In this document: positions 1 through 64,000 of the stretch, in pieces | Position numbering within the stretch: position 1 is the stretch's first letter | Layout of the letters: each line of letters starts with the position of its first letter | Assembly: GCF_037914945.1 (NCBI RefSeq) | Contig: NZ_CP149787.1 | Coordinates: forward strand, 2,046,001 to 2,110,000 | Source: Haloterrigena sp. KLK7 | GTDB taxonomy: Archaea > Halobacteriota > Halobacteria > Halobacteriales > Natrialbaceae | Length of the DNA: 64,000 nucleotides | Reading direction: 5' to 3' | Translations under genes and position numbers: made by a program | Notes under the pieces: model-generated | What the model was told of the DNA's origin: nothing | The model's database searches: none | Seen by the model: only the letters and a program-made list of their open reading frames with translations

Positions 1-1123
1 GAGCGATCAGGTCCTCGGTTCGCTCGGAGAGCGCCCACCCGAAACGGGCGAGGGTCGGTCGGCACAGGTCCCGGGTGAAGTACGACGACCCCGACAGCAG
101 CATCGAGTCCGAAGAGGACATCATCGCCGCCATCGCGCCCGCGATGACGAGCGCGGCGAACCAGATCGGCGTGTACTCGGCGAGCACGATCGGGAGCACG
201 TTGCCCCCCTCCGGTACCGTCACGTCGAGGCCGGCGGCCCACGCGCCGAGCATGAACGAGGGGAGGAACAGCAGGACGCAGAGGATCGGCCAGAGGGCGA
301 AGGAGCGCTTGAGCACCGTCTTCGAGCCGGCGGCGAAGAACCGCTGGTTGACCTGCGGGAACATCGCGACGCCGAAGCCGATCGTGATCGCCGTCGAGAG
401 CATCCACTGGGCCGTGTAGTAGTCGCTCCCCAACGAGAGGAAGCGGGCGGTCTCCTCGCTCGCCGCGAGCGCCTCCGTCGCCGCCCCGGCGCCGCCGATT
501 TCGGCGAGCACCCACAGCAGAGCGACCCAGGTCGTCACGAGCATGAACGCGCCCTGCAGGGTGTCGGTCCAGGCGATGCCGCGCATTCCGGCGGCGACGA
601 CGTAGAGGATCATGAACGCGGTGATCAACCCCGCGCCGGCGGCGTAGGAGATCGCGCCCTCGGTCAGCGCCTCGAGCGCGGTCCCGGCGCCGACCTGCTG
701 GAGCATTATGTAGGGAAACAGCCACAGCAGGCTGACACCGGCGACCAGCGCCCGAAGTCCCCGCGAGCCGAAGCGGTCGCCGAGCATCTCGCCGAGCGTG
801 ACGTAGCCGTACCGGCGCCCGAGCAGCCACTGCTTGTAGCCGATGACGTACCAGAGAATGGCGAAGATGATCCCGTCCATCAGTCCCATGACCAGCACCC
901 ACTCGGGGCCCTGCGCGTAGGCGATGTTCGGCCCGGCGAAGAAGGTGAACGCCGACAGTAGCGTCGCGAAGGTGGTAAAGAGGAGGACGACCGTCCCCAG
1001 CGTCCGACTCGCCAGGTAGAAGTCCTCCGCGGTCCGGTCGGTCAGCCGATAGGCGACCAGCCCGATCGCCAGCGCCAATAGCAGGTAGCCGACGATGATC
1101 CCCAACTGTAGGGCGACGCTCAC
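1..1123 (-). CDS. Sodium:solute symporter (SSS family), C-terminus outside window
   Basis: The reverse strand is open from a GTG at 1123 to the window edge, so the C-terminus is missing. The translation is a run of hydrophobic helices. It begins with a short extracellular N-terminus and TM1, and then has the SSS hallmark RLTDRTAEDFYLASRTLG followed by an FTTFATLLSAFTFFAGPN helix. Family members couple Na+ entry to uptake of a small organic solute; the substrate cannot be read from sequence. The GTG start overlaps the stop of the upstream small membrane protein (GTGA), so the two are translationally coupled, as is usual for DUF3311/SSS pairs. Confidence 0.85.
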   Translation of the reverse strand, partial: MSVALQLGIIVGYLLLALAIGLVAYRLTDRTAEDFYLASRTLGTVVLLFTTFATLLSAFTFFAGPNIAYAQGPEWVLVMGLMDGIIFAILWYVIGYKQWLLGRRYGYVTLGEMLGDRFGSRGLRALVAGVSLLWLFPYIMLQQVGAGTALEALTEGAISYAAGAGLITAFMILYVVAAGMRGIAWTDTLQGAFMLVTTWVALLWVLAEIGGAGAATEALAASEETARFLSLGSDYYTAQWMLSTAITIGFGVAMFPQVNQRFFAAGSKTVLKRSFALWPILCVLLFLPSFMLGAWAAGLDVTVPEGGNVLPIVLAEYTPIWFAALVIAGAMAAMMSSSDSMLLSGSSYFTRDLCRPTLARFGWALSERTEDLIA

Positions 1124-1422
1124 GGCCGATCACCTCCCGTTGCCGGTCGCGACGAGCGATCCCCGTGCTCGAGACTCGAGGCCTCCGACCCGTTCGCCTC
1201 GCTCGAGTCGCCCTCGCGTCCGGGTTCGATGCCGATACCCCACGCCCGCTGGGCGAACGCCCAGAAGACGGCGGACGCGAGTCCCATCCAGCCGACGTGC
1301 CACCAGAGCCACAGCGGCAGGCCGGCGACGACCGTCGAATCGCCCCAGAGGAACCACGGGACCGCCAGCGCACAGAGGACGATCCCGACCGCGCCCCATC
1401 CCAGAAGTTGCAGTCGGCGCAT
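1120..1422 (-). CDS. Small DUF3311-like membrane protein paired with the symporter
   Basis: This is a 100-residue protein with two predicted membrane helices, around residues 6-25 and 30-55, the second rich in Trp (LPLWLWWHVGWMG). A polar acidic tail follows. Proteins of this layout are commonly encoded directly upstream of SSS symporters and are thought to be partner subunits; that role is family context, not shown here. I chose the ATG at 1422 because the protein then starts just before the first helix; an ATG at 1464 would add 14 unconvincing residues. Its TGA overlaps the GTG of the symporter. Confidence 0.65.
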   Translation of the reverse strand: MRRLQLLGWGAVGIVLCALAVPWFLWGDSTVVAGLPLWLWWHVGWMGLASAVFWAFAQRAWGIGIEPGREGDSSEANGSEASSLEHGDRSSRPATGGDRP

Positions 1423-1638
1423 ATCCGGGTGTTCGGCCCGACGTTGGTAACAGTTTCCCTTCAACCGTGGTCGTTGAAGAAGTTTCGTTATCGATAGCGC
1501 GAGAGCGTTCTCCGCCGGGATTTCGAGGCTGAAATCGCTCTTTCGCCTGCTCGAGAAACTGGTCGTCCCAAGCTAAAATCGCTCTTTCAGACAGGACAAA
1601 ACGTATAGTAATCGCCGAACGAGTACGACGCGAACCAC

Positions 1639-2493
1639 ATGGCTCGGCTGTTCCCGTTTCGCTCCGAACCCGCCGAGAACGAGGGCCGGCCGCGTATCGT
1701 CGGGCTCGAGGGCGAGGACGCCGACGCGGTCTTTAGCGCGCTCTCCTCGACGACGGCCCGCCGGATCTACGCGCGCCTCGACGAGGACCCCGGCACGCCC
1801 AGCGACGTCGCCGAGGCCATCGACTCCTCGATCCAGAACGTCCGCTACCACCTCGAGAACTTAGAGGAGGCGGGGCTCGTCGAGGTCGTCGACACCTGGT
1901 ACTCCTCGCGGGGCAACGAGATGAGCGTCTACGCGACGACCGACGGGCCGCTGATCGTCACGAGCGACGAGTCGACGGCCAGTCGGCTTCGCGAGGCCCT
2001 CTCGCGGTTCGTCGGCGGGGTCGCGTTGCTCGCTGCCGGCGGGCTGTTCGTCCAGTACGGCCTCACGCGGTGGGCCGAGTCGGTGACGGAGTCCGCGCCC
2101 GCCGAGGCGACGCCGGAGGGTGCCGACGCCGACGCCGGCGGTGGGGCCGATAGGACGAGCGGCGACGAGACGGGCGGCGACGGGACGGACGGAAGTGGAA
2201 GCGGGGGCGGTGACGGCGACGGTGCCGACGCCCTTGAGGAGGAGACGGACGACGTCGGAATCGCCAGCGACGAGCCCACGGGCGACGGCGCGTCGAGTCC
2301 CGACGGCAACGGAAGCACCGAGAACGCGACCGGGAACGAGACCGTCGACGGCGCGGCCGACGGCGCCGCGGACGTGGCCGACGCGATCTTCGACGTCGCA
2401 CCGCCGGGACTGCTCTTCTTCCTCGGCGGCCTGCTCGTGTTGCTCGCCGTCGCGGGCTACTGGTACTGGTACCGGTACCGGCCGGCGTACTGA
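1639..2493 (+). CDS. Membrane-anchored winged-helix transcriptional regulator
   Basis: This 284-residue protein has an ArsR-like winged helix at about residues 28-95 (FSALSSTTARRIYARL, then a recognition helix near SSIQNVRYHLENLEEAGLV). A hydrophobic helix lies at about 122-140. A long linker rich in Gly, Asp and Thr spans about 150-245, and a second hydrophobic helix at the C-terminus ends in a basic aromatic tail. The layout suggests a DNA-binding domain held at the cytoplasmic membrane, with the low-complexity part as an extracellular or spacer loop. Such membrane-bound HTH proteins recur in haloarchaea; the target genes are unknown. Confidence 0.7.
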   Translation: MARLFPFRSEPAENEGRPRIVGLEGEDADAVFSALSSTTARRIYARLDEDPGTPSDVAEAIDSSIQNVRYHLENLEEAGLVEVVDTWYSSRGNEMSVYATTDGPLIVTSDESTASRLREALSRFVGGVALLAAGGLFVQYGLTRWAESVTESAPAEATPEGADADAGGGADRTSGDETGGDGTDGSGSGGGDGDGADALEEETDDVGIASDEPTGDGASSPDGNGSTENATGNETVDGAADGAADVADAIFDVAPPGLLFFLGGLLVLLAVAGYWYWYRYRPAY

Positions 2494-2760
2494 GTCTCCC
2501 TCGAGACGATCGCCGGCGTATCGGGAATCCGCTCGTCGGCGTCCGGGGAGCGGATCACCGACGCCCCGAACGATCGGCCCGTCGGCGCTCCGTTCGGCCG
2601 GATCGCCGCCGTTCCGACCGTCACTATCGTCGGTAGCCCCGTCGGCGGTCGGTTCGATCCTCGGAGTCCTTGAAGGTCAACAGCTATTTCCCCGTCACGA
2701 TCCAAAACCTACATAAATCGATCGCGGTCCCGATTCGCGGGACCGCGCTGCGAGGACACT

Positions 2761-4200
2761 ATGGAAGACACGTCGAAATATCTCATCCACGCCGATGTCA
2801 CGGCCGAGGGGGTCGTCGAGCGGAGCGACGTCGTCGGCGCGATCTTCGGTCAGACCGAAGGCCTGCTCGGCGACGAACTCGATCTCCGCGATCTCCGCCA
2901 GTCACAGAAAGTCGGACGCATCGACGTCGAAATAGTCAGTACCGGCGGCCAGTCTCGAGGCCATCTCACCATCGCGACCAGCCTCGACAAGGTCGAGACC
3001 GCGACGCTCGCCGCCGCCCTCGAGACGATCGATCGAGTCGGTCCCTGTCGGGCCGACCTCGAGGTGACCGAGATCGAGGACGTCCGCGCCGCCAAGCGCA
3101 AGGCGGTCGTCGACCGCGCGAAGGAACTGCTCCAGACGGGGTTCGACGACAGCGTGATGTCCTCCGAGGAGATCCTCGCGGAGGTCCGCCAGCACGTCCG
3201 CGTCGAGGACATCACCGAGTACGAGGGACTGCCCGCGGGGCCGCGAGTGACGGACAGCGACGCGATCATCGTCGTCGAGGGACGGGCCGACGTCCTCACC
3301 CTCCTCAAGTACGGCGTCAAGAACGCCATCGCGGTCGAGGGCACCAACGTCCCCGACGCGGTGGCCGAACTGACCCACCACCGCACGGTCACTGCCTTCC
3401 TCGACGGGGATCGGGGCGGCGACCTCATCTTAGAGGAACTGTCGCAGGTCGGCGACGTCGACTACGTCGCGTTCGCGCCGGCCGGCGAGTCCGTCGAGGA
3501 CTTAGACCACCACCAGCTGTTCACCGCCCTCCGGAACAAGGTTCCCTACGATACCGTCTCGGGGATGAACGAGCCCCGGGAGGCCGTCGCCGCGACCGAC
3601 GGCAGCTCGACGCCGGCTCCGGCCCCGACGGAGTCGGCGGCCGACCGCGACGCCGACGGCTCGTCGCAGGCGATCGACGGCCCCGCGGAGTCACCGCCCG
3701 AGACGGTGAGTCCGTCGACGCCGTCCGGCGACGCGAGCGACAGGAGTCGGACCGCCGTCGACGATGACGGTGTCGGCCACGGCGACGAGTCCGGTTCGTC
3801 CGCGTCGGAACAGACCGCGGGGTCGGCGTCGGTCGAGACCGATTCCGACGCGGAGGCGGCGACCGGGGACGACGAGGACGCCGAACCCGAGACCGTCTAC
3901 GGCCACGCGACGGCGATCGTCCGACGAAACACCGACCGCGTCCGCTTTCTCGACGCGGACGGCGACGCCGTCGACGAGACCGACGCGAGCGACGCCTACG
4001 CCGCCCTCGAGTCCCTCGAGACGGTGCCGACGGCGATCGTCCTGGACGAGATCCTCGACCAGCGGCTGCTCGATCTGGCGGCGGATCGCGGCGTCGAGCG
4101 GATCGTCGCGCGCTCGCTGGGCCAGTTCACCAAGCGACCCACCGACGTGCGGATCCACGCGATCGACGACATCGCCGAGGAGCCGCCCGACACGGAGTGA
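2761..4200 (+). CDS. dnaG: Archaeal DnaG-type primase
   Basis: This 479-residue protein carries the archaeal DnaG N-terminal region (MEDTSKYLIHADVTAEGVVE) and a central TOPRIM domain. In the TOPRIM domain the catalytic Glu is in IIVVEGRADVL (about residue 173) and the metal-binding DGDRGG is at about 215-220. In archaea this protein synthesises short RNA and also associates with the exosome. A low-complexity acidic Ser/Thr/Asp-rich segment (about 265-375) separates TOPRIM from a conserved C-terminal domain; such inserts are common in halophiles. The gene appears monocistronic, with the ATG about 60 bases downstream of an A/T-rich stretch that could hold a TATA box. Confidence 0.95.
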   Translation: MEDTSKYLIHADVTAEGVVERSDVVGAIFGQTEGLLGDELDLRDLRQSQKVGRIDVEIVSTGGQSRGHLTIATSLDKVETATLAAALETIDRVGPCRADLEVTEIEDVRAAKRKAVVDRAKELLQTGFDDSVMSSEEILAEVRQHVRVEDITEYEGLPAGPRVTDSDAIIVVEGRADVLTLLKYGVKNAIAVEGTNVPDAVAELTHHRTVTAFLDGDRGGDLILEELSQVGDVDYVAFAPAGESVEDLDHHQLFTALRNKVPYDTVSGMNEPREAVAATDGSSTPAPAPTESAADRDADGSSQAIDGPAESPPETVSPSTPSGDASDRSRTAVDDDGVGHGDESGSSASEQTAGSASVETDSDAEAATGDDEDAEPETVYGHATAIVRRNTDRVRFLDADGDAVDETDASDAYAALESLETVPTAIVLDEILDQRLLDLAADRGVERIVARSLGQFTKRPTDVRIHAIDDIAEEPPDTE

Positions 4201-4245
4201 CGGCCGTCGATCGGATCGTCCGACCGTCCCGGTTCGGGACGACAC

Positions 4246-4539
4246 GTGACTGGTAGTAGGCGTTCGGCATCTCATCTCGGACGAGCGCCGCGTGAGTCAA
4301 CCCACGCGGGAGGACTGTGTCACGTCCTGGTGTTCCGACGACGACACGGGCACGTGTCCCTCCCGATCGACGTGACGGACGGTGGGGTCGACTCCCTCGG
4401 GGAATCGTCGGGGTATCGAGGCGAGCGTCGGCACCGTCCCCGGACTGTGGCCGGAAGCGTCGCGGTCGTCGTCGGCGCCGGACTGTCTCTGTGGATCGAG
4501 CGGACGACCGCGGGCTGTGGCTGTGGCGGCGGCTGTTGA
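4246..4539 (+). CDS. Hypothetical small protein with Cys-rich tail
   Basis: This 97-codon frame shows strong third-position GC after about codon 25. It has a hydrophobic stretch near the C-terminus (TVAGSVAVVVGAGLSLW) followed by the unusual tail CGCGGGC. I recognise no family. The first 20 codons are not convincing, so the true start may be an internal GTG. The composition argues for coding, but an opposite-strand frame is also open here, so this remains tentative. Confidence 0.3.
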   Translation: MTGSRRSASHLGRAPRESTHAGGLCHVLVFRRRHGHVSLPIDVTDGGVDSLGESSGYRGERRHRPRTVAGSVAVVVGAGLSLWIERTTAGCGCGGGC

Positions 4540-4639
4540 GCCGCGTCGCAGACCGACACGATCGCTTCGGTTTCGCTCACTCCCGTCGCATGGGACCCGG
4601 ACGAGTAATTGATATGCGACCAGTGTCGAGCGACTGGTA

Positions 4640-4843
4640 ATGACTCCGCCACCGACGGCCGCGCTCGGGTTGCTCGGCGCCTGGGCGCTCGTGATATTCT
4701 GGGTGACTGCGGCCGGCGCGATCGCGCAAGCGCGCGACGACGATCGACTGGACTCCCTCGTCCCGGACGAACGACTCGACGGACTCGACGACTCCCCGTC
4801 GGGCCGAGCGACCGAGCGCTCGTTCCCCACGGCCGACGACTGA
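4640..4843 (+). CDS. Small membrane protein, uncharacterised
   Basis: This is a 67-residue protein with one clear hydrophobic helix (about residues 8-28, AALGLLGAWALVIFWVTAAGAIA). A charged acidic cytoplasmic tail follows, with a repeated D(D)RLD-type pattern. Length and layout match many uncharacterised haloarchaeal single-pass proteins. No function can be assigned. Confidence 0.5.
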   Translation: MTPPPTAALGLLGAWALVIFWVTAAGAIAQARDDDRLDSLVPDERLDGLDDSPSGRATERSFPTADD

Positions 4844-4900
4844 CGACCCCGAACCGCGACGGACCGACGCCGCACCCGCCGACACCGATTTCTCGTTTCC

Positions 4901-6250
4901 TCAGCCGAGCACGGCGAACGACAACACCAGCAGCGCACAGACCAGCGCGCCCGAGAGCGTCGCGAGGAAGTTGACGCTCTGGTTGCCCAGCACTCGCCCC
5001 TCGAGGGTCGCCCCCAGCAGGCTGTCGACGGTCATGCCGACGACGCCGGCGGCGACGATGATCACCGCGCCGACGGCCGAGACCTCCTCGAAGAGACCGT
5101 AGGAGATCCCGGCGACGACGGTCGCGCCGACGATGCCGGCGATCTCTCCCTGCCAGGTGACCCCGCCGTCGGTGCCGGGTTCGACGGGTTCGAGGGTGGT
5201 GATCAGCCGCGGCGTCTCGAAGACGCTCCCGATCTCGCTCGAGAGGGTGTCGCTCATCGCCGTCGCGACGGAGCCGGCGAAGGCGAAGAGGAACAGGCTC
5301 GGCTCCGGATCGCCGGGCAACAGCGTCGCCGAACTGGCCGCGTAGCCCAGGACGGCCCCGAGCGCGACGGCGGCGTTGCCCAGCACGTTCCCGCTGCCGC
5401 GGGCGCCGTTGTTGTCCTCGGCGACGCCCAGTTCCGTCTTCTCCTCGTAGCGGTACTTCGAGGAGAGCCCGCCGATGGCGAAGAAGGTGATGAGGACGGC
5501 GAACCAGCCGTAGCCGCCGAGGACGATCGTCAACAGCCCCAGCAGGGTCCCGGTGAGCATCCCCGCGATCGAGGCCGTCTCGAGGGCGTAGGAGGCGTAG
5601 CCGAAGGCGACGGTGATCGCGAGCGCGGCGGCGATCTCCCCCCCGGAGAGGGCCAGCGCCGGCTCGAGCTCAGCGAGCAGCCACGCGAGGAGGCCGACCG
5701 TGAGCATGACGACGGGATCGTCGTTCGCGAACAGGACGTCCCGGAGCAGCGACGCCAGCAGCGCGCCGCTGGCACCGAGAAAGACCATCGTCGGCAGCGC
5801 CGCCGACAGCGACTCGAGGGCGGCGCCGTCGGCGATCGAGCGCGCCGCCGTCTGTCCGACGACGGCGGCGAGGGTCGCGACGACGCAGAAGACCGCCACG
5901 TGGACGACGTCGCGATCGGTCCACTGGCCGGCGAGCTGCTCGGCGAGGTTGCCGTAGCCGACCAGCAGGACGGTCCCGACGAAGACCGCGACCGACATCG
6001 ACGTCGTGACCGCGATGAGACCGAGCGTGGACCCCGCGAGTACGAGCGTGACGATGCCGTAGAGACGCCCCGCCTCGTAGTCGCTCGGATAGGCCAGCAG
6101 TTCGAAGAGCGGCCCGTCAGTCACGGCGAGCGCCCCGAGGACCGCGACGGCGGCGATCGCGGCACCGACCTGCGGATTGCCGAGCGGAACGGCGAGTGCG
6201 AGCGTACAGAGGGCCGCAAACACGCCTGCTCGCCGAACAGGTGCTGTCAC
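4901..6250 (-). CDS. DUF92-family polytopic membrane protein
   Basis: This 449-residue, almost entirely hydrophobic protein has some ten or more predicted helices. The C-terminal half carries the DUF92 (TMEM19-like) signature: GSGNVLGNAAVALG, then the SVATAMSDTLSSEIG motif and the closing LLGATLEGRVLGNQSVNFLATLSGALV. DUF92 includes the plant phytyl-phosphate kinase VTE6, so a role with isoprenoid alcohol phosphates is possible. Two prenyltransferase-family genes lie directly downstream, which fits but does not prove such a role. The N-terminal half is a less conserved membrane extension. Confidence 0.75.
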   Translation of the reverse strand: MTAPVRRAGVFAALCTLALAVPLGNPQVGAAIAAVAVLGALAVTDGPLFELLAYPSDYEAGRLYGIVTLVLAGSTLGLIAVTTSMSVAVFVGTVLLVGYGNLAEQLAGQWTDRDVVHVAVFCVVATLAAVVGQTAARSIADGAALESLSAALPTMVFLGASGALLASLLRDVLFANDDPVVMLTVGLLAWLLAELEPALALSGGEIAAALAITVAFGYASYALETASIAGMLTGTLLGLLTIVLGGYGWFAVLITFFAIGGLSSKYRYEEKTELGVAEDNNGARGSGNVLGNAAVALGAVLGYAASSATLLPGDPEPSLFLFAFAGSVATAMSDTLSSEIGSVFETPRLITTLEPVEPGTDGGVTWQGEIAGIVGATVVAGISYGLFEEVSAVGAVIIVAAGVVGMTVDSLLGATLEGRVLGNQSVNFLATLSGALVCALLVLSFAVLG

Positions 6251-6461
6251 GATATCGAGTCCTTTCTGTGGCGTTCACTTGAAGCTTCGTGAACTGCGGT
6301 GTGGCCGTTCTGCCGCGCCTCAACGGTGTGCTGCGTCGGAACGACTCCGTTCCGCCGGCCGACATTTCGGTCGCGGACCGGGACGATCGCTGCTCTGACT
6401 GGGGAATCGCTGCTCGCGAAAACCCGAAACCGGTATCACACCGGACCGGAAACTCACTGCC

Positions 6462-7067
6462 GTGGGTCTGTACGAACAGTATCTCGCTCTGCGGATCCGT
6501 CGCCACGACGGCGAACTCCCCGATCACATCGCGCTCGTCATCACCGAGCGCGACCTCCTGGAGCGGGACGCCTACGAGACGCTGACGGATTTCTTCGCGT
6601 GGGCCTTCGAGTACGCTACCCAGGTGACCGTCTACGTCAGCGTCCTCGACGCCGCGGCGGTGCCGGCCCTGCGACGCGAACTCGAGACGCTCGAGGCGCC
6701 CCGCGAGGTGGCCGTCCGCGGCCCGGAGGATCGAACGCCGGCGGAAGCGCCCATTCGAATCGGGATCGGTCTCGGCGGAAAACACGAGTTCACCAGCGCG
6801 GTCCGGACGCTCGCGGAACACGTCGACGACGGGCAGCTGGCGCCCGAGGAGATCGACGACGAGCGGGTCGAAGATCACCTCATCTTCCCCTCCGAGCCCG
6901 ATCTCGTGATCAAGACCGGCGCCGAACGGCTCTCGGATTTCATGATCTGGCAGTCGGTCTACTCGGAGCTGTACTTCACGGACGTCAACTGGCGGGACTT
7001 CCGCAAGCGGGACTTCCTGCGGGCCGTCCGGGAGTACTGTAACCGATCGCGTCGGTTCGGTCGCTAA
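6462..7067 (+). CDS. Short cis-prenyltransferase-family protein, probably non-catalytic subunit
   Basis: This 201-residue protein (GTG start) belongs to the undecaprenyl diphosphate synthase family. Its C-terminal half matches the classic pattern closely: LVIKTGAERLSDFMIWQ, SELYFTDVNWRDF and a terminal RFG (residues 198-200), the RXG motif needed by cis-prenyltransferases. The N-terminal catalytic DGNRR motif is absent; the equivalent position after PDHIALVI reads TERD. It is shorter than a typical synthase. The gene 470 bases downstream on the other strand has DGNRR but no RXG. The pair therefore looks like a two-subunit enzyme, as in eukaryotic NgBR/Nus1 with its catalytic partner. Its stop overlaps the end of the next gene by 4 bases, tail to tail. 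Confidence 0.75.
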   Translation: MGLYEQYLALRIRRHDGELPDHIALVITERDLLERDAYETLTDFFAWAFEYATQVTVYVSVLDAAAVPALRRELETLEAPREVAVRGPEDRTPAEAPIRIGIGLGGKHEFTSAVRTLAEHVDDGQLAPEEIDDERVEDHLIFPSEPDLVIKTGAERLSDFMIWQSVYSELYFTDVNWRDFRKRDFLRAVREYCNRSRRFGR

Positions 7068-7462
7068 CGGCGCGGGTCACGGGACTCGACCGACTCGCGG
7101 TCGTCGCCGTTCGGCGGCGTTCCCAGCGGTTCCTCGAGGGCGACGACGGGCCCCGACAGGTGGACGGTTTCCGACCGGAGTTCGTACTCGAGCAGCCCGT
7201 GGTCCTCGAGTTTCGGCAGCGTCACGTGAACGAGCGCGACGCGAACCGCCGCTCGGGTTCGCTCGCCGTCGAACGCGGCGATGTCGGCCGCCAGCCGATC
7301 GAGCGAGATCGGCGGCTCACACCGCGACAGGACCGGAAGCGCGATCCGCGTCCGCGAACTACCGAGCAGGGTCGCGGCCGTCTCGGTCGAGCAATCCGCC
7401 AATCGCGTGAGCCGCTCGATGTCGACGACGGTGGCAGCTACAATCGCAATTATTACGTCCAT
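7064..7462 (-). CDS. DUF7344-like winged-helix protein
   Basis: This 132-residue protein starts at an ATG at 7462 (MDVIIAIVAATVVD). Its core, ISLDRLAADIAAFDGERTRAAVRVALVHVTLPKLEDHGLLEYE, is the haloarchaeal DUF7344 pattern of an ArsR/PadR-like winged helix that senses through helix packing. The end is a polar tail. The frame stays open much further upstream, but that part is the shadow of the synthase gene. A likely role is a transcriptional regulator with unknown targets. Confidence 0.65.
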   Translation of the reverse strand: MDVIIAIVAATVVDIERLTRLADCSTETAATLLGSSRTRIALPVLSRCEPPISLDRLAADIAAFDGERTRAAVRVALVHVTLPKLEDHGLLEYELRSETVHLSGPVVALEEPLGTPPNGDDRESVESRDPRR

Positions 7463-7536
7463 ATATGGGGGAAAATTTCCGGGACGGAGCGACTCCGCTG
7501 TCGGGTTCGGGGCTTCGTCGACGGTCGCCGACGCGG

Positions 7537-8493
7537 TCAGTCGGCGGCCCGGCGGCTCGAGTCGATTCCGTCGCCCTGTTCGCTCTGGATCGCGTCTAAC
7601 TCCTCCAGATCGGGCTGTTCGGACGTCGGGAGCGAGTCGCGGAACCGCTCGACGATCGACTTCGCCTCCGCGAGTTCGGCGTCGCTGACGGCGCCGAGCA
7701 GGGCCAGCGCCCGTCGGGCACGGTTCCGCCGCCAGGATTCGGCGCGGTGTTCGTAGGTCCGAATCCCCCGTAGGAAGTCCGTCTTGGAGAACTCCGGCCA
7801 GTAGGGCGTACAGAAGAAGACGGCCGCCTCGTTGCCGTTGGCGTGCCACGGCAGGAAGTTCGAGGTTCGCTCTTCGCCGGCGGGTCGAATGATGAGATCG
7901 ACGTCTCGAAGCGGTCGGTCGTACAGTCGACGTTCGATGTCCTCGATATCGATCTCCTCGGGATCGAGTTCTCCCGCTTCGACATCCTCGGCGACCCCAC
8001 GGGTGGCCTCGAGCAGCCGCGAGCGACCGCCGTACGCGAGCGCGATATTGAGCACGAACCGGTCGTAGTCGGACGTGCGGCGTTCGGCGTACTCGATGGC
8101 GTTTTGAACCCGATCGGGGAGCAGCTCCGTTTCGCCGATAGCGCGGATACAGACCTCGTTCTCGTGAACGCGGTCGGCCTCCGCGAACTCGTGGAGTTTC
8201 TCGCAGATCAGGTCGAACAGCGCCTCGTTTTGCTCGTCGGGTCGATTGAAGTTCTCCGTCGAAAACGTGTACAGCGTCAACTCCTCGACGCCGATGTCCT
8301 GGCACCACTCGAGGACCCGTTCGGTCGTCTTCGCTCCTTTGCGGTGGCCCTCGGGAGCATCGTCGCCGTTGCTGCGGGCGTACCGTCGGTTCCCGTCTTG
8401 AATCACTGCGACGTGGGTCGGTGCGCCGGAGATCTCCCGCGAGAGCAACCCCTCGTAGGCAGCGTCGACGCGTTCACGGAGCCACCGCTTCAT
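7537..8493 (-). CDS. uppS: Tritrans,polycis-undecaprenyl-diphosphate synthase (cis-prenyltransferase)
   Basis: This 318-residue protein chain-elongates geranylgeranyl or farnesyl diphosphate with isopentenyl diphosphate to make the long polyprenyl carrier used for N-glycosylation. The catalytic Asp is in VIQDGNRRYA (D33), followed by GHRKGAKTTERVLEW, TLYTFSTENFNRP and DLIIRPAGEERTSNFLPW. The region after TPYWPEFSKTDF diverges from bacterial UppS and has no RXG, consistent with the short partner encoded nearby supplying it. The C-terminal 60 residues are a charged haloarchaeal extension. Confidence 0.9.
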   Translation of the reverse strand: MKRWLRERVDAAYEGLLSREISGAPTHVAVIQDGNRRYARSNGDDAPEGHRKGAKTTERVLEWCQDIGVEELTLYTFSTENFNRPDEQNEALFDLICEKLHEFAEADRVHENEVCIRAIGETELLPDRVQNAIEYAERRTSDYDRFVLNIALAYGGRSRLLEATRGVAEDVEAGELDPEEIDIEDIERRLYDRPLRDVDLIIRPAGEERTSNFLPWHANGNEAAVFFCTPYWPEFSKTDFLRGIRTYEHRAESWRRNRARRALALLGAVSDAELAEAKSIVERFRDSLPTSEQPDLEELDAIQSEQGDGIDSSRRAAD

Positions 8494-8610
8494 TGCTCGA
8501 GTAAAGGTCTCCTATCCCTATGTGTCTTGTGTGGCATCCCACGGCATGCAAACGCCGGCCGCTCGAGAGAATCGTGACCGCTATCCGTTCGGCCCCGCTC
8601 GGTTCGGACA

Positions 8611-9018
8611 ATGGCAGACGCGATCGACGACGACCTCTACCAGCGGACCAAGGCACTGCTCGAGCCCGGCGAGATCGATCTCAACGGCGCGATCGTCCAC
8701 ACTGACTACGACGGCCAGGAGGACGTCCAGATGATGCAGGCCACCCTCGACGTCGGCGACATCATCGCCGACAAGTCGGGGTACGATCCGGACGACTGCT
8801 ACGTCTACTCGGGCAACGACGACCCCGACTTCTCCTCGAACCAGCATCAGGGACTGACGCTGGACGACGAGGAGTTCGTCTGGGAGTGCCAGCAGCTGCT
8901 GCGCGAGGGGAGCTTCGACATCGTCATCTACTACCGGGCGAGCGCGGACCACGAGGCGATCCTCGAGGAGATCCGCGAGCTCGGCCACGAGGTCACCGGC
9001 GTTCGGGGCGACGAGTAG
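8611..9018 (+). CDS. Conserved haloarchaeal protein, DUF5778-like
   Basis: This is a 135-residue soluble acidic protein starting MADAIDDDLYQRTKALLEPGEIDL. It has a mixed alpha/beta pattern with a C-terminal DIVIYYRASADHEAILEEI. I believe it is the haloarchaeal family named DUF5778, but this is recalled rather than searched. There is no catalytic motif I can recognise. The gene is divergent from uppS, with about 117 bases between them. Confidence 0.6.
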   Translation: MADAIDDDLYQRTKALLEPGEIDLNGAIVHTDYDGQEDVQMMQATLDVGDIIADKSGYDPDDCYVYSGNDDPDFSSNQHQGLTLDDEEFVWECQQLLREGSFDIVIYYRASADHEAILEEIRELGHEVTGVRGDE

Positions 9019-9147
9019 CGGGATCGAATCGACGCGCCGGTTCTCGACCGGACGTCGCTCTCGCCGCCGGACGCTCGAGTCGGGGCGCGCCGACTCGGGA
9101 GGCCCGTCTCCGAGTTCCTTATAGTTCGGTAGTCCGGAGTGGCGCGT

Positions 9148-10230
9148 ATGACCACTGACGTCGACCTCACGGAGCGCGAGCGGGCGGTCGTCAACGCCTA
9201 TCAGGGCGGATTTCCCGTCACCGATCGGCCGTTCGAACCGGCCGCGGCCGCACTGCGCGATCGCGGGGTCGACATTTCGGCGACCGAGTTGCTCGAGACG
9301 ATCAGCGAGTTGGACGAGCGCGGCGTCCTCTCGCGGTTCGGCCCGCTCGTCAACGCCCAGGAGATCGGCGGCGCGGCGACGTTGGTGGCCATGCACGCCC
9401 CCGAAGAGCGGTTCGACGAGCTCGTCGAGCGAGTCAACGATCACCGCGAGGTCGCGCACAACTACGAGCGCGAGCACCCCCATCTCAACGTCTGGTTCGT
9501 CGTGAGCGTCGCCGACGAGGACCGCGTCGACGACGTCCTCGCGGAGATCGAGGACGAAACTGGGCAGGAGACGTACAACCTGCCGAAACAGCAGGAGTTC
9601 CGCGTCGAGGCGAAGTTCTACGTCGACGGCCCGCTGGACGGCGACGGCGACGTCGAGCGCGCCGGCGTCGACTGCACCGATCTCGGCCCCGACGTGGCGC
9701 CGGCCGACAGCGAGACGCTCTCGCCGGCCGAGCGCGACCTGATCCTCGAGGTCCAGGACGGCCTCCCCCTCACCGAGACGCCGTACGCCGACGTCGCCGA
9801 CGCCATCGGTCGAGAGACCGAATGGGTCCTCGAGACGATCAAACGGTTCGAACGGGAGAGGAAGATCCGCCGGATCGGCGTCGTGCCCAACCACTACGCG
9901 CTGGGCTACACGGAGAACGGGATGACGGTCTGGAACGTGCCCGACGAGCAGGTCGACGAGGTCGGCCCCGAGATCGCCGCCCTGCCGTTCGTCACTCACT
10001 GCTACGAGCGGCCGCGCCACGAGGGCGTCTGGCCGTACAACTTCTTCGCGATGACCCACGGCCGCAGCGAGGACGAGAGCCGACGGCGGATCGAACAGGT
10101 TCGGGAACGGATGGACGACCACTGGAACGTAACTGACGACGACTGGGACACCTTGCACTCCACACAGATCTTGAAGAAGACCGGTATTCGTTTGGACGAG
10201 CGTGCCGAGGCGAACACCGAGGCCGAGTAA
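9148..10230 (+). CDS. ahbAB: Siroheme decarboxylase, fused AhbA-AhbB
   Basis: About 360 residues contain two tandem Lrp/AsnC-like modules. Each has an HTH-like start (LTERERAVVNAYQGGFPVTDRPF and LSPAERDLILEVQDGLPLTETPY) and a ligand domain. The second module has the AhbB-type YERPRHEGVWPYNFFAMTHG region. In the alternative heme pathway, AhbA and AhbB remove two acetate carboxyls from siroheme to give didecarboxysiroheme. Here both subunits are in one chain. Next come precorrin-2 dehydrogenase and glutamyl-tRNA reductase, which supports this role over a pure regulator. I chose ATG 9148; a GTG at 9139 is also in frame. Confidence 0.85.
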   Translation: MTTDVDLTERERAVVNAYQGGFPVTDRPFEPAAAALRDRGVDISATELLETISELDERGVLSRFGPLVNAQEIGGAATLVAMHAPEERFDELVERVNDHREVAHNYEREHPHLNVWFVVSVADEDRVDDVLAEIEDETGQETYNLPKQQEFRVEAKFYVDGPLDGDGDVERAGVDCTDLGPDVAPADSETLSPAERDLILEVQDGLPLTETPYADVADAIGRETEWVLETIKRFERERKIRRIGVVPNHYALGYTENGMTVWNVPDEQVDEVGPEIAALPFVTHCYERPRHEGVWPYNFFAMTHGRSEDESRRRIEQVRERMDDHWNVTDDDWDTLHSTQILKKTGIRLDERAEANTEAE

Positions 10231-10259
10231 CGGATGACGAACGAACGTTCGATACCGAA

Positions 10260-10916
10260 ATGATTCCACTCCTGCACGATTTCACGGGCGCGACGGTACT
10301 CGTCTTCGGCGGCGGTCGGGTCGGCTCTCGGAAGGCCCGACGGTTCGCCCGCGAGGCCGACGTGATCGTCGTCAGTCCCGACTTCGCCGACCGGGAGTTC
10401 GGCGGGGCCGAACTGATCCGTTCCGCGCCCGATCCGGCCGACGTCGACGGCTGGCTCGAGCGAACGGACCCCGCGCTGGTCGTCGCCGCGACCGACGACG
10501 CGGCGCTCAACGAGGCCGTCGCGGAGGCGGCTCGAGCGCGCGGAGCGCTGGTCAATCGCGCCGATCGATCGGGCGAGCGCGACGTCGGCAGCGTCGTCGT
10601 TCCCGCGACCGTGCGCGAGGACCCCGTCGTCGTCTCGATCGCGACCGGCGGTACCGCCCCCGCGTTGAGCAAGTACCTCCGGCAGGACCTCGAGGAGACG
10701 CTCGCGGGAGCCGGTGAGATGGCGCGGGCGTGTGCCGAGTTGCGGACGGAACTGAAATCCCGGGACGTTCCGCCCGAGCGACGGCGGGAGCTCGTCACCG
10801 GCGTCGTCAATTCTCCGGACCTTTGGACAGCTTTACGTACCGGTACTTCCAACTATCGTCAAGTGATTGAGGACGTGCTGGACGAGGAACTATCTACTGG
10901 GGGTGATCGACCGTGA
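10260..10916 (+). CDS. Precorrin-2 dehydrogenase / sirohydrochlorin ferrochelatase-like (Met8p/CysG-N type)
   Basis: This is a 218-residue NAD-binding protein. The nucleotide-binding loop is VLVFGGGRVGSRKARRF (about residues 13-29). The family motif NRADRSGERDVGSVVVPA (about 97-114) and PVVVSIATGGTAPALSKYLR (about 120-140) match the Met8p/CysG N-terminal enzyme, which oxidises precorrin-2 to sirohydrochlorin. It lies 30 bases after ahbAB, and its TGA overlaps the GTG of hemA, so the three genes form a heme/siroheme operon. Confidence 0.88.
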   Translation: MIPLLHDFTGATVLVFGGGRVGSRKARRFAREADVIVVSPDFADREFGGAELIRSAPDPADVDGWLERTDPALVVAATDDAALNEAVAEAARARGALVNRADRSGERDVGSVVVPATVREDPVVVSIATGGTAPALSKYLRQDLEETLAGAGEMARACAELRTELKSRDVPPERRRELVTGVVNSPDLWTALRTGTSNYRQVIEDVLDEELSTGGDRP

Positions 10917-12241
10917 TCTCGGCCGGAGTCGTCACGGCTGCGCGCGTGACACACGAGAGCGGTAGCGTCGACGACCTCGCGGCCGCGAGTCCCGAGAGCC
11001 AACGCGCCGCCGTCGCCGACCTGCTCTCGGTGCCGGAGATCGAGGAGGCGTACGTGCTCTCGACGTGCAACCGCGTCGAGGCCTACGTCGTCGGCACCGA
11101 CGCCGCCGTCGGCCGGGCCGCTCTCGAGGAATTCTTCACCGGGGTCGAGGACGACGCCGTCGTCGTCACCGACCACGACGAGAGCCTCCACCATCTGCTG
11201 TCGGTCGCGGCCGGCCTCGAGTCGGTCGTCCTCGGGGAGGATCAGATTCTCGGACAGGTCCGGACCGCCTACGAGGACGCCCGGACCACCGGCGGCATCG
11301 ACGAGATGCTCGAGACCGCCGTGACGAAGGCGATCCACGTCGGGGAACGGGCACGCACCGAGACCGAGATCAACGAGGGCGTCGTCTCGCTGGGCTCGGC
11401 GGCGACGAAACTCGCCGGTCGAGAGATCGACCTCGACGGGACGACCGCGCTCGTCGTCGGCGCCGGTGAAATGGGCCGGCTCGCGGCTCGCAGCCTCGCC
11501 GACGCCGGGGTGGACGACGTCGTCGTCGCGAACCGGACGATCGATCACGCCGAACACCTCGCGGCCGAACTCGACGTCGCCGCCGAGGCGGTCCCCTTAG
11601 AGGCGCTTTCCACCGTCGCCAGCGGTGCCGACGTCGTCGTCACCGCGACCGGTAGCGAGGAGCCGATCCTCGAGTCGGAACAGCTCGCGACCGACGGCGA
11701 CGTCGACGCCGGTCCGGACCGGGTCGTCGTGGACCTCGGTCAGCCCCGCGACGTCGATCCGGCCGCCGACGAGCTCTCGACCGTCGCCGTCTACGACTTG
11801 GACGACCTCGAGTCGGTCACCGAGGAGACCCGCGAACAGCGGTCCGACGCGGCCAGCGAGGTCGAGTCGATGGTCGACCGCGAGTTCGAGCTGCTCTGTG
11901 ACCAGTACAAGCGCGCCCGCGCCGACGAGGTGATCGCCGCGATGTACGAGTCCGCCGAGCGCATGAAGGAACGCGAACTCGAGACGGCGCTGTCGCGACT
12001 CGACGGCGAGGAATTCTCCGAGCAGCAGCGAGAGGTCGTCGAGGCGATGGCCGACGCGCTGGTCAACCAGCTGCTCGCCCCGCCGACCAAGAGCCTCCGC
12101 GAGGCGGCGGCCGAAGACGACTGGAGCACGATCAACACCGCCCTCCAGCTGTTCGATCCCGACCTCAGCGGCGCCGACGAGCCGGTCGCCCCGCCCGTAA
12201 CCGGCGCCGCGGCCCCGCTCGAGGCGACCGACGACGACTGA
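10913..12241 (+). CDS. hemA: Glutamyl-tRNA reductase
   Basis: This 442-residue enzyme reduces glutamyl-tRNA(Glu) to glutamate-1-semialdehyde, the first step of tetrapyrrole synthesis. The catalytic Cys is in YVLSTCNRVEAY (about residue 47), followed by GLESVVLGEDQILGQVRTAYEDAR. The NADPH-binding loop is LVVGAGEMGRLAARSL (about 180-195), and VDLGQPRDVDP and a helical dimerisation domain follow. The C-terminus carries a short acidic tail. The start is a GTG overlapping the upstream gene (GTGA). A long inverted repeat begins at its stop codon and probably ends the operon transcript. Confidence 0.95.
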   Translation: MISAGVVTAARVTHESGSVDDLAAASPESQRAAVADLLSVPEIEEAYVLSTCNRVEAYVVGTDAAVGRAALEEFFTGVEDDAVVVTDHDESLHHLLSVAAGLESVVLGEDQILGQVRTAYEDARTTGGIDEMLETAVTKAIHVGERARTETEINEGVVSLGSAATKLAGREIDLDGTTALVVGAGEMGRLAARSLADAGVDDVVVANRTIDHAEHLAAELDVAAEAVPLEALSTVASGADVVVTATGSEEPILESEQLATDGDVDAGPDRVVVDLGQPRDVDPAADELSTVAVYDLDDLESVTEETREQRSDAASEVESMVDREFELLCDQYKRARADEVIAAMYESAERMKERELETALSRLDGEEFSEQQREVVEAMADALVNQLLAPPTKSLREAAAEDDWSTINTALQLFDPDLSGADEPVAPPVTGAAAPLEATDDD

Positions 12242-12320
12242 TACGGATTCGTGTCCGTAGTTACCGCCGATCGGCCTCGCGAGTCGCCGATCGGTGGGAA
12301 TTGATGACACGAATCCGTAT
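12241..12320. terminator. Nested inverted repeat between convergent genes (bidirectional terminator candidate)
   Basis: A perfect 15-base inverted repeat (atacggattcgtgtc at 12241-12255 against 12306-12320) encloses a second stem (12264-12274 against 12287-12297, 10 of 11 paired). It fills the space between the stop of hemA and the stop of the convergent zinc protein. The outer arms have no T-run, so it may work as a cruciform or RNA-processing signal instead. Confidence 0.5.
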
Positions 12321-12325
12321 GACGG

Positions 12326-12505
12326 TCAGTACCAGAGCTTCGTCGCGTCGACGATATCGAGGGCGTCGTCGGCTTCGACTTCCCATATTCTGAGGACGAG
12401 GTGTGCCTTGCAGTAGTACTCGGTCGTCTCGATCCCGGTGTGTTCGTTTTTGAGAACGAGTTGGCACGTCTCGTCGTTCGCACAATCGCCTGACCGATCA
12501 CACAT
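12326..12505 (-). CDS. Small Cys/His zinc-binding-type protein
   Basis: This 59-residue protein runs from the ATG at 12505 to the TGA at 12326. Its cysteines fall as C2, C8, C14 and then C32-x2-H35 (SGDCANDETCQLVL and TEYYCKAHLVLRIW). The spacing suggests one zinc site. Third-position GC is high and it ends cleanly beside the inverted repeat that also closes hemA, which supports it as a real gene. The function is unknown; small zinc proteins of this type are abundant in haloarchaea. Confidence 0.6.
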   Translation of the reverse strand: MCDRSGDCANDETCQLVLKNEHTGIETTEYYCKAHLVLRIWEVEADDALDIVDATKLWY

Positions 12506-12721
12506 TACACTGCCAGCACGTACTCCGTTCGGGGATAAGTCCTTGTCGGCGCCTCCGTTCGTTCGCGACCCCGATTCCGTCGGTCGATTCGGTCGCGACG
12601 CGTCCCGCCGATCTTCGCTCAGTGAATCGCCGATTCGTCCCGTTCGAGGCGGTCTCGAGACCTGTCACGGCGAATACGGCGTGGCACAATCATTATTTGA
12701 TTGGCTTCCGTTCGGGCGACT

Positions 12722-13003
12722 ATGGCCGACCTACTCTCCGACGACGAGATCGATGCGCAACTACCCGACGAATGGTCGCGCGAGGGCGACGAGATCGTTC
12801 GGGCCTACGAGTTCGACGACTACCTCCGCGGCGTCAACTTCGCCCAGATGGTCGGCGAGATCGCCGAGGCGCAGGTCCACCATCCCGAGATCGTCATCCG
12901 CTACGAGGAAGTCGAGATCCGACTGACCTCCCACGAGGAGGGCGGGATCACGGAACAGGACATCGAGATGGCGGAGCTGATCGAGTCAGAGCGCGACGCC
13001 TGA
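12722..13003 (+). CDS. phhB: 4a-hydroxytetrahydrobiopterin dehydratase (pterin carbinolamine dehydratase)
   Basis: This 93-residue single-domain protein starts at the ATG at 12722 (MADLLSDDEID). The family signature is AEAQVHHPEIVIRYEEVEIRLTSHEEGGITEQD, with the tandem His-His-Pro and the distal His needed for dehydrating 4a-hydroxypterins. Full-length for the family. The next gene follows 7 bases later and is probably cotranscribed. Confidence 0.88.
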   Translation: MADLLSDDEIDAQLPDEWSREGDEIVRAYEFDDYLRGVNFAQMVGEIAEAQVHHPEIVIRYEEVEIRLTSHEEGGITEQDIEMAELIESERDA

Positions 13004-13010
13004 GTCGAGA

Positions 13011-13397
13011 ATGGAGGCACGGTACGTCTTCCGCGCCGAACTCCGCCTCGAGGCCGACGAGGCCGAGGTTTCCCTCGAGCCGTCGACGACCGGGACGACC
13101 GTTACCGTCTTTCGCGAGGCGCCGGAGCCGGGCGAGGAGGGCTGGCTGTTCTTCCGCGATACGCTGTGGCGCGGCGAGGTGGGCGACGCCGAGTACGGCC
13201 GTCGGCTCGCCGAGGAGTGGCTCGGCGAGCCCGTCGAGTCGGTCTCGTTTCGCGAACTCCAGGTCGACGAGGCGTACTTCGCGGCGCTGAAGAAGGAGAT
13301 CGCCGACGACCTCGAACTCTTCAACGCCGAGAACGTTTCGGAAGTGCTCTCGAAGTACCTCGGCTCGAGTATCCGGGTCAGGGGCGACGACGAGTAG
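13011..13397 (+). CDS. LWR-salt protein (haloarchaeal conserved family)
   Basis: This 128-residue acidic protein contains the DTLWRGEVGD motif (about residues 49-58) from which, as I recall, the haloarchaeal LWR-salt family takes its name. The N-terminal half is predicted beta-rich and the C-terminal half helical (DEAYFAALKKEIADDLELF). No biochemical function is known to me. It starts 7 bases after the dehydratase gene. Confidence 0.7.
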   Translation: MEARYVFRAELRLEADEAEVSLEPSTTGTTVTVFREAPEPGEEGWLFFRDTLWRGEVGDAEYGRRLAEEWLGEPVESVSFRELQVDEAYFAALKKEIADDLELFNAENVSEVLSKYLGSSIRVRGDDE

Positions 13398-13443
13398 AAA
13401 CGGTTCGTCGTCTTCGCCTCGATCCTCGTCCCAGTCGAGCGCC

Positions 13444-13905
13444 CTACTCCTTCGCCGGGCCGTCCGACGCGTCGCCGGACTCGCCAGCGACGTTCGGATC
13501 GTCGAATGTCGCACACGCGTCGAGTAGCGTTTCGACCGCCGCCGACGGATAGTCGAGACACAGCGTTCCGGTTCGGCGATCGGACGAGACGACGCCGCTT
13601 TCCTCCAGCATCGGAACGTCGACGTGAACGAACATGGTTTCGACCTCCCGAACTCGATCGTCGGCGACGTCCTCGGGATCGGTCCCGGCCAGTTCGGCGG
13701 CGACGTATCTCGCGAGAGCGGTCCGGTCCCGCAGGTCGTGTTCTCGCAGGTAGTACAGCGCGTACCGTCGCCGTCGGTTGCTCAGCAATCGCAGGAACTC
13801 GTCGAGGTCGGGGACCCCGCCGTCGGGGACGCTCGGAGCCGAGAACGGTTCCATTCGAGCGCTCGAGCCACCATCGTCGTCGGAGTCGTCCTCCCACTTG
13901 TCCAT
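13444..13905 (-). CDS. DUF7344-like winged-helix protein
   Basis: This is a 153-residue protein from the ATG at 13905 (MDKWEDDSDDDGG); an ATG at 13962 would add 19 residues. After an acidic leader, the domain LDEFLRLLSNRRRRYALYYLREHDLRDRTALARYV (about 34-70) is the typical DUF7344 opening, followed by VETMFVHVDVPMLEESGVVSSD. It probably binds DNA as a regulator. The upstream region (13,910-13,990) is A/T-rich with a TATA-like tatatatttgg on the reverse side, consistent with a promoter. Confidence 0.65.
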   Translation of the reverse strand: MDKWEDDSDDDGGSSARMEPFSAPSVPDGGVPDLDEFLRLLSNRRRRYALYYLREHDLRDRTALARYVAAELAGTDPEDVADDRVREVETMFVHVDVPMLEESGVVSSDRRTGTLCLDYPSAAVETLLDACATFDDPNVAGESGDASDGPAKE

Positions 13906-14099
13906 ACTACCACTCGTGTATAACATCCGGTTATATATTTGGGATGGTACGGCGCACCTCATGAATGGGTTCTAGTAATACTTGGGATGATATTTGATCG
14001 ATCTAGCGCTCCGGATCGTCACCGGGTCTCGCCCGCCGGCGTCCGACGCGGAGAACAGGCGATACATCTTTACTCGAGACGACCGTATCCCTGTGTCCG

Positions 14100-14729
14100 A
14101 TGGACGGCGAGTACGACTTCTGGCTGCTCGACCTCGACGGGACGCTCGTCGACGTCGAGTGGTCCTACACTCGGGACGTGTTCGATCGGGTCGGTGAACG
14201 GCTCGAGTACGAGTTCACTGACCGGGAGGCCGACATTCTCTGGAGCGGGCTGACCGGCTCCCGGGACCGACAGCTCCGGGAGTGGGGCATCGATCCCGAC
14301 GAGTTCTGGACGGCCTTCCACGACGAGGAGGATCCGATGGTTCGCGCCGAACAGACCTATCTCCACGACGACGCCGGGTTCGTCGCCGACCTCGAGGAAC
14401 CAGTGGGGCTGGTGACCCACTGTCAGGAGTTCCTCTGCGAGCCGGTGCTCGACCGGCTCGGGATCCGCGACTGGTTCGACGCTCGGCTCTGTTGTACCCC
14501 CGAGACGGGGTGGAAACCCGACCCGAACCCGGTCTACCGCGTGATGGACGAACTCGGCGTCGGCGAGAACGGCCACGCGGGCGTCCTCGCGGGCGACGGC
14601 GCCAGCGACGTCGGCGCGGCCTGGAACGCCGGTCTCGACGCGATCCACGTCGAGCGCGTCGGCCACGAGCGCCGGGGGCGGTGCGTCCGCGGCGACTACC
14701 GCGTCGAGTCGTTCGACGAACTGTTCTGA
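14100..14729 (+). CDS. HAD-superfamily hydrolase (phosphatase-like)
   Basis: This 209-residue protein opens with the HAD motif I, FWLLDLDGTLVDVEW (nucleophile Asp at about residue 11). Motif II is in VGLVTHC, the motif III Lys in GWKPDPNPVYRVM, and the motif IV acidic pair in VLAGDGASDVGAAWNAG. A helical cap lies between motifs I and II, so it belongs to subfamily I (phosphoglycolate phosphatase-like). The substrate is unknown. Confidence 0.85.
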   Translation: MDGEYDFWLLDLDGTLVDVEWSYTRDVFDRVGERLEYEFTDREADILWSGLTGSRDRQLREWGIDPDEFWTAFHDEEDPMVRAEQTYLHDDAGFVADLEEPVGLVTHCQEFLCEPVLDRLGIRDWFDARLCCTPETGWKPDPNPVYRVMDELGVGENGHAGVLAGDGASDVGAAWNAGLDAIHVERVGHERRGRCVRGDYRVESFDELF

Positions 14730-14854
14730 TCGCCTCGCGGTTCGCGACGACCCGTGCCCGACTCGAGGCGCCCGCCCCTCGCGGTCGCTCGCGACCCCTG
14801 GATAGACACCGAAAAGGCTTCAGGAACCTGGTCGCAGATAGCGATAGAGACGCG

Positions 14855-15052
14855 ATGAAGTACTGTCTGAACTGCGACTGGCATACGAGCGCGACCGACG
14901 AACCGTCCGCCCACGCTCGATCGCGCGCGGCGATCGAACACCACGTCGAGACCGGGCACACGATCGACTCGAGCGACGGCGTCGTCCCCCCGCGGATCCC
15001 CGACGTTGCCGACGAGGTCTTCGTCGGCGATCTGGTTCCCTCGAGCGACTGA
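14855..15052 (+). CDS. Small zinc-finger-like protein
   Basis: This 65-residue protein starts MKYCLNCDWHTSATDE. Its C4-x2-C7 pair and the downstream IEHHVETGH histidines (about residues 28-35) fit a C2H2-type zinc knuckle. The start is the only ATG in the clear coding segment. No partner or target is evident. It is 125 bases after the HAD hydrolase and could be read from its own promoter. Confidence 0.6.
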   Translation: MKYCLNCDWHTSATDEPSAHARSRAAIEHHVETGHTIDSSDGVVPPRIPDVADEVFVGDLVPSSD

Positions 15053-15457
15053 CGCTCGCTCGGCGTCCGTCGCGGCCCGCGTCCGAGCGATGGTGGCCGC
15101 TCCGGTTCGTCTTCCTCACCGCTGCGCTGCCGAGCGGTCGGCTGAGACCGCACAATCCAGCGTGACAGCCCTCGACTGCCCGACGCTCGTCCGATCTGCG
15201 TATCGGAGGTGTTTTGTGGCGGTACCAACAAGCGGGAGTAGACGGCACGGTCAGCAGTCACCTTTCAGCCTGCGTGGTCTCCACGCGGGTTCACCTGCCT
15301 TGACCTACCCCGTCGCTTCAACAACCGCGAGCGGTCGCTATGGCGGATTCTGGGATACGTCGACGAAACGTCCGGCAGCCGTGCAGACGGACTGATTCTT
15401 TCCGGCGCGCTCGAGGCGGACGGTTCGAGTCGGTCGCGGGGGTAACGCGACCGAGCG
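15053..15457. other. 405-base intergenic region with a hairpin, no supported gene
   Basis: No frame on either strand has convincing codon use. A tight hairpin, ctgcgtgg-tct-ccacgcgg, lies at 15270-15288. The reverse strand reads like the worn end of a reading frame (NPRGDHAG then stop) next to it. This could be debris of an insertion sequence, but I cannot identify the family. Confidence 0.35.
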
Positions 15458-15721
15458 CTAGTCGTACTGCGTCTCGAGGTAGTCGACGATCTCCTCGCTC
15501 TCGTAGCGCGTCTCCTCCCGGTCGGTGTCGACGAGGAACGGGATCGCGTCCTCACCGCCGATGGCCTCCATCGCCTGCAGCGTCTGTTCGTTGAGCGTGT
15601 CACCGCCCTCGTCGCCCGGCCGCCGGGGATTGTGGATCACGTACGAGACGCCGAGATCGGTGAGTTTCTCTCGGACCTTCGCGCTGTGCGGACAGCCCTC
15701 CGCCTGGTAGAGTTCGAGCAT
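15458..15721 (-). CDS. Glutaredoxin-like protein (GST N-terminal type)
   Basis: This 87-residue thioredoxin-fold protein starts MLELYQAEGCPHSAKVREKL, with a CPHS redox motif at residues 10-13. The cis-Pro is in EDAIPFLVDTD, and the C-terminal ESEEIVDYLETQYD helix matches glutaredoxins and GST N-terminal domains. The first Cys alone is expected to act monothiolically. I prefer ATG 15721; ATG 15763 would add 14 atypical residues. Confidence 0.8.
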   Translation of the reverse strand: MLELYQAEGCPHSAKVREKLTDLGVSYVIHNPRRPGDEGGDTLNEQTLQAMEAIGGEDAIPFLVDTDREETRYESEEIVDYLETQYD

Positions 15722-15866
15722 GCACGGCCACCGTCGCCGCTCTGCGGCGTAACTGTTGGCCATGCACTCGTCGCGTGCCGTCCTCGAGCGGCGTCGCCTG
15801 TACCCGACCCGCGTCGCGGTCCGTCCTCGAGTCGCTCCGTCTCGGAGTCGGATCGCCGCGCGTCGC

Positions 15867-16520
15867 TCACTCGAGTCGCGAGCGCTCGCCGGCCGGCTGG
15901 AGTTCGTCGTCGACCAGCGTCTCGTAGGCCCGGCGGAACCGCTCGGAGAGCGCCTGATGGGAGATCCCCAGCTCGTCGGCCAGTTCCTCCATCGAGATGC
16001 CGCGGGGGATCTCGAAGTAGCCGTGCTCGAGGGCGGCCTCGAGGGCCTCCTGCTGTTCGGGGGTCAGCTGCGTCTCGTCGTCCGTGACGCCGCTGACGTC
16101 GCTGACCCGGCGCAGATCGGCGGAGATACCGGCCTCCTCGAGGCGGTCGTAGGCGTCGACGAGGGCGTCGCGGTCGCGAAACCGGACCCGCACCTGCCAC
16201 CAGCCGTCGGTGCCCCACATCTCGAGCAGCGAGCCGCCCTCGGCGAGCAGTTCGTCGCTGAGTCGGACCGTCTCGTCCACGAAGTTCACGTCGTACAACA
16301 GCCGGGACTCGGTCTCGACGAGGAGTTCGTGGCCCGCGACCGTCGGGTCCGCCTCGAAGGCGGCCTCGGCCGTCTCGCGGTCGACGTCGGAGACCCAGAG
16401 GGACGGTCGCGTCTTCGACACCGAGGACTCGAGTTCGAACGTGGCGTCCGGGACGTGCTCGAGGGCGACCCCCAGTGTCGTCTCCGCAGCCGGAAGGCGG
16501 AACTCGGCGATCGTGGACAT
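15867..16520 (-). CDS. Bat-type HTH_10 transcriptional regulator
   Basis: This is a 217-residue protein whose N-terminal bacterioopsin-activator-like sensor part (MSTIAEFRLPAAETTLG, a beta-rich domain) is followed by the HTH_10 domain. The latter is recognised by LTPEQQEALEAALEHGYFEIPRGISMEELADELGISHQALSERFRRAYETLV (in pieces, about residues 152-203). Haloarchaea have many such regulators; targets are unknown. The ATG at 16520 is preferred over 16526. An A/T-rich stretch just upstream may be its promoter. Confidence 0.82.
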   Translation of the reverse strand: MSTIAEFRLPAAETTLGVALEHVPDATFELESSVSKTRPSLWVSDVDRETAEAAFEADPTVAGHELLVETESRLLYDVNFVDETVRLSDELLAEGGSLLEMWGTDGWWQVRVRFRDRDALVDAYDRLEEAGISADLRRVSDVSGVTDDETQLTPEQQEALEAALEHGYFEIPRGISMEELADELGISHQALSERFRRAYETLVDDELQPAGERSRLE

Positions 16521-16623
16521 TACCACTCGTACACTCCACGGGAGTAAAAAGCGCTATTCAGACGGGGATGACTGTCGCTCGCGTTGATACCGCCGATCCG
16601 TATCGACGGTTCCGGCCCCGTCG

Positions 16624-18489
16624 TCAGCCGTCGGCTTCGGGACCGAACTCGCGCTCGAGGGCGGCGGCGAGTTCCCGCACGCTCTCCTTGCCCGTCCGAT
16701 CGGGGTTCGCGAGGACGCGGACCGGCTGCTGGTCGACGGACACGAAGCCGAGATCGAGGCGTTCGGCGGTCGCGCGCAGCCCGAGACCGACGTCGGCGTC
16801 GCCCGCGATGACCTTGCGGGCGGGGCTCTCGTGGGCCCGCAGGCCCAGATCGAAGCCGTCGATCGCCTCGCGGAGGTCGCGAGCGCTCGCGTCGCGGTCG
16901 GCCGCGAGGTCCGACAGGGCCGCCTCGAGACTCGAGCGCAGTCCGGAGTCGGTCGTCCGGTTGACGAAGCGCAGGTCGCGGTCGATCAGATCGGCCAGTC
17001 CCTCCACCTCGTGGGGGTTGCCGGCCTGCGTGACCAGCCCCCACTCGCGGGTCCAGCGGCCGAGTTCTTCGGCGTCGATGTCTCGGTCGATCGACCCCGC
17101 CGCGACCGCGACGTCCGGCACGCCCTCGCGGAGCCGTCGCAGTCCGGGACGGGTGCCCACCGAGAGATAGCGGGGGTTCTCGAGGCCGTCGAGCAGCCGA
17201 TTGAGGGCGGGATCGTCCTCGCCGACGCCCAGCAGCGTGGGCGGTCGGACGTCCGGCGAGAACAGGCGGACCGTGACGGACTCGCCCGCCTCTACGTAGT
17301 CGGTCTCGGGGCCGACCTCGACGACGCCGTCGGCCTCGGCGAGGCTGGTCGTCGCGCCGCTGCCCTTGTCGACGGGGTAGACGAGCGGTTCGTCGTTCGA
17401 ATCTTCGACCAGTCCGACCGGCATCAGCCGCATGCGGCCCTCCTCGTAGCGTTCCTCTCGAGCCATCGTCCCGGCGACGGTCGCGGCACGCGGCTCCGGC
17501 ACGCCGGCGGCCTCGCGGATCGCGGGCGCGACGAAGGTCCGGAAGACCATCATCGCGGAGACGGGGTAGCCGGGGAGACCGACGTACGCCGAGTTCTGGA
17601 GGCGGCCGACGAGCATCGGCTTCCCGGGTTTGACGCTGACGCCGTGGAGGAGCAGTTCGCCCTGCTCCTCGATCACCCGGTAGATGACGTCGACCGCGCT
17701 CGCGCTGGTCGACCCCGAGGAGAGCACGAGGTCGCACTCGTCGGCGGCCTCCCGCAGGATCCGTTCCATCTCGTCCTGTTCGTCGCCCGCGTGCGGGTAG
17801 AGCACGGCCTCGCCGCCGGCGTCCTCGACGCCCGCGGCGATCGTGTAGCTGTTGACGTCGTAGATCTCGCCGCGCGCGCTCTCGAGGTCGTCGCCCGGTC
17901 GCACGAGTTCGTCGCCCGTCGAGACGATACCGACCGTCGGGCGCCCGCGGACGGGAATCTCGTCGACGCCCAGCGCCGAGAGCAGTCCGATGTCGCGAGG
18001 GGTGATCCGCGTGCCGGGGCCGAGCGCCCGTTCGCCCGCCGCGACGTCGGCGCCGGCGAACATGACGTTATCGCCGGGCGCGACCGACGTGCGCACGAGC
18101 ACCTCGCTCCCCTCCGTATCGGTCCGTTCCACGGGCACCATCGCGTCCGCGCCGTCGGGCATTACCGCGCCCGTCGAAATCTCGACGGCCTGGCCGTCCT
18201 CGAGGGCCACGTCGGGTTCCTCGCCGGCGTGGACCTCGCCGACCACCTCGAGTCGCGCCGGATCCGCCTCGTCGGCGCCGAACGTGTCCCGGGCCCGGAG
18301 CGCGTAGCCGTCCAGGCTCGCCCGGTCGAACCCCGGCACGTCGAGTTCGGCGTCGAGTCGCGCCGCCAGCACCCGGCCGCGGGCCTCCTCGAGCGAGACG
18401 CGCTCGAGTCCGCCCTCGAGCGACAGCGAGTCGATCGCTGCCCGCGCCTCCGCGGGGGTCGCGAGATCGCGAAACTCCTTGCGTTCCAT
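16624..18489 (-). CDS. moeA: Molybdopterin molybdenumtransferase MoeA fused to a substrate-binding (PBP-like) domain
   Basis: This is a 621-residue protein. Residues 1 to about 400 are MoeA, which inserts molybdate into molybdopterin: RDLATPAEARAAID at the N-terminus, then VPGFDRASLDGYALRA, PDGADAMVPVERT, the GIVSTGDELV loop and DLVLSSGSTSASAVD. About 420-621 form a periplasmic-binding-protein-like domain (ALNRLLDGLENPRYLSVGTRPGLRRLREG). Such MoeA-PBP fusions are known in archaea; the added domain may sense molybdate or another ligand. The gene is divergent from the MATE gene. Confidence 0.9.
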   Translation of the reverse strand: MERKEFRDLATPAEARAAIDSLSLEGGLERVSLEEARGRVLAARLDAELDVPGFDRASLDGYALRARDTFGADEADPARLEVVGEVHAGEEPDVALEDGQAVEISTGAVMPDGADAMVPVERTDTEGSEVLVRTSVAPGDNVMFAGADVAAGERALGPGTRITPRDIGLLSALGVDEIPVRGRPTVGIVSTGDELVRPGDDLESARGEIYDVNSYTIAAGVEDAGGEAVLYPHAGDEQDEMERILREAADECDLVLSSGSTSASAVDVIYRVIEEQGELLLHGVSVKPGKPMLVGRLQNSAYVGLPGYPVSAMMVFRTFVAPAIREAAGVPEPRAATVAGTMAREERYEEGRMRLMPVGLVEDSNDEPLVYPVDKGSGATTSLAEADGVVEVGPETDYVEAGESVTVRLFSPDVRPPTLLGVGEDDPALNRLLDGLENPRYLSVGTRPGLRRLREGVPDVAVAAGSIDRDIDAEELGRWTREWGLVTQAGNPHEVEGLADLIDRDLRFVNRTTDSGLRSSLEAALSDLAADRDASARDLREAIDGFDLGLRAHESPARKVIAGDADVGLGLRATAERLDLGFVSVDQQPVRVLANPDRTGKESVRELAAALEREFGPEADG

Positions 18490-18729
18490 ACCCGCAGTTG
18501 GCGGCCCGGGGGTAAAAACGTCGGTCGAACGCGGCCGTCGACTCGATCGGTCCGCGCCGAGCGACCGCCGGATCGCCGCCTCGTCGATCGCCGCCGTCCG
18601 GCTCGTGTGTCAGAATCGAGAGGGGTAGATAATGAACGATAATGGTGTACTATTGGGTGAATGTGAGGGTTTCTCTCGAGACACCTCACGATATGAAGTC
18701 ATTTACTGCTCGGTCACGAACGGGTTATC

Positions 18730-20214
18730 GTGAGTTCTCGTCTGCGTACCCTCCCGAATCCCTTCCGCTGGCTGCTGCTCTCGGTGGGCTATCTGCTCGC
18801 TCGGCTGGACGTGATCGACCCCCAGCGCGTCGAGCGGACGACCGACCTCGCGTGGCCGCGGATCGTGACGGGGATCGCCCGGATGTCCAAGTCCGCGGCG
18901 GACGTCGCGATGGTCGGGATCGCCCTCGGACCGGCGGCGATCGCCGGCGTCGGGCTCGCGACCCCGTTCTGGGGGCTCGCCTTCGCGTTCGCCGGGGGCG
19001 TCGCCGGCGCCACGATCAGTCTGGTCTCCCAGCGCTACACCGGCGGGAGCGTCCGCGAACTCTCGCTGGCGGTGACGACCAGCGCGCTCGTCGTCGTCGC
19101 GATCATGCTCCCGCTCGGGGTCCTCTACGGAACGGTCCCCGAACGGCTGATCGGGCTCGTCGGCGACGACGCCGCCTCGATCGCGTACGGGGCCGATTAC
19201 CTCCGGGTCGTCGCCCTCGGCGTCCCGTTCGCCGGGCTGAACCTCATCGGGAGCCGAACCCTCGTCGGCGCCGACGACGCGTGGACGCCGATGACCCTCC
19301 GGGCCGGCGGCGCCGTCGTCAACGTCGCGATCAACGCCGTGTTGATCTTCGTCCTGGAGATGGGCGTCGTCGGCGCGGCGATCGGGACGGTCGTCGCGAA
19401 CGTCCTCGTACTGACCGCCTTCGCCGTCGGCTTCGCGACCGGTCGCCTGCCGATCATCGGCGAGTTCCCGGTCACCCTCGACCTCGGCTGGCCGCCGGCG
19501 ACGGTCGACGACGTCCGCGACGTGCTCTCGATCGGGACGCCGCTGGTGTTCACCAACGGCGCCCGTCGGGCCGCCCAGTTCCCGATGCTCGCGATCGTCG
19601 CGCTGTTCGGGCCGAACGTCCTCGCGGCCTACGTCGTCGCCCGCCGCGTCCGCGACCTGATGGACACCCCCGGCTGGGGGTTCTCGCTGGCCTCGAGCAG
19701 CCTCGTCGGCCAGGAACTGGGCACCGGCGACGAGCGCTCTGCGGACACCTACGGCCGCGAAGTGCTCTGGTTCGGGACCGGCGTCTATCTGGTCAGCGCG
19801 ACGATCGTCTTCGTCTTCGCCGAGCAGGTCGGCCGCGTCTTCGTCGACGATCCGTCGATCCTGCCGCTGGTGACGACGTTCATCGCCGTCGCCTGCGTCA
19901 GCGTCGTCTTCCGCGGAGTCAGCGGCGGCGCGACCGGGCCGCTGCGGGCCAGCGGCGACACCAACTGGCCGTTCTACGGGCAGGTACTGGGACTCTACGT
20001 CTTCACGATCCCCGTCGCCTTCCTCGGCGCCGTCGCCGTTCCGGTGCCGGGTCTCGAGGTCGCGACGCCGCTTGGAATCGGCGCGCTCTACGCCGCGCTG
20101 GTCCTCGAGACGCTCGTTCCCGCCGTCGTCACCTACTACCGGTTCGAGAAGGGGTCCTGGAAGGTCATCAGCCGGTCGTACCGTCCCGAGTCGGGCTCTT
20201 CGCCCGGCGATTAG
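18730..20214 (+). CDS. MATE-family efflux transporter
   Basis: This 494-residue protein (GTG start) has about twelve hydrophobic helices in two related halves. Typical elements are TGIARMSKSAADVAMVGIALGPAAIAGVGLATPFWGL in the first helices and the repeat with GWGFSLASSSLVGQELGTG in the second half. MATE proteins export organic cations or drugs in exchange for Na+ or H+. The 240 bases between it and moeA hold both divergent promoters. Confidence 0.9.
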   Translation: MSSRLRTLPNPFRWLLLSVGYLLARLDVIDPQRVERTTDLAWPRIVTGIARMSKSAADVAMVGIALGPAAIAGVGLATPFWGLAFAFAGGVAGATISLVSQRYTGGSVRELSLAVTTSALVVVAIMLPLGVLYGTVPERLIGLVGDDAASIAYGADYLRVVALGVPFAGLNLIGSRTLVGADDAWTPMTLRAGGAVVNVAINAVLIFVLEMGVVGAAIGTVVANVLVLTAFAVGFATGRLPIIGEFPVTLDLGWPPATVDDVRDVLSIGTPLVFTNGARRAAQFPMLAIVALFGPNVLAAYVVARRVRDLMDTPGWGFSLASSSLVGQELGTGDERSADTYGREVLWFGTGVYLVSATIVFVFAEQVGRVFVDDPSILPLVTTFIAVACVSVVFRGVSGGATGPLRASGDTNWPFYGQVLGLYVFTIPVAFLGAVAVPVPGLEVATPLGIGALYAALVLETLVPAVVTYYRFEKGSWKVISRSYRPESGSSPGD

Positions 20215-20382
20215 TCGTCGCGGCGGATCGCCGTCTGTGGTAGTCCCCGACGGCGACTCGAGCGCGCGATCTCCACTCCAGTCCGGCACCCGCTCGATCT
20301 GTCCGACTCGCTGTCCTCGGTGATCTTTTATAAACGAACACGGATGAATGTCTTTTTCCGCTCGAGTGTCGAATCGCGTGGT

Positions 20383-20706
20383 ATGGCTACCCATGGCTTT
20401 CAGGACGGATCCGGCACGGGCGTCTCCCTGCCCGACGCGGTGCCGTTCGATCTGCCGCACTTATCGCGACTGAGCTGGGAACTCGGATCGCGCGTGGTCG
20501 ACGGCGAGGACGTCGTCCGACACAGCGAGTGGGGCCGGACGGGTCGCTCGTGGCTGCTGACGATCTTTCGGGTGACGGCGAACACCGTCGTCATGCGAGT
20601 CGAGACGCCCGTCGGCCGGGAACGGTTCTACGGCGCCGCCGAGCAGGACCTCGAGTCGGCGCTCCCGAAGCTGGAGTCGGCGCCCCGCTGGGAGCGTCTC
20701 GAGTAA
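20383..20706 (+). CDS. Uncharacterised haloarchaeal protein
   Basis: This 107-residue soluble protein starts at the ATG at 20383 (MATHGFQDGSGTGVSLPD). It has a central predicted beta-sheet (SWLLTIFRVTANTVVMRVETP) and a helical end. The layout RHSEWGRTGRSWLLTIFRV suggests a small, possibly ligand-binding fold, but I recognise no family. A TATA-like stretch, cttttataaac, lies about 55 bases upstream. Confidence 0.55.
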   Translation: MATHGFQDGSGTGVSLPDAVPFDLPHLSRLSWELGSRVVDGEDVVRHSEWGRTGRSWLLTIFRVTANTVVMRVETPVGRERFYGAAEQDLESALPKLESAPRWERLE

Positions 20707-20846
20707 CGCAGGTCTTCGTCGAGGGGCTCCGCGAGCGGTAACCGCTCTGCAACCGGTGCTCGGTCAGTGAGTGTCGATTTCTCTGCGAGCGCTCGTGTCG
20801 CGTCGAAATCACTATCGCTAAGGCGACGCGCTGGGACTGCCCGAGC

Positions 20847-21881
20847 GTGAGCGACCTCGGCAAGATCGATCGACAGTTCTTCGACCGGCGCGTCGCGCCG
20901 AACCTCGGCGCCGACCGCGACGACGTCGCCCTCGGTCCCCGACACGGCGTCGACTTCGGCGTCCTCGAGATCGGCGGGAAAGCCCTGGTGACCGCGACCG
21001 ACCCCGTCTCGATCATGCCCCAGTTGGGACTCGAGCGCGCGGCCCGATTCGCGCTCGACCTGGTGCTCGCGGACGTCGCCGTCAGCGGGATCCCGCCCTC
21101 GCATCTCTCGATCTGTTTCACGCTCCCCGAGACGATGACCGACGACGAGTTCGCGACCGTCTGGGAGACGATCCACGAGGAGTGCGTCGACCTCGGCGTG
21201 GCCGTCGTGACGGGCCACACCGCCCGCTACTCGGACCCCTCGCATCCGTGGGTCGGCGCCGCGACCGCGATGGCCGTCGGCGATCCCGACGCGATCGTCC
21301 GCCCCGACGGCGCCCGCCCGGGCGATCGGCTGCTCCTGACGACCGGGCCCGCGGTGGAGTCCGTCGGACTGCTGAGTACCCTGTTCGGCGATCAGCTCGA
21401 GGAGAGGCTGCCCACTGACGTGATCATCGACGCCCAGGACCGTCTCGAGGAGGTTTACTGCGTCCGAGACGCCCTTGCGGCGGCCGCCGCAGGGCCCGTG
21501 ACGGCGATGCACGACGTGACCGAAGGGGGGCTCGCAGGCGCGCTGAACGAGATGGCCGACGGGGCGGGCGTGCGGTTTTCGGTCGACAGCGAGGCAGTGC
21601 CGATGCGCCCCGGCGTCCGGGAGGTCTGTGAGTCCCTCGAGATCGATCCCTGGGCCGCGACCAGCAGCGGGTCGTTGCTGCTGGCGGTCGATCCCGAGGG
21701 TGTAGACGACGTAATGGCGGCGCTCGAGGATCGGGACACCGTCGTTTCCGAGATTGGAGCCGTCGAAACCGGAACTGACGACGACGGCGAGGTGCTCGTC
21801 GACGGCGACCGACTCGCCCACCCCACCGTCGACCCCTCGTGGCGAGCGTACGCCGAACTGGCAGATTCGGCGAGCGAGTAG
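20847..21881 (+). CDS. AIR synthase-related protein (HypE/ThiL superfamily)
   Basis: This 344-residue protein (GTG start) has the AIR-synthase fold. The N-terminal domain carries VTATDPVSIMP and LVLADVAVSGIPPSHLSICFTLP (the ATP-binding and dimer region). The C-terminal domain has MHDVTEGGLAGALNEMA and the ATSSGSLLLAV loop. It resembles HypE-like proteins, but no hydrogenase genes are near and the HypE C-terminal Cys is absent. A kinase or amidotransferase-like role on an unknown substrate is all that can be inferred. Confidence 0.8.
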   Translation: MSDLGKIDRQFFDRRVAPNLGADRDDVALGPRHGVDFGVLEIGGKALVTATDPVSIMPQLGLERAARFALDLVLADVAVSGIPPSHLSICFTLPETMTDDEFATVWETIHEECVDLGVAVVTGHTARYSDPSHPWVGAATAMAVGDPDAIVRPDGARPGDRLLLTTGPAVESVGLLSTLFGDQLEERLPTDVIIDAQDRLEEVYCVRDALAAAAAGPVTAMHDVTEGGLAGALNEMADGAGVRFSVDSEAVPMRPGVREVCESLEIDPWAATSSGSLLLAVDPEGVDDVMAALEDRDTVVSEIGAVETGTDDDGEVLVDGDRLAHPTVDPSWRAYAELADSASE

Positions 21882-21965
21882 TGTGATTTCGGCCTCGAGC
21901 CGTCGTTCGTTTCCGTCCGATATTTGAGTCGTAGTCGTTCCGCCCGTTCAACGGTGGCGCGTGCG

Positions 21966-21998
21966 GAGCCGCAGTGAGTGACGAACGAACTGCGGCTC
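21966..21998. terminator. Perfect 10-base stem-loop downstream of the AIR-synthase gene
   Basis: gagccgcagt at 21966-21975 pairs perfectly with 21989-21998 across a 13-base loop, 85 bases after the stop codon. It lacks a T-run, so function as a terminator is uncertain. It directly abuts the larger inverted repeat at 22003-22206. Confidence 0.35.
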
Positions 21999-22002
21999 TA
22001 CT

Positions 22003-22206
22003 CACGCGAGGGACGAGTGAACGACCGGAGGGAGTGAACGAATCGGTTGGGGAGGGTGTGGTACTTATTGCCTCCAGTGTGAGCAGATCGCTTCTCGTAT
22101 CGAAATATACCGGTGAGCGTCCTGCCACCGTGGCTACTGGGAATTGCCACGCCCTCCCCAACCGATTCACTCGTTCACTTCGTTCACTCGTTCATCCCTC
22201 GCGTGG
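22003..22206. repeat. Long imperfect inverted repeat in a 615-base gene-free region
   Basis: The gap 21882-22496 holds no convincing gene. Its centre is an inverted repeat with arms at about 22003-22061 and 22147-22206. The inner 22 bases (22040-22061 against 22147-22168) pair except for one G:T. Outer parts match with small gaps (cgcgagggacgagtgaac and its complement). The 85-base spacer is A/T-richer. The flank to 22440 is low-complexity (tcgttcacttcgttcactcg-type), common between haloarchaeal genes. It may be a MITE-like remnant. Confidence 0.5.
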
Positions 22207-22496
22207 AATCGAGTCGCGGTTCGCTTGGCTCGCGGTTCCCGCCGGTCACCGCTCGCGTTCTCGAGGCCTCACTTCGTTCCGCCTCGCACCGCTCACCGCG
22301 ACTCCGCACGCGCCATCGCAGTCCATCGGCGCGGTGGGGCGCGATGTCCCGTTCGGTGAAGGCGGTACGGGATGACGCTCGAGAGAGGGTTCGAGCGGGG
22401 GTTCGAGAGGCGAACGAGGCGAAACGAGAGCGCTCGAGTGACACTCACGATCCTCGACCATGACCGCTTTGTACAACCGGAAAATACGAGCCACAC

Positions 22497-23858
22497 ATGA
22501 GAACGCCAGCACCCGATTCGCGCCCGGTAGCCCTGACGATCGCCGGCAGCGACTCCGGCGGCGGCGCCGGGATCCAGGCCGATCTCGCGACGATGGCCGC
22601 CCACGGCGTCTTCGGCACGTCCGCGATCACGGCCGTCACGGCCCAGCACACCCGCGGCGTCGAGTCCTCGCACGTCCTGCCCGTCGAGGAGATCGAAGCC
22701 CAGATCGAGGCCGTCACCGGCGACTTCGCGGTCGGCGCGGCGAAGACCGGGATGCTCGCGACGACGCCCGTCATCCAGACCGTCGCCGAGTACGCCGGCG
22801 AGTTCGAGTTCCCGCTGGTCGTCGATCCGGTGATGGTCGCGACCTCGGGCGATCGGCTGCTCGAGGCCGAGGCCGAGCGCGCCTACGAGGAACTACTGGG
22901 CGAGGCGACGCTGGCGACGCCCAACGCGGACGAGGCGGAGGTGCTGACGGATATCGAGGTGACCGACGACGAGAGCGCGGTCGAGGCCGGGGAGGCGATC
23001 CTCGAGACCGGCGTCGACGCCGTCCTCGTCAAGGGCGGCCACGTCCCCGGCGAGTCGGTCCGGGATACGCTCGTCACCCCGGAAGGAGTCCGAACGTTCG
23101 AGCACCCCCGGATCGGTACCGAGGCCACCCACGGCTCGGGCTGCACGCTGGGGTCGGCGATCGCGGCCCGCCTCGCGACGGGCGAATCGCTCGAGACGGC
23201 CGTCGAGGGCGCCACGGAGTTCCTCGCCCGCGCGGTCCGGTACTACTACGACGTCGGCGAGGGCCACGGCGCGGTCAACCACATGGTCTCGCTGCGAAAC
23301 GAGGCCAGCCGCGAGCCGACCGCCGAGGAGGTCCAGGCCGTCGTCGACCGGTTCGTCGACGCGGACGTCTCGGCGCTCGTCCCCGAGGTCGGGATGAACG
23401 TCGCCGGCGCGACCCCCTACGCCGAATCGGTCGCGGAGACGGCGGCCGTCGAGGGGCGGATCACGCGCACGCTCTCGGGCGTCCGCCCCAACCGCGGGGT
23501 TCGGTTCGGCGCCTCGAGTCACGTCGCCCGCTTCCTGCTGGCGGCGCGGGAGTTCTTCCCGGAGCTCCGGTTCGCGGTCAACTGCCGGTTCGACGCGGCC
23601 GTCGAGGACGCGCTCGAGGCCCTTGAGTGGTCAGTCGCCGAGTACGACCGCGACGAGCAGCCAGACGAAATCAGCGAGACTGAGGGGAGCACGATGGGCT
23701 GGGGCGCCCGGCAGGCCTTCGCGGACCGCGAGGAGTCGCCGGTCGCGATCGTCGACCGCGGCGAAATCGGCAAGGAAGCGATGGTGAAACTCGTCGCGAG
23801 CGATCCGGAGACGCTGGCCGATCGAGCGCTGACGCTCGACGGCGAGGTGGACCGATGA
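22497..23858 (+). CDS. thiDN: Bifunctional HMP/HMP-phosphate kinase - thiamine-phosphate synthase (ThiD-ThiN)
   Basis: This is a 453-residue thiamine biosynthesis enzyme. Residues 1 to about 260 are ThiD ([31 protein letters not shown]; the anion-hole [19 protein letters not shown]), phosphorylating hydroxymethylpyrimidine. From about 275 to the end is a ThiN domain ([42 protein letters not shown]), which joins HMP-PP to thiazole phosphate in archaea lacking ThiE. The stop overlaps the next gene (ATGA). Confidence 0.93.
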
Positions 23859-24874
23859 GCGCCGACGAGTCCGGTTCCGGCTCCGCGACCGACGACTCGG
23901 CGTCCGCTGCCGACCTCGACGTCGGACTCGTTCTCCCGCAGTACGGGACCGACGTCGGGACGGTTCGGGACACGGCTCTCGAGGCCGAAGCGCTCGGCTA
24001 CGACGCGGTCTGGCTCGAGGACCACTTCCAGTCGTGGATCGGCGACCCGCGGCGGGGCGTCCACGAGCCCTGGACGACGCTCGGCGCCCTCGCGGAAGCC
24101 ACCGACGAGATTCGGCTCGGCACGCTCGTCACGAGTCGGGACTACCGCCACCCCGCGCTGCTGGCGAAGATGGCCGCGCAGGTCGACCGGCTCAGCGACG
24201 GCCGCCTCGAACTCGGCCTCGGCGGGGGCTGGTACGCCGACGAGTACGAGCGGTTCGGCTACGAGTTCCGGGAACCGCCCGCGGAGCGGCTCCGACGGCT
24301 CGCCGAGACCGTCGAAATCTTACAGGGGCTGTGGACGACCGACGGCTACAGCCACGAGGGCGAGCACCTCGAGGTCGACCTCGAGGAGGCCTTCTGCGAG
24401 CCCCGGCCAGTTCAGGACCCCCACCCGCCGATCTGGATCGGCGGCGGGGGCGAGGCGTTCACGCTGCGGTACACCGCCGAACTCGCCGACGGCTGGAACT
24501 TCGGCACCTTAGCGCCCGAGGGCTTCGCCGACAAGCTCGAGGTACTGCGCGAGCACTGCGAGAGCGAGGCGCGCTACGACGAGATCCGCAAGTCGGCCGA
24601 GCTGTTCGTCTTCGTCGGCGAGACGACCGACGACGCCGAGGCGAAGCGCGAGCGGTTCGCCGACGAGTACCTCCCCGACGAGCCCGCGGAGCCCCGCGAG
24701 TTCTTCCTCTCGGGGTACGTCGAGACGGCGCCGACGGGGACGCCCGAGGACGTCCGCGACCGACTCGCGGAGTACGCCGGCGCCGGGATCGAGGAGGTCA
24801 TGCTCGTCGTCCCCGACGCGGCCGACGACGGGGACGAGAGCCTCGCGCTGCTGGCCGACGAGGTCCTCGCGTAA
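23855..24874 (+). CDS. LLM-class flavin/F420-dependent oxidoreductase
   Basis: This is a 339-residue TIM-barrel protein of the luciferase-like monooxygenase family, as in F420-dependent enzymes. Motifs are LDVGLVLPQYGTDVGTVRDTA, AEALGYDAVWLEDHF, IRLGTLVTSRDYRHPALLAKMAAQVDRLSDGRLELGLGGGW, and PPIWIGGGGEAFTLRYTAELADGWNFG. The enzyme probably transfers hydride to or from an unknown substrate. It is translationally coupled to thiDN, which may be coincidental. Confidence 0.88.
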   Translation: MSADESGSGSATDDSASAADLDVGLVLPQYGTDVGTVRDTALEAEALGYDAVWLEDHFQSWIGDPRRGVHEPWTTLGALAEATDEIRLGTLVTSRDYRHPALLAKMAAQVDRLSDGRLELGLGGGWYADEYERFGYEFREPPAERLRRLAETVEILQGLWTTDGYSHEGEHLEVDLEEAFCEPRPVQDPHPPIWIGGGGEAFTLRYTAELADGWNFGTLAPEGFADKLEVLREHCESEARYDEIRKSAELFVFVGETTDDAEAKRERFADEYLPDEPAEPREFFLSGYVETAPTGTPEDVRDRLAEYAGAGIEEVMLVVPDAADDGDESLALLADEVLA

Positions 24875-24923
24875 CGGTTCCGGAAACGGAACGCTCATTC
24901 TCGAGGCCGAAATAGCGACCCGC

Positions 24924-25253
24924 ATGGTCGAGAGTCCATTCGACGTCGACATCCGCGTCGGCGAGGTGCTGGACGCCGAACCGTTCCCCGAAACGAACAA
25001 GCCGAAGATGACGAAGCTGTGGATCGACCTCGGCGAGGACCACGGCGAGGTCCAGTCGGCCGCGCAGCTGGACCACCACTACGACCCCGAGGAGCTCGAG
25101 GGGCGACAGGTCCTCTGTGCGACGAACCTCGGCTCCGTCCGGATCGCCGGCTTCAAATCCGAGGCGCTGACCGTCGGCGTCCCGGACGAGGAGGAGTTCC
25201 CGGTGCTCGTCGAACCCGAACAGGACGTGCCCCTGGGCGGCCCGCTGTTCTGA
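24924..25253 (+). CDS. tRNA-binding domain protein (CsaA-like, OB fold)
   Basis: This 109-residue protein consists of one EMAP-II-type OB fold: FDVDIRVGEVLDAEPFPETNKPKMTKLWIDLGEDHGEVQSAAQL and GRQVLCATNLGSVRIAGFKSEALTVGV. Family members (bacterial CsaA, archaeal stand-alone tRNA-binding proteins) bind tRNA or act as chaperones. It is full-length for the stand-alone type, with its own 50-base upstream region. Confidence 0.85.
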   Translation: MVESPFDVDIRVGEVLDAEPFPETNKPKMTKLWIDLGEDHGEVQSAAQLDHHYDPEELEGRQVLCATNLGSVRIAGFKSEALTVGVPDEEEFPVLVEPEQDVPLGGPLF

Positions 25254-25363
25254 GACGCCCGTACTGACGCGGTATACCTCTTCTCGTGGGAGACGGTATC
25301 GAACTGCGAACAGTCATCAGAATCTGTACGTAGATCTATACGTTCGGCCGTGATTCCGCCGGT

Positions 25364-26785
25364 ATGGACGGCGCATCGCCGTCGACCGAGGGCACGAACA
25401 TCGAGGGCGAGTCTCCGGAAACCGAGCCCACCACTGAGACGGACGAGGCGACGATCACCGACGACGCCGAACTCGAGCGGACTCTCGGACTCACCGGCGG
25501 TCTCGCGATCGGGATCGGGACGATGATCGGCGCGGGGATCTTCGTCTTCCCGGGACTGGCGGCCGGCCGGGCCGGACCCGCCGCGGCGGGGTCGTTCGCC
25601 ATCGGGGCCGCCGTCGCCCTGCTGGTCGCGCTCCCGGCCTCGGAGCTCGCGACGGCGATGCCCAAGAGCGGCGGCGGCTACTACTTCATCTCGCGAGCGC
25701 TCGGCGCGCTCGCGGGCGCCGTCGTCGGGCTGTCGCTGTGGTTCGGACTGGTGTTCGCGACGGCGTTCTACCTCGTGGGCTTCGGCTACTACGCAGTCGA
25801 CACGCTCGCCGAACTCGGTATCGCGGTCGGCGAGGGACTGGTCATTCCGGTCGCCCTGTTGTTCGGCGCGGGCTTTACCGTCCTGAACGTGACGGGCACG
25901 GAGAACGCGGCGAAACTCCAGAACGGGATCGTCGCCCTGCTGCTGTCGATCCTCGTCACCTTCCTCGCCTACGGTAGCCTCGACGCGGTCGGGCTGGTCG
26001 GCGAGCCGGCGGCGCCCGAACGGTTCGCGCCCTTCGGCGCGATGCCGGTGTTGACGACCGCGGCGCTCGTCTTCACGTCCTATCTCGGCTTCGCGCAGGT
26101 GGCGACCGTCGCCGGCGAGATGCGGAATCCCGGTCGGAATCTCCCGCTGGCGATGGTCGGCTCCGTCCTCGTCGTCGGCGTCCTCTACGTGGTGACGATC
26201 TTCGTCGCGACGAGCGCGTTCGGCAGCGAGGCGCTCGCGGGCTTCGGCGAGACGGCGATGGTCGAGGTCGGTCGCCACTACCTCGGTGCCGCCGGCGCGT
26301 TCGCCATCGTCTTCGGCGGCCTGCTCGCGACGATGTCCAGCGCCAACGCCTCGATTCTCAGCACGTCGCGTGCCATCTACGCCGTCTCGAGGGACGCCCT
26401 GCTCCCGAAGCGGGCCAGCCGGATCAACCTCCGGTACGGCACGCCCCACGTCGCGCTCGGGCTGGCCGGCGGGCCGATCCTCGTTCTGACCGCCACCGGG
26501 CAGGTCGAACTGCTCGCCGAAGTCGCCTCCTTCCTGCATCTGATCATGTACGGGCTGATCTGCGTGGCGCTGATCGCGCTCCGGCGAAACGAACCGGCGT
26601 GGTACGACCCCGACTTCCGGGTACCGGGCTACCCGTTCGTGCCGATCCTCGGTGCGATCACCAGTTTCGCCATGCTCGGGTTCATGCAGCCGGCGTCACA
26701 GCTCGTCGGCGTCGGGATCATGATCGCGACCGCCGGCTGGTACGCCTATTACGCCAGGGACGTGTCCCTGCGGGGTGAGCTATGA
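25364..26785 (+). CDS. APC-family amino acid/polyamine permease
   Basis: This 473-residue protein has an acidic 40-residue cytosolic leader and then twelve or so helices. The APC signature [34 protein letters not shown] marks TM1-2, with [21 protein letters not shown] following and a [16 protein letters not shown] loop. The substrate is unknown. Its stop overlaps the ATG of a UspA-type protein (ATGA), a pairing common in haloarchaeal permease operons. Confidence 0.9.
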
Positions 26786-27498
26786 CGCGGGTTCTCGTCC
26801 CGCTGGCGATCCTCGAGGGCGAGTCCGTCTCGCCCGGGCTGACGACGCTGCTCGAGCCGGTCGACGTGACCGTGCTCGGCTACCACGTCGTGCCCGAGCA
26901 GACGCCGCCGGACCAGGCGCGACTGCAGTACGAGGACCGGGCGACCGCGGCCCTCGAGGACCTCGCCGCGACGTTCCGGACGGCCGGTACGAGCGCCGAT
27001 CACCGCCTCGTGTTCACCCACGACCGGGAGCAGACGATCGATCGGACCGCGGCGGAGACGGGGACGGACGCCACCGCAGTCACGGGAGCGAGCGGACGGA
27101 TCGACCGAATTCTCGTGGCGCTAACGGGCGACGTGGCCGTCGATCGGATCGTCCGGTTCGTCGCCGCGTTGATCGACGATCGCGAGATCGGGGTCACGCT
27201 GCTGCTGGCGACGGACGACGCGGGTCGTGACGCGGGCGGGGAACTGCTCGAAACGGCCGCTGGCGGCCTCTCCAGTCGCGGTATCGACGTCGAAACCGAG
27301 CTCGTCGTCGACGCGCCGACCGTCGAATCGCTGCTCGAGGCCGCGGCCGACCACGACGCGATCGTCGTGGGCGAACGAACTCCCTCGCTCCGGTCGCTCG
27401 TCCTCGGCGAGGAGGCCGACCGGATCGCCGTCGAGTCGGTCGCCCCGGTCCTCGTGATTCGCGACGTCGACGGGCCACCGGCTGCGGACGACGCCTGA
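26782..27498 (+). CDS. Universal stress protein A family protein (permease partner)
   Basis: This is a 238-residue UspA-superfamily protein with one degenerate N-terminal half ([19 protein letters not shown]) and a C-terminal domain ending [42 protein letters not shown]. The last part resembles the Usp G-x2-G-x9-G(S/T) nucleotide loop but lacks the full glycine pattern, so ATP binding is doubtful. It is coupled to the permease and may regulate it. The convergent gene 58 bases away is a clear paralogue. Confidence 0.8.
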
Positions 27499-27555
27499 TC
27501 GAATCGCGACCGGAGACGGGTCGGGACCGCGACCGAAGACGGATCGGGACCGCGA

Positions 27556-28386
27556 TCAGTCGTCTCGACTCTCCGGCCCGTCGTCGTCCGCTCTCCGAAC
27601 CGTATCGACCACGTCAGCGGGTTCCTCGTCGGTCGGTTCCCCGTCGCTCTCCTCGGCTGGCGCCTCGAGGTACTCGCCGCGAATCACGAGCACTGGATCG
27701 ACCGTTTCCCGGGCCAGCCGCTCGGCACGGTCCCGAAAGACGTAGCGACGGATCGACGGCCGGCTCTCGCCGACGACCAGCAGGTCGTGATCGGCCGCGG
27801 CCTCGAGGATCTCCTCCGTCGGCGAGCCGTCGACGACGACCGTCCGGTCGATTCGGTCGCGGGCGACGCCCTCGTCGACCAGCGCGTCGCGCGCCGTCTC
27901 GAGCAGTTCCGCCCCTGCCTCCCGACGCGACTCGTCGCCGGCGACGTGGAAGAGCGTCACCTCGAGGTCGGTACCGTCGAGGACGGTCCGGAGCAGTCGC
28001 GCGATGTGGTCGACGTTGACGTCGCTCCGGATCGCGACGAGGACCGTCTCGAGGACGGGCGCCGGGTTCAACAGGAGGACGGCGTCGCAGGACTCGGCCA
28101 CCGCGACGCGTTCGAACGTCTTCAGTCGGTCGTGGGTGAAGGCGAGTCGCGACGCGACGTCGCAGCCGGCGTCCTCGAAGACGGTCCGGAGCTCCTCGAG
28201 TTCGGCTCGGGCGCGGTCGCCGTACTGGTCGCGCGCCTGTTCCGGTGCGGTCTGGTCGGGTATCTCGCGGTAGCCGAGCAGGACGACCGGGATCGACGCG
28301 AACGCGTCGACGACCGTCGCCGGCACGGCCTCCCCTTCGAGGACGTCGACGGGGACCAGCACGCGGTGATCGCGGGGTGAAGACAT
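27556..28386 (-). CDS. Universal stress protein A family protein (paralogue of neighbour)
   Basis: This 276-residue protein can be aligned along its length with the convergent UspA-type neighbour: HRVLVPVDVLEGEAVPATV, LGYREIPDQTAPEQARDQYGDRARAELEEL, LAFTHDRLKTFERVA, and EAAADHDLLVVGESRPSIRRYVFRDRAERLARETVDPVLVIRG. An extra acidic tail of about 35 residues is present. The tail-to-tail arrangement suggests an inverted duplication. It probably has a signalling or permease-regulating role. Confidence 0.8.
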   Translation of the reverse strand: MSSPRDHRVLVPVDVLEGEAVPATVVDAFASIPVVLLGYREIPDQTAPEQARDQYGDRARAELEELRTVFEDAGCDVASRLAFTHDRLKTFERVAVAESCDAVLLLNPAPVLETVLVAIRSDVNVDHIARLLRTVLDGTDLEVTLFHVAGDESRREAGAELLETARDALVDEGVARDRIDRTVVVDGSPTEEILEAAADHDLLVVGESRPSIRRYVFRDRAERLARETVDPVLVIRGEYLEAPAEESDGEPTDEEPADVVDTVRRADDDGPESRDD

Positions 28387-28560
28387 GACTAGTGGTCCGT
28401 CCTCCTACCACGGTGCGCCCCATATAGCCCTCCCGTGGCGCCGCCCGAACCGCGGGTCGGCCGCGTCTCGATCGCGTCTCGGGGAGCGACTCGGACGCGG
28501 ACCGACCACTTCCGCCGCGGATCCCGCAGGGTTTTTGCGGTGGAGGGACAGTCACCGCCT

Positions 28561-31251
28561 ATGACAGAGGCGACGGGTATCGTCGGGGAGTTCTTCTCGC
28601 TCAAGGAGGACACCGACGCCGATCTGCTGACGATGCAGTGTGGCGACTTCTACGAGTTCTTCGGCGAGGACGCCGAGATCGTCAGCGACGAACTCGATCT
28701 CAAGGTCTCCCAGAAGTCCTCGCACGGCTCGTCGTATCCGATGGCCGGCGTGCCGGTCGACGATCTGACGCCCTATCTGAAGGCCCTGGTCGAGCGCGGC
28801 TACCGCGTCGCGGTCGCCGACCAGTACGAGACCGACTCCGGCCACGCCCGCGAGATCGTCCGCGTCGTCACGCCGGGCACGCTGCTCGAGACGACCGACG
28901 CCGACGCCCAGTACCTGGCAGCGGTCGTCGACGGTACCGGCGGGAGCGCCAGTGGGCGCGGCTCGAGCGGGAACGACGACGGCTACGGCCTCGCGTTCGC
29001 GGACGTGACCACGGGACGGTTCCTCGTGGCCGACGCGGCGGACGCCGACGACGCGCTGACGGAACTGTACCGGTTCGATCCCGTCGAGGTGCTGCCGGGG
29101 CCCGACGTGCGAACGGACGACGACCTGCTGAATACGGTCCGCGAACGGATCAACGCCGCGCTGACCCTTCACGAGACGGAGGCCTTTGCGCCCAAACGGG
29201 CCGCCCATACTGTCCGGGAGCAGTTCGGCGAGGAGACGGTCGACCGGCTCGCCGTCGGCGACTCGACCCTGGCGGCCGCCGGCGCGATTCTGGACTACGT
29301 CGCGGAGACTGGAACCGGCGTGCTCGCCTCGATGACCCGGGTTCAGGCCCACCACGGCGACGACCACGTCACGCTGGACGCGACCACCCAGCGCAACCTC
29401 GAGCTGACCGAGACGATGCAGGGCGAGCGCGAGGGCTCGCTGTTCGCGACGATCGATCACACCGAGACCAGCGCGGGCGGCCGCCTGCTCAAGGAGTGGC
29501 TCCAGCGGCCGAGACGGTCGCTCGAGACGCTCGAGCGCCGTCAGGAGAGCGTCGCGGCGCTGTCGTCGGCGGCGCTGGCCCGCGACGAGTTACAGGATCG
29601 ACTGGGTGACGCCTACGACCTCGCGCGGCTGGCCTCGAAGGCCAGCCACGGCAGCGCCGACGCGCGGGATCTGCTGTCGGTCCGCCAGACGCTCGCGGTC
29701 CTGCCCGCGCTCGCGGAGGTCCTCGAGTCGAATCCCGAACTGGCGGCGTCGCCGCTGTCGGAGATCGTCGAGAGACCCGACCGCGCCGCCGCGAGCGAGC
29801 TTCGAGAGTCGCTCGAGGAGGCCATCGCCGAGGAGCCGCCGTCGACGGTGACGCAGGGCGGGCTCTTTCGGACGGGCTATGACGACGAGTTGGACGAGGT
29901 GATCGAGCGCCACGAGGAGATCAAACGGTGGCTCGACACGCTCGCCGAGCGAGAGAAGAAACAGCACGGACTCTCGCACGTGACCGTCGACCGGAACAAG
30001 ACCGACGGCTACTACATTCAGGTCGGGAAATCGGCCGCGGACGGCGTCCCCGACCACTACGAGGAGATCAAGACGCTCAAGAACTCCAAACGGTTCACCA
30101 CCGACGAACTCGAGGAGAAGGAGCGCGAGATTCTGCGCCTCGAGGAGCAGCGGGGCGACCTCGAGTACGAACTGTTCGAGGAGTTACGCGAGGAGGTCGC
30201 CGACCGGGCCGAACTGCTCCAGGACGTCGGCCGGGCGCTGGCGACCGTCGACGCGCTGGCGAGTCTGGCGACCCACGCGGCCGAAAATCGGTGGGTCCAG
30301 CCCGAGTTACACCGGGGCGACCGCCTCGACATCGAGCAGGGACGCCACCCGGTCGTCGAGCAGACGACGGAGTTCGTCCCCAACGACGTGCGACTGGACG
30401 AGGATCGGGGGTTCCTCGTCGTCACGGGTCCCAACATGTCCGGGAAGTCGACGTACATGCGACAGGTCGCCGGGATCGTCCTGTTGGCCCAGATCGGCAG
30501 CTTCGTCCCCGCCGAGTCGGCCGAGATCGGACTGGTCGACGGCATCTTCACCCGCGTCGGTGCGCTGGACGAACTCGCACAGGGCCGATCGACGTTCATG
30601 GTCGAGATGAGCGAACTCTCGAACATCCTCCACACCGCGACCGAGGACTCCCTCGTCATCCTCGACGAGGTGGGCCGCGGCACGGCGACCTACGACGGCA
30701 TCTCCATCGCGTGGGCCGCGACGGAGTATCTCCACAACGAGGTACGGGCGAAGACGCTGTTTGCCACCCACTACCACGAGCTGACCGGCCTCGCCGAGAA
30801 GCTGCCCCGCGTCGCCAACGTCCACGTCGCGGCCGACGAGCGCGACGGCGACGTGACCTTCCTCCGAACGGTCCGGGACGGCCCGACCGACCGCTCCTAC
30901 GGGATCCACGTCGCCGACCTCGCCGGCGTTCCCGACCCCGTCGTCGAGCGCTCGAGAGACGTCCTCGAGCGCCTGCGCGAGGAGAAGGCGATCGAAGCGA
31001 AGGGCGGGGCCTCGAGCGAGCCCGTTCAGACCGTCTTCGACCTCGGCGACGGCGAGTTCCGCGGGCCGGCGAACGCTGACGGCGGTGAGCCGGCGGAGCG
31101 GAACGAAACGGACCAACAGGGAGAAACGGTCGATTCCGAGGCGAAAGCGGTCCTCGAGGAGTTCGCGGAAATCGACGTCAACACGACGCCGCCGATCGAA
31201 CTGGTCACGGAGGTCCAGAAGCTCCAGGAGCGGCTCGAGGACGGGGAGTAG
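28561..31251 (+). CDS. mutS: DNA mismatch repair protein MutS (MutS1)
   Basis: This 896-residue mismatch-recognition ATPase starts at the ATG at 28561. The mismatch-binding Phe-x-Glu is in MQCGDFYEFFGEDA (near residue 25). The core and lever domains follow, then the ATPase: Walker A VTGPNMSGKSTYMRQ, Walker B LVILDEVGRGTATYDG and the ATHYHEL switch. The C-terminus has an acidic insert before the final helical LVTEVQKLQERLED. A longer frame upstream lacks conserved residues. The partner mutL lies 6 kb downstream. Confidence 0.95.
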   Translation: MTEATGIVGEFFSLKEDTDADLLTMQCGDFYEFFGEDAEIVSDELDLKVSQKSSHGSSYPMAGVPVDDLTPYLKALVERGYRVAVADQYETDSGHAREIVRVVTPGTLLETTDADAQYLAAVVDGTGGSASGRGSSGNDDGYGLAFADVTTGRFLVADAADADDALTELYRFDPVEVLPGPDVRTDDDLLNTVRERINAALTLHETEAFAPKRAAHTVREQFGEETVDRLAVGDSTLAAAGAILDYVAETGTGVLASMTRVQAHHGDDHVTLDATTQRNLELTETMQGEREGSLFATIDHTETSAGGRLLKEWLQRPRRSLETLERRQESVAALSSAALARDELQDRLGDAYDLARLASKASHGSADARDLLSVRQTLAVLPALAEVLESNPELAASPLSEIVERPDRAAASELRESLEEAIAEEPPSTVTQGGLFRTGYDDELDEVIERHEEIKRWLDTLAEREKKQHGLSHVTVDRNKTDGYYIQVGKSAADGVPDHYEEIKTLKNSKRFTTDELEEKEREILRLEEQRGDLEYELFEELREEVADRAELLQDVGRALATVDALASLATHAAENRWVQPELHRGDRLDIEQGRHPVVEQTTEFVPNDVRLDEDRGFLVVTGPNMSGKSTYMRQVAGIVLLAQIGSFVPAESAEIGLVDGIFTRVGALDELAQGRSTFMVEMSELSNILHTATEDSLVILDEVGRGTATYDGISIAWAATEYLHNEVRAKTLFATHYHELTGLAEKLPRVANVHVAADERDGDVTFLRTVRDGPTDRSYGIHVADLAGVPDPVVERSRDVLERLREEKAIEAKGGASSEPVQTVFDLGDGEFRGPANADGGEPAERNETDQQGETVDSEAKAVLEEFAEIDVNTTPPIELVTEVQKLQERLEDGE

Positions 31252-31324
31252 CCGCCGACCGCTACTCGACTCGAGTTTCACCTGCAGCGAGGCCGTTTTT
31301 GCGTCTCGAAGCCGCCTACTCGAT

Positions 31325-32383
31325 ATGAGCTACGACGCGCTCGTCGATCGACTCGCGAGTGACGACCGCGAGCGGCGGATCGCGGCGTTTCCGGACGGCA
31401 GCGTCGATACCTACTACACCGCGTTCGACGAGACGGGCGATCGGATCGCGGCCCGCGAGACGTTCGGGGATCGAATCGCTCGCGGCGACAGTGACTCGGT
31501 TCCGATCGAGCGCGACTCCCGGGCGCCGGGCGGGCAGGCGGTGAACATGGCCCGACAGGTCCACGCGCTGGGCGACGAACCGACGCTCTACGGCCACCTC
31601 GAGGACCCGATCTTCGACGACCTGCCGTTCGAGGCGGTGTCGATGGGCGAGCCGTCGCGGATCTCGGTCTTCTCCTTTGAGGACGACGCCCTCCTGTTCG
31701 CGGAGCGGTCGTCGGCTATCGCGACCTGGTCGCTGGCCGATCTCGAGACCGCGGCGCCGAGCGGCGACGCCGGCGAGGCGCTGACGGCCGACGCCGTCTG
31801 CTGTGGCAACTGGGCGTCCGCGGAGGGGCTGGCCGACGCGCTCGCGACGCTCGCCGCGGGCTCGTTCGAGGCGTCGACGTTCGTTCTCGATCCCGGTCCG
31901 GTGAGTACGCGGTCCGACGAGGCCCCGCTCGACCTGCTCGAGGCGCTCGGCGAACTCGAGGCGGCGACCGACGTCGTCTACAGCGTGAATCGGCCGGAAC
32001 TCGAGGAGACGGCGGCCGCGATCGACGCCGACGCAGACGTGGCGACCGATTCAAACCCGGACGCGCCCGGTGCGGACGCCGATCTCGAGCGTCTCGAGCG
32101 CGTCCGGGAGGCGGCGGGGATCATGGGCGCCGTTCTCCACGAGGCCGAGCACGCGGCGGCGGCGACGCGGGCGGAGACGACGGTCGTGGAGAACGTCGCC
32201 GTCGAGGACCCCGAACGGCGGACGGGCGCGGGCGACCGGTTCGGCGCGGGCCTCGCCGTCGCCCGCGCACGCGACTGGGACTGGGAGACGGCGCTCGCGC
32301 TCGGGAACTGCGCGGCCTCGTACTACGTCGCGACGGGCGAGACCGGGTCTCGAGACGATCTCCGTTCGTTTCTGGAGGGCTGA
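31325..32383 (+). CDS. PfkB-family carbohydrate kinase
   Basis: This 352-residue ribokinase-fold protein starts at the ATG at 31325. The sugar-binding region is APGGQAVNMARQVHALGDEPTLYGHL (about 61-87). The catalytic anion-hole motif is RRTGAGDRFGAGLAVARA (about 300-318), with the base Asp in GAGD. The sugar substrate is not clear. A variable acidic insert lies near residues 235-260. It sits 73 bases after mutS and may be read from it. Confidence 0.85.
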   Translation: MSYDALVDRLASDDRERRIAAFPDGSVDTYYTAFDETGDRIAARETFGDRIARGDSDSVPIERDSRAPGGQAVNMARQVHALGDEPTLYGHLEDPIFDDLPFEAVSMGEPSRISVFSFEDDALLFAERSSAIATWSLADLETAAPSGDAGEALTADAVCCGNWASAEGLADALATLAAGSFEASTFVLDPGPVSTRSDEAPLDLLEALGELEAATDVVYSVNRPELEETAAAIDADADVATDSNPDAPGADADLERLERVREAAGIMGAVLHEAEHAAAATRAETTVVENVAVEDPERRTGAGDRFGAGLAVARARDWDWETALALGNCAASYYVATGETGSRDDLRSFLEG

Positions 32384-32436
32384 ACCGCGATCTCGACGGT
32401 CGCGTCGATCTCGAGCACCGACCGACGCTACAGGTC

Positions 32437-33273
32437 TCACGCGCCGACCGGTTCCTGCGCGTTCCCGTCCTCGGAATCGCGGTCGTCCTCGCGGTCGATC
32501 GCGTGGTGGCCGCCGATCACGACGTTGACCGCCGCGCCGACCAGCAGGATCAGTGCGTTGCCGTAGAGCCAGATCAACAGCAGGATGACCGCGCCGAACG
32601 TCTCGAACGTCCCGACCGTGTTCACCAGCCCGACGTAGATCCCGAAGACGGTCTCGAGGACGACCCAGCCGCCGGCGGCGATGAGCGTTCCCGGGAGGGC
32701 GTCGCGAACCGAGACGTCCGGGTCCGGGAAGACGTAGTACATCGGGAAGAATCCGACCGAGAGGGCGACGAACAGGGCGATCGGCGTCGCCGCCTGAACG
32801 ACGGGGTTGTCGATCGCGGCCAGCGTCGTCGTCCCGAAGCCGGCGCCGACGGTGGCGATCAGGATGACCGCGAAGACGACGGCGCCGTTGACGAGCTTCT
32901 CCGGGAACGAGTTCTCCCCGTCCGCGTAGAGTTCGTCGAACGCGGTCGTGACACCGCGGAAGATGCGCAGCATGCCCCACAGCAGCGAGACGAGCCCGAT
33001 CAGCGACGCGCCGCCGCGTTTCGAGGCGTGGGTCAGCGCCTCGTAGACCAGCCCCTGGCCGGCGGGGCTCAGGTGATCGCGCGCCATCGCGACGAGCTGT
33101 TCGGTCAGGTACTCGTTGCCGACCGCGCCCGCGACGATAAACAGCAGGAGCAACAGCGGCAACAGGGAGAGAAAGGCGGCGTGGGCGATGCTGCCCGCCA
33201 TGAACGTCACGTTGTGCTCGTCGATGACGACGGCGACCTCCCGGGCGACGGCGTAGATCCGTCGCGCGTCCAT
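32437..33273 (-). CDS. YihY/BrkB-family membrane protein
   Basis: This is a 278-residue protein with six predicted membrane helices. The YihY/BrkB pattern is visible in TFMAGSIAHAAFLSLLPLLLLLF (TM1), LLWGMLRIFRGVTTAFDELY and WVVLETVFGIYVGLVNTVGTFETFGAVILLLIWLYGNALILL. The family was once called ribonuclease BN but is now viewed as inner-membrane proteins of unknown function. The start at 33273 puts MDARRIYAVAREV just before TM1. It ends in an acidic cytosolic tail. Confidence 0.85.
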   Translation of the reverse strand: MDARRIYAVAREVAVVIDEHNVTFMAGSIAHAAFLSLLPLLLLLFIVAGAVGNEYLTEQLVAMARDHLSPAGQGLVYEALTHASKRGGASLIGLVSLLWGMLRIFRGVTTAFDELYADGENSFPEKLVNGAVVFAVILIATVGAGFGTTTLAAIDNPVVQAATPIALFVALSVGFFPMYYVFPDPDVSVRDALPGTLIAAGGWVVLETVFGIYVGLVNTVGTFETFGAVILLLIWLYGNALILLVGAAVNVVIGGHHAIDREDDRDSEDGNAQEPVGA

Positions 33274-33460
33274 ACCGACTCGAGGCCATCGTCGCCGAAA
33301 AGACCGCCGCTGGCGTGTGCCACCGTGTCGCAAGCTGGGCGCTCGAGCCTCGAGAGCCGGAGCGCCGATCGGCGGAGACGAGCGACGGCTGATCGGACGA
33401 TGGGGCGCCGAAGGTGTCGGATCGGTACAGCTATGCCGCGAGGAGACACGAGTTAGCACG

Positions 33461-34258
33461 ATGCACGAACCGGAGTTCGGCGTCGCGGGCGAGACGGCGA
33501 TCGTCACCGGCGCGAGTCAGGGTATCGGCGAATCGATCGCGAGGACGCTCGCGGCCGGCGGTGCGAACGTCGCGATCTGTTCGCGCTCGATGGACCGCGT
33601 TGGGCCGGTCGCGGAGGAGATCAACGCGGCGGACGACGCGGGCGAGGCGCTGGCCGTCGAGTGTAACGTCCGCGAGCGCGAGCAGGTGCAGAACCTAGTC
33701 GACGAAACGATCGACGAGTTCGGCGACATCGATATCCTCGTGAACAACGCCGGCGGGGAGTTCGTCGCGCCGTTCGAAGAGATCTCCGAGAACGGCTGGC
33801 AGACGATCGTCGACCTCAACTTAAACAGCACCGTCCACTGCACGCAACTGGCCGGCGAGGTCATGCGCGAGGGGTCTGGCGGCGTCATCATCAACCTCTC
33901 GTCGGTCAACGGCCAGCACGCCGCGCCCGGCGAGAGCCACTACGGCGCCTCGAAGGCGGCGATCATCCGGCTGACCGAGACGCTGGCCGTCGAGTGGGCC
34001 GAACACGATATTCGCGTCAACTGCGTCGCGCCGGGCCTGATCCAGACGCCCGGCGTCGCCGAGACGCTGGGCATCGACAGCGAGGACATGCCGCCCCGCG
34101 AGAAGGCGGAACGGCGCATCGGTCATCCCGAGGAGATCGCCGACGTCGTGCAGTTCCTCGCCAGTCCCGCGGCCTCGTTCATGAACGGCGAGACCGTGAC
34201 GGCGAAGGGCGTTCCGCGAGCCGGGAACTCGATGTCGCAGGATCTGGGGCTCGAATAG
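33461..34258 (+). CDS. Short-chain dehydrogenase/reductase
   Basis: This 265-residue SDR enzyme has the cofactor loop TGASQGIGES (about 17-25), NNAGG (95-99), catalytic Ser in INLSSVNG (about 147) and the Y161-x3-K165 pair in YGASKAA. The sequence resembles enoyl/3-oxoacyl reductase-type and glucose-dehydrogenase-like SDRs. The C-terminal SFMNGETVTAKGVPRAGN closes the substrate pocket. The substrate cannot be assigned. Confidence 0.88.
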   Translation: MHEPEFGVAGETAIVTGASQGIGESIARTLAAGGANVAICSRSMDRVGPVAEEINAADDAGEALAVECNVREREQVQNLVDETIDEFGDIDILVNNAGGEFVAPFEEISENGWQTIVDLNLNSTVHCTQLAGEVMREGSGGVIINLSSVNGQHAAPGESHYGASKAAIIRLTETLAVEWAEHDIRVNCVAPGLIQTPGVAETLGIDSEDMPPREKAERRIGHPEEIADVVQFLASPAASFMNGETVTAKGVPRAGNSMSQDLGLE

Positions 34259-34273
34259 CGGACGTACTACTGA

Positions 34274-34729
34274 TTACCGGGGGATGACAGTCATCCCGAG
34301 CGTTTCGAAATCACCGTCGTATGCGAGGACGTGATCGACGTTTCGTTCTCGCATCGTGGCTGCGATCATGTGGTCGGTGAACGAGATCTCGTGGTCGTCG
34401 TAGGTCTGCAGTGCGTCGCCGACCGCATCGAACCGGGATTCGGTTTCGAAGATCAGTTCGATCGTCTCCGAGTCGACGATTCGATTATACGCTTCTCGAG
34501 CGAGTGCTGGCGTCGCTTTCGACTGAAGTAACGTCACTAGCTCGTCGACGACGTACGTATTCGTGTACAGTGGTCGGTACGGAACGTTCCCTCGAACGAC
34601 GTCTTGAAAAAACGCTCGGGTCGTCTCGTGTTCGACAGCCTGGGCGTGAAAGTACGCGAACAGCCCGCTCGTATCGAGAAATAGCGCTGTCGGACCGTCG
34701 TCGTTCGGTGCGAATTGGGGGTCACCCAT
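34274..34729 (-). CDS. vapC: VapC-type PIN-domain ribonuclease toxin
   Basis: This 151-residue PIN protein has its first acidic residue in ALFLDTSGLFAYF (D19), a second in NTYVVDELVTLL, and further Asp in EISFTDHMIAATMRE. VapC toxins cleave tRNA or rRNA; the target is unknown. The ATG directly follows the antitoxin stop. It ends beside the SDR gene, convergent. Not AT-rich, so an old resident rather than a recent arrival. Confidence 0.85.
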   Translation of the reverse strand: MGDPQFAPNDDGPTALFLDTSGLFAYFHAQAVEHETTRAFFQDVVRGNVPYRPLYTNTYVVDELVTLLQSKATPALAREAYNRIVDSETIELIFETESRFDAVGDALQTYDDHEISFTDHMIAATMRERNVDHVLAYDGDFETLGMTVIPR

Positions 34730-34978
34730 CTACTCGTCCCCGTACAGGTAGTCGTCGGTTTTCGTAGCCGTCACCGACTCTCCGCCGTCCTCTGTCGGTT
34801 CGTACGAGAAGAACGGATCGTCAGGGTCCGGTCGGTCTCTCGTCGCGACGTATTCCTTCGCTGCTTCGTTGAGCGCCTCCTTGAGCGTCTTTCCCTGCCG
34901 TTCAGCGATCGATCGAAACCGTTCGTACTCTTCTCCGGAGAGCGAGGTCTGAACAACCGTTTCATCGTTCGTATCCAT
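34730..34978 (-). CDS. vapB: VapB-type antitoxin
   Basis: This 82-residue protein starts at ATG 34978 (MDTNDETVVQTSLSGEEYERFRSIAERQGKTLKEAL). The strand-helix-helix layout of a ribbon-helix-helix DNA-binding domain (about 6-45) is followed by an acidic tail that would bind the toxin. In-frame ATGs at 34984, 34996 and 35002 are alternatives. The stop abuts vapC, so they are one operon, presumably self-repressed. Its promoter overlaps that of the divergent aldolase gene. Confidence 0.75.
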   Translation of the reverse strand: MDTNDETVVQTSLSGEEYERFRSIAERQGKTLKEALNEAAKEYVATRDRPDPDDPFFSYEPTEDGGESVTATKTDDYLYGDE

Positions 34979-35100
34979 GTCCATGGCCACCTCCATGTCC
35001 ATGTTGATGAGCGGCAGGGATAATTCCTCGGACTCGAGCGCCCCCGAATCGAAGTCGAGAGAGCGAGTACGTTTTTGCATCCTCCGGGAAACACCCACGT

Positions 35101-35985
35101 ATGGATCTCCAGCAGGCACTCCGGGGAATCACCACGCCGCTCGTCACTCCCTTCGATCCCGACTCGAGCGACGTCGACGAACCCGCGCTCCGAAACGTCA
35201 TCGACCGCCTCCTCGAGAACGACATCGACGCCGTCTTTCCCTGCGGCACCACGGGCGAGTTCGCCAGCCTCGCTCCCGAGGAACGACGGCGCGTCCACGA
35301 AATCGCGGTCGACGCGGTCGACGGCGAGGTCCCTGTCCTCGCGGGCGCCGCGGCCACGAGCGTCGCCGAAGCGGTCGACTACGCGGAGGAGGCCGCCGAG
35401 ATCGGCGCCGACGCTGCGGTCGTCACGCCGGCGTACTTCCACACCGCGAACGCGCCCGAGGGGAACCAGCGGTTCCTCGAGCGGATCGCCGATCGATCCC
35501 CGTTGCCGCTCCTGCTGTACAATATCCCGGCCTGTACGGGCCAGCGACTGGAACCGGAGACCGTTGAAACCGTCGCCGGCCACGATAATATCGTCGGTCT
35601 GAAGGACTCGAGCGGCGACCTCGAGTACTTCCTGTCGGTCATGCGCCGGACGCCGGAGGAGTTCCGCATGCTGCAGGGGTACGACGCGCTCCTCGTCCCC
35701 GCGCTCCGGATGGGCGCCGACGGTGGAGTGAACGCGCTGTCGAACGCTGTGCCCGAGCAGTTGACCGAACTGTACGAGAAGTACGACGGCGAGCGCGGCG
35801 ACGAACTGCAGGACGCCGTCAGCGGACTCTTCGACGCGTGCGCCACCTACGGGTTCGCGCCGGCGGCGAAGACGGCGCTCGAGTACCGCGGCGTGATCCC
35901 CTCGGACGCCGTCCGGCCGCCGCTGGTCGAGGTCCCCGCGGACGGCCGCGAGACGATCGGGAGCGCGATCGACGCGTTGATCTAG
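35101..35985 (+). CDS. DapA/KDG-aldolase family protein
   Basis: This 294-residue class I aldolase-fold protein has the Schiff-base Lys in IVGLKDSSGDLEYF (K168), catalytic Tyr in LLLYNIPACTG (Y140) and the substrate loop PCGTTGEFASL (48-56). The family includes dihydrodipicolinate synthase and 2-keto-3-deoxygluconate aldolase. A KDG-type kinase gene is 5 kb downstream and most haloarchaea use a semi-phosphorylative Entner-Doudoroff route, so a KDPG/KDG aldolase is as likely as DapA. Confidence 0.82.
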   Translation: MDLQQALRGITTPLVTPFDPDSSDVDEPALRNVIDRLLENDIDAVFPCGTTGEFASLAPEERRRVHEIAVDAVDGEVPVLAGAAATSVAEAVDYAEEAAEIGADAAVVTPAYFHTANAPEGNQRFLERIADRSPLPLLLYNIPACTGQRLEPETVETVAGHDNIVGLKDSSGDLEYFLSVMRRTPEEFRMLQGYDALLVPALRMGADGGVNALSNAVPEQLTELYEKYDGERGDELQDAVSGLFDACATYGFAPAAKTALEYRGVIPSDAVRPPLVEVPADGRETIGSAIDALI

Positions 35986-36024
35986 TCAGAGAATTAATGT
36001 TTTTCCAGGGCGTACGGTCGTCCG

Positions 36025-37035
36025 ATGAATACCAGTTCCGCCGGTTCGGATTCGGATCCTGCACTCGAGTCCGACACCGGTCGCGGTCCCGGCCGCGATC
36101 CAAACCCCGTTCCCGATCCCGGCGCCGACTGGCCCGCCGCCGTCGGACTGTACGTCGCTGTCGTCGCCGCCGGACTCGTCGGAACGGCTGCGATCGCTGG
36201 CGGGGCCTCGAGCGACGCGGTTCTGGGGCTCGTCCCGACGGTCTTCACGGGCGGACTGCTCTGCGGGGCGGTCGTCGCACGGGCGAATCCCCGGTTCGCC
36301 CTCCGGCTGGGCGACCTGCGGTGGCGGACGCTCGCGCTCTGTCTGCCGGTGCCGGCCGTCGCCGGTTCCCTCGGTCTCCTCGCCGCGACCGGCGTCGTGA
36401 CGGGCGAGTGGCCGTTCCTGCTCGCCGGCATCGGCGCGGCCGGTATCGGACTGTCGGCGCGGGTGCTCGCACTCGTCGCCCGCGACCTGTACGTCGAGGC
36501 GACGGTCGACGAACCCGGAGAGGCGGTCGCGGAATGGGCGTGGTATCAGTCGGGCACTAACGTCACCATGATCGCGTTCGGCGCCGGGCTGCTGGCCGTC
36601 GCCGCGGTCCTCTATCTCGGTTTCGGTTTCGGACGGCTCACGGTTCGACTCCCGCTGGCCGGCCTCGGCTGTCTCGCCGTCGGCTGGGCCCCGACGGTCT
36701 CGCTCCCGAACCCGGTCGGCGCCGAGCCGATCCGCCTCTCCGTGCCCCACATCGAGTACCCGCGGGCTGATATCCGCGCGTATTCGGCCGGAATCGTCGT
36801 CGAACCGCGGTTCGTCCCTTCCTACCGGCGGTTCGTACCGTGGACCCGACTCACCGACGTCCGGGTGACCGACGAGCGACTCGTCCTCGAGCGCCGCTGG
36901 CGGCCCGACGTCCGCTGTGATCGGGCCGAGATCGACGACCTCGAGGGAGTTCTCGACGCGCTCGAGACCGTCCGCCGAACCGGACGGTCTCCAAACCACA
37001 GATTAACCTCGCTCGAGCGAGAGCGACCGCCATGA
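36025..37035 (+). CDS. Membrane protein with C-terminal PH-like domain, uncharacterised
   Basis: This 336-residue protein has a disordered Ser/Asp/Pro-rich leader (1-33), about five hydrophobic helices (about 35-55, 65-82, 105-125, 128-150, 180-225), then a soluble C-terminal region. The latter has RRFVPWTRLTDVRVTDERLVLERRWRPD, a pattern of PH-like bacterial domains that read out membrane-proximal proteins. No enzymatic motif is seen. Function is unknown. Confidence 0.65.
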   Translation: MNTSSAGSDSDPALESDTGRGPGRDPNPVPDPGADWPAAVGLYVAVVAAGLVGTAAIAGGASSDAVLGLVPTVFTGGLLCGAVVARANPRFALRLGDLRWRTLALCLPVPAVAGSLGLLAATGVVTGEWPFLLAGIGAAGIGLSARVLALVARDLYVEATVDEPGEAVAEWAWYQSGTNVTMIAFGAGLLAVAAVLYLGFGFGRLTVRLPLAGLGCLAVGWAPTVSLPNPVGAEPIRLSVPHIEYPRADIRAYSAGIVVEPRFVPSYRRFVPWTRLTDVRVTDERLVLERRWRPDVRCDRAEIDDLEGVLDALETVRRTGRSPNHRLTSLERERPP

Positions 37036-37129
37036 ACCGAGCGAACGGAGTCGGACGGACTCGAGCGGAGGCCCGCAGTTTCGGGACGCCCCTCGAGTCC
37101 GCCGGTCGCTCGCTCGCGCTGATCGAGCC

Positions 37130-39337
37130 ATGACCGACGAGCCACCACAGGAGACCGAGATCCGCCAGCTAGACGAGGACACCGTCGCCCGCATCGCCGC
37201 CGGCGAGGTCGTCGAACGCCCCGCCAGCGCGGTGAAGGAACTCGTCGAGAACAGCCTCGACGCCGACGCCGACAGCGTCGACGTCACCGTCGCGGAGGGC
37301 GGCACCGAACTGATCCGCGTCGCCGACGACGGCCGGGGAATGAGCGAGGCCGACGTCCGCGCGGCCGTCCGCGAGCACACGACGAGCAAGATCGAGGGGC
37401 TCGAGGACCTCGAGTCGGGCGTCGCCACGCTCGGCTTCCGCGGCGAGGCCTTACACACCATCGGCTCCGTCTCGCGGCTGACCATCTGTTCCCGACCGCG
37501 CGAGGGCGACGGCACGGGGACGGAACTCGTCTACGAGGGCGGCGAGGTGACGAGCGTCGAACCGACGGGCTGTCCCGAGGGGACGATCGTCGAGGTCGAG
37601 GACCTCTTCTACAACACGCCCGCGCGCCGGAAGTTCCTCAAGACGACGGCGACGGAGTTCGCCCACGTCAACCGCGTCGTCACGCGCTACGCGCTCGCGA
37701 ATCCGGACGTCGCGGTCTCGCTGACCCACGACGGCCGCGAGGTGTTCGCGACGACGGGACAGGGCGACCTCCAGGCCGCCGTCCTCGCGGTCTACGGCCG
37801 CGAGGTGGCCTCGTCGATGATCCCCGTCGAGGCCGACGCCGACGACCTCCCGCCGGGGCCCCTCGACTCAGTCTCCGGACTGGTCTCCCACCCCGAGACC
37901 AACCGCTCGAGTCCGGAGTACCTCGCGACCTACGTGAACGGCCGGGCAATCACCGCCGACGCCGTCCGCGAGGGGATCATGGGCGCCTACGGCACCCAGC
38001 TCGGCGGCGATCGCTACCCGTTCGTGACGCTCTTTCTCGAGGTGCCCGGCGAGGCCGTCGACGTCAACGTCCACCCCCGGAAACGGGAGGTCAGGTTCGA
38101 CGACGACGATTCCGTTCGCCGGCAGGTCGACGCCGCCGTCGAGTCGGCGCTGCTCGAACACGGCCTGCTGCGCTCGCGGGCGCCCCGCGGCCGGTCGGCG
38201 CCCGGCGAGGCCAGCGTCGCTCCCGGGGACGCCGCTCGCGGGACGGCCGACGGAGAGCCGACGGCCGAGGACCTTCCGGCCGCGCTCGAGTCCGACGACG
38301 AGTCGGGGTCCGAATCCGAATCGCCGTCCGAACCGACGGCCGACGATACCGCAGCGGCCTCGTCGCGATCGACGTCGGCAGTCGACGCGGGATCCGCCGA
38401 CGGCGGTTCGACGACGGGTTCGGCCGGGTCGCCACCGGCCGGCGGCGCCTCGAGTGGGTCGTCCGGAACCGCTTCGAGCGGTCCGTCCGGCAGCGACTCG
38501 AGTGGTACGTCTGAAACTCCGTCGGGAACCGCCTCGAGCGAGTCGATGCGACGCGCCTCGAGCGACGCTCCGACGACCGAGTCGACGACGTCTCGAGGGG
38601 ACTCGAGTGCCGATCGCAGAGGCGACGATTCCGATCGGACCGACCGCGAGCCGACTCGCAAGTTCGCCGCGGCCACCGAGCAGCGGACGCTCTCCGGCGA
38701 GCGCGCGACCGGCGACGAGACCGAGTTCGACTCGCTGCCGGCGTTGCGCGTACTGGGACAGCTCGACGACACCTACCTCGTCTGCGAGACCGACGACGGC
38801 CTCGTGCTGATCGACCAACACGCCGCCGACGAGCGGGTCAACTACGAGCGCCTCCAGCGGGCGTTCGCCGACGACCCCGCTGCGCAGGCGCTGGCGGAGC
38901 CCGTGGAACTCGAGTTGACCGCCGCCGAGGCCGAGGCCTTCGAGGGCTACCGCGAGGCGCTCTCGCGGCTGGGCTTCTACGCCGACCGGACCGACGACCG
39001 GACGGTGGCCGTGACGACGGTCCCTGCAGTGCTCGAGGAGACCATCGCGCCCGAGCGCCTGCGGGACGTCCTCGCGTCGTTCGTCGAGGGCGACCGCGAG
39101 GCGGGCGCGGAGACGGTCGACGCGCTGGCCGACGAGTTCCTCGGAGACCTGGCCTGCTACCCGTCGATCACGGGCAACACGTCGCTGACCGAGGGGTCGG
39201 TGATCGATCTCCTCGAGGCGTTAGACGACTGCGAGAATCCGTATTCCTGTCCGCACGGGCGACCGGTGATCGTCCGGTTCGACGAGCGCGAGATCGAGGA
39301 TCGCTTCGAGCGGGATTATCCGGGCCATCAGGGCTGA
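37130..39337 (+). CDS. mutL: DNA mismatch repair protein MutL (endonuclease-type)
   Basis: This is a 735-residue protein. The GHKL ATPase is at the N-terminus: IAAGEVVERPASAVKELVENSLDA, VADDGRGM, TLGFRGEALHTIGSVS. A long Ser/Thr/Asp-rich linker (about 355-525) precedes the C-terminal domain. There, DQHAADERVNYE is the metal-binding DQHA(x)2E(x)4E motif and SCPHGRP and ACYPS are the companion motifs of MutL proteins that nick DNA themselves. This suits an organism without MutH. It acts with MutS. Confidence 0.95.
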   Translation: MTDEPPQETEIRQLDEDTVARIAAGEVVERPASAVKELVENSLDADADSVDVTVAEGGTELIRVADDGRGMSEADVRAAVREHTTSKIEGLEDLESGVATLGFRGEALHTIGSVSRLTICSRPREGDGTGTELVYEGGEVTSVEPTGCPEGTIVEVEDLFYNTPARRKFLKTTATEFAHVNRVVTRYALANPDVAVSLTHDGREVFATTGQGDLQAAVLAVYGREVASSMIPVEADADDLPPGPLDSVSGLVSHPETNRSSPEYLATYVNGRAITADAVREGIMGAYGTQLGGDRYPFVTLFLEVPGEAVDVNVHPRKREVRFDDDDSVRRQVDAAVESALLEHGLLRSRAPRGRSAPGEASVAPGDAARGTADGEPTAEDLPAALESDDESGSESESPSEPTADDTAAASSRSTSAVDAGSADGGSTTGSAGSPPAGGASSGSSGTASSGPSGSDSSGTSETPSGTASSESMRRASSDAPTTESTTSRGDSSADRRGDDSDRTDREPTRKFAAATEQRTLSGERATGDETEFDSLPALRVLGQLDDTYLVCETDDGLVLIDQHAADERVNYERLQRAFADDPAAQALAEPVELELTAAEAEAFEGYREALSRLGFYADRTDDRTVAVTTVPAVLEETIAPERLRDVLASFVEGDREAGAETVDALADEFLGDLACYPSITGNTSLTEGSVIDLLEALDDCENPYSCPHGRPVIVRFDEREIEDRFERDYPGHQG

Positions 39338-39388
39338 CGGCCGTCGATCGATCGGTTCTCGAGCGGTCCGAGTCGATGCTACCGGTCC

Positions 39389-39598
39389 CTACTGATCTCT
39401 GGTGTTGATGGCGTTGAACTCCTTCCAGAGACCGATCAGGACGAGGATCGTCACGAGTGCGAGTCCGACGAGCAGGGCGGTTTGCCACTCGCCGAGCGCC
39501 TTCGATTCGATCAGTCCGCCCGCCCAGCCGAGCGTGAAGACGATCAGTCCCGTCCCCGCGATGACGAGAATGACGAGCCGGTCTGCGAGTTCGGTCAT
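39389..39598 (-). CDS. Small two-helix membrane protein
   Basis: This 69-residue protein from ATG 39598 (MTELADRLVILVIAGTGLIVFTLGW) has two predicted transmembrane helices, about 7-27 and 37-57, and a short charged end. A longer start at 39778 would add 60 arginine-rich residues with poor codon bias. Unknown function; conserved small membrane proteins of this type are frequent in the group. Confidence 0.55.
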   Translation of the reverse strand: MTELADRLVILVIAGTGLIVFTLGWAGGLIESKALGEWQTALLVGLALVTILVLIGLWKEFNAINTRDQ

Positions 39599-39816
39599 GT
39601 GCGCCGCTTGCCGTCCACCGGTTGTAACGAGACGGCCTGCAACGGCTGCCGTCGACGCCGTAGCGCGGTTTTCGGCCGGTGCGACGGAGCCGCCGCTGGA
39701 CCGCTCGCTCTCGAGAGCTACATCGGGGACGAGTCCGAGATCGGCCGCGAGGGCGCTCTCTCGTTCTCTCGCCCGCAATCGGCAACGGTACGGGGACCGA
39801 CGCCGAACGGCCGTCC

Positions 39817-41022
39817 ATGACGATCGACCTCGACGGCGCGAACGCGGGCGGCCAGTTCGTTCGGACCGCGCTCACGCTGTCGGTCCTCGAGAACGAGCCC
39901 GTCCGCATCGAGAACGTCCGCGGGAACCGATCCACGCCGGGACTGCGCCACCAGCACCTCGCCGTCCTCGAGACGATGGCCGCCGTCTGCGACGCCGACG
40001 TCTCGGGCGCGGAGCTGGGCGCCGAGACGGTCGAATTCGAGCCCGACCTCGAGTCGACCGCGGACGCCAGCGGCTGGAGCGACGGCGGACGCGGCCGGCT
40101 CGCGGGCGGCAGCTACGAGGTCGACATCGGCACTGCGGGGAGCGCGACGCTGCTGTTCGACGCGCTCCTCCCGCTCGCGACGATTCTCGAGTCGCAGCTG
40201 TCGGTGACGGTCACCGGCGGCACCGACGTGGCGTGGTCGCCGCCGCTGGACTACGCGCGACGCGTGAAACTGCCGCTGCTCCGACGGATCGGTCTCACCG
40301 CCGCCGTCGAGGTCGATCGCCGCGGGTTCTACCCCGACGGCGGCGGGCGAGCTACGCTCCATCTCGCGCCCTCGACGCTGGAACCGATCGACCTCGCGGC
40401 GCGCGGGCCGCTCGAGGGCGTTCGTCTCTACTCGACCGAGTCCGCGTCGCTGACGGACCGGGACGTGGCGTACCGACAGGCCGAGGGCGCCCTCGAGCGG
40501 CTGTCGCTCGGGGAGACCGACCTCGAGGTCGTCGACCGCTGCGAACGGACGGTCGAGAGCCCCTCGCCCGGCTCGGCGATCGTCCTCCGCGTCGATCACG
40601 GGTCGGGCATTGCGGGGTTCACCGCGCTGGGCGAGCGCGGCAAACCCGCCGAGCGCGTCGGCGAGGACGCCGCCGACGCTGCGAACCGCTTCCTCGAGCG
40701 CGACGCCGGGAGCGGGCCGGCGCCGCCCGTCGACCGCCACATGGCCGATCAGCTGCTGGTCTTCCTCGCGCTCGCGGGCGGTCGCGTCCGGATTCCCGCC
40801 GTCACCGACCACGTGGCGACGAGCCGCGAGTTGCTCGCGGCCTTCGGCGCCGATATCGCGCTCGAGGTCGAGGGAGTCAATGACGGCGATGCGAGGAGTG
40901 GCGTCGACGCGAGCGGCGGCGATGGTCGCGGGAGCGCGAGCAGTGACCGCACGAACGGGACCGGCGAGCGGACGACCGATGCGCCGGCAGTGGTGACGGT
41001 CGACGCGCCCGTCGGACCCTGA
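39817..41022 (+). CDS. rtcA: RNA 3'-terminal phosphate cyclase
   Basis: This 401-residue RtcA converts RNA 3'-phosphate ends to 2',3'-cyclic phosphate through an adenylated His. The N-terminus ANAGGQFVRTALTLSVLENEPVRIENVRGNRSTPGLRHQHLA, the central GFYPDGGGRATLHL and the catalytic His in PPVDRHMADQLLVFLALAGG (about residue 308) are all present. A variable Asp/Gly/Ser-rich tail of about 45 residues follows the last conserved strand. Nearest start with codon bias is ATG 39817. Confidence 0.92.
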   Translation: MTIDLDGANAGGQFVRTALTLSVLENEPVRIENVRGNRSTPGLRHQHLAVLETMAAVCDADVSGAELGAETVEFEPDLESTADASGWSDGGRGRLAGGSYEVDIGTAGSATLLFDALLPLATILESQLSVTVTGGTDVAWSPPLDYARRVKLPLLRRIGLTAAVEVDRRGFYPDGGGRATLHLAPSTLEPIDLAARGPLEGVRLYSTESASLTDRDVAYRQAEGALERLSLGETDLEVVDRCERTVESPSPGSAIVLRVDHGSGIAGFTALGERGKPAERVGEDAADAANRFLERDAGSGPAPPVDRHMADQLLVFLALAGGRVRIPAVTDHVATSRELLAAFGADIALEVEGVNDGDARSGVDASGGDGRGSASSDRTNGTGERTTDAPAVVTVDAPVGP

Positions 41023-41111
41023 CTCGAGGCCCTGGAACTGGAACCAACGGCTCTTACGCGCTGGTTAACTCATCGCCACCACTTATACCGCAGCCGTCCG
41101 TTGCTCCGGGT

Positions 41112-41162
41112 ATGACCGACGCAGACAGCATCGGCGACTCGGTCCGGGGGGCCGATCAGTGA
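41112..41162 (+). other. Short upstream ORF overlapping the KDG kinase start
   Basis: An ATG opens a 16-codon frame (MTDADSIGDSVRGADQ) whose TGA overlaps the GTG start of the kinase in another frame. It may be a translated leader that couples ribosomes to the GTG, or simply chance. The A/T-rich ccacttataccgc stretch 25 bases upstream looks like the promoter TATA box for both. Confidence 0.3.
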
Positions 41163-42112
41163 GCGACATCGTCACGTTCGGGGAGACGATGCTCCGCCTG
41201 TCGCCGCCACAGAACGAGCGCCTCGAGGACGTCGACGAGTTCGAGGTTCGAGCGGCCGGAGCGGAGAGCAACGTCGCGATCGCGGCGAGTCGGCTGGGCG
41301 CGACGGCGGCGTGGCTCTCGAAGGTGCCGGAGACGCCGCTGGGGAAGCGCGTCGTCGGGGAACTCCGCCAGCACGGGATCGACACCGACGTCGTCTGGAG
41401 CCACCGCGGGCGGCAGGGCACGTACTACCTCGAGCGGGCGGGCAAACCACGCGGGACGAACGTGATCTACGATCGGGAGAACACCGCCGTCTCGACGGCC
41501 GAGGCCCGCGAGTTCGACATCGATCGGATCCAGAACGCGCGCGTCTTCTTCACGACCGGGATCACGCCCGCGCTCTCGTCGACGCTCCGGGAGACGACGG
41601 CGAACATGCTCAAGGCGGCCCGACAGGGCGGAACGACGACCGCCTTCGATTTCAACTACCGGAACAAGCTCTGGTCGCCCGACGAGGCCCGCGAGACATT
41701 GACGCAGCTGTTCCCCGGGATCGACGTGCTCGTCATCGCCGCCAGAGACGCCCGGACCGTCCTCGGCATCGAGGGCGATCCGCGACAGCTCGCCCACCGG
41801 CTGGGGTCCCAGTACGACTTCACGACCGTCGTCGTCACTCGCGGCGCGGAGGGCGCGATCGGCTGGCACGACAGCGTCGTCCACGAGCAGACGGCCTACG
41901 AGACCGACACCGTCTCGTCGATCGGCACCGGCGACGCCTTCACCGGCGCGTTCATCGCCCGCCGGCTCCACGGCGACGACGTCCCGACCGCCCTCGAGTA
42001 CGCCGCGGCGACGGCGGCGATCAAGCGGACGATCCCGGGCGACGTCGCGCTCGTCTCCAAGGAGGAGGTCGACGCGGTCGTCAAATCGGGCGGGACAGAC
42101 CTCTCCCGATAG
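41159..42112 (+). CDS. kdgK: 2-keto-3-deoxygluconate / 2-keto-3-deoxygalactonate kinase
   Basis: This 317-residue PfkB-family kinase phosphorylates KDG in the haloarchaeal semi-phosphorylative Entner-Doudoroff pathway. Features are VTFGETMLRLSPP at the N-terminus, AAGAESNVAIAASRLGA, the RGTNVIYDRENTAVST substrate region, DFNYRNKLWSPDEAR and the catalytic SSIGTGDAFTGAFIARR (Asp base near residue 262). The start is the GTG at 41159. The aldolase at 35.1 kb may act on its product. Confidence 0.88.
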   Translation: MSDIVTFGETMLRLSPPQNERLEDVDEFEVRAAGAESNVAIAASRLGATAAWLSKVPETPLGKRVVGELRQHGIDTDVVWSHRGRQGTYYLERAGKPRGTNVIYDRENTAVSTAEAREFDIDRIQNARVFFTTGITPALSSTLRETTANMLKAARQGGTTTAFDFNYRNKLWSPDEARETLTQLFPGIDVLVIAARDARTVLGIEGDPRQLAHRLGSQYDFTTVVVTRGAEGAIGWHDSVVHEQTAYETDTVSSIGTGDAFTGAFIARRLHGDDVPTALEYAAATAAIKRTIPGDVALVSKEEVDAVVKSGGTDLSR

Positions 42113-42281
42113 GTCCGCGAGGCGTCTCCGAAGCCGAGTTCGGGAACTCGAGTACGGCAGAGACCGACCGTCGTGGCGCTCGAGTGCGGTCGGAACCGAA
42201 CGATGCGACGACCCTCGCGGCGCTCGTTTGGACGGGTTTGTCAGAAGCTATGTTATATTCCGGTCGGAATCTGTGACTGTC

Positions 42282-43655
42282 ATGAATCGCGGAGTCGCAG
42301 TGATCGTTGCACTGCTCGTGGCGACGAGCGCCGTCGGCGCGGCGTTCGGAGCCAGCGCAGGCGCGTCGACCGACGTGGAATCGAGTACGAACACCGACGG
42401 CGAGACCGCGACGACGGCCGGCGGCGAGGCGTACGCCGGCACGCACGTCGCGTTCGACGTCGAGGGGGACGCGATCACCGACTACCGAGTCGGCGGCGAG
42501 GAGACGTTCTCCTCGGTGGCCGTTCAGTCGAGGAGCGAGGCCACCGCCGACGCCGGTCTCGGCGCCGACCTCGACCTCGAGACGCTGACGAGCCTCGAGG
42601 GCGCCGGCCTCTCGCTGGCCGCTCAGTCCGAGACGAGCGCCCAGGTGCGGGCCGAGAGCGGCGCGACGCTGTCGGCCCACGACACCGAACGCGGGACGCT
42701 CGTCGTCGAGAGCGGGAACGAGAGTCAGTACGTTACGGCCGAACTCGCCGCCAACGCGACGGCGAGCGACGAGGGCGACGACGGCGACCGCGTTCGCGTC
42801 GAGACCGACGACCACGAGGGCGTCTTCCTCGTTGTCGGTGACGGCGACGTGACGGTCAACAGCGAGGGCGACGTCACGGCCGAACTCGCCGAAAACGCGA
42901 CGCTGGCGTTCCGCTCCTACGAGGAGGGCGAACGCGACGAGACCGCCGAGTACGAGGAGTCGCTGATCGCCGACGGCCAGTCGGCCGTCGAGGTTCACGT
43001 CGAGGACCGGAGCGGCGAGGCCGTCACTTACGGCCAGGAGACCAGCGCCGAGGTCGCTACCGAGACCCGGAATCAGGTCAACGTGACCATCGATCGCGCC
43101 ACCCACACGGGGACGGTCGTGCTGACTACCGTCTCCGAGGAGGCCGTCGGCAGCCTCGAGGATCTCGAGGTCCGGATCGACGGCGAGGCCGCCACGGAGG
43201 TCTCCTCGAAGAGCGACCTCGAGGGCGCGATCGGGAGCGACGAGTCCCGATACATGATCGCCCAGCAGTCCGAGGCGTCGGCCGAGGCGACGGTCTACAT
43301 CGCCGTCAACCACTTCTCCGAGCGAACGGCGACGATCGACGGTGCCGACAGCGACGACTCGGACGATAGTACCGACGGCGACGGGACGGACGACGGAACT
43401 CCCTCGAGCGACGACAGCGGCACGGACGAGGAGACGGACGGAACCGACGGCGACGAGACGGCCGACGGGAGCGAGACCGACGCGGCCGACGGCGACGACG
43501 CGGACGGTGAGACCAGCGATGGCGGTGACGACGAGAGCGACGACGGCGGCGGAAGCGACACCGGCGAGGACGGCGGCGACGGGATGCCCGGCTTCGGCGT
43601 CGTCGCGGCCCTGGTCGCCGCGCTGATCGGGATCGGCGTCCGCGTCCACAGCTAG
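42282..43655 (+). CDS. PGF-CTERM surface protein
   Basis: This is a 457-residue exported protein. A signal peptide (MNRGVAVIVALLVATSAVGAAFGASAGA) is followed by a Glu/Ala/Ser-rich, beta-rich ectodomain with many N-x-S/T sites for glycosylation. An Asp/Gly/Thr/Ser-rich stalk (about 350-430) leads to the C-terminal PGF-CTERM segment MPGFGVVAALVAALIGIGVRVHS. The archaeosortase ArtA processes such tails and attaches a lipid. Its exact surface role is unknown. It lies directly upstream of the gene split by the mobile element. Confidence 0.82.
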   Translation: MNRGVAVIVALLVATSAVGAAFGASAGASTDVESSTNTDGETATTAGGEAYAGTHVAFDVEGDAITDYRVGGEETFSSVAVQSRSEATADAGLGADLDLETLTSLEGAGLSLAAQSETSAQVRAESGATLSAHDTERGTLVVESGNESQYVTAELAANATASDEGDDGDRVRVETDDHEGVFLVVGDGDVTVNSEGDVTAELAENATLAFRSYEEGERDETAEYEESLIADGQSAVEVHVEDRSGEAVTYGQETSAEVATETRNQVNVTIDRATHTGTVVLTTVSEEAVGSLEDLEVRIDGEAATEVSSKSDLEGAIGSDESRYMIAQQSEASAEATVYIAVNHFSERTATIDGADSDDSDDSTDGDGTDDGTPSSDDSGTDEETDGTDGDETADGSETDAADGDDADGETSDGGDDESDDGGGSDTGEDGGDGMPGFGVVAALVAALIGIGVRVHS

Positions 43656-43759
43656 CCGCCCCGCAGCATCGTTTCCGTCCCGCTTTTCAGTGTGTCGACC
43701 GGTTTCGCTCACCCACCACCTGAGGAACGCCTTTTTGTCGCGCCGGTGTACCCCGGGGT

Positions 43760-43948
43760 ATGGTACACGTCGCGATCGTCGGCGCGTACGGCAGCGCGGG
43801 CGTCGCCGTCGCCGACGAACTCCTCGAGCGCCGTGCCGACCTCCCGGAGCTCGAACTGACGCTGATCGACGACGGCGACCCCGGCGGCGGACTCTGCATT
43901 CTGCGGGGCTGTATGCCGAGGAAAGTCCAAATCGTACTACCTCTCTAA
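43760..43948 (+). pseudogene. 5' fragment of the flavoprotein disulfide reductase gene, cut by the element
   Basis: The original host start: MVHVAIVGAYGSAGVAVAD then DGDPGGGLCILRGCMP, containing the FAD-binding loop and both redox cysteines. After residue 53 the frame crosses the core sequence into element DNA and stops after RKVQIVLPL. Codons up to 43,920 are GC-rich host type. It keeps the host promoter but encodes only a 62-residue stub. The rest of the gene is at 53,689-54,996. Confidence 0.9.
43911..43920. other. Left attachment core (attL)
   Basis: gtatgccgag, identical to 53687-53696. The four bases aaag also follow both copies after one mismatch (g here, c at the right). The left flank is host and the right flank is element DNA. 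The strand exchange must lie at or left of the mismatch because the left copy carries the element base. The integrase stop codon is only 17 bases away. Confidence 0.85.
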
Positions 43949-45022
43949 CTTGAATATCTGATTTCGGTAATCAGTCTCGATATCCTGATAGTACGTATGG
44001 ATGTAATACTTGATCGTCCCGTTCAGGCTTTCACCCTTCGTATCTCCGCGCATATAGCCGACCAATTCTGAATTCCAGTCTTTCTTCACGGTGAAGTAGG
44101 TCGTAAAGAAGTGCCGGCCGTAATGACTGCTGATCGAGCGATATCCGTCCAGTTGGATTTCCTGAAAGTATTCATTCCATATATTCGAGCATACATTATC
44201 AGACAATTTGACATGGCTTTTCTTCGAGAGCAATAGCCACGGCTCATTGACGTTCGGGCGAACGAGAAGGTATCGAAGGATTACCTTTCGCAACTCATCA
44301 TCGAGGGGCAAAACCCGGGTTCTCGAGGATTTATTTCCGTCTCGGTCGTCCGGTATGATAATTGAATTGTCGTAATCAGTATTCTTTCCTAACGACGGAT
44401 AATGTCTCTCTAACTCATCATTATCGATGTGTACATCAGCAATTTTGATGTTCCCGACTTCACCCCGGCGCAAGCCGAGTTTGAGTTGCAGAAAGACAAT
44501 GAGCCGATCTCGATAATGTTCCGGCAGACACTCACGGATGTCGTCAAGTTCGACCGGCGGATAGTCTTTTCTTTCCTCCTTATCAGGATTCCAATTATCA
44601 AGCACCTTTTCGAACGGATTATACGTCGTTGGATGCGGCGCTGTGTGCTCCTTTTGTAAGAATTCGTAAGCGTTGTTGACCGCACGTAGTTTCACTTTGA
44701 TTGTCTGAACACTATTTTTTTCCTCGAGAGATTCAACAAAACTCCAAATATTCTGTTCAGTCGGGCATGAAGCCTCCCGTGGTTTAGATTCCATAAATTC
44801 AGACCATTCGCGCAACGATCGTTCAATAGTTGTGTGTCTTGACTTGGATAAATTCCGTTTGTCAACCACCTTGCTCATGTACATTTCAAACGGATCGGCT
44901 TCCATATCGTCTTCTTCGGATGCCTTCTCTTTCACTCTCGACATAATTTCAGATGGCTGTTCCAACGGATCTTCGTCATTACCTGTCTCTTCGGCCATAA
45001 TTCGCCGCATTTGATCTGTCAT
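43937..45022 (-). CDS. int: Tyrosine recombinase (integrase), SNJ2-type
   Basis: This 361-residue protein has an N-terminal core-binding part (RHTTIERSLREWSEFMESKP) and a C-terminal catalytic domain. The first Arg is in KLGLRRGEVGNIKI, the H-x2-R box is SSHYGRHFFTTYF, and the nucleophile Tyr is among YYIHTYYQDIETDYRNQIF near the C-terminus. I prefer the ATG at 45022 because it gives an ATGA overlap like the neighbouring junction; ATG 45061 adds 13 residues. It should catalyse recombination at the adjacent core. Operon order and overlaps match the SNJ2 IntSNJ2-Orf2-Orf3 operon. Confidence 0.9.
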   Translation of the reverse strand: MTDQMRRIMAEETGNDEDPLEQPSEIMSRVKEKASEEDDMEADPFEMYMSKVVDKRNLSKSRHTTIERSLREWSEFMESKPREASCPTEQNIWSFVESLEEKNSVQTIKVKLRAVNNAYEFLQKEHTAPHPTTYNPFEKVLDNWNPDKEERKDYPPVELDDIRECLPEHYRDRLIVFLQLKLGLRRGEVGNIKIADVHIDNDELERHYPSLGKNTDYDNSIIIPDDRDGNKSSRTRVLPLDDELRKVILRYLLVRPNVNEPWLLLSKKSHVKLSDNVCSNIWNEYFQEIQLDGYRSISSHYGRHFFTTYFTVKKDWNSELVGYMRGDTKGESLNGTIKYYIHTYYQDIETDYRNQIFKLER

Positions 45023-45459
45023 TGTACTCTTTTTCGCTCGCTGATTTTGTAGTCCCAGCATTTGCGGGTTTCAGGCCCGCTAACGACCGCTAACATGACT
45101 GGCGAATAAACGTGAGGATAATTATAATTCATCATTAAGAACTTGTAGAATCCGTGCAACCGCTGAAAGTAGAAGTACGTTGTCGTGAGACTTTTTGATT
45201 CCATCATATCGCTGAAGTAATCTTCAACCTCGTCCGGGTGAGCGAGGGCATGATGACTTTCAACATGATTTTTCCATGACTTTTCGACTCGCCGGAATCT
45301 TCGAGATTCATAATCAGAAATGTCTTTCTGAGCGACAAATTCCGACCAGACATCACGGCCGTCGAATTGGTCAGAATAGTGATATAATCGATAGTAATCC
45401 GGGATATCCTGATACTCCGTGTAAACCCCCATCAGCTGCTTGGGATCGGTCGGTCTCAT
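45019..45459 (-). CDS. Integrase accessory protein (SNJ2 Orf2-like position)
   Basis: This 146-residue helical protein (RRFRRVEKSWKNHVESHHALAHPDEVEDYFSDMMESKSLTTTYFYFQRLHGFYKFLM) looks like a stand-alone SAM-like core-binding domain of tyrosine recombinases, with no catalytic half. It overlaps both neighbours by ATGA. In SNJ2 the two small proteins of the integrase operon are required for recombination, so this is likely a recombination co-factor binding arm or core sites. The resemblance was judged by eye. Confidence 0.65.
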   Translation of the reverse strand: MRPTDPKQLMGVYTEYQDIPDYYRLYHYSDQFDGRDVWSEFVAQKDISDYESRRFRRVEKSWKNHVESHHALAHPDEVEDYFSDMMESKSLTTTYFYFQRLHGFYKFLMMNYNYPHVYSPVMLAVVSGPETRKCWDYKISERKRVQ

Positions 45460-45857
45460 CGGAGGGTGAGTGATTCAATCCCATCTCGTTCAAGAAGTTC
45501 AACTATTCTATCATGAGTCGTCTCCGTGATGTGATTTTCAAGCTCGGCGATGTCTGCCTCCGGGTTCTCGTCAAGATACTGTTTGGCTACGTGAATATCT
45601 GAACCATACAACTGATCTTCTAACTGATTGATTCGCTCACGGGCCGAATTAAGTTCTTTTTTCAAGTCATTCCGCTGTTGTCGTAACTCCTCCTTCGATA
45701 GATCGGGCCTGACCGTCGTATCAAATCCTTTATCAGTCTTAATCCCGGCTTCAGTCATCGCCCGGATAAATTCTGATTGGCTGAACCCTTTTTCTTCCGC
45801 GCGGTCCTCCCAGCGTTCTTTCTGGTCCTCGGGGACTCTCAGCGATACTAATGCCAT
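45456..45857 (-). CDS. Ribbon-helix-helix protein with coiled coil (SNJ2 Orf3-like position)
   Basis: This is a 133-residue protein. Residues 1-35 (ALVSLRVPEDQKERWEDRAEEKGFSQSEFIRAMTEAG) form a ribbon-helix-helix DNA-binding domain. About 50-85 are a coiled coil (KEELRQQRNDLKKELNSARERINQLEDQLYG), and the C-terminus is a helical domain (DIAELENHITETTHDRIVELLERDG). First gene of the integrase operon; probably a recombination directionality or operon-control factor. An A/T-rich stretch about 25 bases upstream of its ATG is consistent with a leaderless start. Confidence 0.75.
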   Translation of the reverse strand: MALVSLRVPEDQKERWEDRAEEKGFSQSEFIRAMTEAGIKTDKGFDTTVRPDLSKEELRQQRNDLKKELNSARERINQLEDQLYGSDIHVAKQYLDENPEADIAELENHITETTHDRIVELLERDGIESLTLR

Positions 45858-46067
45858 CTACAGTCCGGAAATGTATTACACCGAGTTAAACCCCACGGTA
45901 CAAGGCCTGAAGGTCCAGAATTCTCGGGATTCAGGATTAATCATCTGTTTCAATCATCACGATCCGCCCGTGAGTCGCCCCCGGTTCATAGAAAGCTCGA
46001 GAAGGCCGTTATACGGCGTTACCTGAGGGTTTTCCCGGCGGCTAAGGGGTAGCCCAGTAAAGCTGTA

Positions 46068-46262
46068 TTACTCCCGATCGCGGACGTTTGGGTCATCGAA
46101 GAAGTCAGTAATCATCATTGATTCGCCCTCGACTATTTCCGCTTCCAAAAAGTCACAAATTTGATGATCGGTAAAGTGACCGTGCCACCGCTCGAGGTCG
46201 GATTGATCGCGGTACGGATTCCGCTGCAAGAGGATCATTTGCCATTGCTGAAGGTCATTCAT
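46068..46262 (-). CDS. Small element protein, unknown
   Basis: This 64-residue acidic protein starts at ATG 46262 (MNDLQQWQMILLQRNPYRDQSDLERW). It is predicted helical, with a HGHFTDHQICDFLEAEIVEGES segment. The longer reading with a TTG start four codons upstream is less likely. No family is recognised. Codon use is that of the element. The 210 bases between it and the integrase operon hold no gene. Confidence 0.5.
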   Translation of the reverse strand: MNDLQQWQMILLQRNPYRDQSDLERWHGHFTDHQICDFLEAEIVEGESMMITDFFDDPNVRDRE

Positions 46263-46336
46263 CTTAATCGCCAATTATCACTGCCCAAAGATAACTTTTT
46301 CGTCATATTTTTATTCCTTCAAATACTAAATGGAAT

Positions 46337-46666
46337 ATGAAAGAGAATTGCCTCGATTGCGCCGAACCGACGACAGACAATTTGGCAGTGATTTGGAACG
46401 ATCCGGATTGGGGAAAGTTCATTTTTCCCGCTCGGGAGGCGTGGATTTATGAACCCGAGAAGGTCGGCTATTTCTGTGATAGCTGCTGGGAATCGTGGAA
46501 TGAGCAGCTGCAAGAGGTGAAACCGTACTTGATTCTCGCGAACAATGGTTACAAGCCGGAAATATGTTGGAAAAAGATTGACCAACTAATGAGTACAATC
46601 CCGGAGTGGTATTACGCTAAAGCGACTGTACTGCCTCCGGAGGAGATTCAAGATCGTCTTGATTAG
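46337..46666 (+). CDS. Small zinc-ribbon-type protein of the element
   Basis: This 109-residue protein has two Cys pairs, NCLDCAEPT (C5, C8) and FCDSCWESW (C47, C50), the spacing of a zinc ribbon. It is rich in Trp. A helical C-terminus follows (KIDQLMSTIPEWYYAKATVLPPEEIQDRLD). Proteins with such a Cys layout are common in haloviruses and plasmids, perhaps to recruit host DNA or RNA machinery. An A/T-rich tcaaatactaaatgg stretch just upstream may hold the promoter. Confidence 0.6.
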   Translation: MKENCLDCAEPTTDNLAVIWNDPDWGKFIFPAREAWIYEPEKVGYFCDSCWESWNEQLQEVKPYLILANNGYKPEICWKKIDQLMSTIPEWYYAKATVLPPEEIQDRLD

Positions 46667-46742
46667 TTTCAATCCCTTCGGTCTGAATCTTGTCAGCAAA
46701 GTCCGGAACCATATCCGACTAATACGGTATTATCAAACATAA

Positions 46743-47006
46743 ATGTGTCAGTATCAAACGATCGCTCGTTTCAAGCCACTCGTCCGCGGAAAAATAGTCC
46801 ACGAGATTTCATACTGTTTGTCATGTGAGGATCTCAAAGCAACGAGCTATAAGTCAAATCAGGAGATTGATAGATTCATTCACAAAGACTTAGCAGAATT
46901 AGTCCCCGATTCTGATAAAGCCTTGACGTACTGCCATACTTTAATTCGGAACGAAAGAGCTATGGTAAAACCCGAATGGTGGGATGATGTAACGGACCGT
47001 TACTGA
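46743..47006 (+). CDS. Small Cys-containing element protein
   Basis: This 87-residue protein, with SYCLSCEDLKA (C25, C28) and further Cys at 2 and in LTYCHTLIRNE, may bind one zinc. Its middle is helical (NQEIDRFIHKDLAELVPDSDKA). Next to the other zinc protein with 76 bases between them; both may be one transcript. Unknown function. Confidence 0.55.
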   Translation: MCQYQTIARFKPLVRGKIVHEISYCLSCEDLKATSYKSNQEIDRFIHKDLAELVPDSDKALTYCHTLIRNERAMVKPEWWDDVTDRY

Positions 47007-47040
47007 CGGAAAGAGAGGAAATGATTAACCTCGCCGGATT

Positions 47041-47175
47041 TCACGGGTCATCGGGGAATTTACCATCAAATGACATTTCTACCCGATCGCCGGGCGAAAT
47101 GTCATATTCGTCACGTATATCAACGGGAACTACGATCTGTCCCTGACTTGATATCTTAGCAACGAAACGAGTCAT
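47041..47175 (-). CDS. AbrB/SpoVT-type swapped-hairpin protein
   Basis: This 44-residue protein (MTRFVAKISSQGQIVVPVDI, then RDEYDISPGDRVEMSFDGKF) is a complete swapped-hairpin AbrB domain, recognised by the SSQGQIVVPVDIRDEYDISPGD core. It would dimerise and bind DNA. Its ATG overlaps the TAA of the preceding gene (TAATG), so it is the last gene of a three-gene operon. Likely the operon repressor or a plasmid regulator. A toxin partner is not obvious. Confidence 0.8.
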   Translation of the reverse strand: MTRFVAKISSQGQIVVPVDIRDEYDISPGDRVEMSFDGKFPDDP

Positions 47176-47468
47176 TATTCTGCCGATCGGATAACTTCGT
47201 TCTCTTCATTCCGGATCTCGAACGTGTCGTAAAAACTGGTATACACGTCTCCCTCGACTAATTCAAGGGGCACTTCTTCGCCATCCTCGAATAACACGCG
47301 TTTACCCGGGCCGAGGTTTAATCCGTCCGGGAAATCATCAATATTATCTTCCGTCACAGTGATAAATAAATCGCCGTGGCGGTTGATGGCCCGATCCGCG
47401 TCTTCGGGTAGGTCTCGCGTCACTTTATCGCCGTATCCAAAGTCGTCTTCTCTTACATTAGGAGTCAT
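47175..47468 (-). CDS. Small acidic element protein, unknown
   Basis: This 97-residue beta-rich protein (VTRDLPEDADRAINRHGDLFITVTEDNIDDFPDG, GKRVLFEDGEEVPLELVEGDVYTSFYDTFEI). It is second in the AbrB operon; the first gene ends 2 bases before its start. No motif recognised. It could be an antitoxin-like or small regulatory partner, which is only a guess from position. Confidence 0.55.
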   Translation of the reverse strand: MTPNVREDDFGYGDKVTRDLPEDADRAINRHGDLFITVTEDNIDDFPDGLNLGPGKRVLFEDGEEVPLELVEGDVYTSFYDTFEIRNEENEVIRSAE

Positions 47469-47470
47469 GA

Positions 47471-47710
47471 TTATTCAATATATTTGTCAAAAACCGCCTG
47501 AATGTCTTCTCGGAGATCCTCTCTCGAGGTATACTCATCATCGTTGACATCCATAATTAGGTAGGCGAGGTCGTCAGCTAACTCGGCATTACCGGTTCGC
47601 ATCTCAGTCAGCTTCCGCGCCATTTGCCGCTCATCACGGGCTGCTTCGTCCGTATCCATGTTATTGCGAACATCACGGAGCATTAACTTTTCTACTGCCG
47701 CGTAACTCAT
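47471..47710 (-). CDS. Small helical element protein, unknown
   Basis: This 79-residue helical acidic protein (RNNMDTDEAARDERQMARKLTEMRTGNAELADDLAYLIMDVNDDEY, in part) is the first gene of the three-gene AbrB operon. A TATA-like tttagtatatt about 25 bases upstream of the ATG indicates a leaderless transcript, divergent from the gene at 47791. Function unknown. Confidence 0.55.
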   Translation of the reverse strand: MSYAAVEKLMLRDVRNNMDTDEAARDERQMARKLTEMRTGNAELADDLAYLIMDVNDDEYTSREDLREDIQAVFDKYIE

Positions 47711-47790
47711 ACTTTCTCTTAGTTTTCAATATACTAAAAGCTTTGTACTCAACATTAAGATATTTACCCCTTAGTGACATATTGGGCACT

Positions 47791-48105
47791 ATGGAAATGA
47801 TTTCCAACGAAGAAGACGGGGAAATAATCGTTAACGGGGCTGAACCCTTAGCTTTAGGGATTAGCAATTCGGTCGGCGGGGAGGTCGATCGACAGGAGCA
47901 TTTGCGCCAGTTAATATCTCAATGGCTTGACGTTATTGGTTTCCGGACGAATGAAGATGTACAAAGGTGGAAGAATGAGGGGTATCGCGCTCGAGATATT
48001 TTGAACCGACTCCGAGAGGAAAAAAGAGCCGGCGAACCCCTCGAGAATTTCGATCCGTGGCCGCCCGGCCGTGACCCCCGGAAATCGTCGTTCCCAAGGG
48101 TCTGA
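47791..48105 (+). CDS. Small element protein, unknown
   Basis: This 104-residue protein from ATG 47791 (MEMISNEEDGEIIVNGAEPLALGI). An agatattta box centred 29 bases upstream fits a leaderless start; the longer frame from 47743 would run through this box. The C-terminal part is helical and basic (VQRWKNEGYRARDILNRLREEKRAGEP), perhaps nucleic-acid binding. Divergently transcribed from the AbrB operon. Confidence 0.5.
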   Translation: MEMISNEEDGEIIVNGAEPLALGISNSVGGEVDRQEHLRQLISQWLDVIGFRTNEDVQRWKNEGYRARDILNRLREEKRAGEPLENFDPWPPGRDPRKSSFPRV

Positions 48106-48112
48106 GACTCGA

Positions 48113-48164
48113 GGTTACAGCCGCCGGATTGCTGGTGCTATTCGTTTTCGAGATTTCTACATTC
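48113..48164 (+). repeat. 52-base direct repeat, left copy
   Basis: Identical to 48864-48915 except for one base (a to c at 48151/48902). The two copies lie 751 bases apart and bracket the response-regulator gene. In one frame both copies read VTAAGLLVLFVFxISTF, a membrane-helix-like peptide. Confidence 0.9.
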
Positions 48165-48270
48165 AGTTTTCAGTGAAAACGGCCGGAGAGTGGGTGCCTC
48201 TGACTCATCCCCGCACCCCCATTCCTCCATTACAATCAGTATCTATGAACTTTCCGAAGTAAACGAATGG

Positions 48271-48696
48271 TCACGGAGGGAGGTGGGCGACCTTCAGCCA
48301 GAACTTCTCGAGCGCTTCAGTAATGGTATCAGCTTCTGCCTTATCAGCGGGCTTCTTGATATGAGCATTCGCGTGGAGATCGTAGGAACGAGCGGTCTTT
48401 TCTGCTTCGATCGTCGCCGTTAATACGAGTACAGGGATCCGATGTAATTCCGGCGTATCCTTCATTTCCTTGAGTATCTCGTTACCACTCGTGCCGGGCA
48501 GATTGAGGTCAAGAAGAATCAAATCGGGGCGTGGACTATCCGCATGATCTCCCCGCTGATGGATGAAATCGAGAGCTTCGTCGCCATTGGTAACCATGTG
48601 AATCGAGGCATTTATTTCCTCAAGAGAGTCAATGAAAGATGACATTTCATCGGGAGAAGATTCTACTAAGAGAACGTCCCGATCAGAATTTCCCAT
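48271..48696 (-). CDS. Stand-alone response regulator receiver protein
   Basis: This 141-residue CheY-like protein has the phosphoacceptor Asp in LILLDLNLPG (D63), Thr in VLVLTAT (T93) and Lys in HIKKPAD (K114 or K115). The acidic pair at the start is changed to VESS, leaving one Glu (E12). There is no output domain. A ttatatattt box lies about 44 bases upstream of the ATG. It sits between 52-base direct repeats, suggesting acquired cargo. It may plug into a host sensor-kinase pathway. Confidence 0.88.
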   Translation of the reverse strand: MGNSDRDVLLVESSPDEMSSFIDSLEEINASIHMVTNGDEALDFIHQRGDHADSPRPDLILLDLNLPGTSGNEILKEMKDTPELHRIPVLVLTATIEAEKTARSYDLHANAHIKKPADKAEADTITEALEKFWLKVAHLPP

Positions 48697-48849
48697 GAGA
48701 GGAACAATGATCCGACCCTAAATCAGACTTCAACCTTATATATTTGGTAGTGAGCCGATTTCACGCCAAAATGGAGATCCGATACGCCGATCGGGATTGC
48801 TCTCCATTTCAACGTTCTTCACCGATAATAAGTGTCGACTCGCCGATCG

Positions 48850-49080
48850 ATGATACTCTCGTGGGTTACAGCCGCCGGATTGCTGGTGCTATTCGTTTTC
48901 GCGATTTCTACATTCTTCTTCGATGATCAATTTCGTCTCGCCGATCGTCGTCACCTTCGAGCGCATCAAATCAGGCGACTCAGGTGTTACCCAAATGATG
49001 ACTTGGTCATTACCATATCGGATTTCTTCAATGTCTGTGGTCTGGTACCACATATCAAAACATTCGGTCTATACCGCTAA
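48850..49080 (+). CDS. Possible small membrane protein (weak)
   Basis: The frame from ATG 48850 gives MILSWVTAAGLLVLFVF and continues AISTFFFDDQF, one convincing membrane helix, then a less convincing basic C-terminal part up to 76 residues. The helix is encoded by the right 52-base repeat. The left repeat encodes the same helix but with a stop soon after. It may be a real single-pass protein or a repeat artefact. Confidence 0.3.
   Translation: MILSWVTAAGLLVLFVFAISTFFFDDQFRLADRRHLRAHQIRRLRCYPNDDLVITISDFFNVCGLVPHIKTFGLYR
48864..48915 (+). repeat. 52-base direct repeat, right copy
   Basis: Partner of 48113-48164 with one mismatch. Recombination between the two would delete the response regulator and one repeat copy. 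Confidence 0.9.
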
Positions 49081-49393
49081 AAATCCCCTTGAGAGGTGTT
49101 TGACACCCCTATACACGGATTCACCCTGACGGGAATGATCACACTCCGTCGAATTTTGTCAGAACTGATACTCAGGATATATTACTACTCCGTACTACCG
49201 ACGGGAGAATACGCTACCCCCGAAAATCCGGCGGCTCGAGGCTTCGATTCGTATATTCAGGAAAATTGAACCGGGGTTTTTCGAGTAGTAACCCAGCTTG
49301 GAGCCGCCGGAATTCTACTCCGCCGGATTTTTTGAGAACGAACATTCAGTCTTATTGAAACGGGGATTCTAACTCGAAATCACTGACTGACGA

Positions 49394-49489
49394 TTACCAA
49401 TGACAATTTCGGCAATAGAGGCTTTCTCTATCGATTTCGGAATCAATCACCACTATTATACTTAGTTGTGGTTCATGCCGAAATGGGAG
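49394..49489 (+). repeat. 96-base inverted repeat, left copy
   Basis: Inverted copy of 52963-53058 with about seven mismatches. Internally it has near-palindromes: atttcggca near one end against tgccgaaat near the other, atcgatttcggaatc, and ccactattatacttagttgtgg. These look like protein-binding or stem-forming sites. Confidence 0.9.
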
Positions 49490-49962
49490 AAACTACCGGT
49501 AGAAGTCGTCAGCCTACGAAATCACCATTGTATGTTCATAATTCCGGATTGCCGATTTCCCACAATTCCCGCCATAAGTTATGAATATGTTTTCTGAATA
49601 ATATGCATATTATAACTCGATATAACTGGGCAATTTGGGGATATCCTCGAGCTGTCTGGCGATCGGCCGAATTAACCCGGTGGTTATCGCCGTCGTCGGG
49701 AGTTATAATCCGAGATGGCCAGTAATACTCGATTACCCTCGAGTCGCTTCAGCGGCCGCTCAGAGCGATCTTTATTTTTCTCGACATTTATTTTGCTTTC
49801 GTGCAAATATCATTCCGACGAAAACAAGCGGCTCAGGCCCCCTACCCGAGAGATTCTTAAGTAACGAGACACTATGAAGAAGTAACTCAGGATACATCGG
49901 AAGTGGAGCGGGCGGGGATGCCCGAGAGAAAGCCCCTAACACTTTCTCTTAGGTAATCCTCG

Positions 49963-49970
49963 TTTATCTA
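49963..49970 (+). promoter_or_regulatory. TATA-like box of the replication gene
   Basis: tttatcta is centred 29 bases before the ATG at 49996. This is the normal archaeal spacing if transcription begins at or next to the start codon, so the mRNA is probably leaderless. Confidence 0.45.
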
Positions 49971-49995
49971 CCTTCCGGTATCTGAGCTATCAGAT

Positions 49996-52920
49996 ATGAC
50001 AGGAGAATTACCTATCGAGAAAGATGCGGACGATTTCGCGCGAAATTATTGCTACTTCGTTCCGGGGCGAATAGACAGATCAAAAAGACCGGGCGAGGTA
50101 TACGGCGGTTATCCCGGGAATCCCGTCGCTGAGGACAAAGAAGAGATGTTCCCGGATCGAGACGTATATCCGGAATTTTCAGAAAACGACAATGTCTATT
50201 CGGGCGAGCAAATGTATGAATCCAAATACGATAAATATGACATATATTTCTGTTTACTCGGCGGGAAGCTCGAGTATCAGGGCGAAACGTATTATTCGCT
50301 CGTTCTCGATTACGACTTTTATAAAATCGAAGACGAATCAAAAAGAAGGACTTACGAAAACCATGATTTCGTCCGGCAAGGTGGCATGGTTGTTGAGAGT
50401 CAGTCCGGCGGGAAACACCAGTATTTCTTAACAAAAGATCCCGACATTCTCGAGGGATTGAAGGCCGCGGAGCATGTTGACTTGAAAGGGTTTGTCGCGG
50501 GCGGATTTACCCTCTGGTGGGGGAATACGGATGATTATAACCTCATATCAGATAACTTTCCATTAGTTGTTGATCGCGAGGATCTACTGCGGACTCCCTT
50601 TGTTGAGGAGAAACCGGATCGGAAAAATAGGGGCGCCGATGTGCCGGAAATATCGCGAAAAAAGACCATCGAGATGAAGGAAACGTCGGATATCAAGGAA
50701 TTATTCGCGGCAATTAATAATGTCAAACTCTCCGATGTTAATCTCGATTTACCCGAACATCCGGATTACGGCGCCCCGGTGTATGATCCGTCCTTTTATC
50801 GAACGACCGGCGGTAGTGATTCATTCGAGTGGGACCCCGGAATCAATGCCTTTTGGGACCGAAAGGGACAGACCACTACCTATCGGGTTTTTGATATTTT
50901 CAGAGTCGTCGCGGATTACGTCGATCACCCGGATGAATCCATCTATGGCAGTCAATTCTTTGAAGCCGTCGAGGAATTCCGTAAATCCGGGGCACCTATC
51001 CCGGAATATACCGACGAATTTGGGGTTGAAAAGTGTGAGCCGCCGGGATTTGAAAAACGGAAATGGACGGGCGGCGATGAGATCCGAGAGGAGGAGATTC
51101 CAAATTTCGTGAAGAACGCGGGTGAAAAAACGCGGTTACTCTCCTATGACCCCGGGATCGGCAAGACCTATACAACGACGAAAACAGCCCTCGAGAACGA
51201 GATCCCGTTTGTCATTTACTTTGAAAATCATACCAAGGCGAAAGAGCATTATGATTTAATGCGGGACAAATTCGGGGTTGAGCCGCTCTATCTCCGGGGA
51301 ATTACACAGCCCGGTATGTGCGAATTAGTAAGCGAGCATGAAGATGAATTTAGGGAGCTGAGTCAGCATTTTAAACACGGTAAATCTCATTTAATTCTCG
51401 AGGATCGACATGGCGATTGCAACTGTCAATGGAAGCGTCAGTTCGACAAGATTGATGTTGCAGATTATATAATCGCGCCGAACGCTTACCTCGGGTATGA
51501 GGACCTGACCGGGCGGCTCCAGATTATTGATGAATCCGGAATTATTGGTATTGAAAAGGAACGGTATGGGAAGAATGATCTCAGAGATTACCGAGATTTC
51601 ATTCAAGATGAAATGGAGTATCCCTCGATTGTCCAGCATATCAATGACCTGATAGACTTAATCCGCGGAGAGACAGTTACTCCGGAGTGGAAATTAGGAA
51701 AGTGGGACACATACCGCGCGAAACTTGACATATCAACCCGGGTTAAGGAACTTGCTCGAGAGGGGGACTATCACGATGATTTGACTAATGCGATATTATC
51801 GCACGCCGGATTCGAAGGTGGGAAAGTCGCTGGCGATGAGATTATCCTAAACGGAGGCTGTCAAGAATTTGAACACTATCAGCGAGTAATTAAACCGACC
51901 GAGGAAGAAGAGGGGATCAAAGTTGTAAAACAGCCCACATACCTTCATTCCGCCGAAATCCGGCAGAAAGAAGGCAACTTCCCCGGCGGATTATTCCACA
52001 AGCGGATTCCGACGTACAAATACCTGAATCCGATCATTCTCGACGCTACTCCGAATATCAATTTGATTGAACGTCAATTCGGAGAATTCGACCAGATCGG
52101 GGATGATACTTTCGAGTGCGAAAACCTCACAGTTATTCAAATAACAGATGGAATGTATCATCCCGGCACCATATCGCAAAGTGATGGATTACAAGAGCGT
52201 ATTCAGGTATTACTCGATGCCGCGCCGCCAAACATGCTGCACGTAGCCTCGAAGGATCATCTCTCGACCTTCGATTTTCCCGGCGAATCGGTACATTATC
52301 ATGGACTTCGAGGTCTAAATAAGAAGGAAAAAGATGGGGTAATTTTAGTCGGCGCCCCGCACCCGAGAATCGATGATTTACGTCAACAAGCCGAGATGTT
52401 CACCGATCAGGATTTCGCGGAATACTCGGAAAGAGAAAGCAATCCAAGGTACGAAAAATATAATTTCACGGATTCTGATGGCATCGGCCGAAAAGCCCCG
52501 ACTAAGCAATTCGACGGACTATTCGGATTTTGGGAAAATCTCACTACCGACGAAATGAAACAAGCAATTCACAGAATTCGGCCGATTACGTCCGAAAAAG
52601 AACAAATAGCGGTTATTATTTCCAATGTTCCCTTACCGGTCGAAGTGGATCACTTGGTTACGTGGGACGACATTCTCGATAAAAACAGTGACGAGGCTAT
52701 CGAATTGTTCGACCATTTCCGCGGTGAAACGGTTACCTCGAGTGAATTGCTGAATAAACCCGGTCTCGCCGACGATACTATCCGATATCATCGCCGACAG
52801 CTTGAATCTGCGGGTTATGTGGAAAATTTAGGGAAGAAAAGTTTCGAAAAACCTGAACGGGAATATGAATTCAAAGATATTGATATATCGCCAATCAATG
52901 TTAACCTGCCATTGGAATAG
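49996..52920 (+). CDS. Replication protein: primase-polymerase plus helicase
   Basis: This 974-residue protein appears to be the element's replicase. Residues about 90-200 are a Prim-Pol-like domain: DxD metal site in LVLDYDF (D105, D107), the SGGKHQYFL motif (137-145) and VDLKGF (161-166). From about 375 follows an SF2-like helicase: Walker A YDPGIGKTYTT (D385-T391), Walker B-like QIIDES (near 512) and motif VI-like QAIHRIRP (about 856-863). The last 80 residues are a winged helix (SSELLNKPGLADDTIRYHRRQLESAGYVE). It lies between the two 96-base inverted repeats. Confidence 0.8.
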   Translation: MTGELPIEKDADDFARNYCYFVPGRIDRSKRPGEVYGGYPGNPVAEDKEEMFPDRDVYPEFSENDNVYSGEQMYESKYDKYDIYFCLLGGKLEYQGETYYSLVLDYDFYKIEDESKRRTYENHDFVRQGGMVVESQSGGKHQYFLTKDPDILEGLKAAEHVDLKGFVAGGFTLWWGNTDDYNLISDNFPLVVDREDLLRTPFVEEKPDRKNRGADVPEISRKKTIEMKETSDIKELFAAINNVKLSDVNLDLPEHPDYGAPVYDPSFYRTTGGSDSFEWDPGINAFWDRKGQTTTYRVFDIFRVVADYVDHPDESIYGSQFFEAVEEFRKSGAPIPEYTDEFGVEKCEPPGFEKRKWTGGDEIREEEIPNFVKNAGEKTRLLSYDPGIGKTYTTTKTALENEIPFVIYFENHTKAKEHYDLMRDKFGVEPLYLRGITQPGMCELVSEHEDEFRELSQHFKHGKSHLILEDRHGDCNCQWKRQFDKIDVADYIIAPNAYLGYEDLTGRLQIIDESGIIGIEKERYGKNDLRDYRDFIQDEMEYPSIVQHINDLIDLIRGETVTPEWKLGKWDTYRAKLDISTRVKELAREGDYHDDLTNAILSHAGFEGGKVAGDEIILNGGCQEFEHYQRVIKPTEEEEGIKVVKQPTYLHSAEIRQKEGNFPGGLFHKRIPTYKYLNPIILDATPNINLIERQFGEFDQIGDDTFECENLTVIQITDGMYHPGTISQSDGLQERIQVLLDAAPPNMLHVASKDHLSTFDFPGESVHYHGLRGLNKKEKDGVILVGAPHPRIDDLRQQAEMFTDQDFAEYSERESNPRYEKYNFTDSDGIGRKAPTKQFDGLFGFWENLTTDEMKQAIHRIRPITSEKEQIAVIISNVPLPVEVDHLVTWDDILDKNSDEAIELFDHFRGETVTSSELLNKPGLADDTIRYHRRQLESAGYVENLGKKSFEKPEREYEFKDIDISPINVNLPLE

Positions 52921-52962
52921 CTAATGGTAATTCACCGGTCTGACGGCTCATAAGCTCAATTT

Positions 52963-53058
52963 CTCCGATTTCGGCATGAGCCACAACTAAGTATAATAGT
53001 GGTGATCGATTCCGAAATCGATAGAGAATGCCTCTATTGCCGGAATTTCCATTGGTAA
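52963..53058 (-). repeat. 96-base inverted repeat, right copy
   Basis: Starts 42 bases after the rep stop codon and is the inverse of 49394-49489. The gap from rep to the restored flavoprotein gene (52921-53394) otherwise holds only a hairpin at 53230 and no convincing gene. A TTG-started frame at 53160-53450 is rejected. Confidence 0.9.
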
Positions 53059-53229
53059 CTAATTGACTATCAGCTTTTTGATATTCTGACATCAGCCATT
53101 GCTCCCGGTTTTGGTTTTCGGCCAAATAATTTGGTGATTCACAAAGACTGGTCGAAAACTTGAAAAGCCACGAAACCGTACTATTAATTGCTGCTCGTCG
53201 TCAGGCTCAATCCGGCCACTTGGCTAAAG

Positions 53230-53250
53230 CGGGCGTCAATGCCCGTTTTT
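53230..53250 (+). terminator. Hairpin followed by T-run
   Basis: cgggc at 53230-53234 pairs with gcccg at 53241-53245 across gtcaat, directly followed by ttttt. It would stop transcription from the rep side and insulate the restored flavoprotein gene. Confidence 0.5.
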
Positions 53251-53394
53251 CCGACAACGGCCTTTTAATTGACACGTTCGTTCTCGAGAAATCCGGCGGA
53301 GTGACATCTATCGGGCTCGAGGGTAGGGGTTTCACTGGTAAGATTGTCTTACAAATCCGAGGACTAACGACTGTTCAAAATCATACTTTGAGCC

Positions 53395-54996
53395 ATGCAC
53401 GTTGCCATTATTGGCGCGTATGGATCGGCCGGAGTTGCAGTCGCGGATGAATTACTCGATCTGGAACCAGATGTTGAATTGACACTAATTGATAATGGCG
53501 ATCCGGGCGGCGGGCTGTGTATCTTACGTGGGTGTATGCCAAGCAAGGATGTATTATCAGCGGGTCAACATCTGTATCAATTCCGTCATGATGACCGACT
53601 TTCTGTTTCCTGTAATAATGCGCTCGAGGACTATTCAGATTGGGTGATTGACCAAATTCCTGATGAGGTGTATGACGATTTCGACAGTATGCCGAGCAAA
53701 GATGTCCTTTCGGCCGGACAGCATCACTACCAGGCGCGCCACGACGACCGACTCGAGGGCGTCCCCGACGTCGATCTCGAGGCGGTCGTCGCCCGAAAGG
53801 ACGAGCACGTCTCGGGATTCGCCGAACATCGCCGCGGTCACGTTCACGAGCTGGCCGAACGGGAGGGCGTCGAGTTCCTCCGCGAGACGGCGCGGTTCGT
53901 CGACGATCGCGTCCTCGCGGTCGGCGACCGCCGACTCGAACCGGATTACGTCGTGATCGCGACCGGGTCCGTACCGAACATCCCAGAGCTGCCGGGCATC
54001 GACGACGTGCCGGTTCGGACGAGCGCGGACGTCCTCGACGCGGCCGCGTTCCCCGACTCGGGTCTCATTCTGGGCAACGGCTACATCAGCCTCGAGCTCG
54101 GTCCCTATCTCAGCGAGGTCGGCGACGTCGATCTCACCGTCGTCGAGCACGACGAACGGCCGCTCGACGCGTTTCCGGACGCCTACGGCGACACCCTCCT
54201 CGAGATCTACCGCGACCAGTTCGGGATCGAGGTGTTGACGACGACGGACGAGAAGCGCCTCGAACCGACCGACGACGGCGGCGTTCGCCTGTTCGTCGAG
54301 CGAGACGGCGAGGGCGAGGAGCGCGCGATCGAAGCGGACGAACTCTACTGCTTCACCGGTCGCAGTCCGAACCTCGAGGGACTGGGCCTCGAGCACACGC
54401 GGCTCGAACCGGGTTCGGGCTGGGTGGGGTCGACGATGCAGGCGACCGACGACGAGCGCGTCTTCGTCGTCGGCGACGCGAACGGCCGCGAGCCGATCCT
54501 CCACGTCGCCAAGGAACAGGGCTTCGCGGCCGCAGCGAACGTCGTCCACCACGCGCGCGGCGACGACCTCGAGCCCTACGCGAACGTCCCCCACCACGTG
54601 ATCTTCTCGGGACTGGGCGTCTACCCCGTCGCCAGGGTGGGGCACACGCCCGCGACGGCCGCCGAGTCGGGGATGGACGCCTTCGTCGTCACCCGCGAGG
54701 TCTCGTCCGACGGCGTCTTCAAGACCAAGGACCACCCGGAGGGGCGGGCGACGCTGGTCGTCGACGCCAACAGCGGGGCCGTCCTCGGCTATCAGGGCGT
54801 CCACCTCCACGCCGACGTGATGGCGAAGACGATGCAGGTCGTCGTCGAGATGGGACTGGACGTCCGCGAGGTCCCCAATCGGGCCTACCACCCCACGACG
54901 CCCGAAATCCTCGACGGCCTCTTCCGCGACGCCTGCGCCGAACTCGAGGAGCGTCAACAGTGCGTCGGTCCCGATTCGCGGGATTCGGCGCTGTAG
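53395..54996 (+). CDS. Dihydrolipoamide dehydrogenase-like flavoprotein, element-host chimera
   Basis: This 533-residue protein is a class I pyridine nucleotide-disulfide oxidoreductase. Residues 1-98 come from element DNA: FAD loop AIIGAYGSAG, redox motif GGGLCILRGCMPSKDV (C42, C47), then a 29-residue acidic segment after RHDDRL. At codon 99 the frame joins host DNA and repeats MPSKDVLSAGQH (99-110). Host part has the NAD loop GLILGNGYISLELG and the C-terminal dimer domain GVYPVARVGHTPATAAESG, ending in the His-x4-Glu-like AYHPTTPEIL. Uninterrupted host protein would have been 486 residues. The promoter is presumably element-borne. Confidence 0.85.
   Translation: MHVAIIGAYGSAGVAVADELLDLEPDVELTLIDNGDPGGGLCILRGCMPSKDVLSAGQHLYQFRHDDRLSVSCNNALEDYSDWVIDQIPDEVYDDFDSMPSKDVLSAGQHHYQARHDDRLEGVPDVDLEAVVARKDEHVSGFAEHRRGHVHELAEREGVEFLRETARFVDDRVLAVGDRRLEPDYVVIATGSVPNIPELPGIDDVPVRTSADVLDAAAFPDSGLILGNGYISLELGPYLSEVGDVDLTVVEHDERPLDAFPDAYGDTLLEIYRDQFGIEVLTTTDEKRLEPTDDGGVRLFVERDGEGEERAIEADELYCFTGRSPNLEGLGLEHTRLEPGSGWVGSTMQATDDERVFVVGDANGREPILHVAKEQGFAAAANVVHHARGDDLEPYANVPHHVIFSGLGVYPVARVGHTPATAAESGMDAFVVTREVSSDGVFKTKDHPEGRATLVVDANSGAVLGYQGVHLHADVMAKTMQVVVEMGLDVREVPNRAYHPTTPEILDGLFRDACAELEERQQCVGPDSRDSAL
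53687..53696. other. Right attachment core (attR)
   Basis: gtatgccgag, then caaagatgtcc of the host gene. On the left flank is element DNA coding DDFDS, on the right the host codons SKDVLSAGQHHYQ. A synonymously altered copy of the same coding motif lies upstream inside the element at 53534-53549. Confidence 0.85.
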
Positions 54997-55127
54997 ACGC
55001 GTGCTATCATCGCGGCGAAATCCGCGGAAGCAGACTGCTTCTCGGCGGAACCGCTTTCCCGTGGCCGATTCTCGAACGATGTAGTTCCGGGCGTACACCC
55101 AAGGCGGATGCGATCGAACGACTATGC

Positions 55128-55487
55128 ATGGGTGAGAACACCACTCATGACGGAGCCGACGAGCGGGAACCGGAGCCGATCGAGGAGGACCCGACGGACG
55201 CGATCGATCTCGAGCTCACCGAGCGCGTCCGCGTGGGCGTCACCCGCGGCGAGACCGACCTCGAGATCGGGCCGCCGCGGGACTACCCGGATCGGGCCGA
55301 CGTCTCCGTCCGTCCGGAGTCGGACGACGGGGACCGGATCGTCGTGAGCATCGACGCGATGGCGGGCGATCACGGTACGGGTCACGCGGACGTCGAACTG
55401 ACGCCGGCGGAAGCCCGGCGGCTCCGGGATCGGCTCGACGAGACGATCCGCTGGATGCCCGACGACGATCGCAAACCGGATCAGTAA
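55128..55487 (+). CDS. Small acidic haloarchaeal protein, uncharacterised
   Basis: This 119-residue protein from ATG 55128 (MGENTTHDGADEREPEPIEED). After an acidic leader, a conserved-looking beta region (VRVGVTRGETDLEIGPPRDYPDRADVSVRPE, DRIVVSIDAMAGDHGTGHADVELTPAEARRLRDRLDE) suggests a small ligand-binding fold. I recognise no named family with certainty. The longer frame upstream is not supported. Confidence 0.55.
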   Translation: MGENTTHDGADEREPEPIEEDPTDAIDLELTERVRVGVTRGETDLEIGPPRDYPDRADVSVRPESDDGDRIVVSIDAMAGDHGTGHADVELTPAEARRLRDRLDETIRWMPDDDRKPDQ

Positions 55488-55710
55488 CGCTATCGCCGCT
55501 CTCAACTGGAACCCGGCGGATCGATCGTCATCGCCGTCGCGACGGCCTCGAGAGCGACACGCGAGATATTACAGTGGTAACAGACTATAGGTTATCAGAT
55601 ACAATAATCGATAATCAGCGGCTTCCTATTACCGAACTACGTCCTGTGTCCCATATATTGAACAAATACATTCATTATGAATGGGTATCCATCTCATGCC
55701 GTGATAATAC

Positions 55711-57189
55711 GTGGCTGCTGACGATTTCAAGTTAATCAACGAAACGGTGGGGGTCGGGGCGGCAATCGCATTACTGATCGGGACTGCGCTGGGGATGAGC
55801 ATTTTCCTCGTCCCGACGCAGATGGCCGCCGAGGCCGGTCCGAGCGTCGTGATCGCCGTTCTGGTCGCGATCGTTCCGATGGCGCTCGGCGTCCTGCAAC
55901 TGTTACAGCTCGGCGGGGCGATCCCCGTCGCCGGCGGCGCCTACGTCTACGGCTCGCGGCTCGTCGGCCCGTACTGGGGCTTTCTCAACATCATGCTGCC
56001 GATCGTGGCCGTCTGGGCGTACCTGCTCTTCGCCGCGCTCGGATTCGCCCAGTACCTGCCGTACCTCCTCGAGTTACTGGGAGTCGGTATTCAGATCCCG
56101 GCGGTCGCCGCGACGATGGCGATCCTCGCGTTCTTCCTGCTGGTCAACTACGTCGGCATCCAGATGGCCGCGCGGGCCCAGATCGCGCTCGTCGCCGTCC
56201 TGATCGCCGGCATGCTGACGTTCATCCTCGGCGGACTGGCCTCGTTCGATATCGGGAACTTCGAACCGCTGTTTCCCGACGGTCCGGGCCAGCCCTTCGA
56301 GGAGGGACTGGGGCCGTTCTTCCTCGCGATCGTGTTACTGTACATCCCCTTCCAGGGGTTCGCCATGATCATCGAGATCGGCGAGGAACTCGAGAACCCG
56401 ACGACGAACATTCCGCGGGTCCTCGCCGTCGGGATGTCGTTCGTCGCGGTGCTGTCGATCGCGATCGTCGTCGCGCTGATCGGCGGCGCCTCGTGGGAGT
56501 CCGCCGTCGGGCCGGACGGTGAACCCGTCGACGGCGCGCTCGCGGCCGTCGCCGACTCGTTCGGCACCGTCCCCACGGCCGGACTGGTGCTCATCGCCGT
56601 CGCGGCGCTGGTCGCCGCGGCGACGACCGTGAACACGCTGTACACGTCCTACTCGCGGACGGTCATGCGCGCCTCGCGGGACAACCTGCTGCCCGGCTTC
56701 TTCGCGGGGATCCACGACCGGTTCGACACGCCCCACCGAGCGGTCGTCTTCATGGGCGTTCCGCCGCTGGCCGTCGCCCCCTTCGTGAGCTCCCTCGACG
56801 AGCTCACCGGCCCCGCGTTCCTCGACTGGCTCGTCGTGGTCGTCGTCACCGGGACCTTTCTCTCCTTTATGATCAGCGCGGTCGCCCTCTGGAACCTCCC
56901 GACGAAGTTCCCGCAGCGCTACGCGGACTCGGTCTACAAACTCCCGCTGCCCGTCCTGAAGCTGGTCGCGATCGGCAATATCGTCGTCTCGTTCGCGTTC
57001 ATGCTGCTCGTCGCGGCGAGCGCGCCGACGGCGCTGGCGTTCGTGGCGGCCTTCTCGCTCGTCTCCTCGATCGGCTACGTCTATCGCGTCCGCTCGTCGA
57101 CGACCGCGGGTACCGACCTGCGGACGGAGATGTCGGTGTTACACCGCCACGAGGGCGGCGACGACGACCCCGTCGACCGGAGCGACTGA
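55711..57189 (+). CDS. APC-family permease
   Basis: This 492-residue membrane protein (GTG start) has about twelve helices. INETVGVGAAIALLIGTALGMSIFLVPTQMAAEAGPS marks the first two, AIPVAGGAYVYGSRLVGPYWG the substrate-site region and EIGEELENPTTNIPRVLAV the conserved loop. Substrate unknown. The upstream 220 bases are A/T-rich with TATA-like stretches (tccatatattg), consistent with its own promoter. Distinct from the 25.4-kb permease. Confidence 0.88.
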   Translation: MAADDFKLINETVGVGAAIALLIGTALGMSIFLVPTQMAAEAGPSVVIAVLVAIVPMALGVLQLLQLGGAIPVAGGAYVYGSRLVGPYWGFLNIMLPIVAVWAYLLFAALGFAQYLPYLLELLGVGIQIPAVAATMAILAFFLLVNYVGIQMAARAQIALVAVLIAGMLTFILGGLASFDIGNFEPLFPDGPGQPFEEGLGPFFLAIVLLYIPFQGFAMIIEIGEELENPTTNIPRVLAVGMSFVAVLSIAIVVALIGGASWESAVGPDGEPVDGALAAVADSFGTVPTAGLVLIAVAALVAAATTVNTLYTSYSRTVMRASRDNLLPGFFAGIHDRFDTPHRAVVFMGVPPLAVAPFVSSLDELTGPAFLDWLVVVVVTGTFLSFMISAVALWNLPTKFPQRYADSVYKLPLPVLKLVAIGNIVVSFAFMLLVAASAPTALAFVAAFSLVSSIGYVYRVRSSTTAGTDLRTEMSVLHRHEGGDDDPVDRSD

Positions 57190-57409
57190 CGACCCGCGGA
57201 CACCCGCCGTCGCGTGCCCCTTCCGCTGGCGGCTTCGGACTCGAGCGGCGATGCGTGGCCCGACGCGGACGACGACCCGTAACCCGACGCGGGCGACGAC
57301 CGATTCACTCGAGTCTCGCTCCGAAACCAGTACCGTACACGTCCCCCTCCGGAACCAGTGTGGCGGGTCGGAGACGCCGCGACTGAACGCCGACCGGCGG
57401 CGAAAAGAA

Positions 57410-57814
57410 CTATTCGGGGCTCGGCGTCTCCTCGCGCGAGAGGTACGCCGCCAGATCGGTCGTCGTTACCATGCCGATCACGCCTACCTCGTCGTCGACG
57501 ACGGGGAGGTGGTGGAAGCCGTGCTCGACCATGGCGTCCGCGGCGTCGCGGATGCTGTCCTGAGCGGTGGCCGTGATGATGTCCTCGGTCATGTACTGCG
57601 AGACCGGCGTCTGGTCTTTCGGTTTCCGTTCGGCGACGATGCGAACGAAGTCCGTCGTCGTCAGGATCCCCTTGAGCCGGTTGTCGTCGTCGGTGACGAC
57701 GACCGAGCCGATCTCGTTCTCGAGCATCAGTTGCGCGGTCTCCTCGACGAGCGTGTCCGGCGTCACGGTGTGAAGCGACGCGGACATGACCCGTCCGACG
57801 AAAATATCCTCCAT
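57410..57814 (-). CDS. CBS-domain-pair protein
   Basis: This 134-residue protein from ATG 57814 (MEDIFVGRVMSASLHTVTPDTLVEETAQLMLENEIGSVVV) consists of two CBS repeats (about 6-60 and 72-130) and ends soon after. Such pairs bind adenine nucleotides or S-adenosylmethionine and act as sensors. An ATG two codons upstream is possible. A TATA-like box (gtataaag) only about 20 bases upstream would imply an internal leaderless start, but the MEDIF start is typical for the group. Confidence 0.85.
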   Translation of the reverse strand: MEDIFVGRVMSASLHTVTPDTLVEETAQLMLENEIGSVVVTDDDNRLKGILTTTDFVRIVAERKPKDQTPVSQYMTEDIITATAQDSIRDAADAMVEHGFHHLPVVDDEVGVIGMVTTTDLAAYLSREETPSPE

Positions 57815-58006
57815 ACACATCTGTATTCTTTATACACCATAAGAATTGTCGAATTCGAGTCGTCCGGCGGACGGCCGACGCGGCGGACGAGGAGCGCGAG
57901 ACCGTCCATCGATCAGCGAATCGACACGCGATGCCGCGAAGACCACGTTCAGTCCGTGGCGCAGGTTTAAGTACGAACTCGGCTATACTGGGTGACAGAC
58001 CGATCG

Positions 58007-60259
58007 ATGGCGCCGCCACCGGACTCCCTCGAGGGCACCTGTCAACTCCGCGCCGAACCGGCCCCCAGCGACGAGCTTTTCGACTGGATCGCCGGCGAGT
58101 ACGCCGCCCTCGCGGCCGAGTACGGGCCGCGGAACGTCCTGGTGTTGAAACGCCATCCCGCGGGCCTCGAGCGGCTCACCGACGCGCTGGCCGCCGTCGG
58201 GGCGACGGACGGGACTCCCCAGTCTCCCCGCGTCGAGTCGCTGCCCGAACACGCGTCGAAGGTCCTCGAGGCGCTGGACCCGTCGCTCGACCGGCTCGAG
58301 TACGAGGAGCGTATCGAGCTCATCTCGCTGGTGATCGACGGCGCCAGCCGCGAGGTGCCGGCCTACCTCGAGCGCGCCGCCGCCCACGAGAGCTTCGCTC
58401 GCGACGTCGGGCAACTGCTGCTCGAGGCGACGCGCCAGCAACTGCGCCTCGCGGACGTCGAGAGCGAAGATCCCCACGACTGTCTGGCCTTTCTGTACGC
58501 GATGAACGACCGGTTCCACGCCGAACTCGAGGAGCGCGGCTACGTCGAACGGGCGGACGTGATCCCCCGGACCGTCGACGCCCTCGAGGCGAACGCGGAC
58601 GACCTGCGGACGCGGGTCGGCGAGTCGATCGACGCCGTCCTCGCCGTCGAGTTCGAGGAGTACCGCTGCCTCGACCGGCGCTACCTCGCGGCGCTGACCG
58701 CCGACTCCGACCTCGTCTGTCTCGGCGAGCGCCACGCCAGCGTCGAACGCACCCGCGTCGAATCCGGCCCGATCGAGGACCACGTCGGCGACGGGCTGGA
58801 GATCGAGGTCCTCGAGTCGGGCGAGAACCGAAGCGAACCCGCGACGGCGCCACATCGCTCCGTGACGCGATTGCTGGCGACCGGCGAGGCGCCGCGGACG
58901 AGCGACGAAGCGTCGAAGGCGACCGGCGAATCGGCCGCCGACTACGCGCGCCGGATCCGCACGCGGACCGCTCGCGAACAGGCCCGGTCCGTCGCCACCG
59001 AGATTCAGGCGCTCCGGGATCGGAACGGCTGGAGCTACGACGACTTCGCCGTCGCCGTTCCCCGGATCGAGCGCGTTCCCGAGACCAGAACGCAGCTCCG
59101 CGAAGCCGGGATCCCGACGGCGACGATCGGAACGCCGTCGCTCGCCGAGGACCCGGCCGTCAACGAGCTCTACGCGTTCGTGACGCTGCAGTGTGAGCGC
59201 GAGCGCGACGGCGACCGGATCGACGCCGAACTCGCCGACGACCGCGCGCTCCGCGATCGCGACCCGGACGATCCGGAGACGGTCGCCGTAGAGCGGCTTC
59301 GAGCCCGCGTCGACGACTTCTCGCCGACTCTGCTGGCCGACTGCGCCGGCGCGAGCGTCTCGGGGTCGCTCGAGCGGTGGATCCGCCGAACGGATCTGAA
59401 GGGGCGGATCGCCCGCGAGGAGGACTGGATCGACGCCCGCGAGGGGTACGCGGGAGTTCGTCGCGTCCTCGAGATCGCCCGGTTCGTCGAGGAGACCGAC
59501 CTCGTCGGCCCGGACTGGCAGGGGCTGCGGCGGATGCTCCGACGGACGATCCAGTACGACGCGCCCTACGTCCACGCGGTCGAGACGCAGCCGCCGACGG
59601 GCGGCGTGACGGTCTGTGCCGTCGACGACCTGAAGTACGACTCGCGGGAGGCCGTCTTCCTGCTGGACCTGATCGACGACACCTACCCCGGCGAGCAGTT
59701 CCTCACGCAACTGTTTCCGACGGCGTGGCTCCGCGGGATGGACAGCTATCCGGCCGTCACCGATCCCAGCGTCGAGGACGTGACGGCGACGTTCGCCACC
59801 GTCGACGCCGCCGACGTCGGCGATCCGTTCGAGACCTACCACGCCCAGCGCTCCCGGCGGCGCCTCGCGCTCGGCTCCCGCGCCGCGCGGAGCCGCCTCT
59901 ACTGCTGTTCGTACGAACGCGGTGCCGGCGGCCTGCGCCGGACCTACGACGAGTCGCGCTACCTGCAGGAACTCGAGACGGCGCCGGGGCTCGAACTCCG
60001 GGCCGTCGACGACGAGACGGGCGCGGCGATCCACGGCGAGTCCAACGCCCTCGAGGCGGTGCTCGCCCAGCCCCGCGGTGAACTCGAACGCATCCTCCGG
60101 GAGGCCAGTACGGGCGGCGAGGCGGATCTCGGTGCGACCGAGGAACTGTTCGAGGAGATCGCGGTCGTGCTCGCCGAGGGCGAGGTCGACGACGAATTCG
60201 CCGAGGCGGTCCGCTCGCAGTTCGAGTTCGCCGCCGGCGAGGTGATTCGCGATGACTGA
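58007..60259 (+). CDS. AddB/RecC-like inactive helicase-fold protein
   Basis: About 750 residues follow the UvrD/AddB layout but without ATPase motifs. GPRNVLVLKRHPAGLERLTDAL stands for motif Ia, yet no Walker A precedes it. LAVEFEEYRCLDRRYLAAL and LVCLGERHASVER replace DEFQD and GDPDQSIY; GGVTVCAVDDLKYDSREAVFLLDL replaces the motif V region. This is the pattern of an inactivated helicase subunit such as RecC or the AddB N-terminus. It overlaps the nuclease-like gene by 8 bases. A GTG at 57992 is an alternative start. Confidence 0.6.
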   Translation: MAPPPDSLEGTCQLRAEPAPSDELFDWIAGEYAALAAEYGPRNVLVLKRHPAGLERLTDALAAVGATDGTPQSPRVESLPEHASKVLEALDPSLDRLEYEERIELISLVIDGASREVPAYLERAAAHESFARDVGQLLLEATRQQLRLADVESEDPHDCLAFLYAMNDRFHAELEERGYVERADVIPRTVDALEANADDLRTRVGESIDAVLAVEFEEYRCLDRRYLAALTADSDLVCLGERHASVERTRVESGPIEDHVGDGLEIEVLESGENRSEPATAPHRSVTRLLATGEAPRTSDEASKATGESAADYARRIRTRTAREQARSVATEIQALRDRNGWSYDDFAVAVPRIERVPETRTQLREAGIPTATIGTPSLAEDPAVNELYAFVTLQCERERDGDRIDAELADDRALRDRDPDDPETVAVERLRARVDDFSPTLLADCAGASVSGSLERWIRRTDLKGRIAREEDWIDAREGYAGVRRVLEIARFVEETDLVGPDWQGLRRMLRRTIQYDAPYVHAVETQPPTGGVTVCAVDDLKYDSREAVFLLDLIDDTYPGEQFLTQLFPTAWLRGMDSYPAVTDPSVEDVTATFATVDAADVGDPFETYHAQRSRRRLALGSRAARSRLYCCSYERGAGGLRRTYDESRYLQELETAPGLELRAVDDETGAAIHGESNALEAVLAQPRGELERILREASTGGEADLGATEELFEEIAVVLAEGEVDDEFAEAVRSQFEFAAGEVIRDD

Positions 60260-61349
60260 CCGCGTCGACGCGGAGCCGGGCGACGTTCCCGACGCGCTCT
60301 CGACCGACGGCATCGAGACCTTCCTCCACTGTCCCCGCCGGTACGAGTTCGCCCACGCGTACGACCTCGAGGGCGACGGCGACGAGTCGTCGATCGACGA
60401 CCGCGTCGACCTCCTGCGGACCGCGATCTGCGACGCGCTGCGACGCGGCGAGACCGACCGCGACGGCCTCCTCGAGGCCGCTCGAAATCGACTCGAGGCG
60501 CTCTGGGGCGACCACGACGAGCGGTTCCACTCGCTGGCCCAGCGCCGACACGAGCGACGGGTCCTCGAGGCGACCCTCGAGGCCTACGCCGAGGCGGTCG
60601 GCGCCGAGCACGCCGCCGGCATCGAGGCGCTCGCGGCCGACGCGGCTGGCGGCGAGCTGATCGGTCCGGACCTGCCGCTCTCGAGTACGGTGTCCCTTCC
60701 CGAGCGAGGTACGCGGAATGCAGACGGCGATGGGGCCGCCGATACGGGGACGGTCCCCGACAGCGTCTCGATCGACGCGACTGTCGACTACGTCTACGCG
60801 GACGGCTCGTCGATCGTCGGCGTCCGATTCGTCCCGACGTTGGCGCCCCTGGGGCTCCTGCGCTACCGATCCGAGTGGGAGGGCGACGTCGCCGGCCAGT
60901 TCACGGACCACTTCGATTCCGACGTGGACACCTTCGAACCGGCGTTCGTCGGTGCGCTCTTCGAAACTGCGACAGTCCTCGACGGCCTCCGGAACCGCTG
61001 TGACCGGCTCGGCCTCGAGGACCGGACCTGCCGGTACGTGCAGATCCCGCTGGCGGACCGCTCGCGCACCGCGGTCAACTGGGTCCGCGAGACCGTCGAG
61101 ACGAGCCTCGAGACGGTCGATCTGACCGACGTCTACATCGATCACCACACCTACGGCATGACCCACGAACACCGGAATCGGACGGTCGACGACCGCCTCG
61201 CGCGCGTCGTCGGCGACCTCGTCGCGGGCGCGTTCGATCCGACCGAGACCGGCCGCTGGGACGAGATCTCGAGCGAGGCCTGTCCCGACTGCGGCTACAC
61301 GGTCTGCTGTCAGGACTACATCGCCGCGGAGGTGCGGTTCGATGGCTGA
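60252..61349 (+). CDS. AddB-C/Cas4-like PD-(D/E)XK Fe-S protein with altered active site
   Basis: This is a 365-residue protein. The start FLHCPRRYEFAHAYDL (C27) and end CPDCGYTVCC (C344, C347, C352/C353) match the one-plus-three cysteine pattern holding a 4Fe-4S cluster in AddB and Cas4 nucleases. The nuclease core IDATVDYVYADGSSIVGVRF (about 174-193) aligns with the RIDRVD...VVDYKTG motif. The D-Y-K there is replaced by G-V-R, so catalysis may be lost. It overlaps both neighbours by 8 bases, forming one operon with the helicase. Confidence 0.65.
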   Translation: MTDRVDAEPGDVPDALSTDGIETFLHCPRRYEFAHAYDLEGDGDESSIDDRVDLLRTAICDALRRGETDRDGLLEAARNRLEALWGDHDERFHSLAQRRHERRVLEATLEAYAEAVGAEHAAGIEALAADAAGGELIGPDLPLSSTVSLPERGTRNADGDGAADTGTVPDSVSIDATVDYVYADGSSIVGVRFVPTLAPLGLLRYRSEWEGDVAGQFTDHFDSDVDTFEPAFVGALFETATVLDGLRNRCDRLGLEDRTCRYVQIPLADRSRTAVNWVRETVETSLETVDLTDVYIDHHTYGMTHEHRNRTVDDRLARVVGDLVAGAFDPTETGRWDEISSEACPDCGYTVCCQDYIAAEVRFDG

Positions 61350-64000
61350 GGAGGGTCGCGGGTCGGACGCGCCCGACGTGCTCGACGATGACGGTCCCCT
61401 CGAGCCGAAGGGCAACCAGCGGGCGGTCATCGAGAGCCGGGCGGACTGCACCTCCGTCGACGCCGGTGCCGGCACCGGGAAGACGACGACGATGCTCATG
61501 CGGATCGAGCGCGCGATCGAACGCGGCGAGGTCGATCCCGACGACGTGCTGGTGTTGACGTTCGCCAACGAGGCCGCCGGGAGCATCCGCGAGGCGGTCG
61601 CCGAGCGCCTCGATCCCGCGGCCGCGGCGGCCATCGACGTCTACACCTACCACTCCTTCTGCTACCGGTTAGTCCGGGACTACGCCTACTACCTGGGCTA
61701 CTCGCCGGAGTTCGACGTCGTCACCGAGCGCAAGCGACGCCGGATCGTGGGTCGACTGCTGGCGACCAACGACTACGGCTTCGCGACGGCCACGCGGGGC
61801 GACGGCTCGCCCGACGACCTCACCGCCGCCGTCGACGATTTCATCCAGGCGATGAGTCAGGAGGACGTCACGCCCGACAAGTTACGGGAGCGACTGCCCG
61901 CCGTCCGAACCCTCGAGCTCTGCAACGAGTTCGTCCTCTGGCTCGAGCGGACCGCCGGCCAGGACCTCTCCTTCGACAACGAGGCGCTTCGCTACTTCAA
62001 CGCCGACGACCACCTCGAGGCGGCCACCGCGTCGCTGGTCGAGTACGGGAAACTGCTCGAGTACTGCCGCGAGAAGATCGCGGAGGCGCCGGAACCGTTC
62101 CGCGAGGACGCCGTCGTTCGCGATATCGATCGCTACCTTCGGGTCATGCAGGACACCGTGACGAACGCGATCGAGGCGCTCTCGCTCGAGGACCGGACGA
62201 CTAAACAGCTGCCGCGGGCGCTGTTCGGCAACGAGATCTGGCGGACCGCGACCGAGCGCCTCGAGCAGAGCCCCTTCGGCCGGCTGAAACACTACGTCGA
62301 GTTCCTGCGGCTGGCCCGCCACTACACCGACGTCTACGCGGACTACCACGACGCCCTCGAAGCGGAGGGCGCGCTCGACTTCGACGAACTGGTCCGGACG
62401 GCGACCGGGCTGCTCAGTGATCGCGCGGAACACCGTTCCGCGGACGATTCGAACGGGTCGACGACCCGTGAGACGATCGCCGACGAGATCACCGGCGAGT
62501 GGACGCAGGTCTACTGCGACGAGTTCCAGGACACCGACGAGACGCAGTTCGCGCTGATCACCGAACTCACCGACGGCCCCGATCGACCCGACCTGCTCGC
62601 CATCGGCGACAAGGACCAGGCGATCTACGGCTGGCGGGGAACCGATCGGGAGGGGCTCGACCGGCTCGCCGACGCCTACGACGACCACCGGGGGATCGAA
62701 CTCGAGCTCAATTTCCGGTCGCGCCAGGAGATCCTCGATCTCACGAATCACTGCGACTACGGCTCGCAGTCCTCGAAGCGGCTCCGCGAGGTCGGGCGGA
62801 CCCCCGGCGAGTACCGGGCGGATTGCGACGCGACGGCGGGAAGCGAAACGGGAGCCGAGAGCGACGAGACGCCGGCGGACGATGCGGCGACCGAGACCGA
62901 CGAGGACCCGCCGGATCGCGTCGTCAAGATCGAAAGCGGCGAGCTCGGCCCGTCGACGGCCGATCAGGTCGCCACGACCGTCTCGCGGTTGCTGAACGGT
63001 GAGGCCGAGAACGTCCCCCGACGCTCGCTCGAGGACATCGCGGTCATCGTCCGCACCAATCGCCACGCGCAGGCCGTCGCCGACGAGCTCCGGGAGCGAC
63101 GGATTCCCTACGAGATCTCCGGCTCGCCGCGCGGCGAGATCGATCCCGGAACCCGGACGCTCATCTCGTATCTCCGCGTCCTCGTCGATCCCGACGCCGA
63201 CGCCCACCTCCGGCGCGTACTGCTCTACCGGTATCGGCTCTCCGAGAGCGATCTCGCGACGCTCCAGCGGGCGGACGGCTCGCTGTACGACGCCGTGATG
63301 GCGGTCGATCCGGGTGAGAGCGATGGAGTCGAGTCGGAGACGCCGACCGACAGACTCGAGTCGGATACCCTCGAGAACCCCGATCGCGTCCGGCGAGCGC
63401 GCGATCACCTCGCCGAACTCGAGGCGCTTCGCGACGTCTACCCGCTGTCGGGGTTCCTCCAGCGGTTCCGCGCGGTGACTCGCCTCGAGTGGTTCCTCAC
63501 CAGCGAGGAGCGCGAGGAACTCGAGCGCGTCGAGCGGTTCGCCGAGGCCTACGTCGGCGATTCCGTTATCGGGACGCTGACGCCGGCGTTCGTCGATTCG
63601 CTCGAGCGGACGCTCCGGGGCGGCGGGAGCGATCGGACGCGGGGCACTCAGTCGACGGACTCGATCGACGTGATGACCGTCCATCAGGCGAAGGGCCTCG
63701 AGTTCGACACCGTTCTCGTTCCCTACCTCTCCGACGAGGAGTGGTGCGTCGAGCGCGATTACGCCCAGCGAGCGCGATACCGGCTGCTCGCGGCGACGCT
63801 CGACGACGAGATCGAGTCGCCGCTGCTGGCCGACCTCGCGACCGAGACCGTCGGCGAGGAGTGGCGCGTGCTCCACGTCGCGCTGACGCGGGCCGAGAAC
63901 CACCTGTTCGTCTTCGGGAGCGAGTACGACTACGACGGCGACGAGGACGAACTCGGCTGCTCGACCGCCGACGCCTGCCTCTCCGGCGATATCGAGTGGT
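61342..64000 (+). CDS. UvrD/Rep-family helicase (AddA-like), C-terminus outside window
   Basis: About 886 residues are visible and the frame is still open at the window edge. SF1A motifs are intact: Walker A VDAGAGTGKTTTM (residues 41-48), Ia VLTFANEAAGSIREAV, Walker B VYCDEFQDTDETQ (near 393), motif III AIGDKDQAIYGWRG, IV LNFRSRQEIL, V MTVHQAKGLEFDTVLVPYL, and VI VALTRAENHLFVFG. It is the motor of the three-gene system. Whether an AddA-type C-terminal nuclease follows cannot be seen. Confidence 0.9.
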   Translation, partial: MAEEGRGSDAPDVLDDDGPLEPKGNQRAVIESRADCTSVDAGAGTGKTTTMLMRIERAIERGEVDPDDVLVLTFANEAAGSIREAVAERLDPAAAAAIDVYTYHSFCYRLVRDYAYYLGYSPEFDVVTERKRRRIVGRLLATNDYGFATATRGDGSPDDLTAAVDDFIQAMSQEDVTPDKLRERLPAVRTLELCNEFVLWLERTAGQDLSFDNEALRYFNADDHLEAATASLVEYGKLLEYCREKIAEAPEPFREDAVVRDIDRYLRVMQDTVTNAIEALSLEDRTTKQLPRALFGNEIWRTATERLEQSPFGRLKHYVEFLRLARHYTDVYADYHDALEAEGALDFDELVRTATGLLSDRAEHRSADDSNGSTTRETIADEITGEWTQVYCDEFQDTDETQFALITELTDGPDRPDLLAIGDKDQAIYGWRGTDREGLDRLADAYDDHRGIELELNFRSRQEILDLTNHCDYGSQSSKRLREVGRTPGEYRADCDATAGSETGAESDETPADDAATETDEDPPDRVVKIESGELGPSTADQVATTVSRLLNGEAENVPRRSLEDIAVIVRTNRHAQAVADELRERRIPYEISGSPRGEIDPGTRTLISYLRVLVDPDADAHLRRVLLYRYRLSESDLATLQRADGSLYDAVMAVDPGESDGVESETPTDRLESDTLENPDRVRRARDHLAELEALRDVYPLSGFLQRFRAVTRLEWFLTSEEREELERVERFAEAYVGDSVIGTLTPAFVDSLERTLRGGGSDRTRGTQSTDSIDVMTVHQAKGLEFDTVLVPYLSDEEWCVERDYAQRARYRLLAATLDDEIESPLLADLATETVGEEWRVLHVALTRAENHLFVFGSEYDYDGDEDELGCSTADACLSGDIEW

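Follow-up and report, generated by a model that had tools for sequence, protein, structure and literature searches.

A haloarchaeal integrase element that probably restores, imperfectly, the 5' end of a conserved disulphide oxidoreductase gene

Introduction

Integration of mobile elements with a captured 5' gene end has been documented mainly in bacteria. According to Hochhut and Waldor (1999), as cited in PMC8409611, the SXT/R391 ICE provides the prfC gene that it interrupts with both a promoter and an N-terminus. Similarly, IMEVchUSA3, which encodes a tyrosine recombinase, inserts in the 5' part of dusA and carries a diverged, in-frame 5' coding sequence with 61% identity over 35 aa, and the new promoter of the gene was demonstrated by lacZ fusion (PMC8409611). 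For archaea, the sections of a review concerned with SNJ2-type integrases describe them as sharing an operon with genes for two small proteins and as using short att cores of 13 bp (PMC8371274); in the entries where that review lists integrations within coding genes, no 5' restoration is described.

Here, we describe an integrated element that splits a conserved oxidoreductase gene of a haloarchaeon and carries a diverged copy of the 5' end of this gene, which reads in frame into the host gene body.

Structure and gene content of the integrated element

The window, meaning the whole stretch of 64,000 nucleotides analysed, contains an AT-rich insert of about 9.8 kb (43911–53696 when counted with the left core), which stands out in the GC profile of the window. 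A 10-bp core, GTATGCCGAG, is identical at both junctions and reads MPS in the frame of the target gene, just 3' of its redox cysteines. The features of the region are the following.

43760–43948, forward strand: displaced 5' end of the host oxidoreductase gene, reading MVHVAIVGAYG...CILRGCMPR, then KVQIVLPL and a stop
43911–43920, forward strand: left junction core, located by sequence
43921–53696, no strand assigned: integrated element of about 9.78 kb, GC about 45–50% versus about 68% in its surroundings, with the core repeat at both ends
43937–45061, reverse strand: tyrosine recombinase (integrase), Pfam Phage_integrase 5e-10 and PHROG integrase 2.6e-21
45019–45459, reverse strand: accessory ORF of 146 aa, kept beside related integrases (tblastn, many related loci)
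45456–45857, reverse strand: ORF of 133 aa, weakly ribbon-helix-helix (NikA-like), kept beside related integrases
48271–48696, reverse strand: stand-alone response-regulator receiver protein, Pfam Response_reg 6e-17
49996–52920, forward strand: ORF of 974 aa without a family match, with a P-loop-like GIGKT motif seen by eye
53395–53601, forward strand: element-borne oxidoreductase 5' copy, residues 1–69, with both redox cysteines and helix copy 1
53687–53696, forward strand: right junction core, located by sequence
53395–54996, forward strand: chimeric pyridine nucleotide-disulphide oxidoreductase ORF, 533 aa, ATG start

The 3' end of the integrase gene adjoins the left junction, in an orientation that points back to the displaced host 5' end. 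This host fragment is broken within MPSK, the KVQIVLPL and stop that follow being encoded by the element, and over 53 aa it shares 91% identity with the corresponding segment of congeners. Both small accessory ORFs lie upstream of the integrase gene, and related operons are found in many haloarchaeal genomes. The receiver protein has a homologue of 42% identity in a related element (L155:4707–5102). For the 974-aa ORF, the only plasmid relative found was a Halococcus dombrowskii protein with 30% identity, and the GIGKT motif makes a replication helicase a possible assignment.

The interrupted oxidoreductase gene

The 533-aa ORF matches the Pfam families Pyr_redox_2 (3e-35) and Pyr_redox_dim (4e-11), it carries a CxxxxC redox motif (C42 and C47), and the residues H499 and E504 of its C-terminal His-Glu motif are invariant in the orthologue alignment. 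These domains and motifs point to a class I pyridine nucleotide-disulphide oxidoreductase, and the Foldseek matches of the chimera are class I disulphide reductases, namely, mercuric and lipoamide reductases. Homologues in haloarchaea that carry the annotation dihydrolipoyl dehydrogenase may be enzymes of another kind, bis-gamma-glutamylcystine reductases (PMC7278568), an identity that we take from the literature as a lead; in the search for it, no model scored above its cut-off.

The gene is uninterrupted in five congeners, and an insertion after the redox cysteines is absent from all 38 aligned orthologues. The N-terminal piece has matches in 83 of the 86 sampled genera, the strongest of them being this oxidoreductase gene. 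Given that even the nearest paralogues of the source genome show only about 33–34% identity, there is no obvious spare copy of the enzyme. In one orthologue from another genus (L131:5617–7067), the frame is broken near residue 220 in chimera numbering, which may be a sequencing error or mark a pseudogene. The shortened orthologue frame of another genome (G093) was considered as an insertion case and rejected, as it reflects a separate frame break. At one further locus (L211), the gene lies near an integrase fragment, but nothing points to an insertion in the gene, and it was discarded as a sister insertion. No close sister element at this site was found in 391 genomes of the class, in GTDB r220 contigs or in viral contigs.

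A doubled helix and a linker at the right-hand junction

The segment MPSKDVLSAGQH-YQ-RHDDRL is present twice in the 533-residue ORF, at residues 48–69 and 99–120, flanking an acidic linker of 29 residues.

53536–53601, forward strand: helix copy 1, MPSKDVLSAGQHLYQFRHDDRL, residues 48–69, element-borne and compared with copy 2
53602–53688, forward strand: acidic linker, SVSCNNALEDYSDWVIDQIPDEVYDDFDS, residues 70–98, 29 residues with 9 D/E, element-derived
53689–53754, forward strand: helix copy 2, MPSKDVLSAGQHHYQARHDDRL, residues 99–120, host-derived, beginning at the core and matching congener genes

An earlier sequence-only reading of this DNA had recognized the repeat with its linker in the ORF at 53395–54996, the doubling of the helix that follows CxxxxC and the lack of cysteines in the second copy, all of which we confirmed, as the redox cysteines, C42 and C47, are found only ahead of copy 1. 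It had placed the duplication at 53595–53760, an interval that spans the linker and copy 2 and leaves copy 1 outside. The 47 extra residues that it counted hold as the net difference between the chimera and the inferred native length (533 versus about 486 residues), not as the size of the inserted block, which is 51 residues (29 of linker and 22 of repeat); the net gain is 47 because the element N-terminus is four residues shorter elsewhere.

The two helix copies are identical at 20 of 22 residues, yet 20 of their 66 DNA positions differ. Judged from this comparison, the repeat is far from chance, and it is the right-hand junction of the integrated element, not an internal duplication event. 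A duplication within the host gene was rejected, as the two copies differ in origin and codon usage. The linker was also considered as a degenerate host sequence or as a fragment of the 974-aa gene, and both origins were discarded because matches were at chance level only. At the start of copy 2 (53689–53727), AT-ward synonymous differences are clustered relative to all five congeners; gene conversion between the helix copies, considered on the basis of this cluster, is not claimed (scan test, P=0.08).

The reading frame is kept across the junction, where the element 5' copy and the linker read openly into the host gene, and the displaced host 5' end and the element 5' copy flank the AT-rich element. 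Both observations agree with the earlier proposal of a chimera made at the junction between element and host. The preserved frame, which the same reading had contrasted with a random insertion, is not a lucky outcome of such an insertion but follows from probable site-specific integration at a 10-bp core lying in frame, with an element that brings a protein-conserved 5' copy. Of the two outcomes that this reading had offered, the enzyme may tolerate a loop at this place or the element may make a modified enzyme.

Structure prediction of the chimera, proposed earlier as a check, bore out the fold and left the active-site region at low confidence. AlphaFold was run twice, with full-length orthologue rows in the first run and, in the second, with rows restricted to the part that follows the helix. 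In both runs, the N-terminal beta-alpha-beta unit was predicted with confidence and the other domains mostly so, and the overall predicted fold, also considering the Foldseek matches, is not visibly broken by the insertion. The stretch of the redox cysteines and the linker had pLDDT values below 50, for about residues 36–100 in both runs, reaching residue 124 in the second. The alignment prefers copy 2 over copy 1 for a trivial reason, a single matching residue.

Origin and conservation of the element-borne 5' copy

Over 158 bp, the element 5' copy and the host remnant share 67% of their DNA positions; at the amino acid level, the copy is 87% identical to the closest orthologue, and its GC3 is 0.40, versus 0.63–0.94 in all other orthologues read. 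Since it lacks three residues of an N-terminal loop found in the host genus, it must have come from elsewhere and cannot have been copied directly from the gene of this host; a tree of N-terminal segments singled out no donor.

Comparison of codons 48–69 of copy 1 with copy 2 yielded a pN of 0.09 and a pS of about 1. For the whole element 5' copy, pN/pS was about 0.1, and relative to the nearest orthologues of the same length, pN was about 0.10 and synonymous change was close to saturated. Under a null of 20 nucleotide changes in 66, an average of 9.6 residues remained identical, and 20 identical residues were reached in none of 5000 simulations (P<0.0002), which argues that copy 1 has been maintained as protein. 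This maintenance would have taken place either on the element itself or in a donor outside the sample; the main alternative for the conservation of the copy is that it could be partly inherited from an unsampled, AT-richer donor. Codons 48–69 are conserved past the crossover point, where a seamless design would have no need of them. Such conservation would follow if, owing to the linker, the redox helix has to be provided in full by the element.

Related integrase elements

A related integrase element is located in a Nop5-family gene (Pfam Nop, 8e-38) on a contig of the Natronomonas MAG LUM.42 (L168; also L177). The case was located at 2676–2960 and 18451–19287 of L168, and a 9-bp core, ATGGACGAC, present at 2934 and 18709, bounds a stretch of about 15.8 kb on either side. 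Here, the displaced host Nop5 5' end terminates shortly past the core, whereas the 5' end carried by the element, which shares 55% protein identity with it, runs seamlessly into the host gene body. This case resembles the oxidoreductase element in its related integrase, short ATG-containing core, diverged element 5' end and displaced host 5' end. It differs in its seamless joint, without repeat or linker, and in the placement of the gene body at the integrase side, whereas in the oxidoreductase element the gene body is at the far side. On the evidence of these two loci, at least two captures of 5' gene ends can be attributed to the same integrase group.

A clear captured gene end was absent in most other related elements, for which extracts of about 20 kb were searched. 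At three loci (L095, L096 and L092), the 3' side of the integrase adjoins, by eye, the apparent 3' end of a gene for chorismate mutase (two genomes) or a RibB-like protein, which suggests that the group may also target gene 3' ends.

Proposed mechanism and alternative explanations

Site-specific integration with imperfect restoration of the 5' end is the best reading of this locus, and we consider it probable. In this scenario, a tyrosine-integrase element would have integrated at the core of about 10 bp inside a conserved haloarchaeal class I oxidoreductase gene, severing the host 5' end, which would remain upstream of the element. The element would bring a substitute, consisting of orthologue residues 1–69 and the 29-residue linker, in frame into the core, so that integration would rebuild the full ORF at 53395–54996, which must then have its start within the element. 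With the linker placed between the redox segment of the element and the core, the element would have to supply the whole redox helix as copy 1, and the host helix, copy 2, would become a redundant insert of 22 residues, for a total of 51 inserted residues. We infer that integrase-catalysed recombination produced the insertion and that a promoter of the element drives the chimeric gene. Copy 1 would be the working redox helix of the predicted chimera, and the benefit of restoration would presumably lie in a host gene that is kept working. Against this reading count the 51 added residues, which are not expected of an element that restores perfectly, the low pLDDT values around the redox cysteines, the possible inheritance of conservation from an AT-richer donor, and the absence, in the sets searched, of a close sister element with which the linker could be compared.

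It is rather unlikely that the gene has been inactivated, the 5' piece of the element being a relic, the in-frame joint luck and the chimera not made or not folded. The insert does sit directly beside the active site, the structure around it is predicted with low confidence, and an open in-frame joint has a chance of about 4–11% anyway, given that random 87-nt segments of the element are open in 11–32% of draws and that the frame is a one-in-three choice. Against inactivation stand the open joint itself, the conservation of copy 1 and residues 1–47 as protein with saturated synonymous change, the conservation of the oxidoreductase gene in nearly all genera and the Nop5 case, which behaves alike, and seamlessly. 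We regard as improbable that the enzyme is deliberately modified, with an acidic linker and an extra helix that would be adaptive by changing its substrate, oligomer or regulation in favour of the element; if true, integration would act as an enzyme-editing switch, reversed by excision. The linker is absent from all orthologues examined, and its content of 9 acidic residues in 29 is reached or exceeded by 0.7–2.2% of open random segments, a figure that, like that for the openness of the joint, is post hoc and would amount to modest evidence. However, high acidity is usual among haloarchaeal proteins, the insert has no tie to an altered activity, and this modification is seen in a single copy only.

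As the frame at the left junction reads MPRKVQIVLPL followed by a stop, a free circle would encode a product of 109 aa (98 residues and then MPRKVQIVLPL), which could be a functional small protein, with the chimera as a by-product. We consider this very improbable: the piece is an incomplete FAD domain, and it is conserved in the manner of a segment that is to be joined to the remainder of the enzyme. An assembly artefact is conceivable in that the locus is judged from assembled sequence, but its probability is extremely low, the contig being 3.84 Mb long, the composition, att repeats and complete integrase operon being those of a real element, and the same design recurring in an independent genome with the Nop5 case.

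Comparison with known systems

The integration scenario that we favour invites comparison with the SNJ2-type and the restoring elements. With the former, the element shares a haloarchaeal Phage_integrase domain and an operon with two small genes, and the likeness is one of domain and operon layout. In the SNJ2 sections of PMC8371274, the target is a tRNA gene, whereas the element described here targets a protein gene, and the SNJ2 accessory proteins are of 111 and 140 aa and coiled-coil/MarR-like, compared with 146 and 133 aa here.

As in restoring elements, an integrase lies beside a short att core within a coding gene, the core is present at both ends, and a 5' coding sequence brought by the element continues in frame into the host gene; the product departs from the native length. 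SXT/R391, as far as the cited account describes it, differs in element type and host domain, its target encoding release factor 3. IMEVchUSA3 and other dusA-targeting elements share with the haloarchaeal element the insertion in the 5' part of a gene and an in-frame, diverged 5' copy. However, the new N-terminus given by IMEVchUSA3 is of identical length, whereas the haloarchaeal element adds a 51-residue block with a repeated active-site helix. Moreover, the dusA system is bacterial and its promoter has been shown, whereas the present one is archaeal and its promoter putative. Owing to its 51-residue insertion, the haloarchaeal element works like the SXT/prfC and IME/dusA elements but is not a faithful member of their kind.

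The oxidoreductase and Nop5 cases are two archaeal elements located inside essential-looking protein genes, and the captured 5' end that each carries is the price of this location. What makes the oxidoreductase case unusual is a repair that falls short at the active site, and it therefore offers a direct test of the tolerance of class I disulphide reductases to changes after the redox helix. It also allows testing whether gene repair is what such elements are selected for. The oxidoreductase element is an archaeal, imperfect variant of the 5'-end-restoring integration known from SXT/prfC and IMEVchUSA3/dusA.
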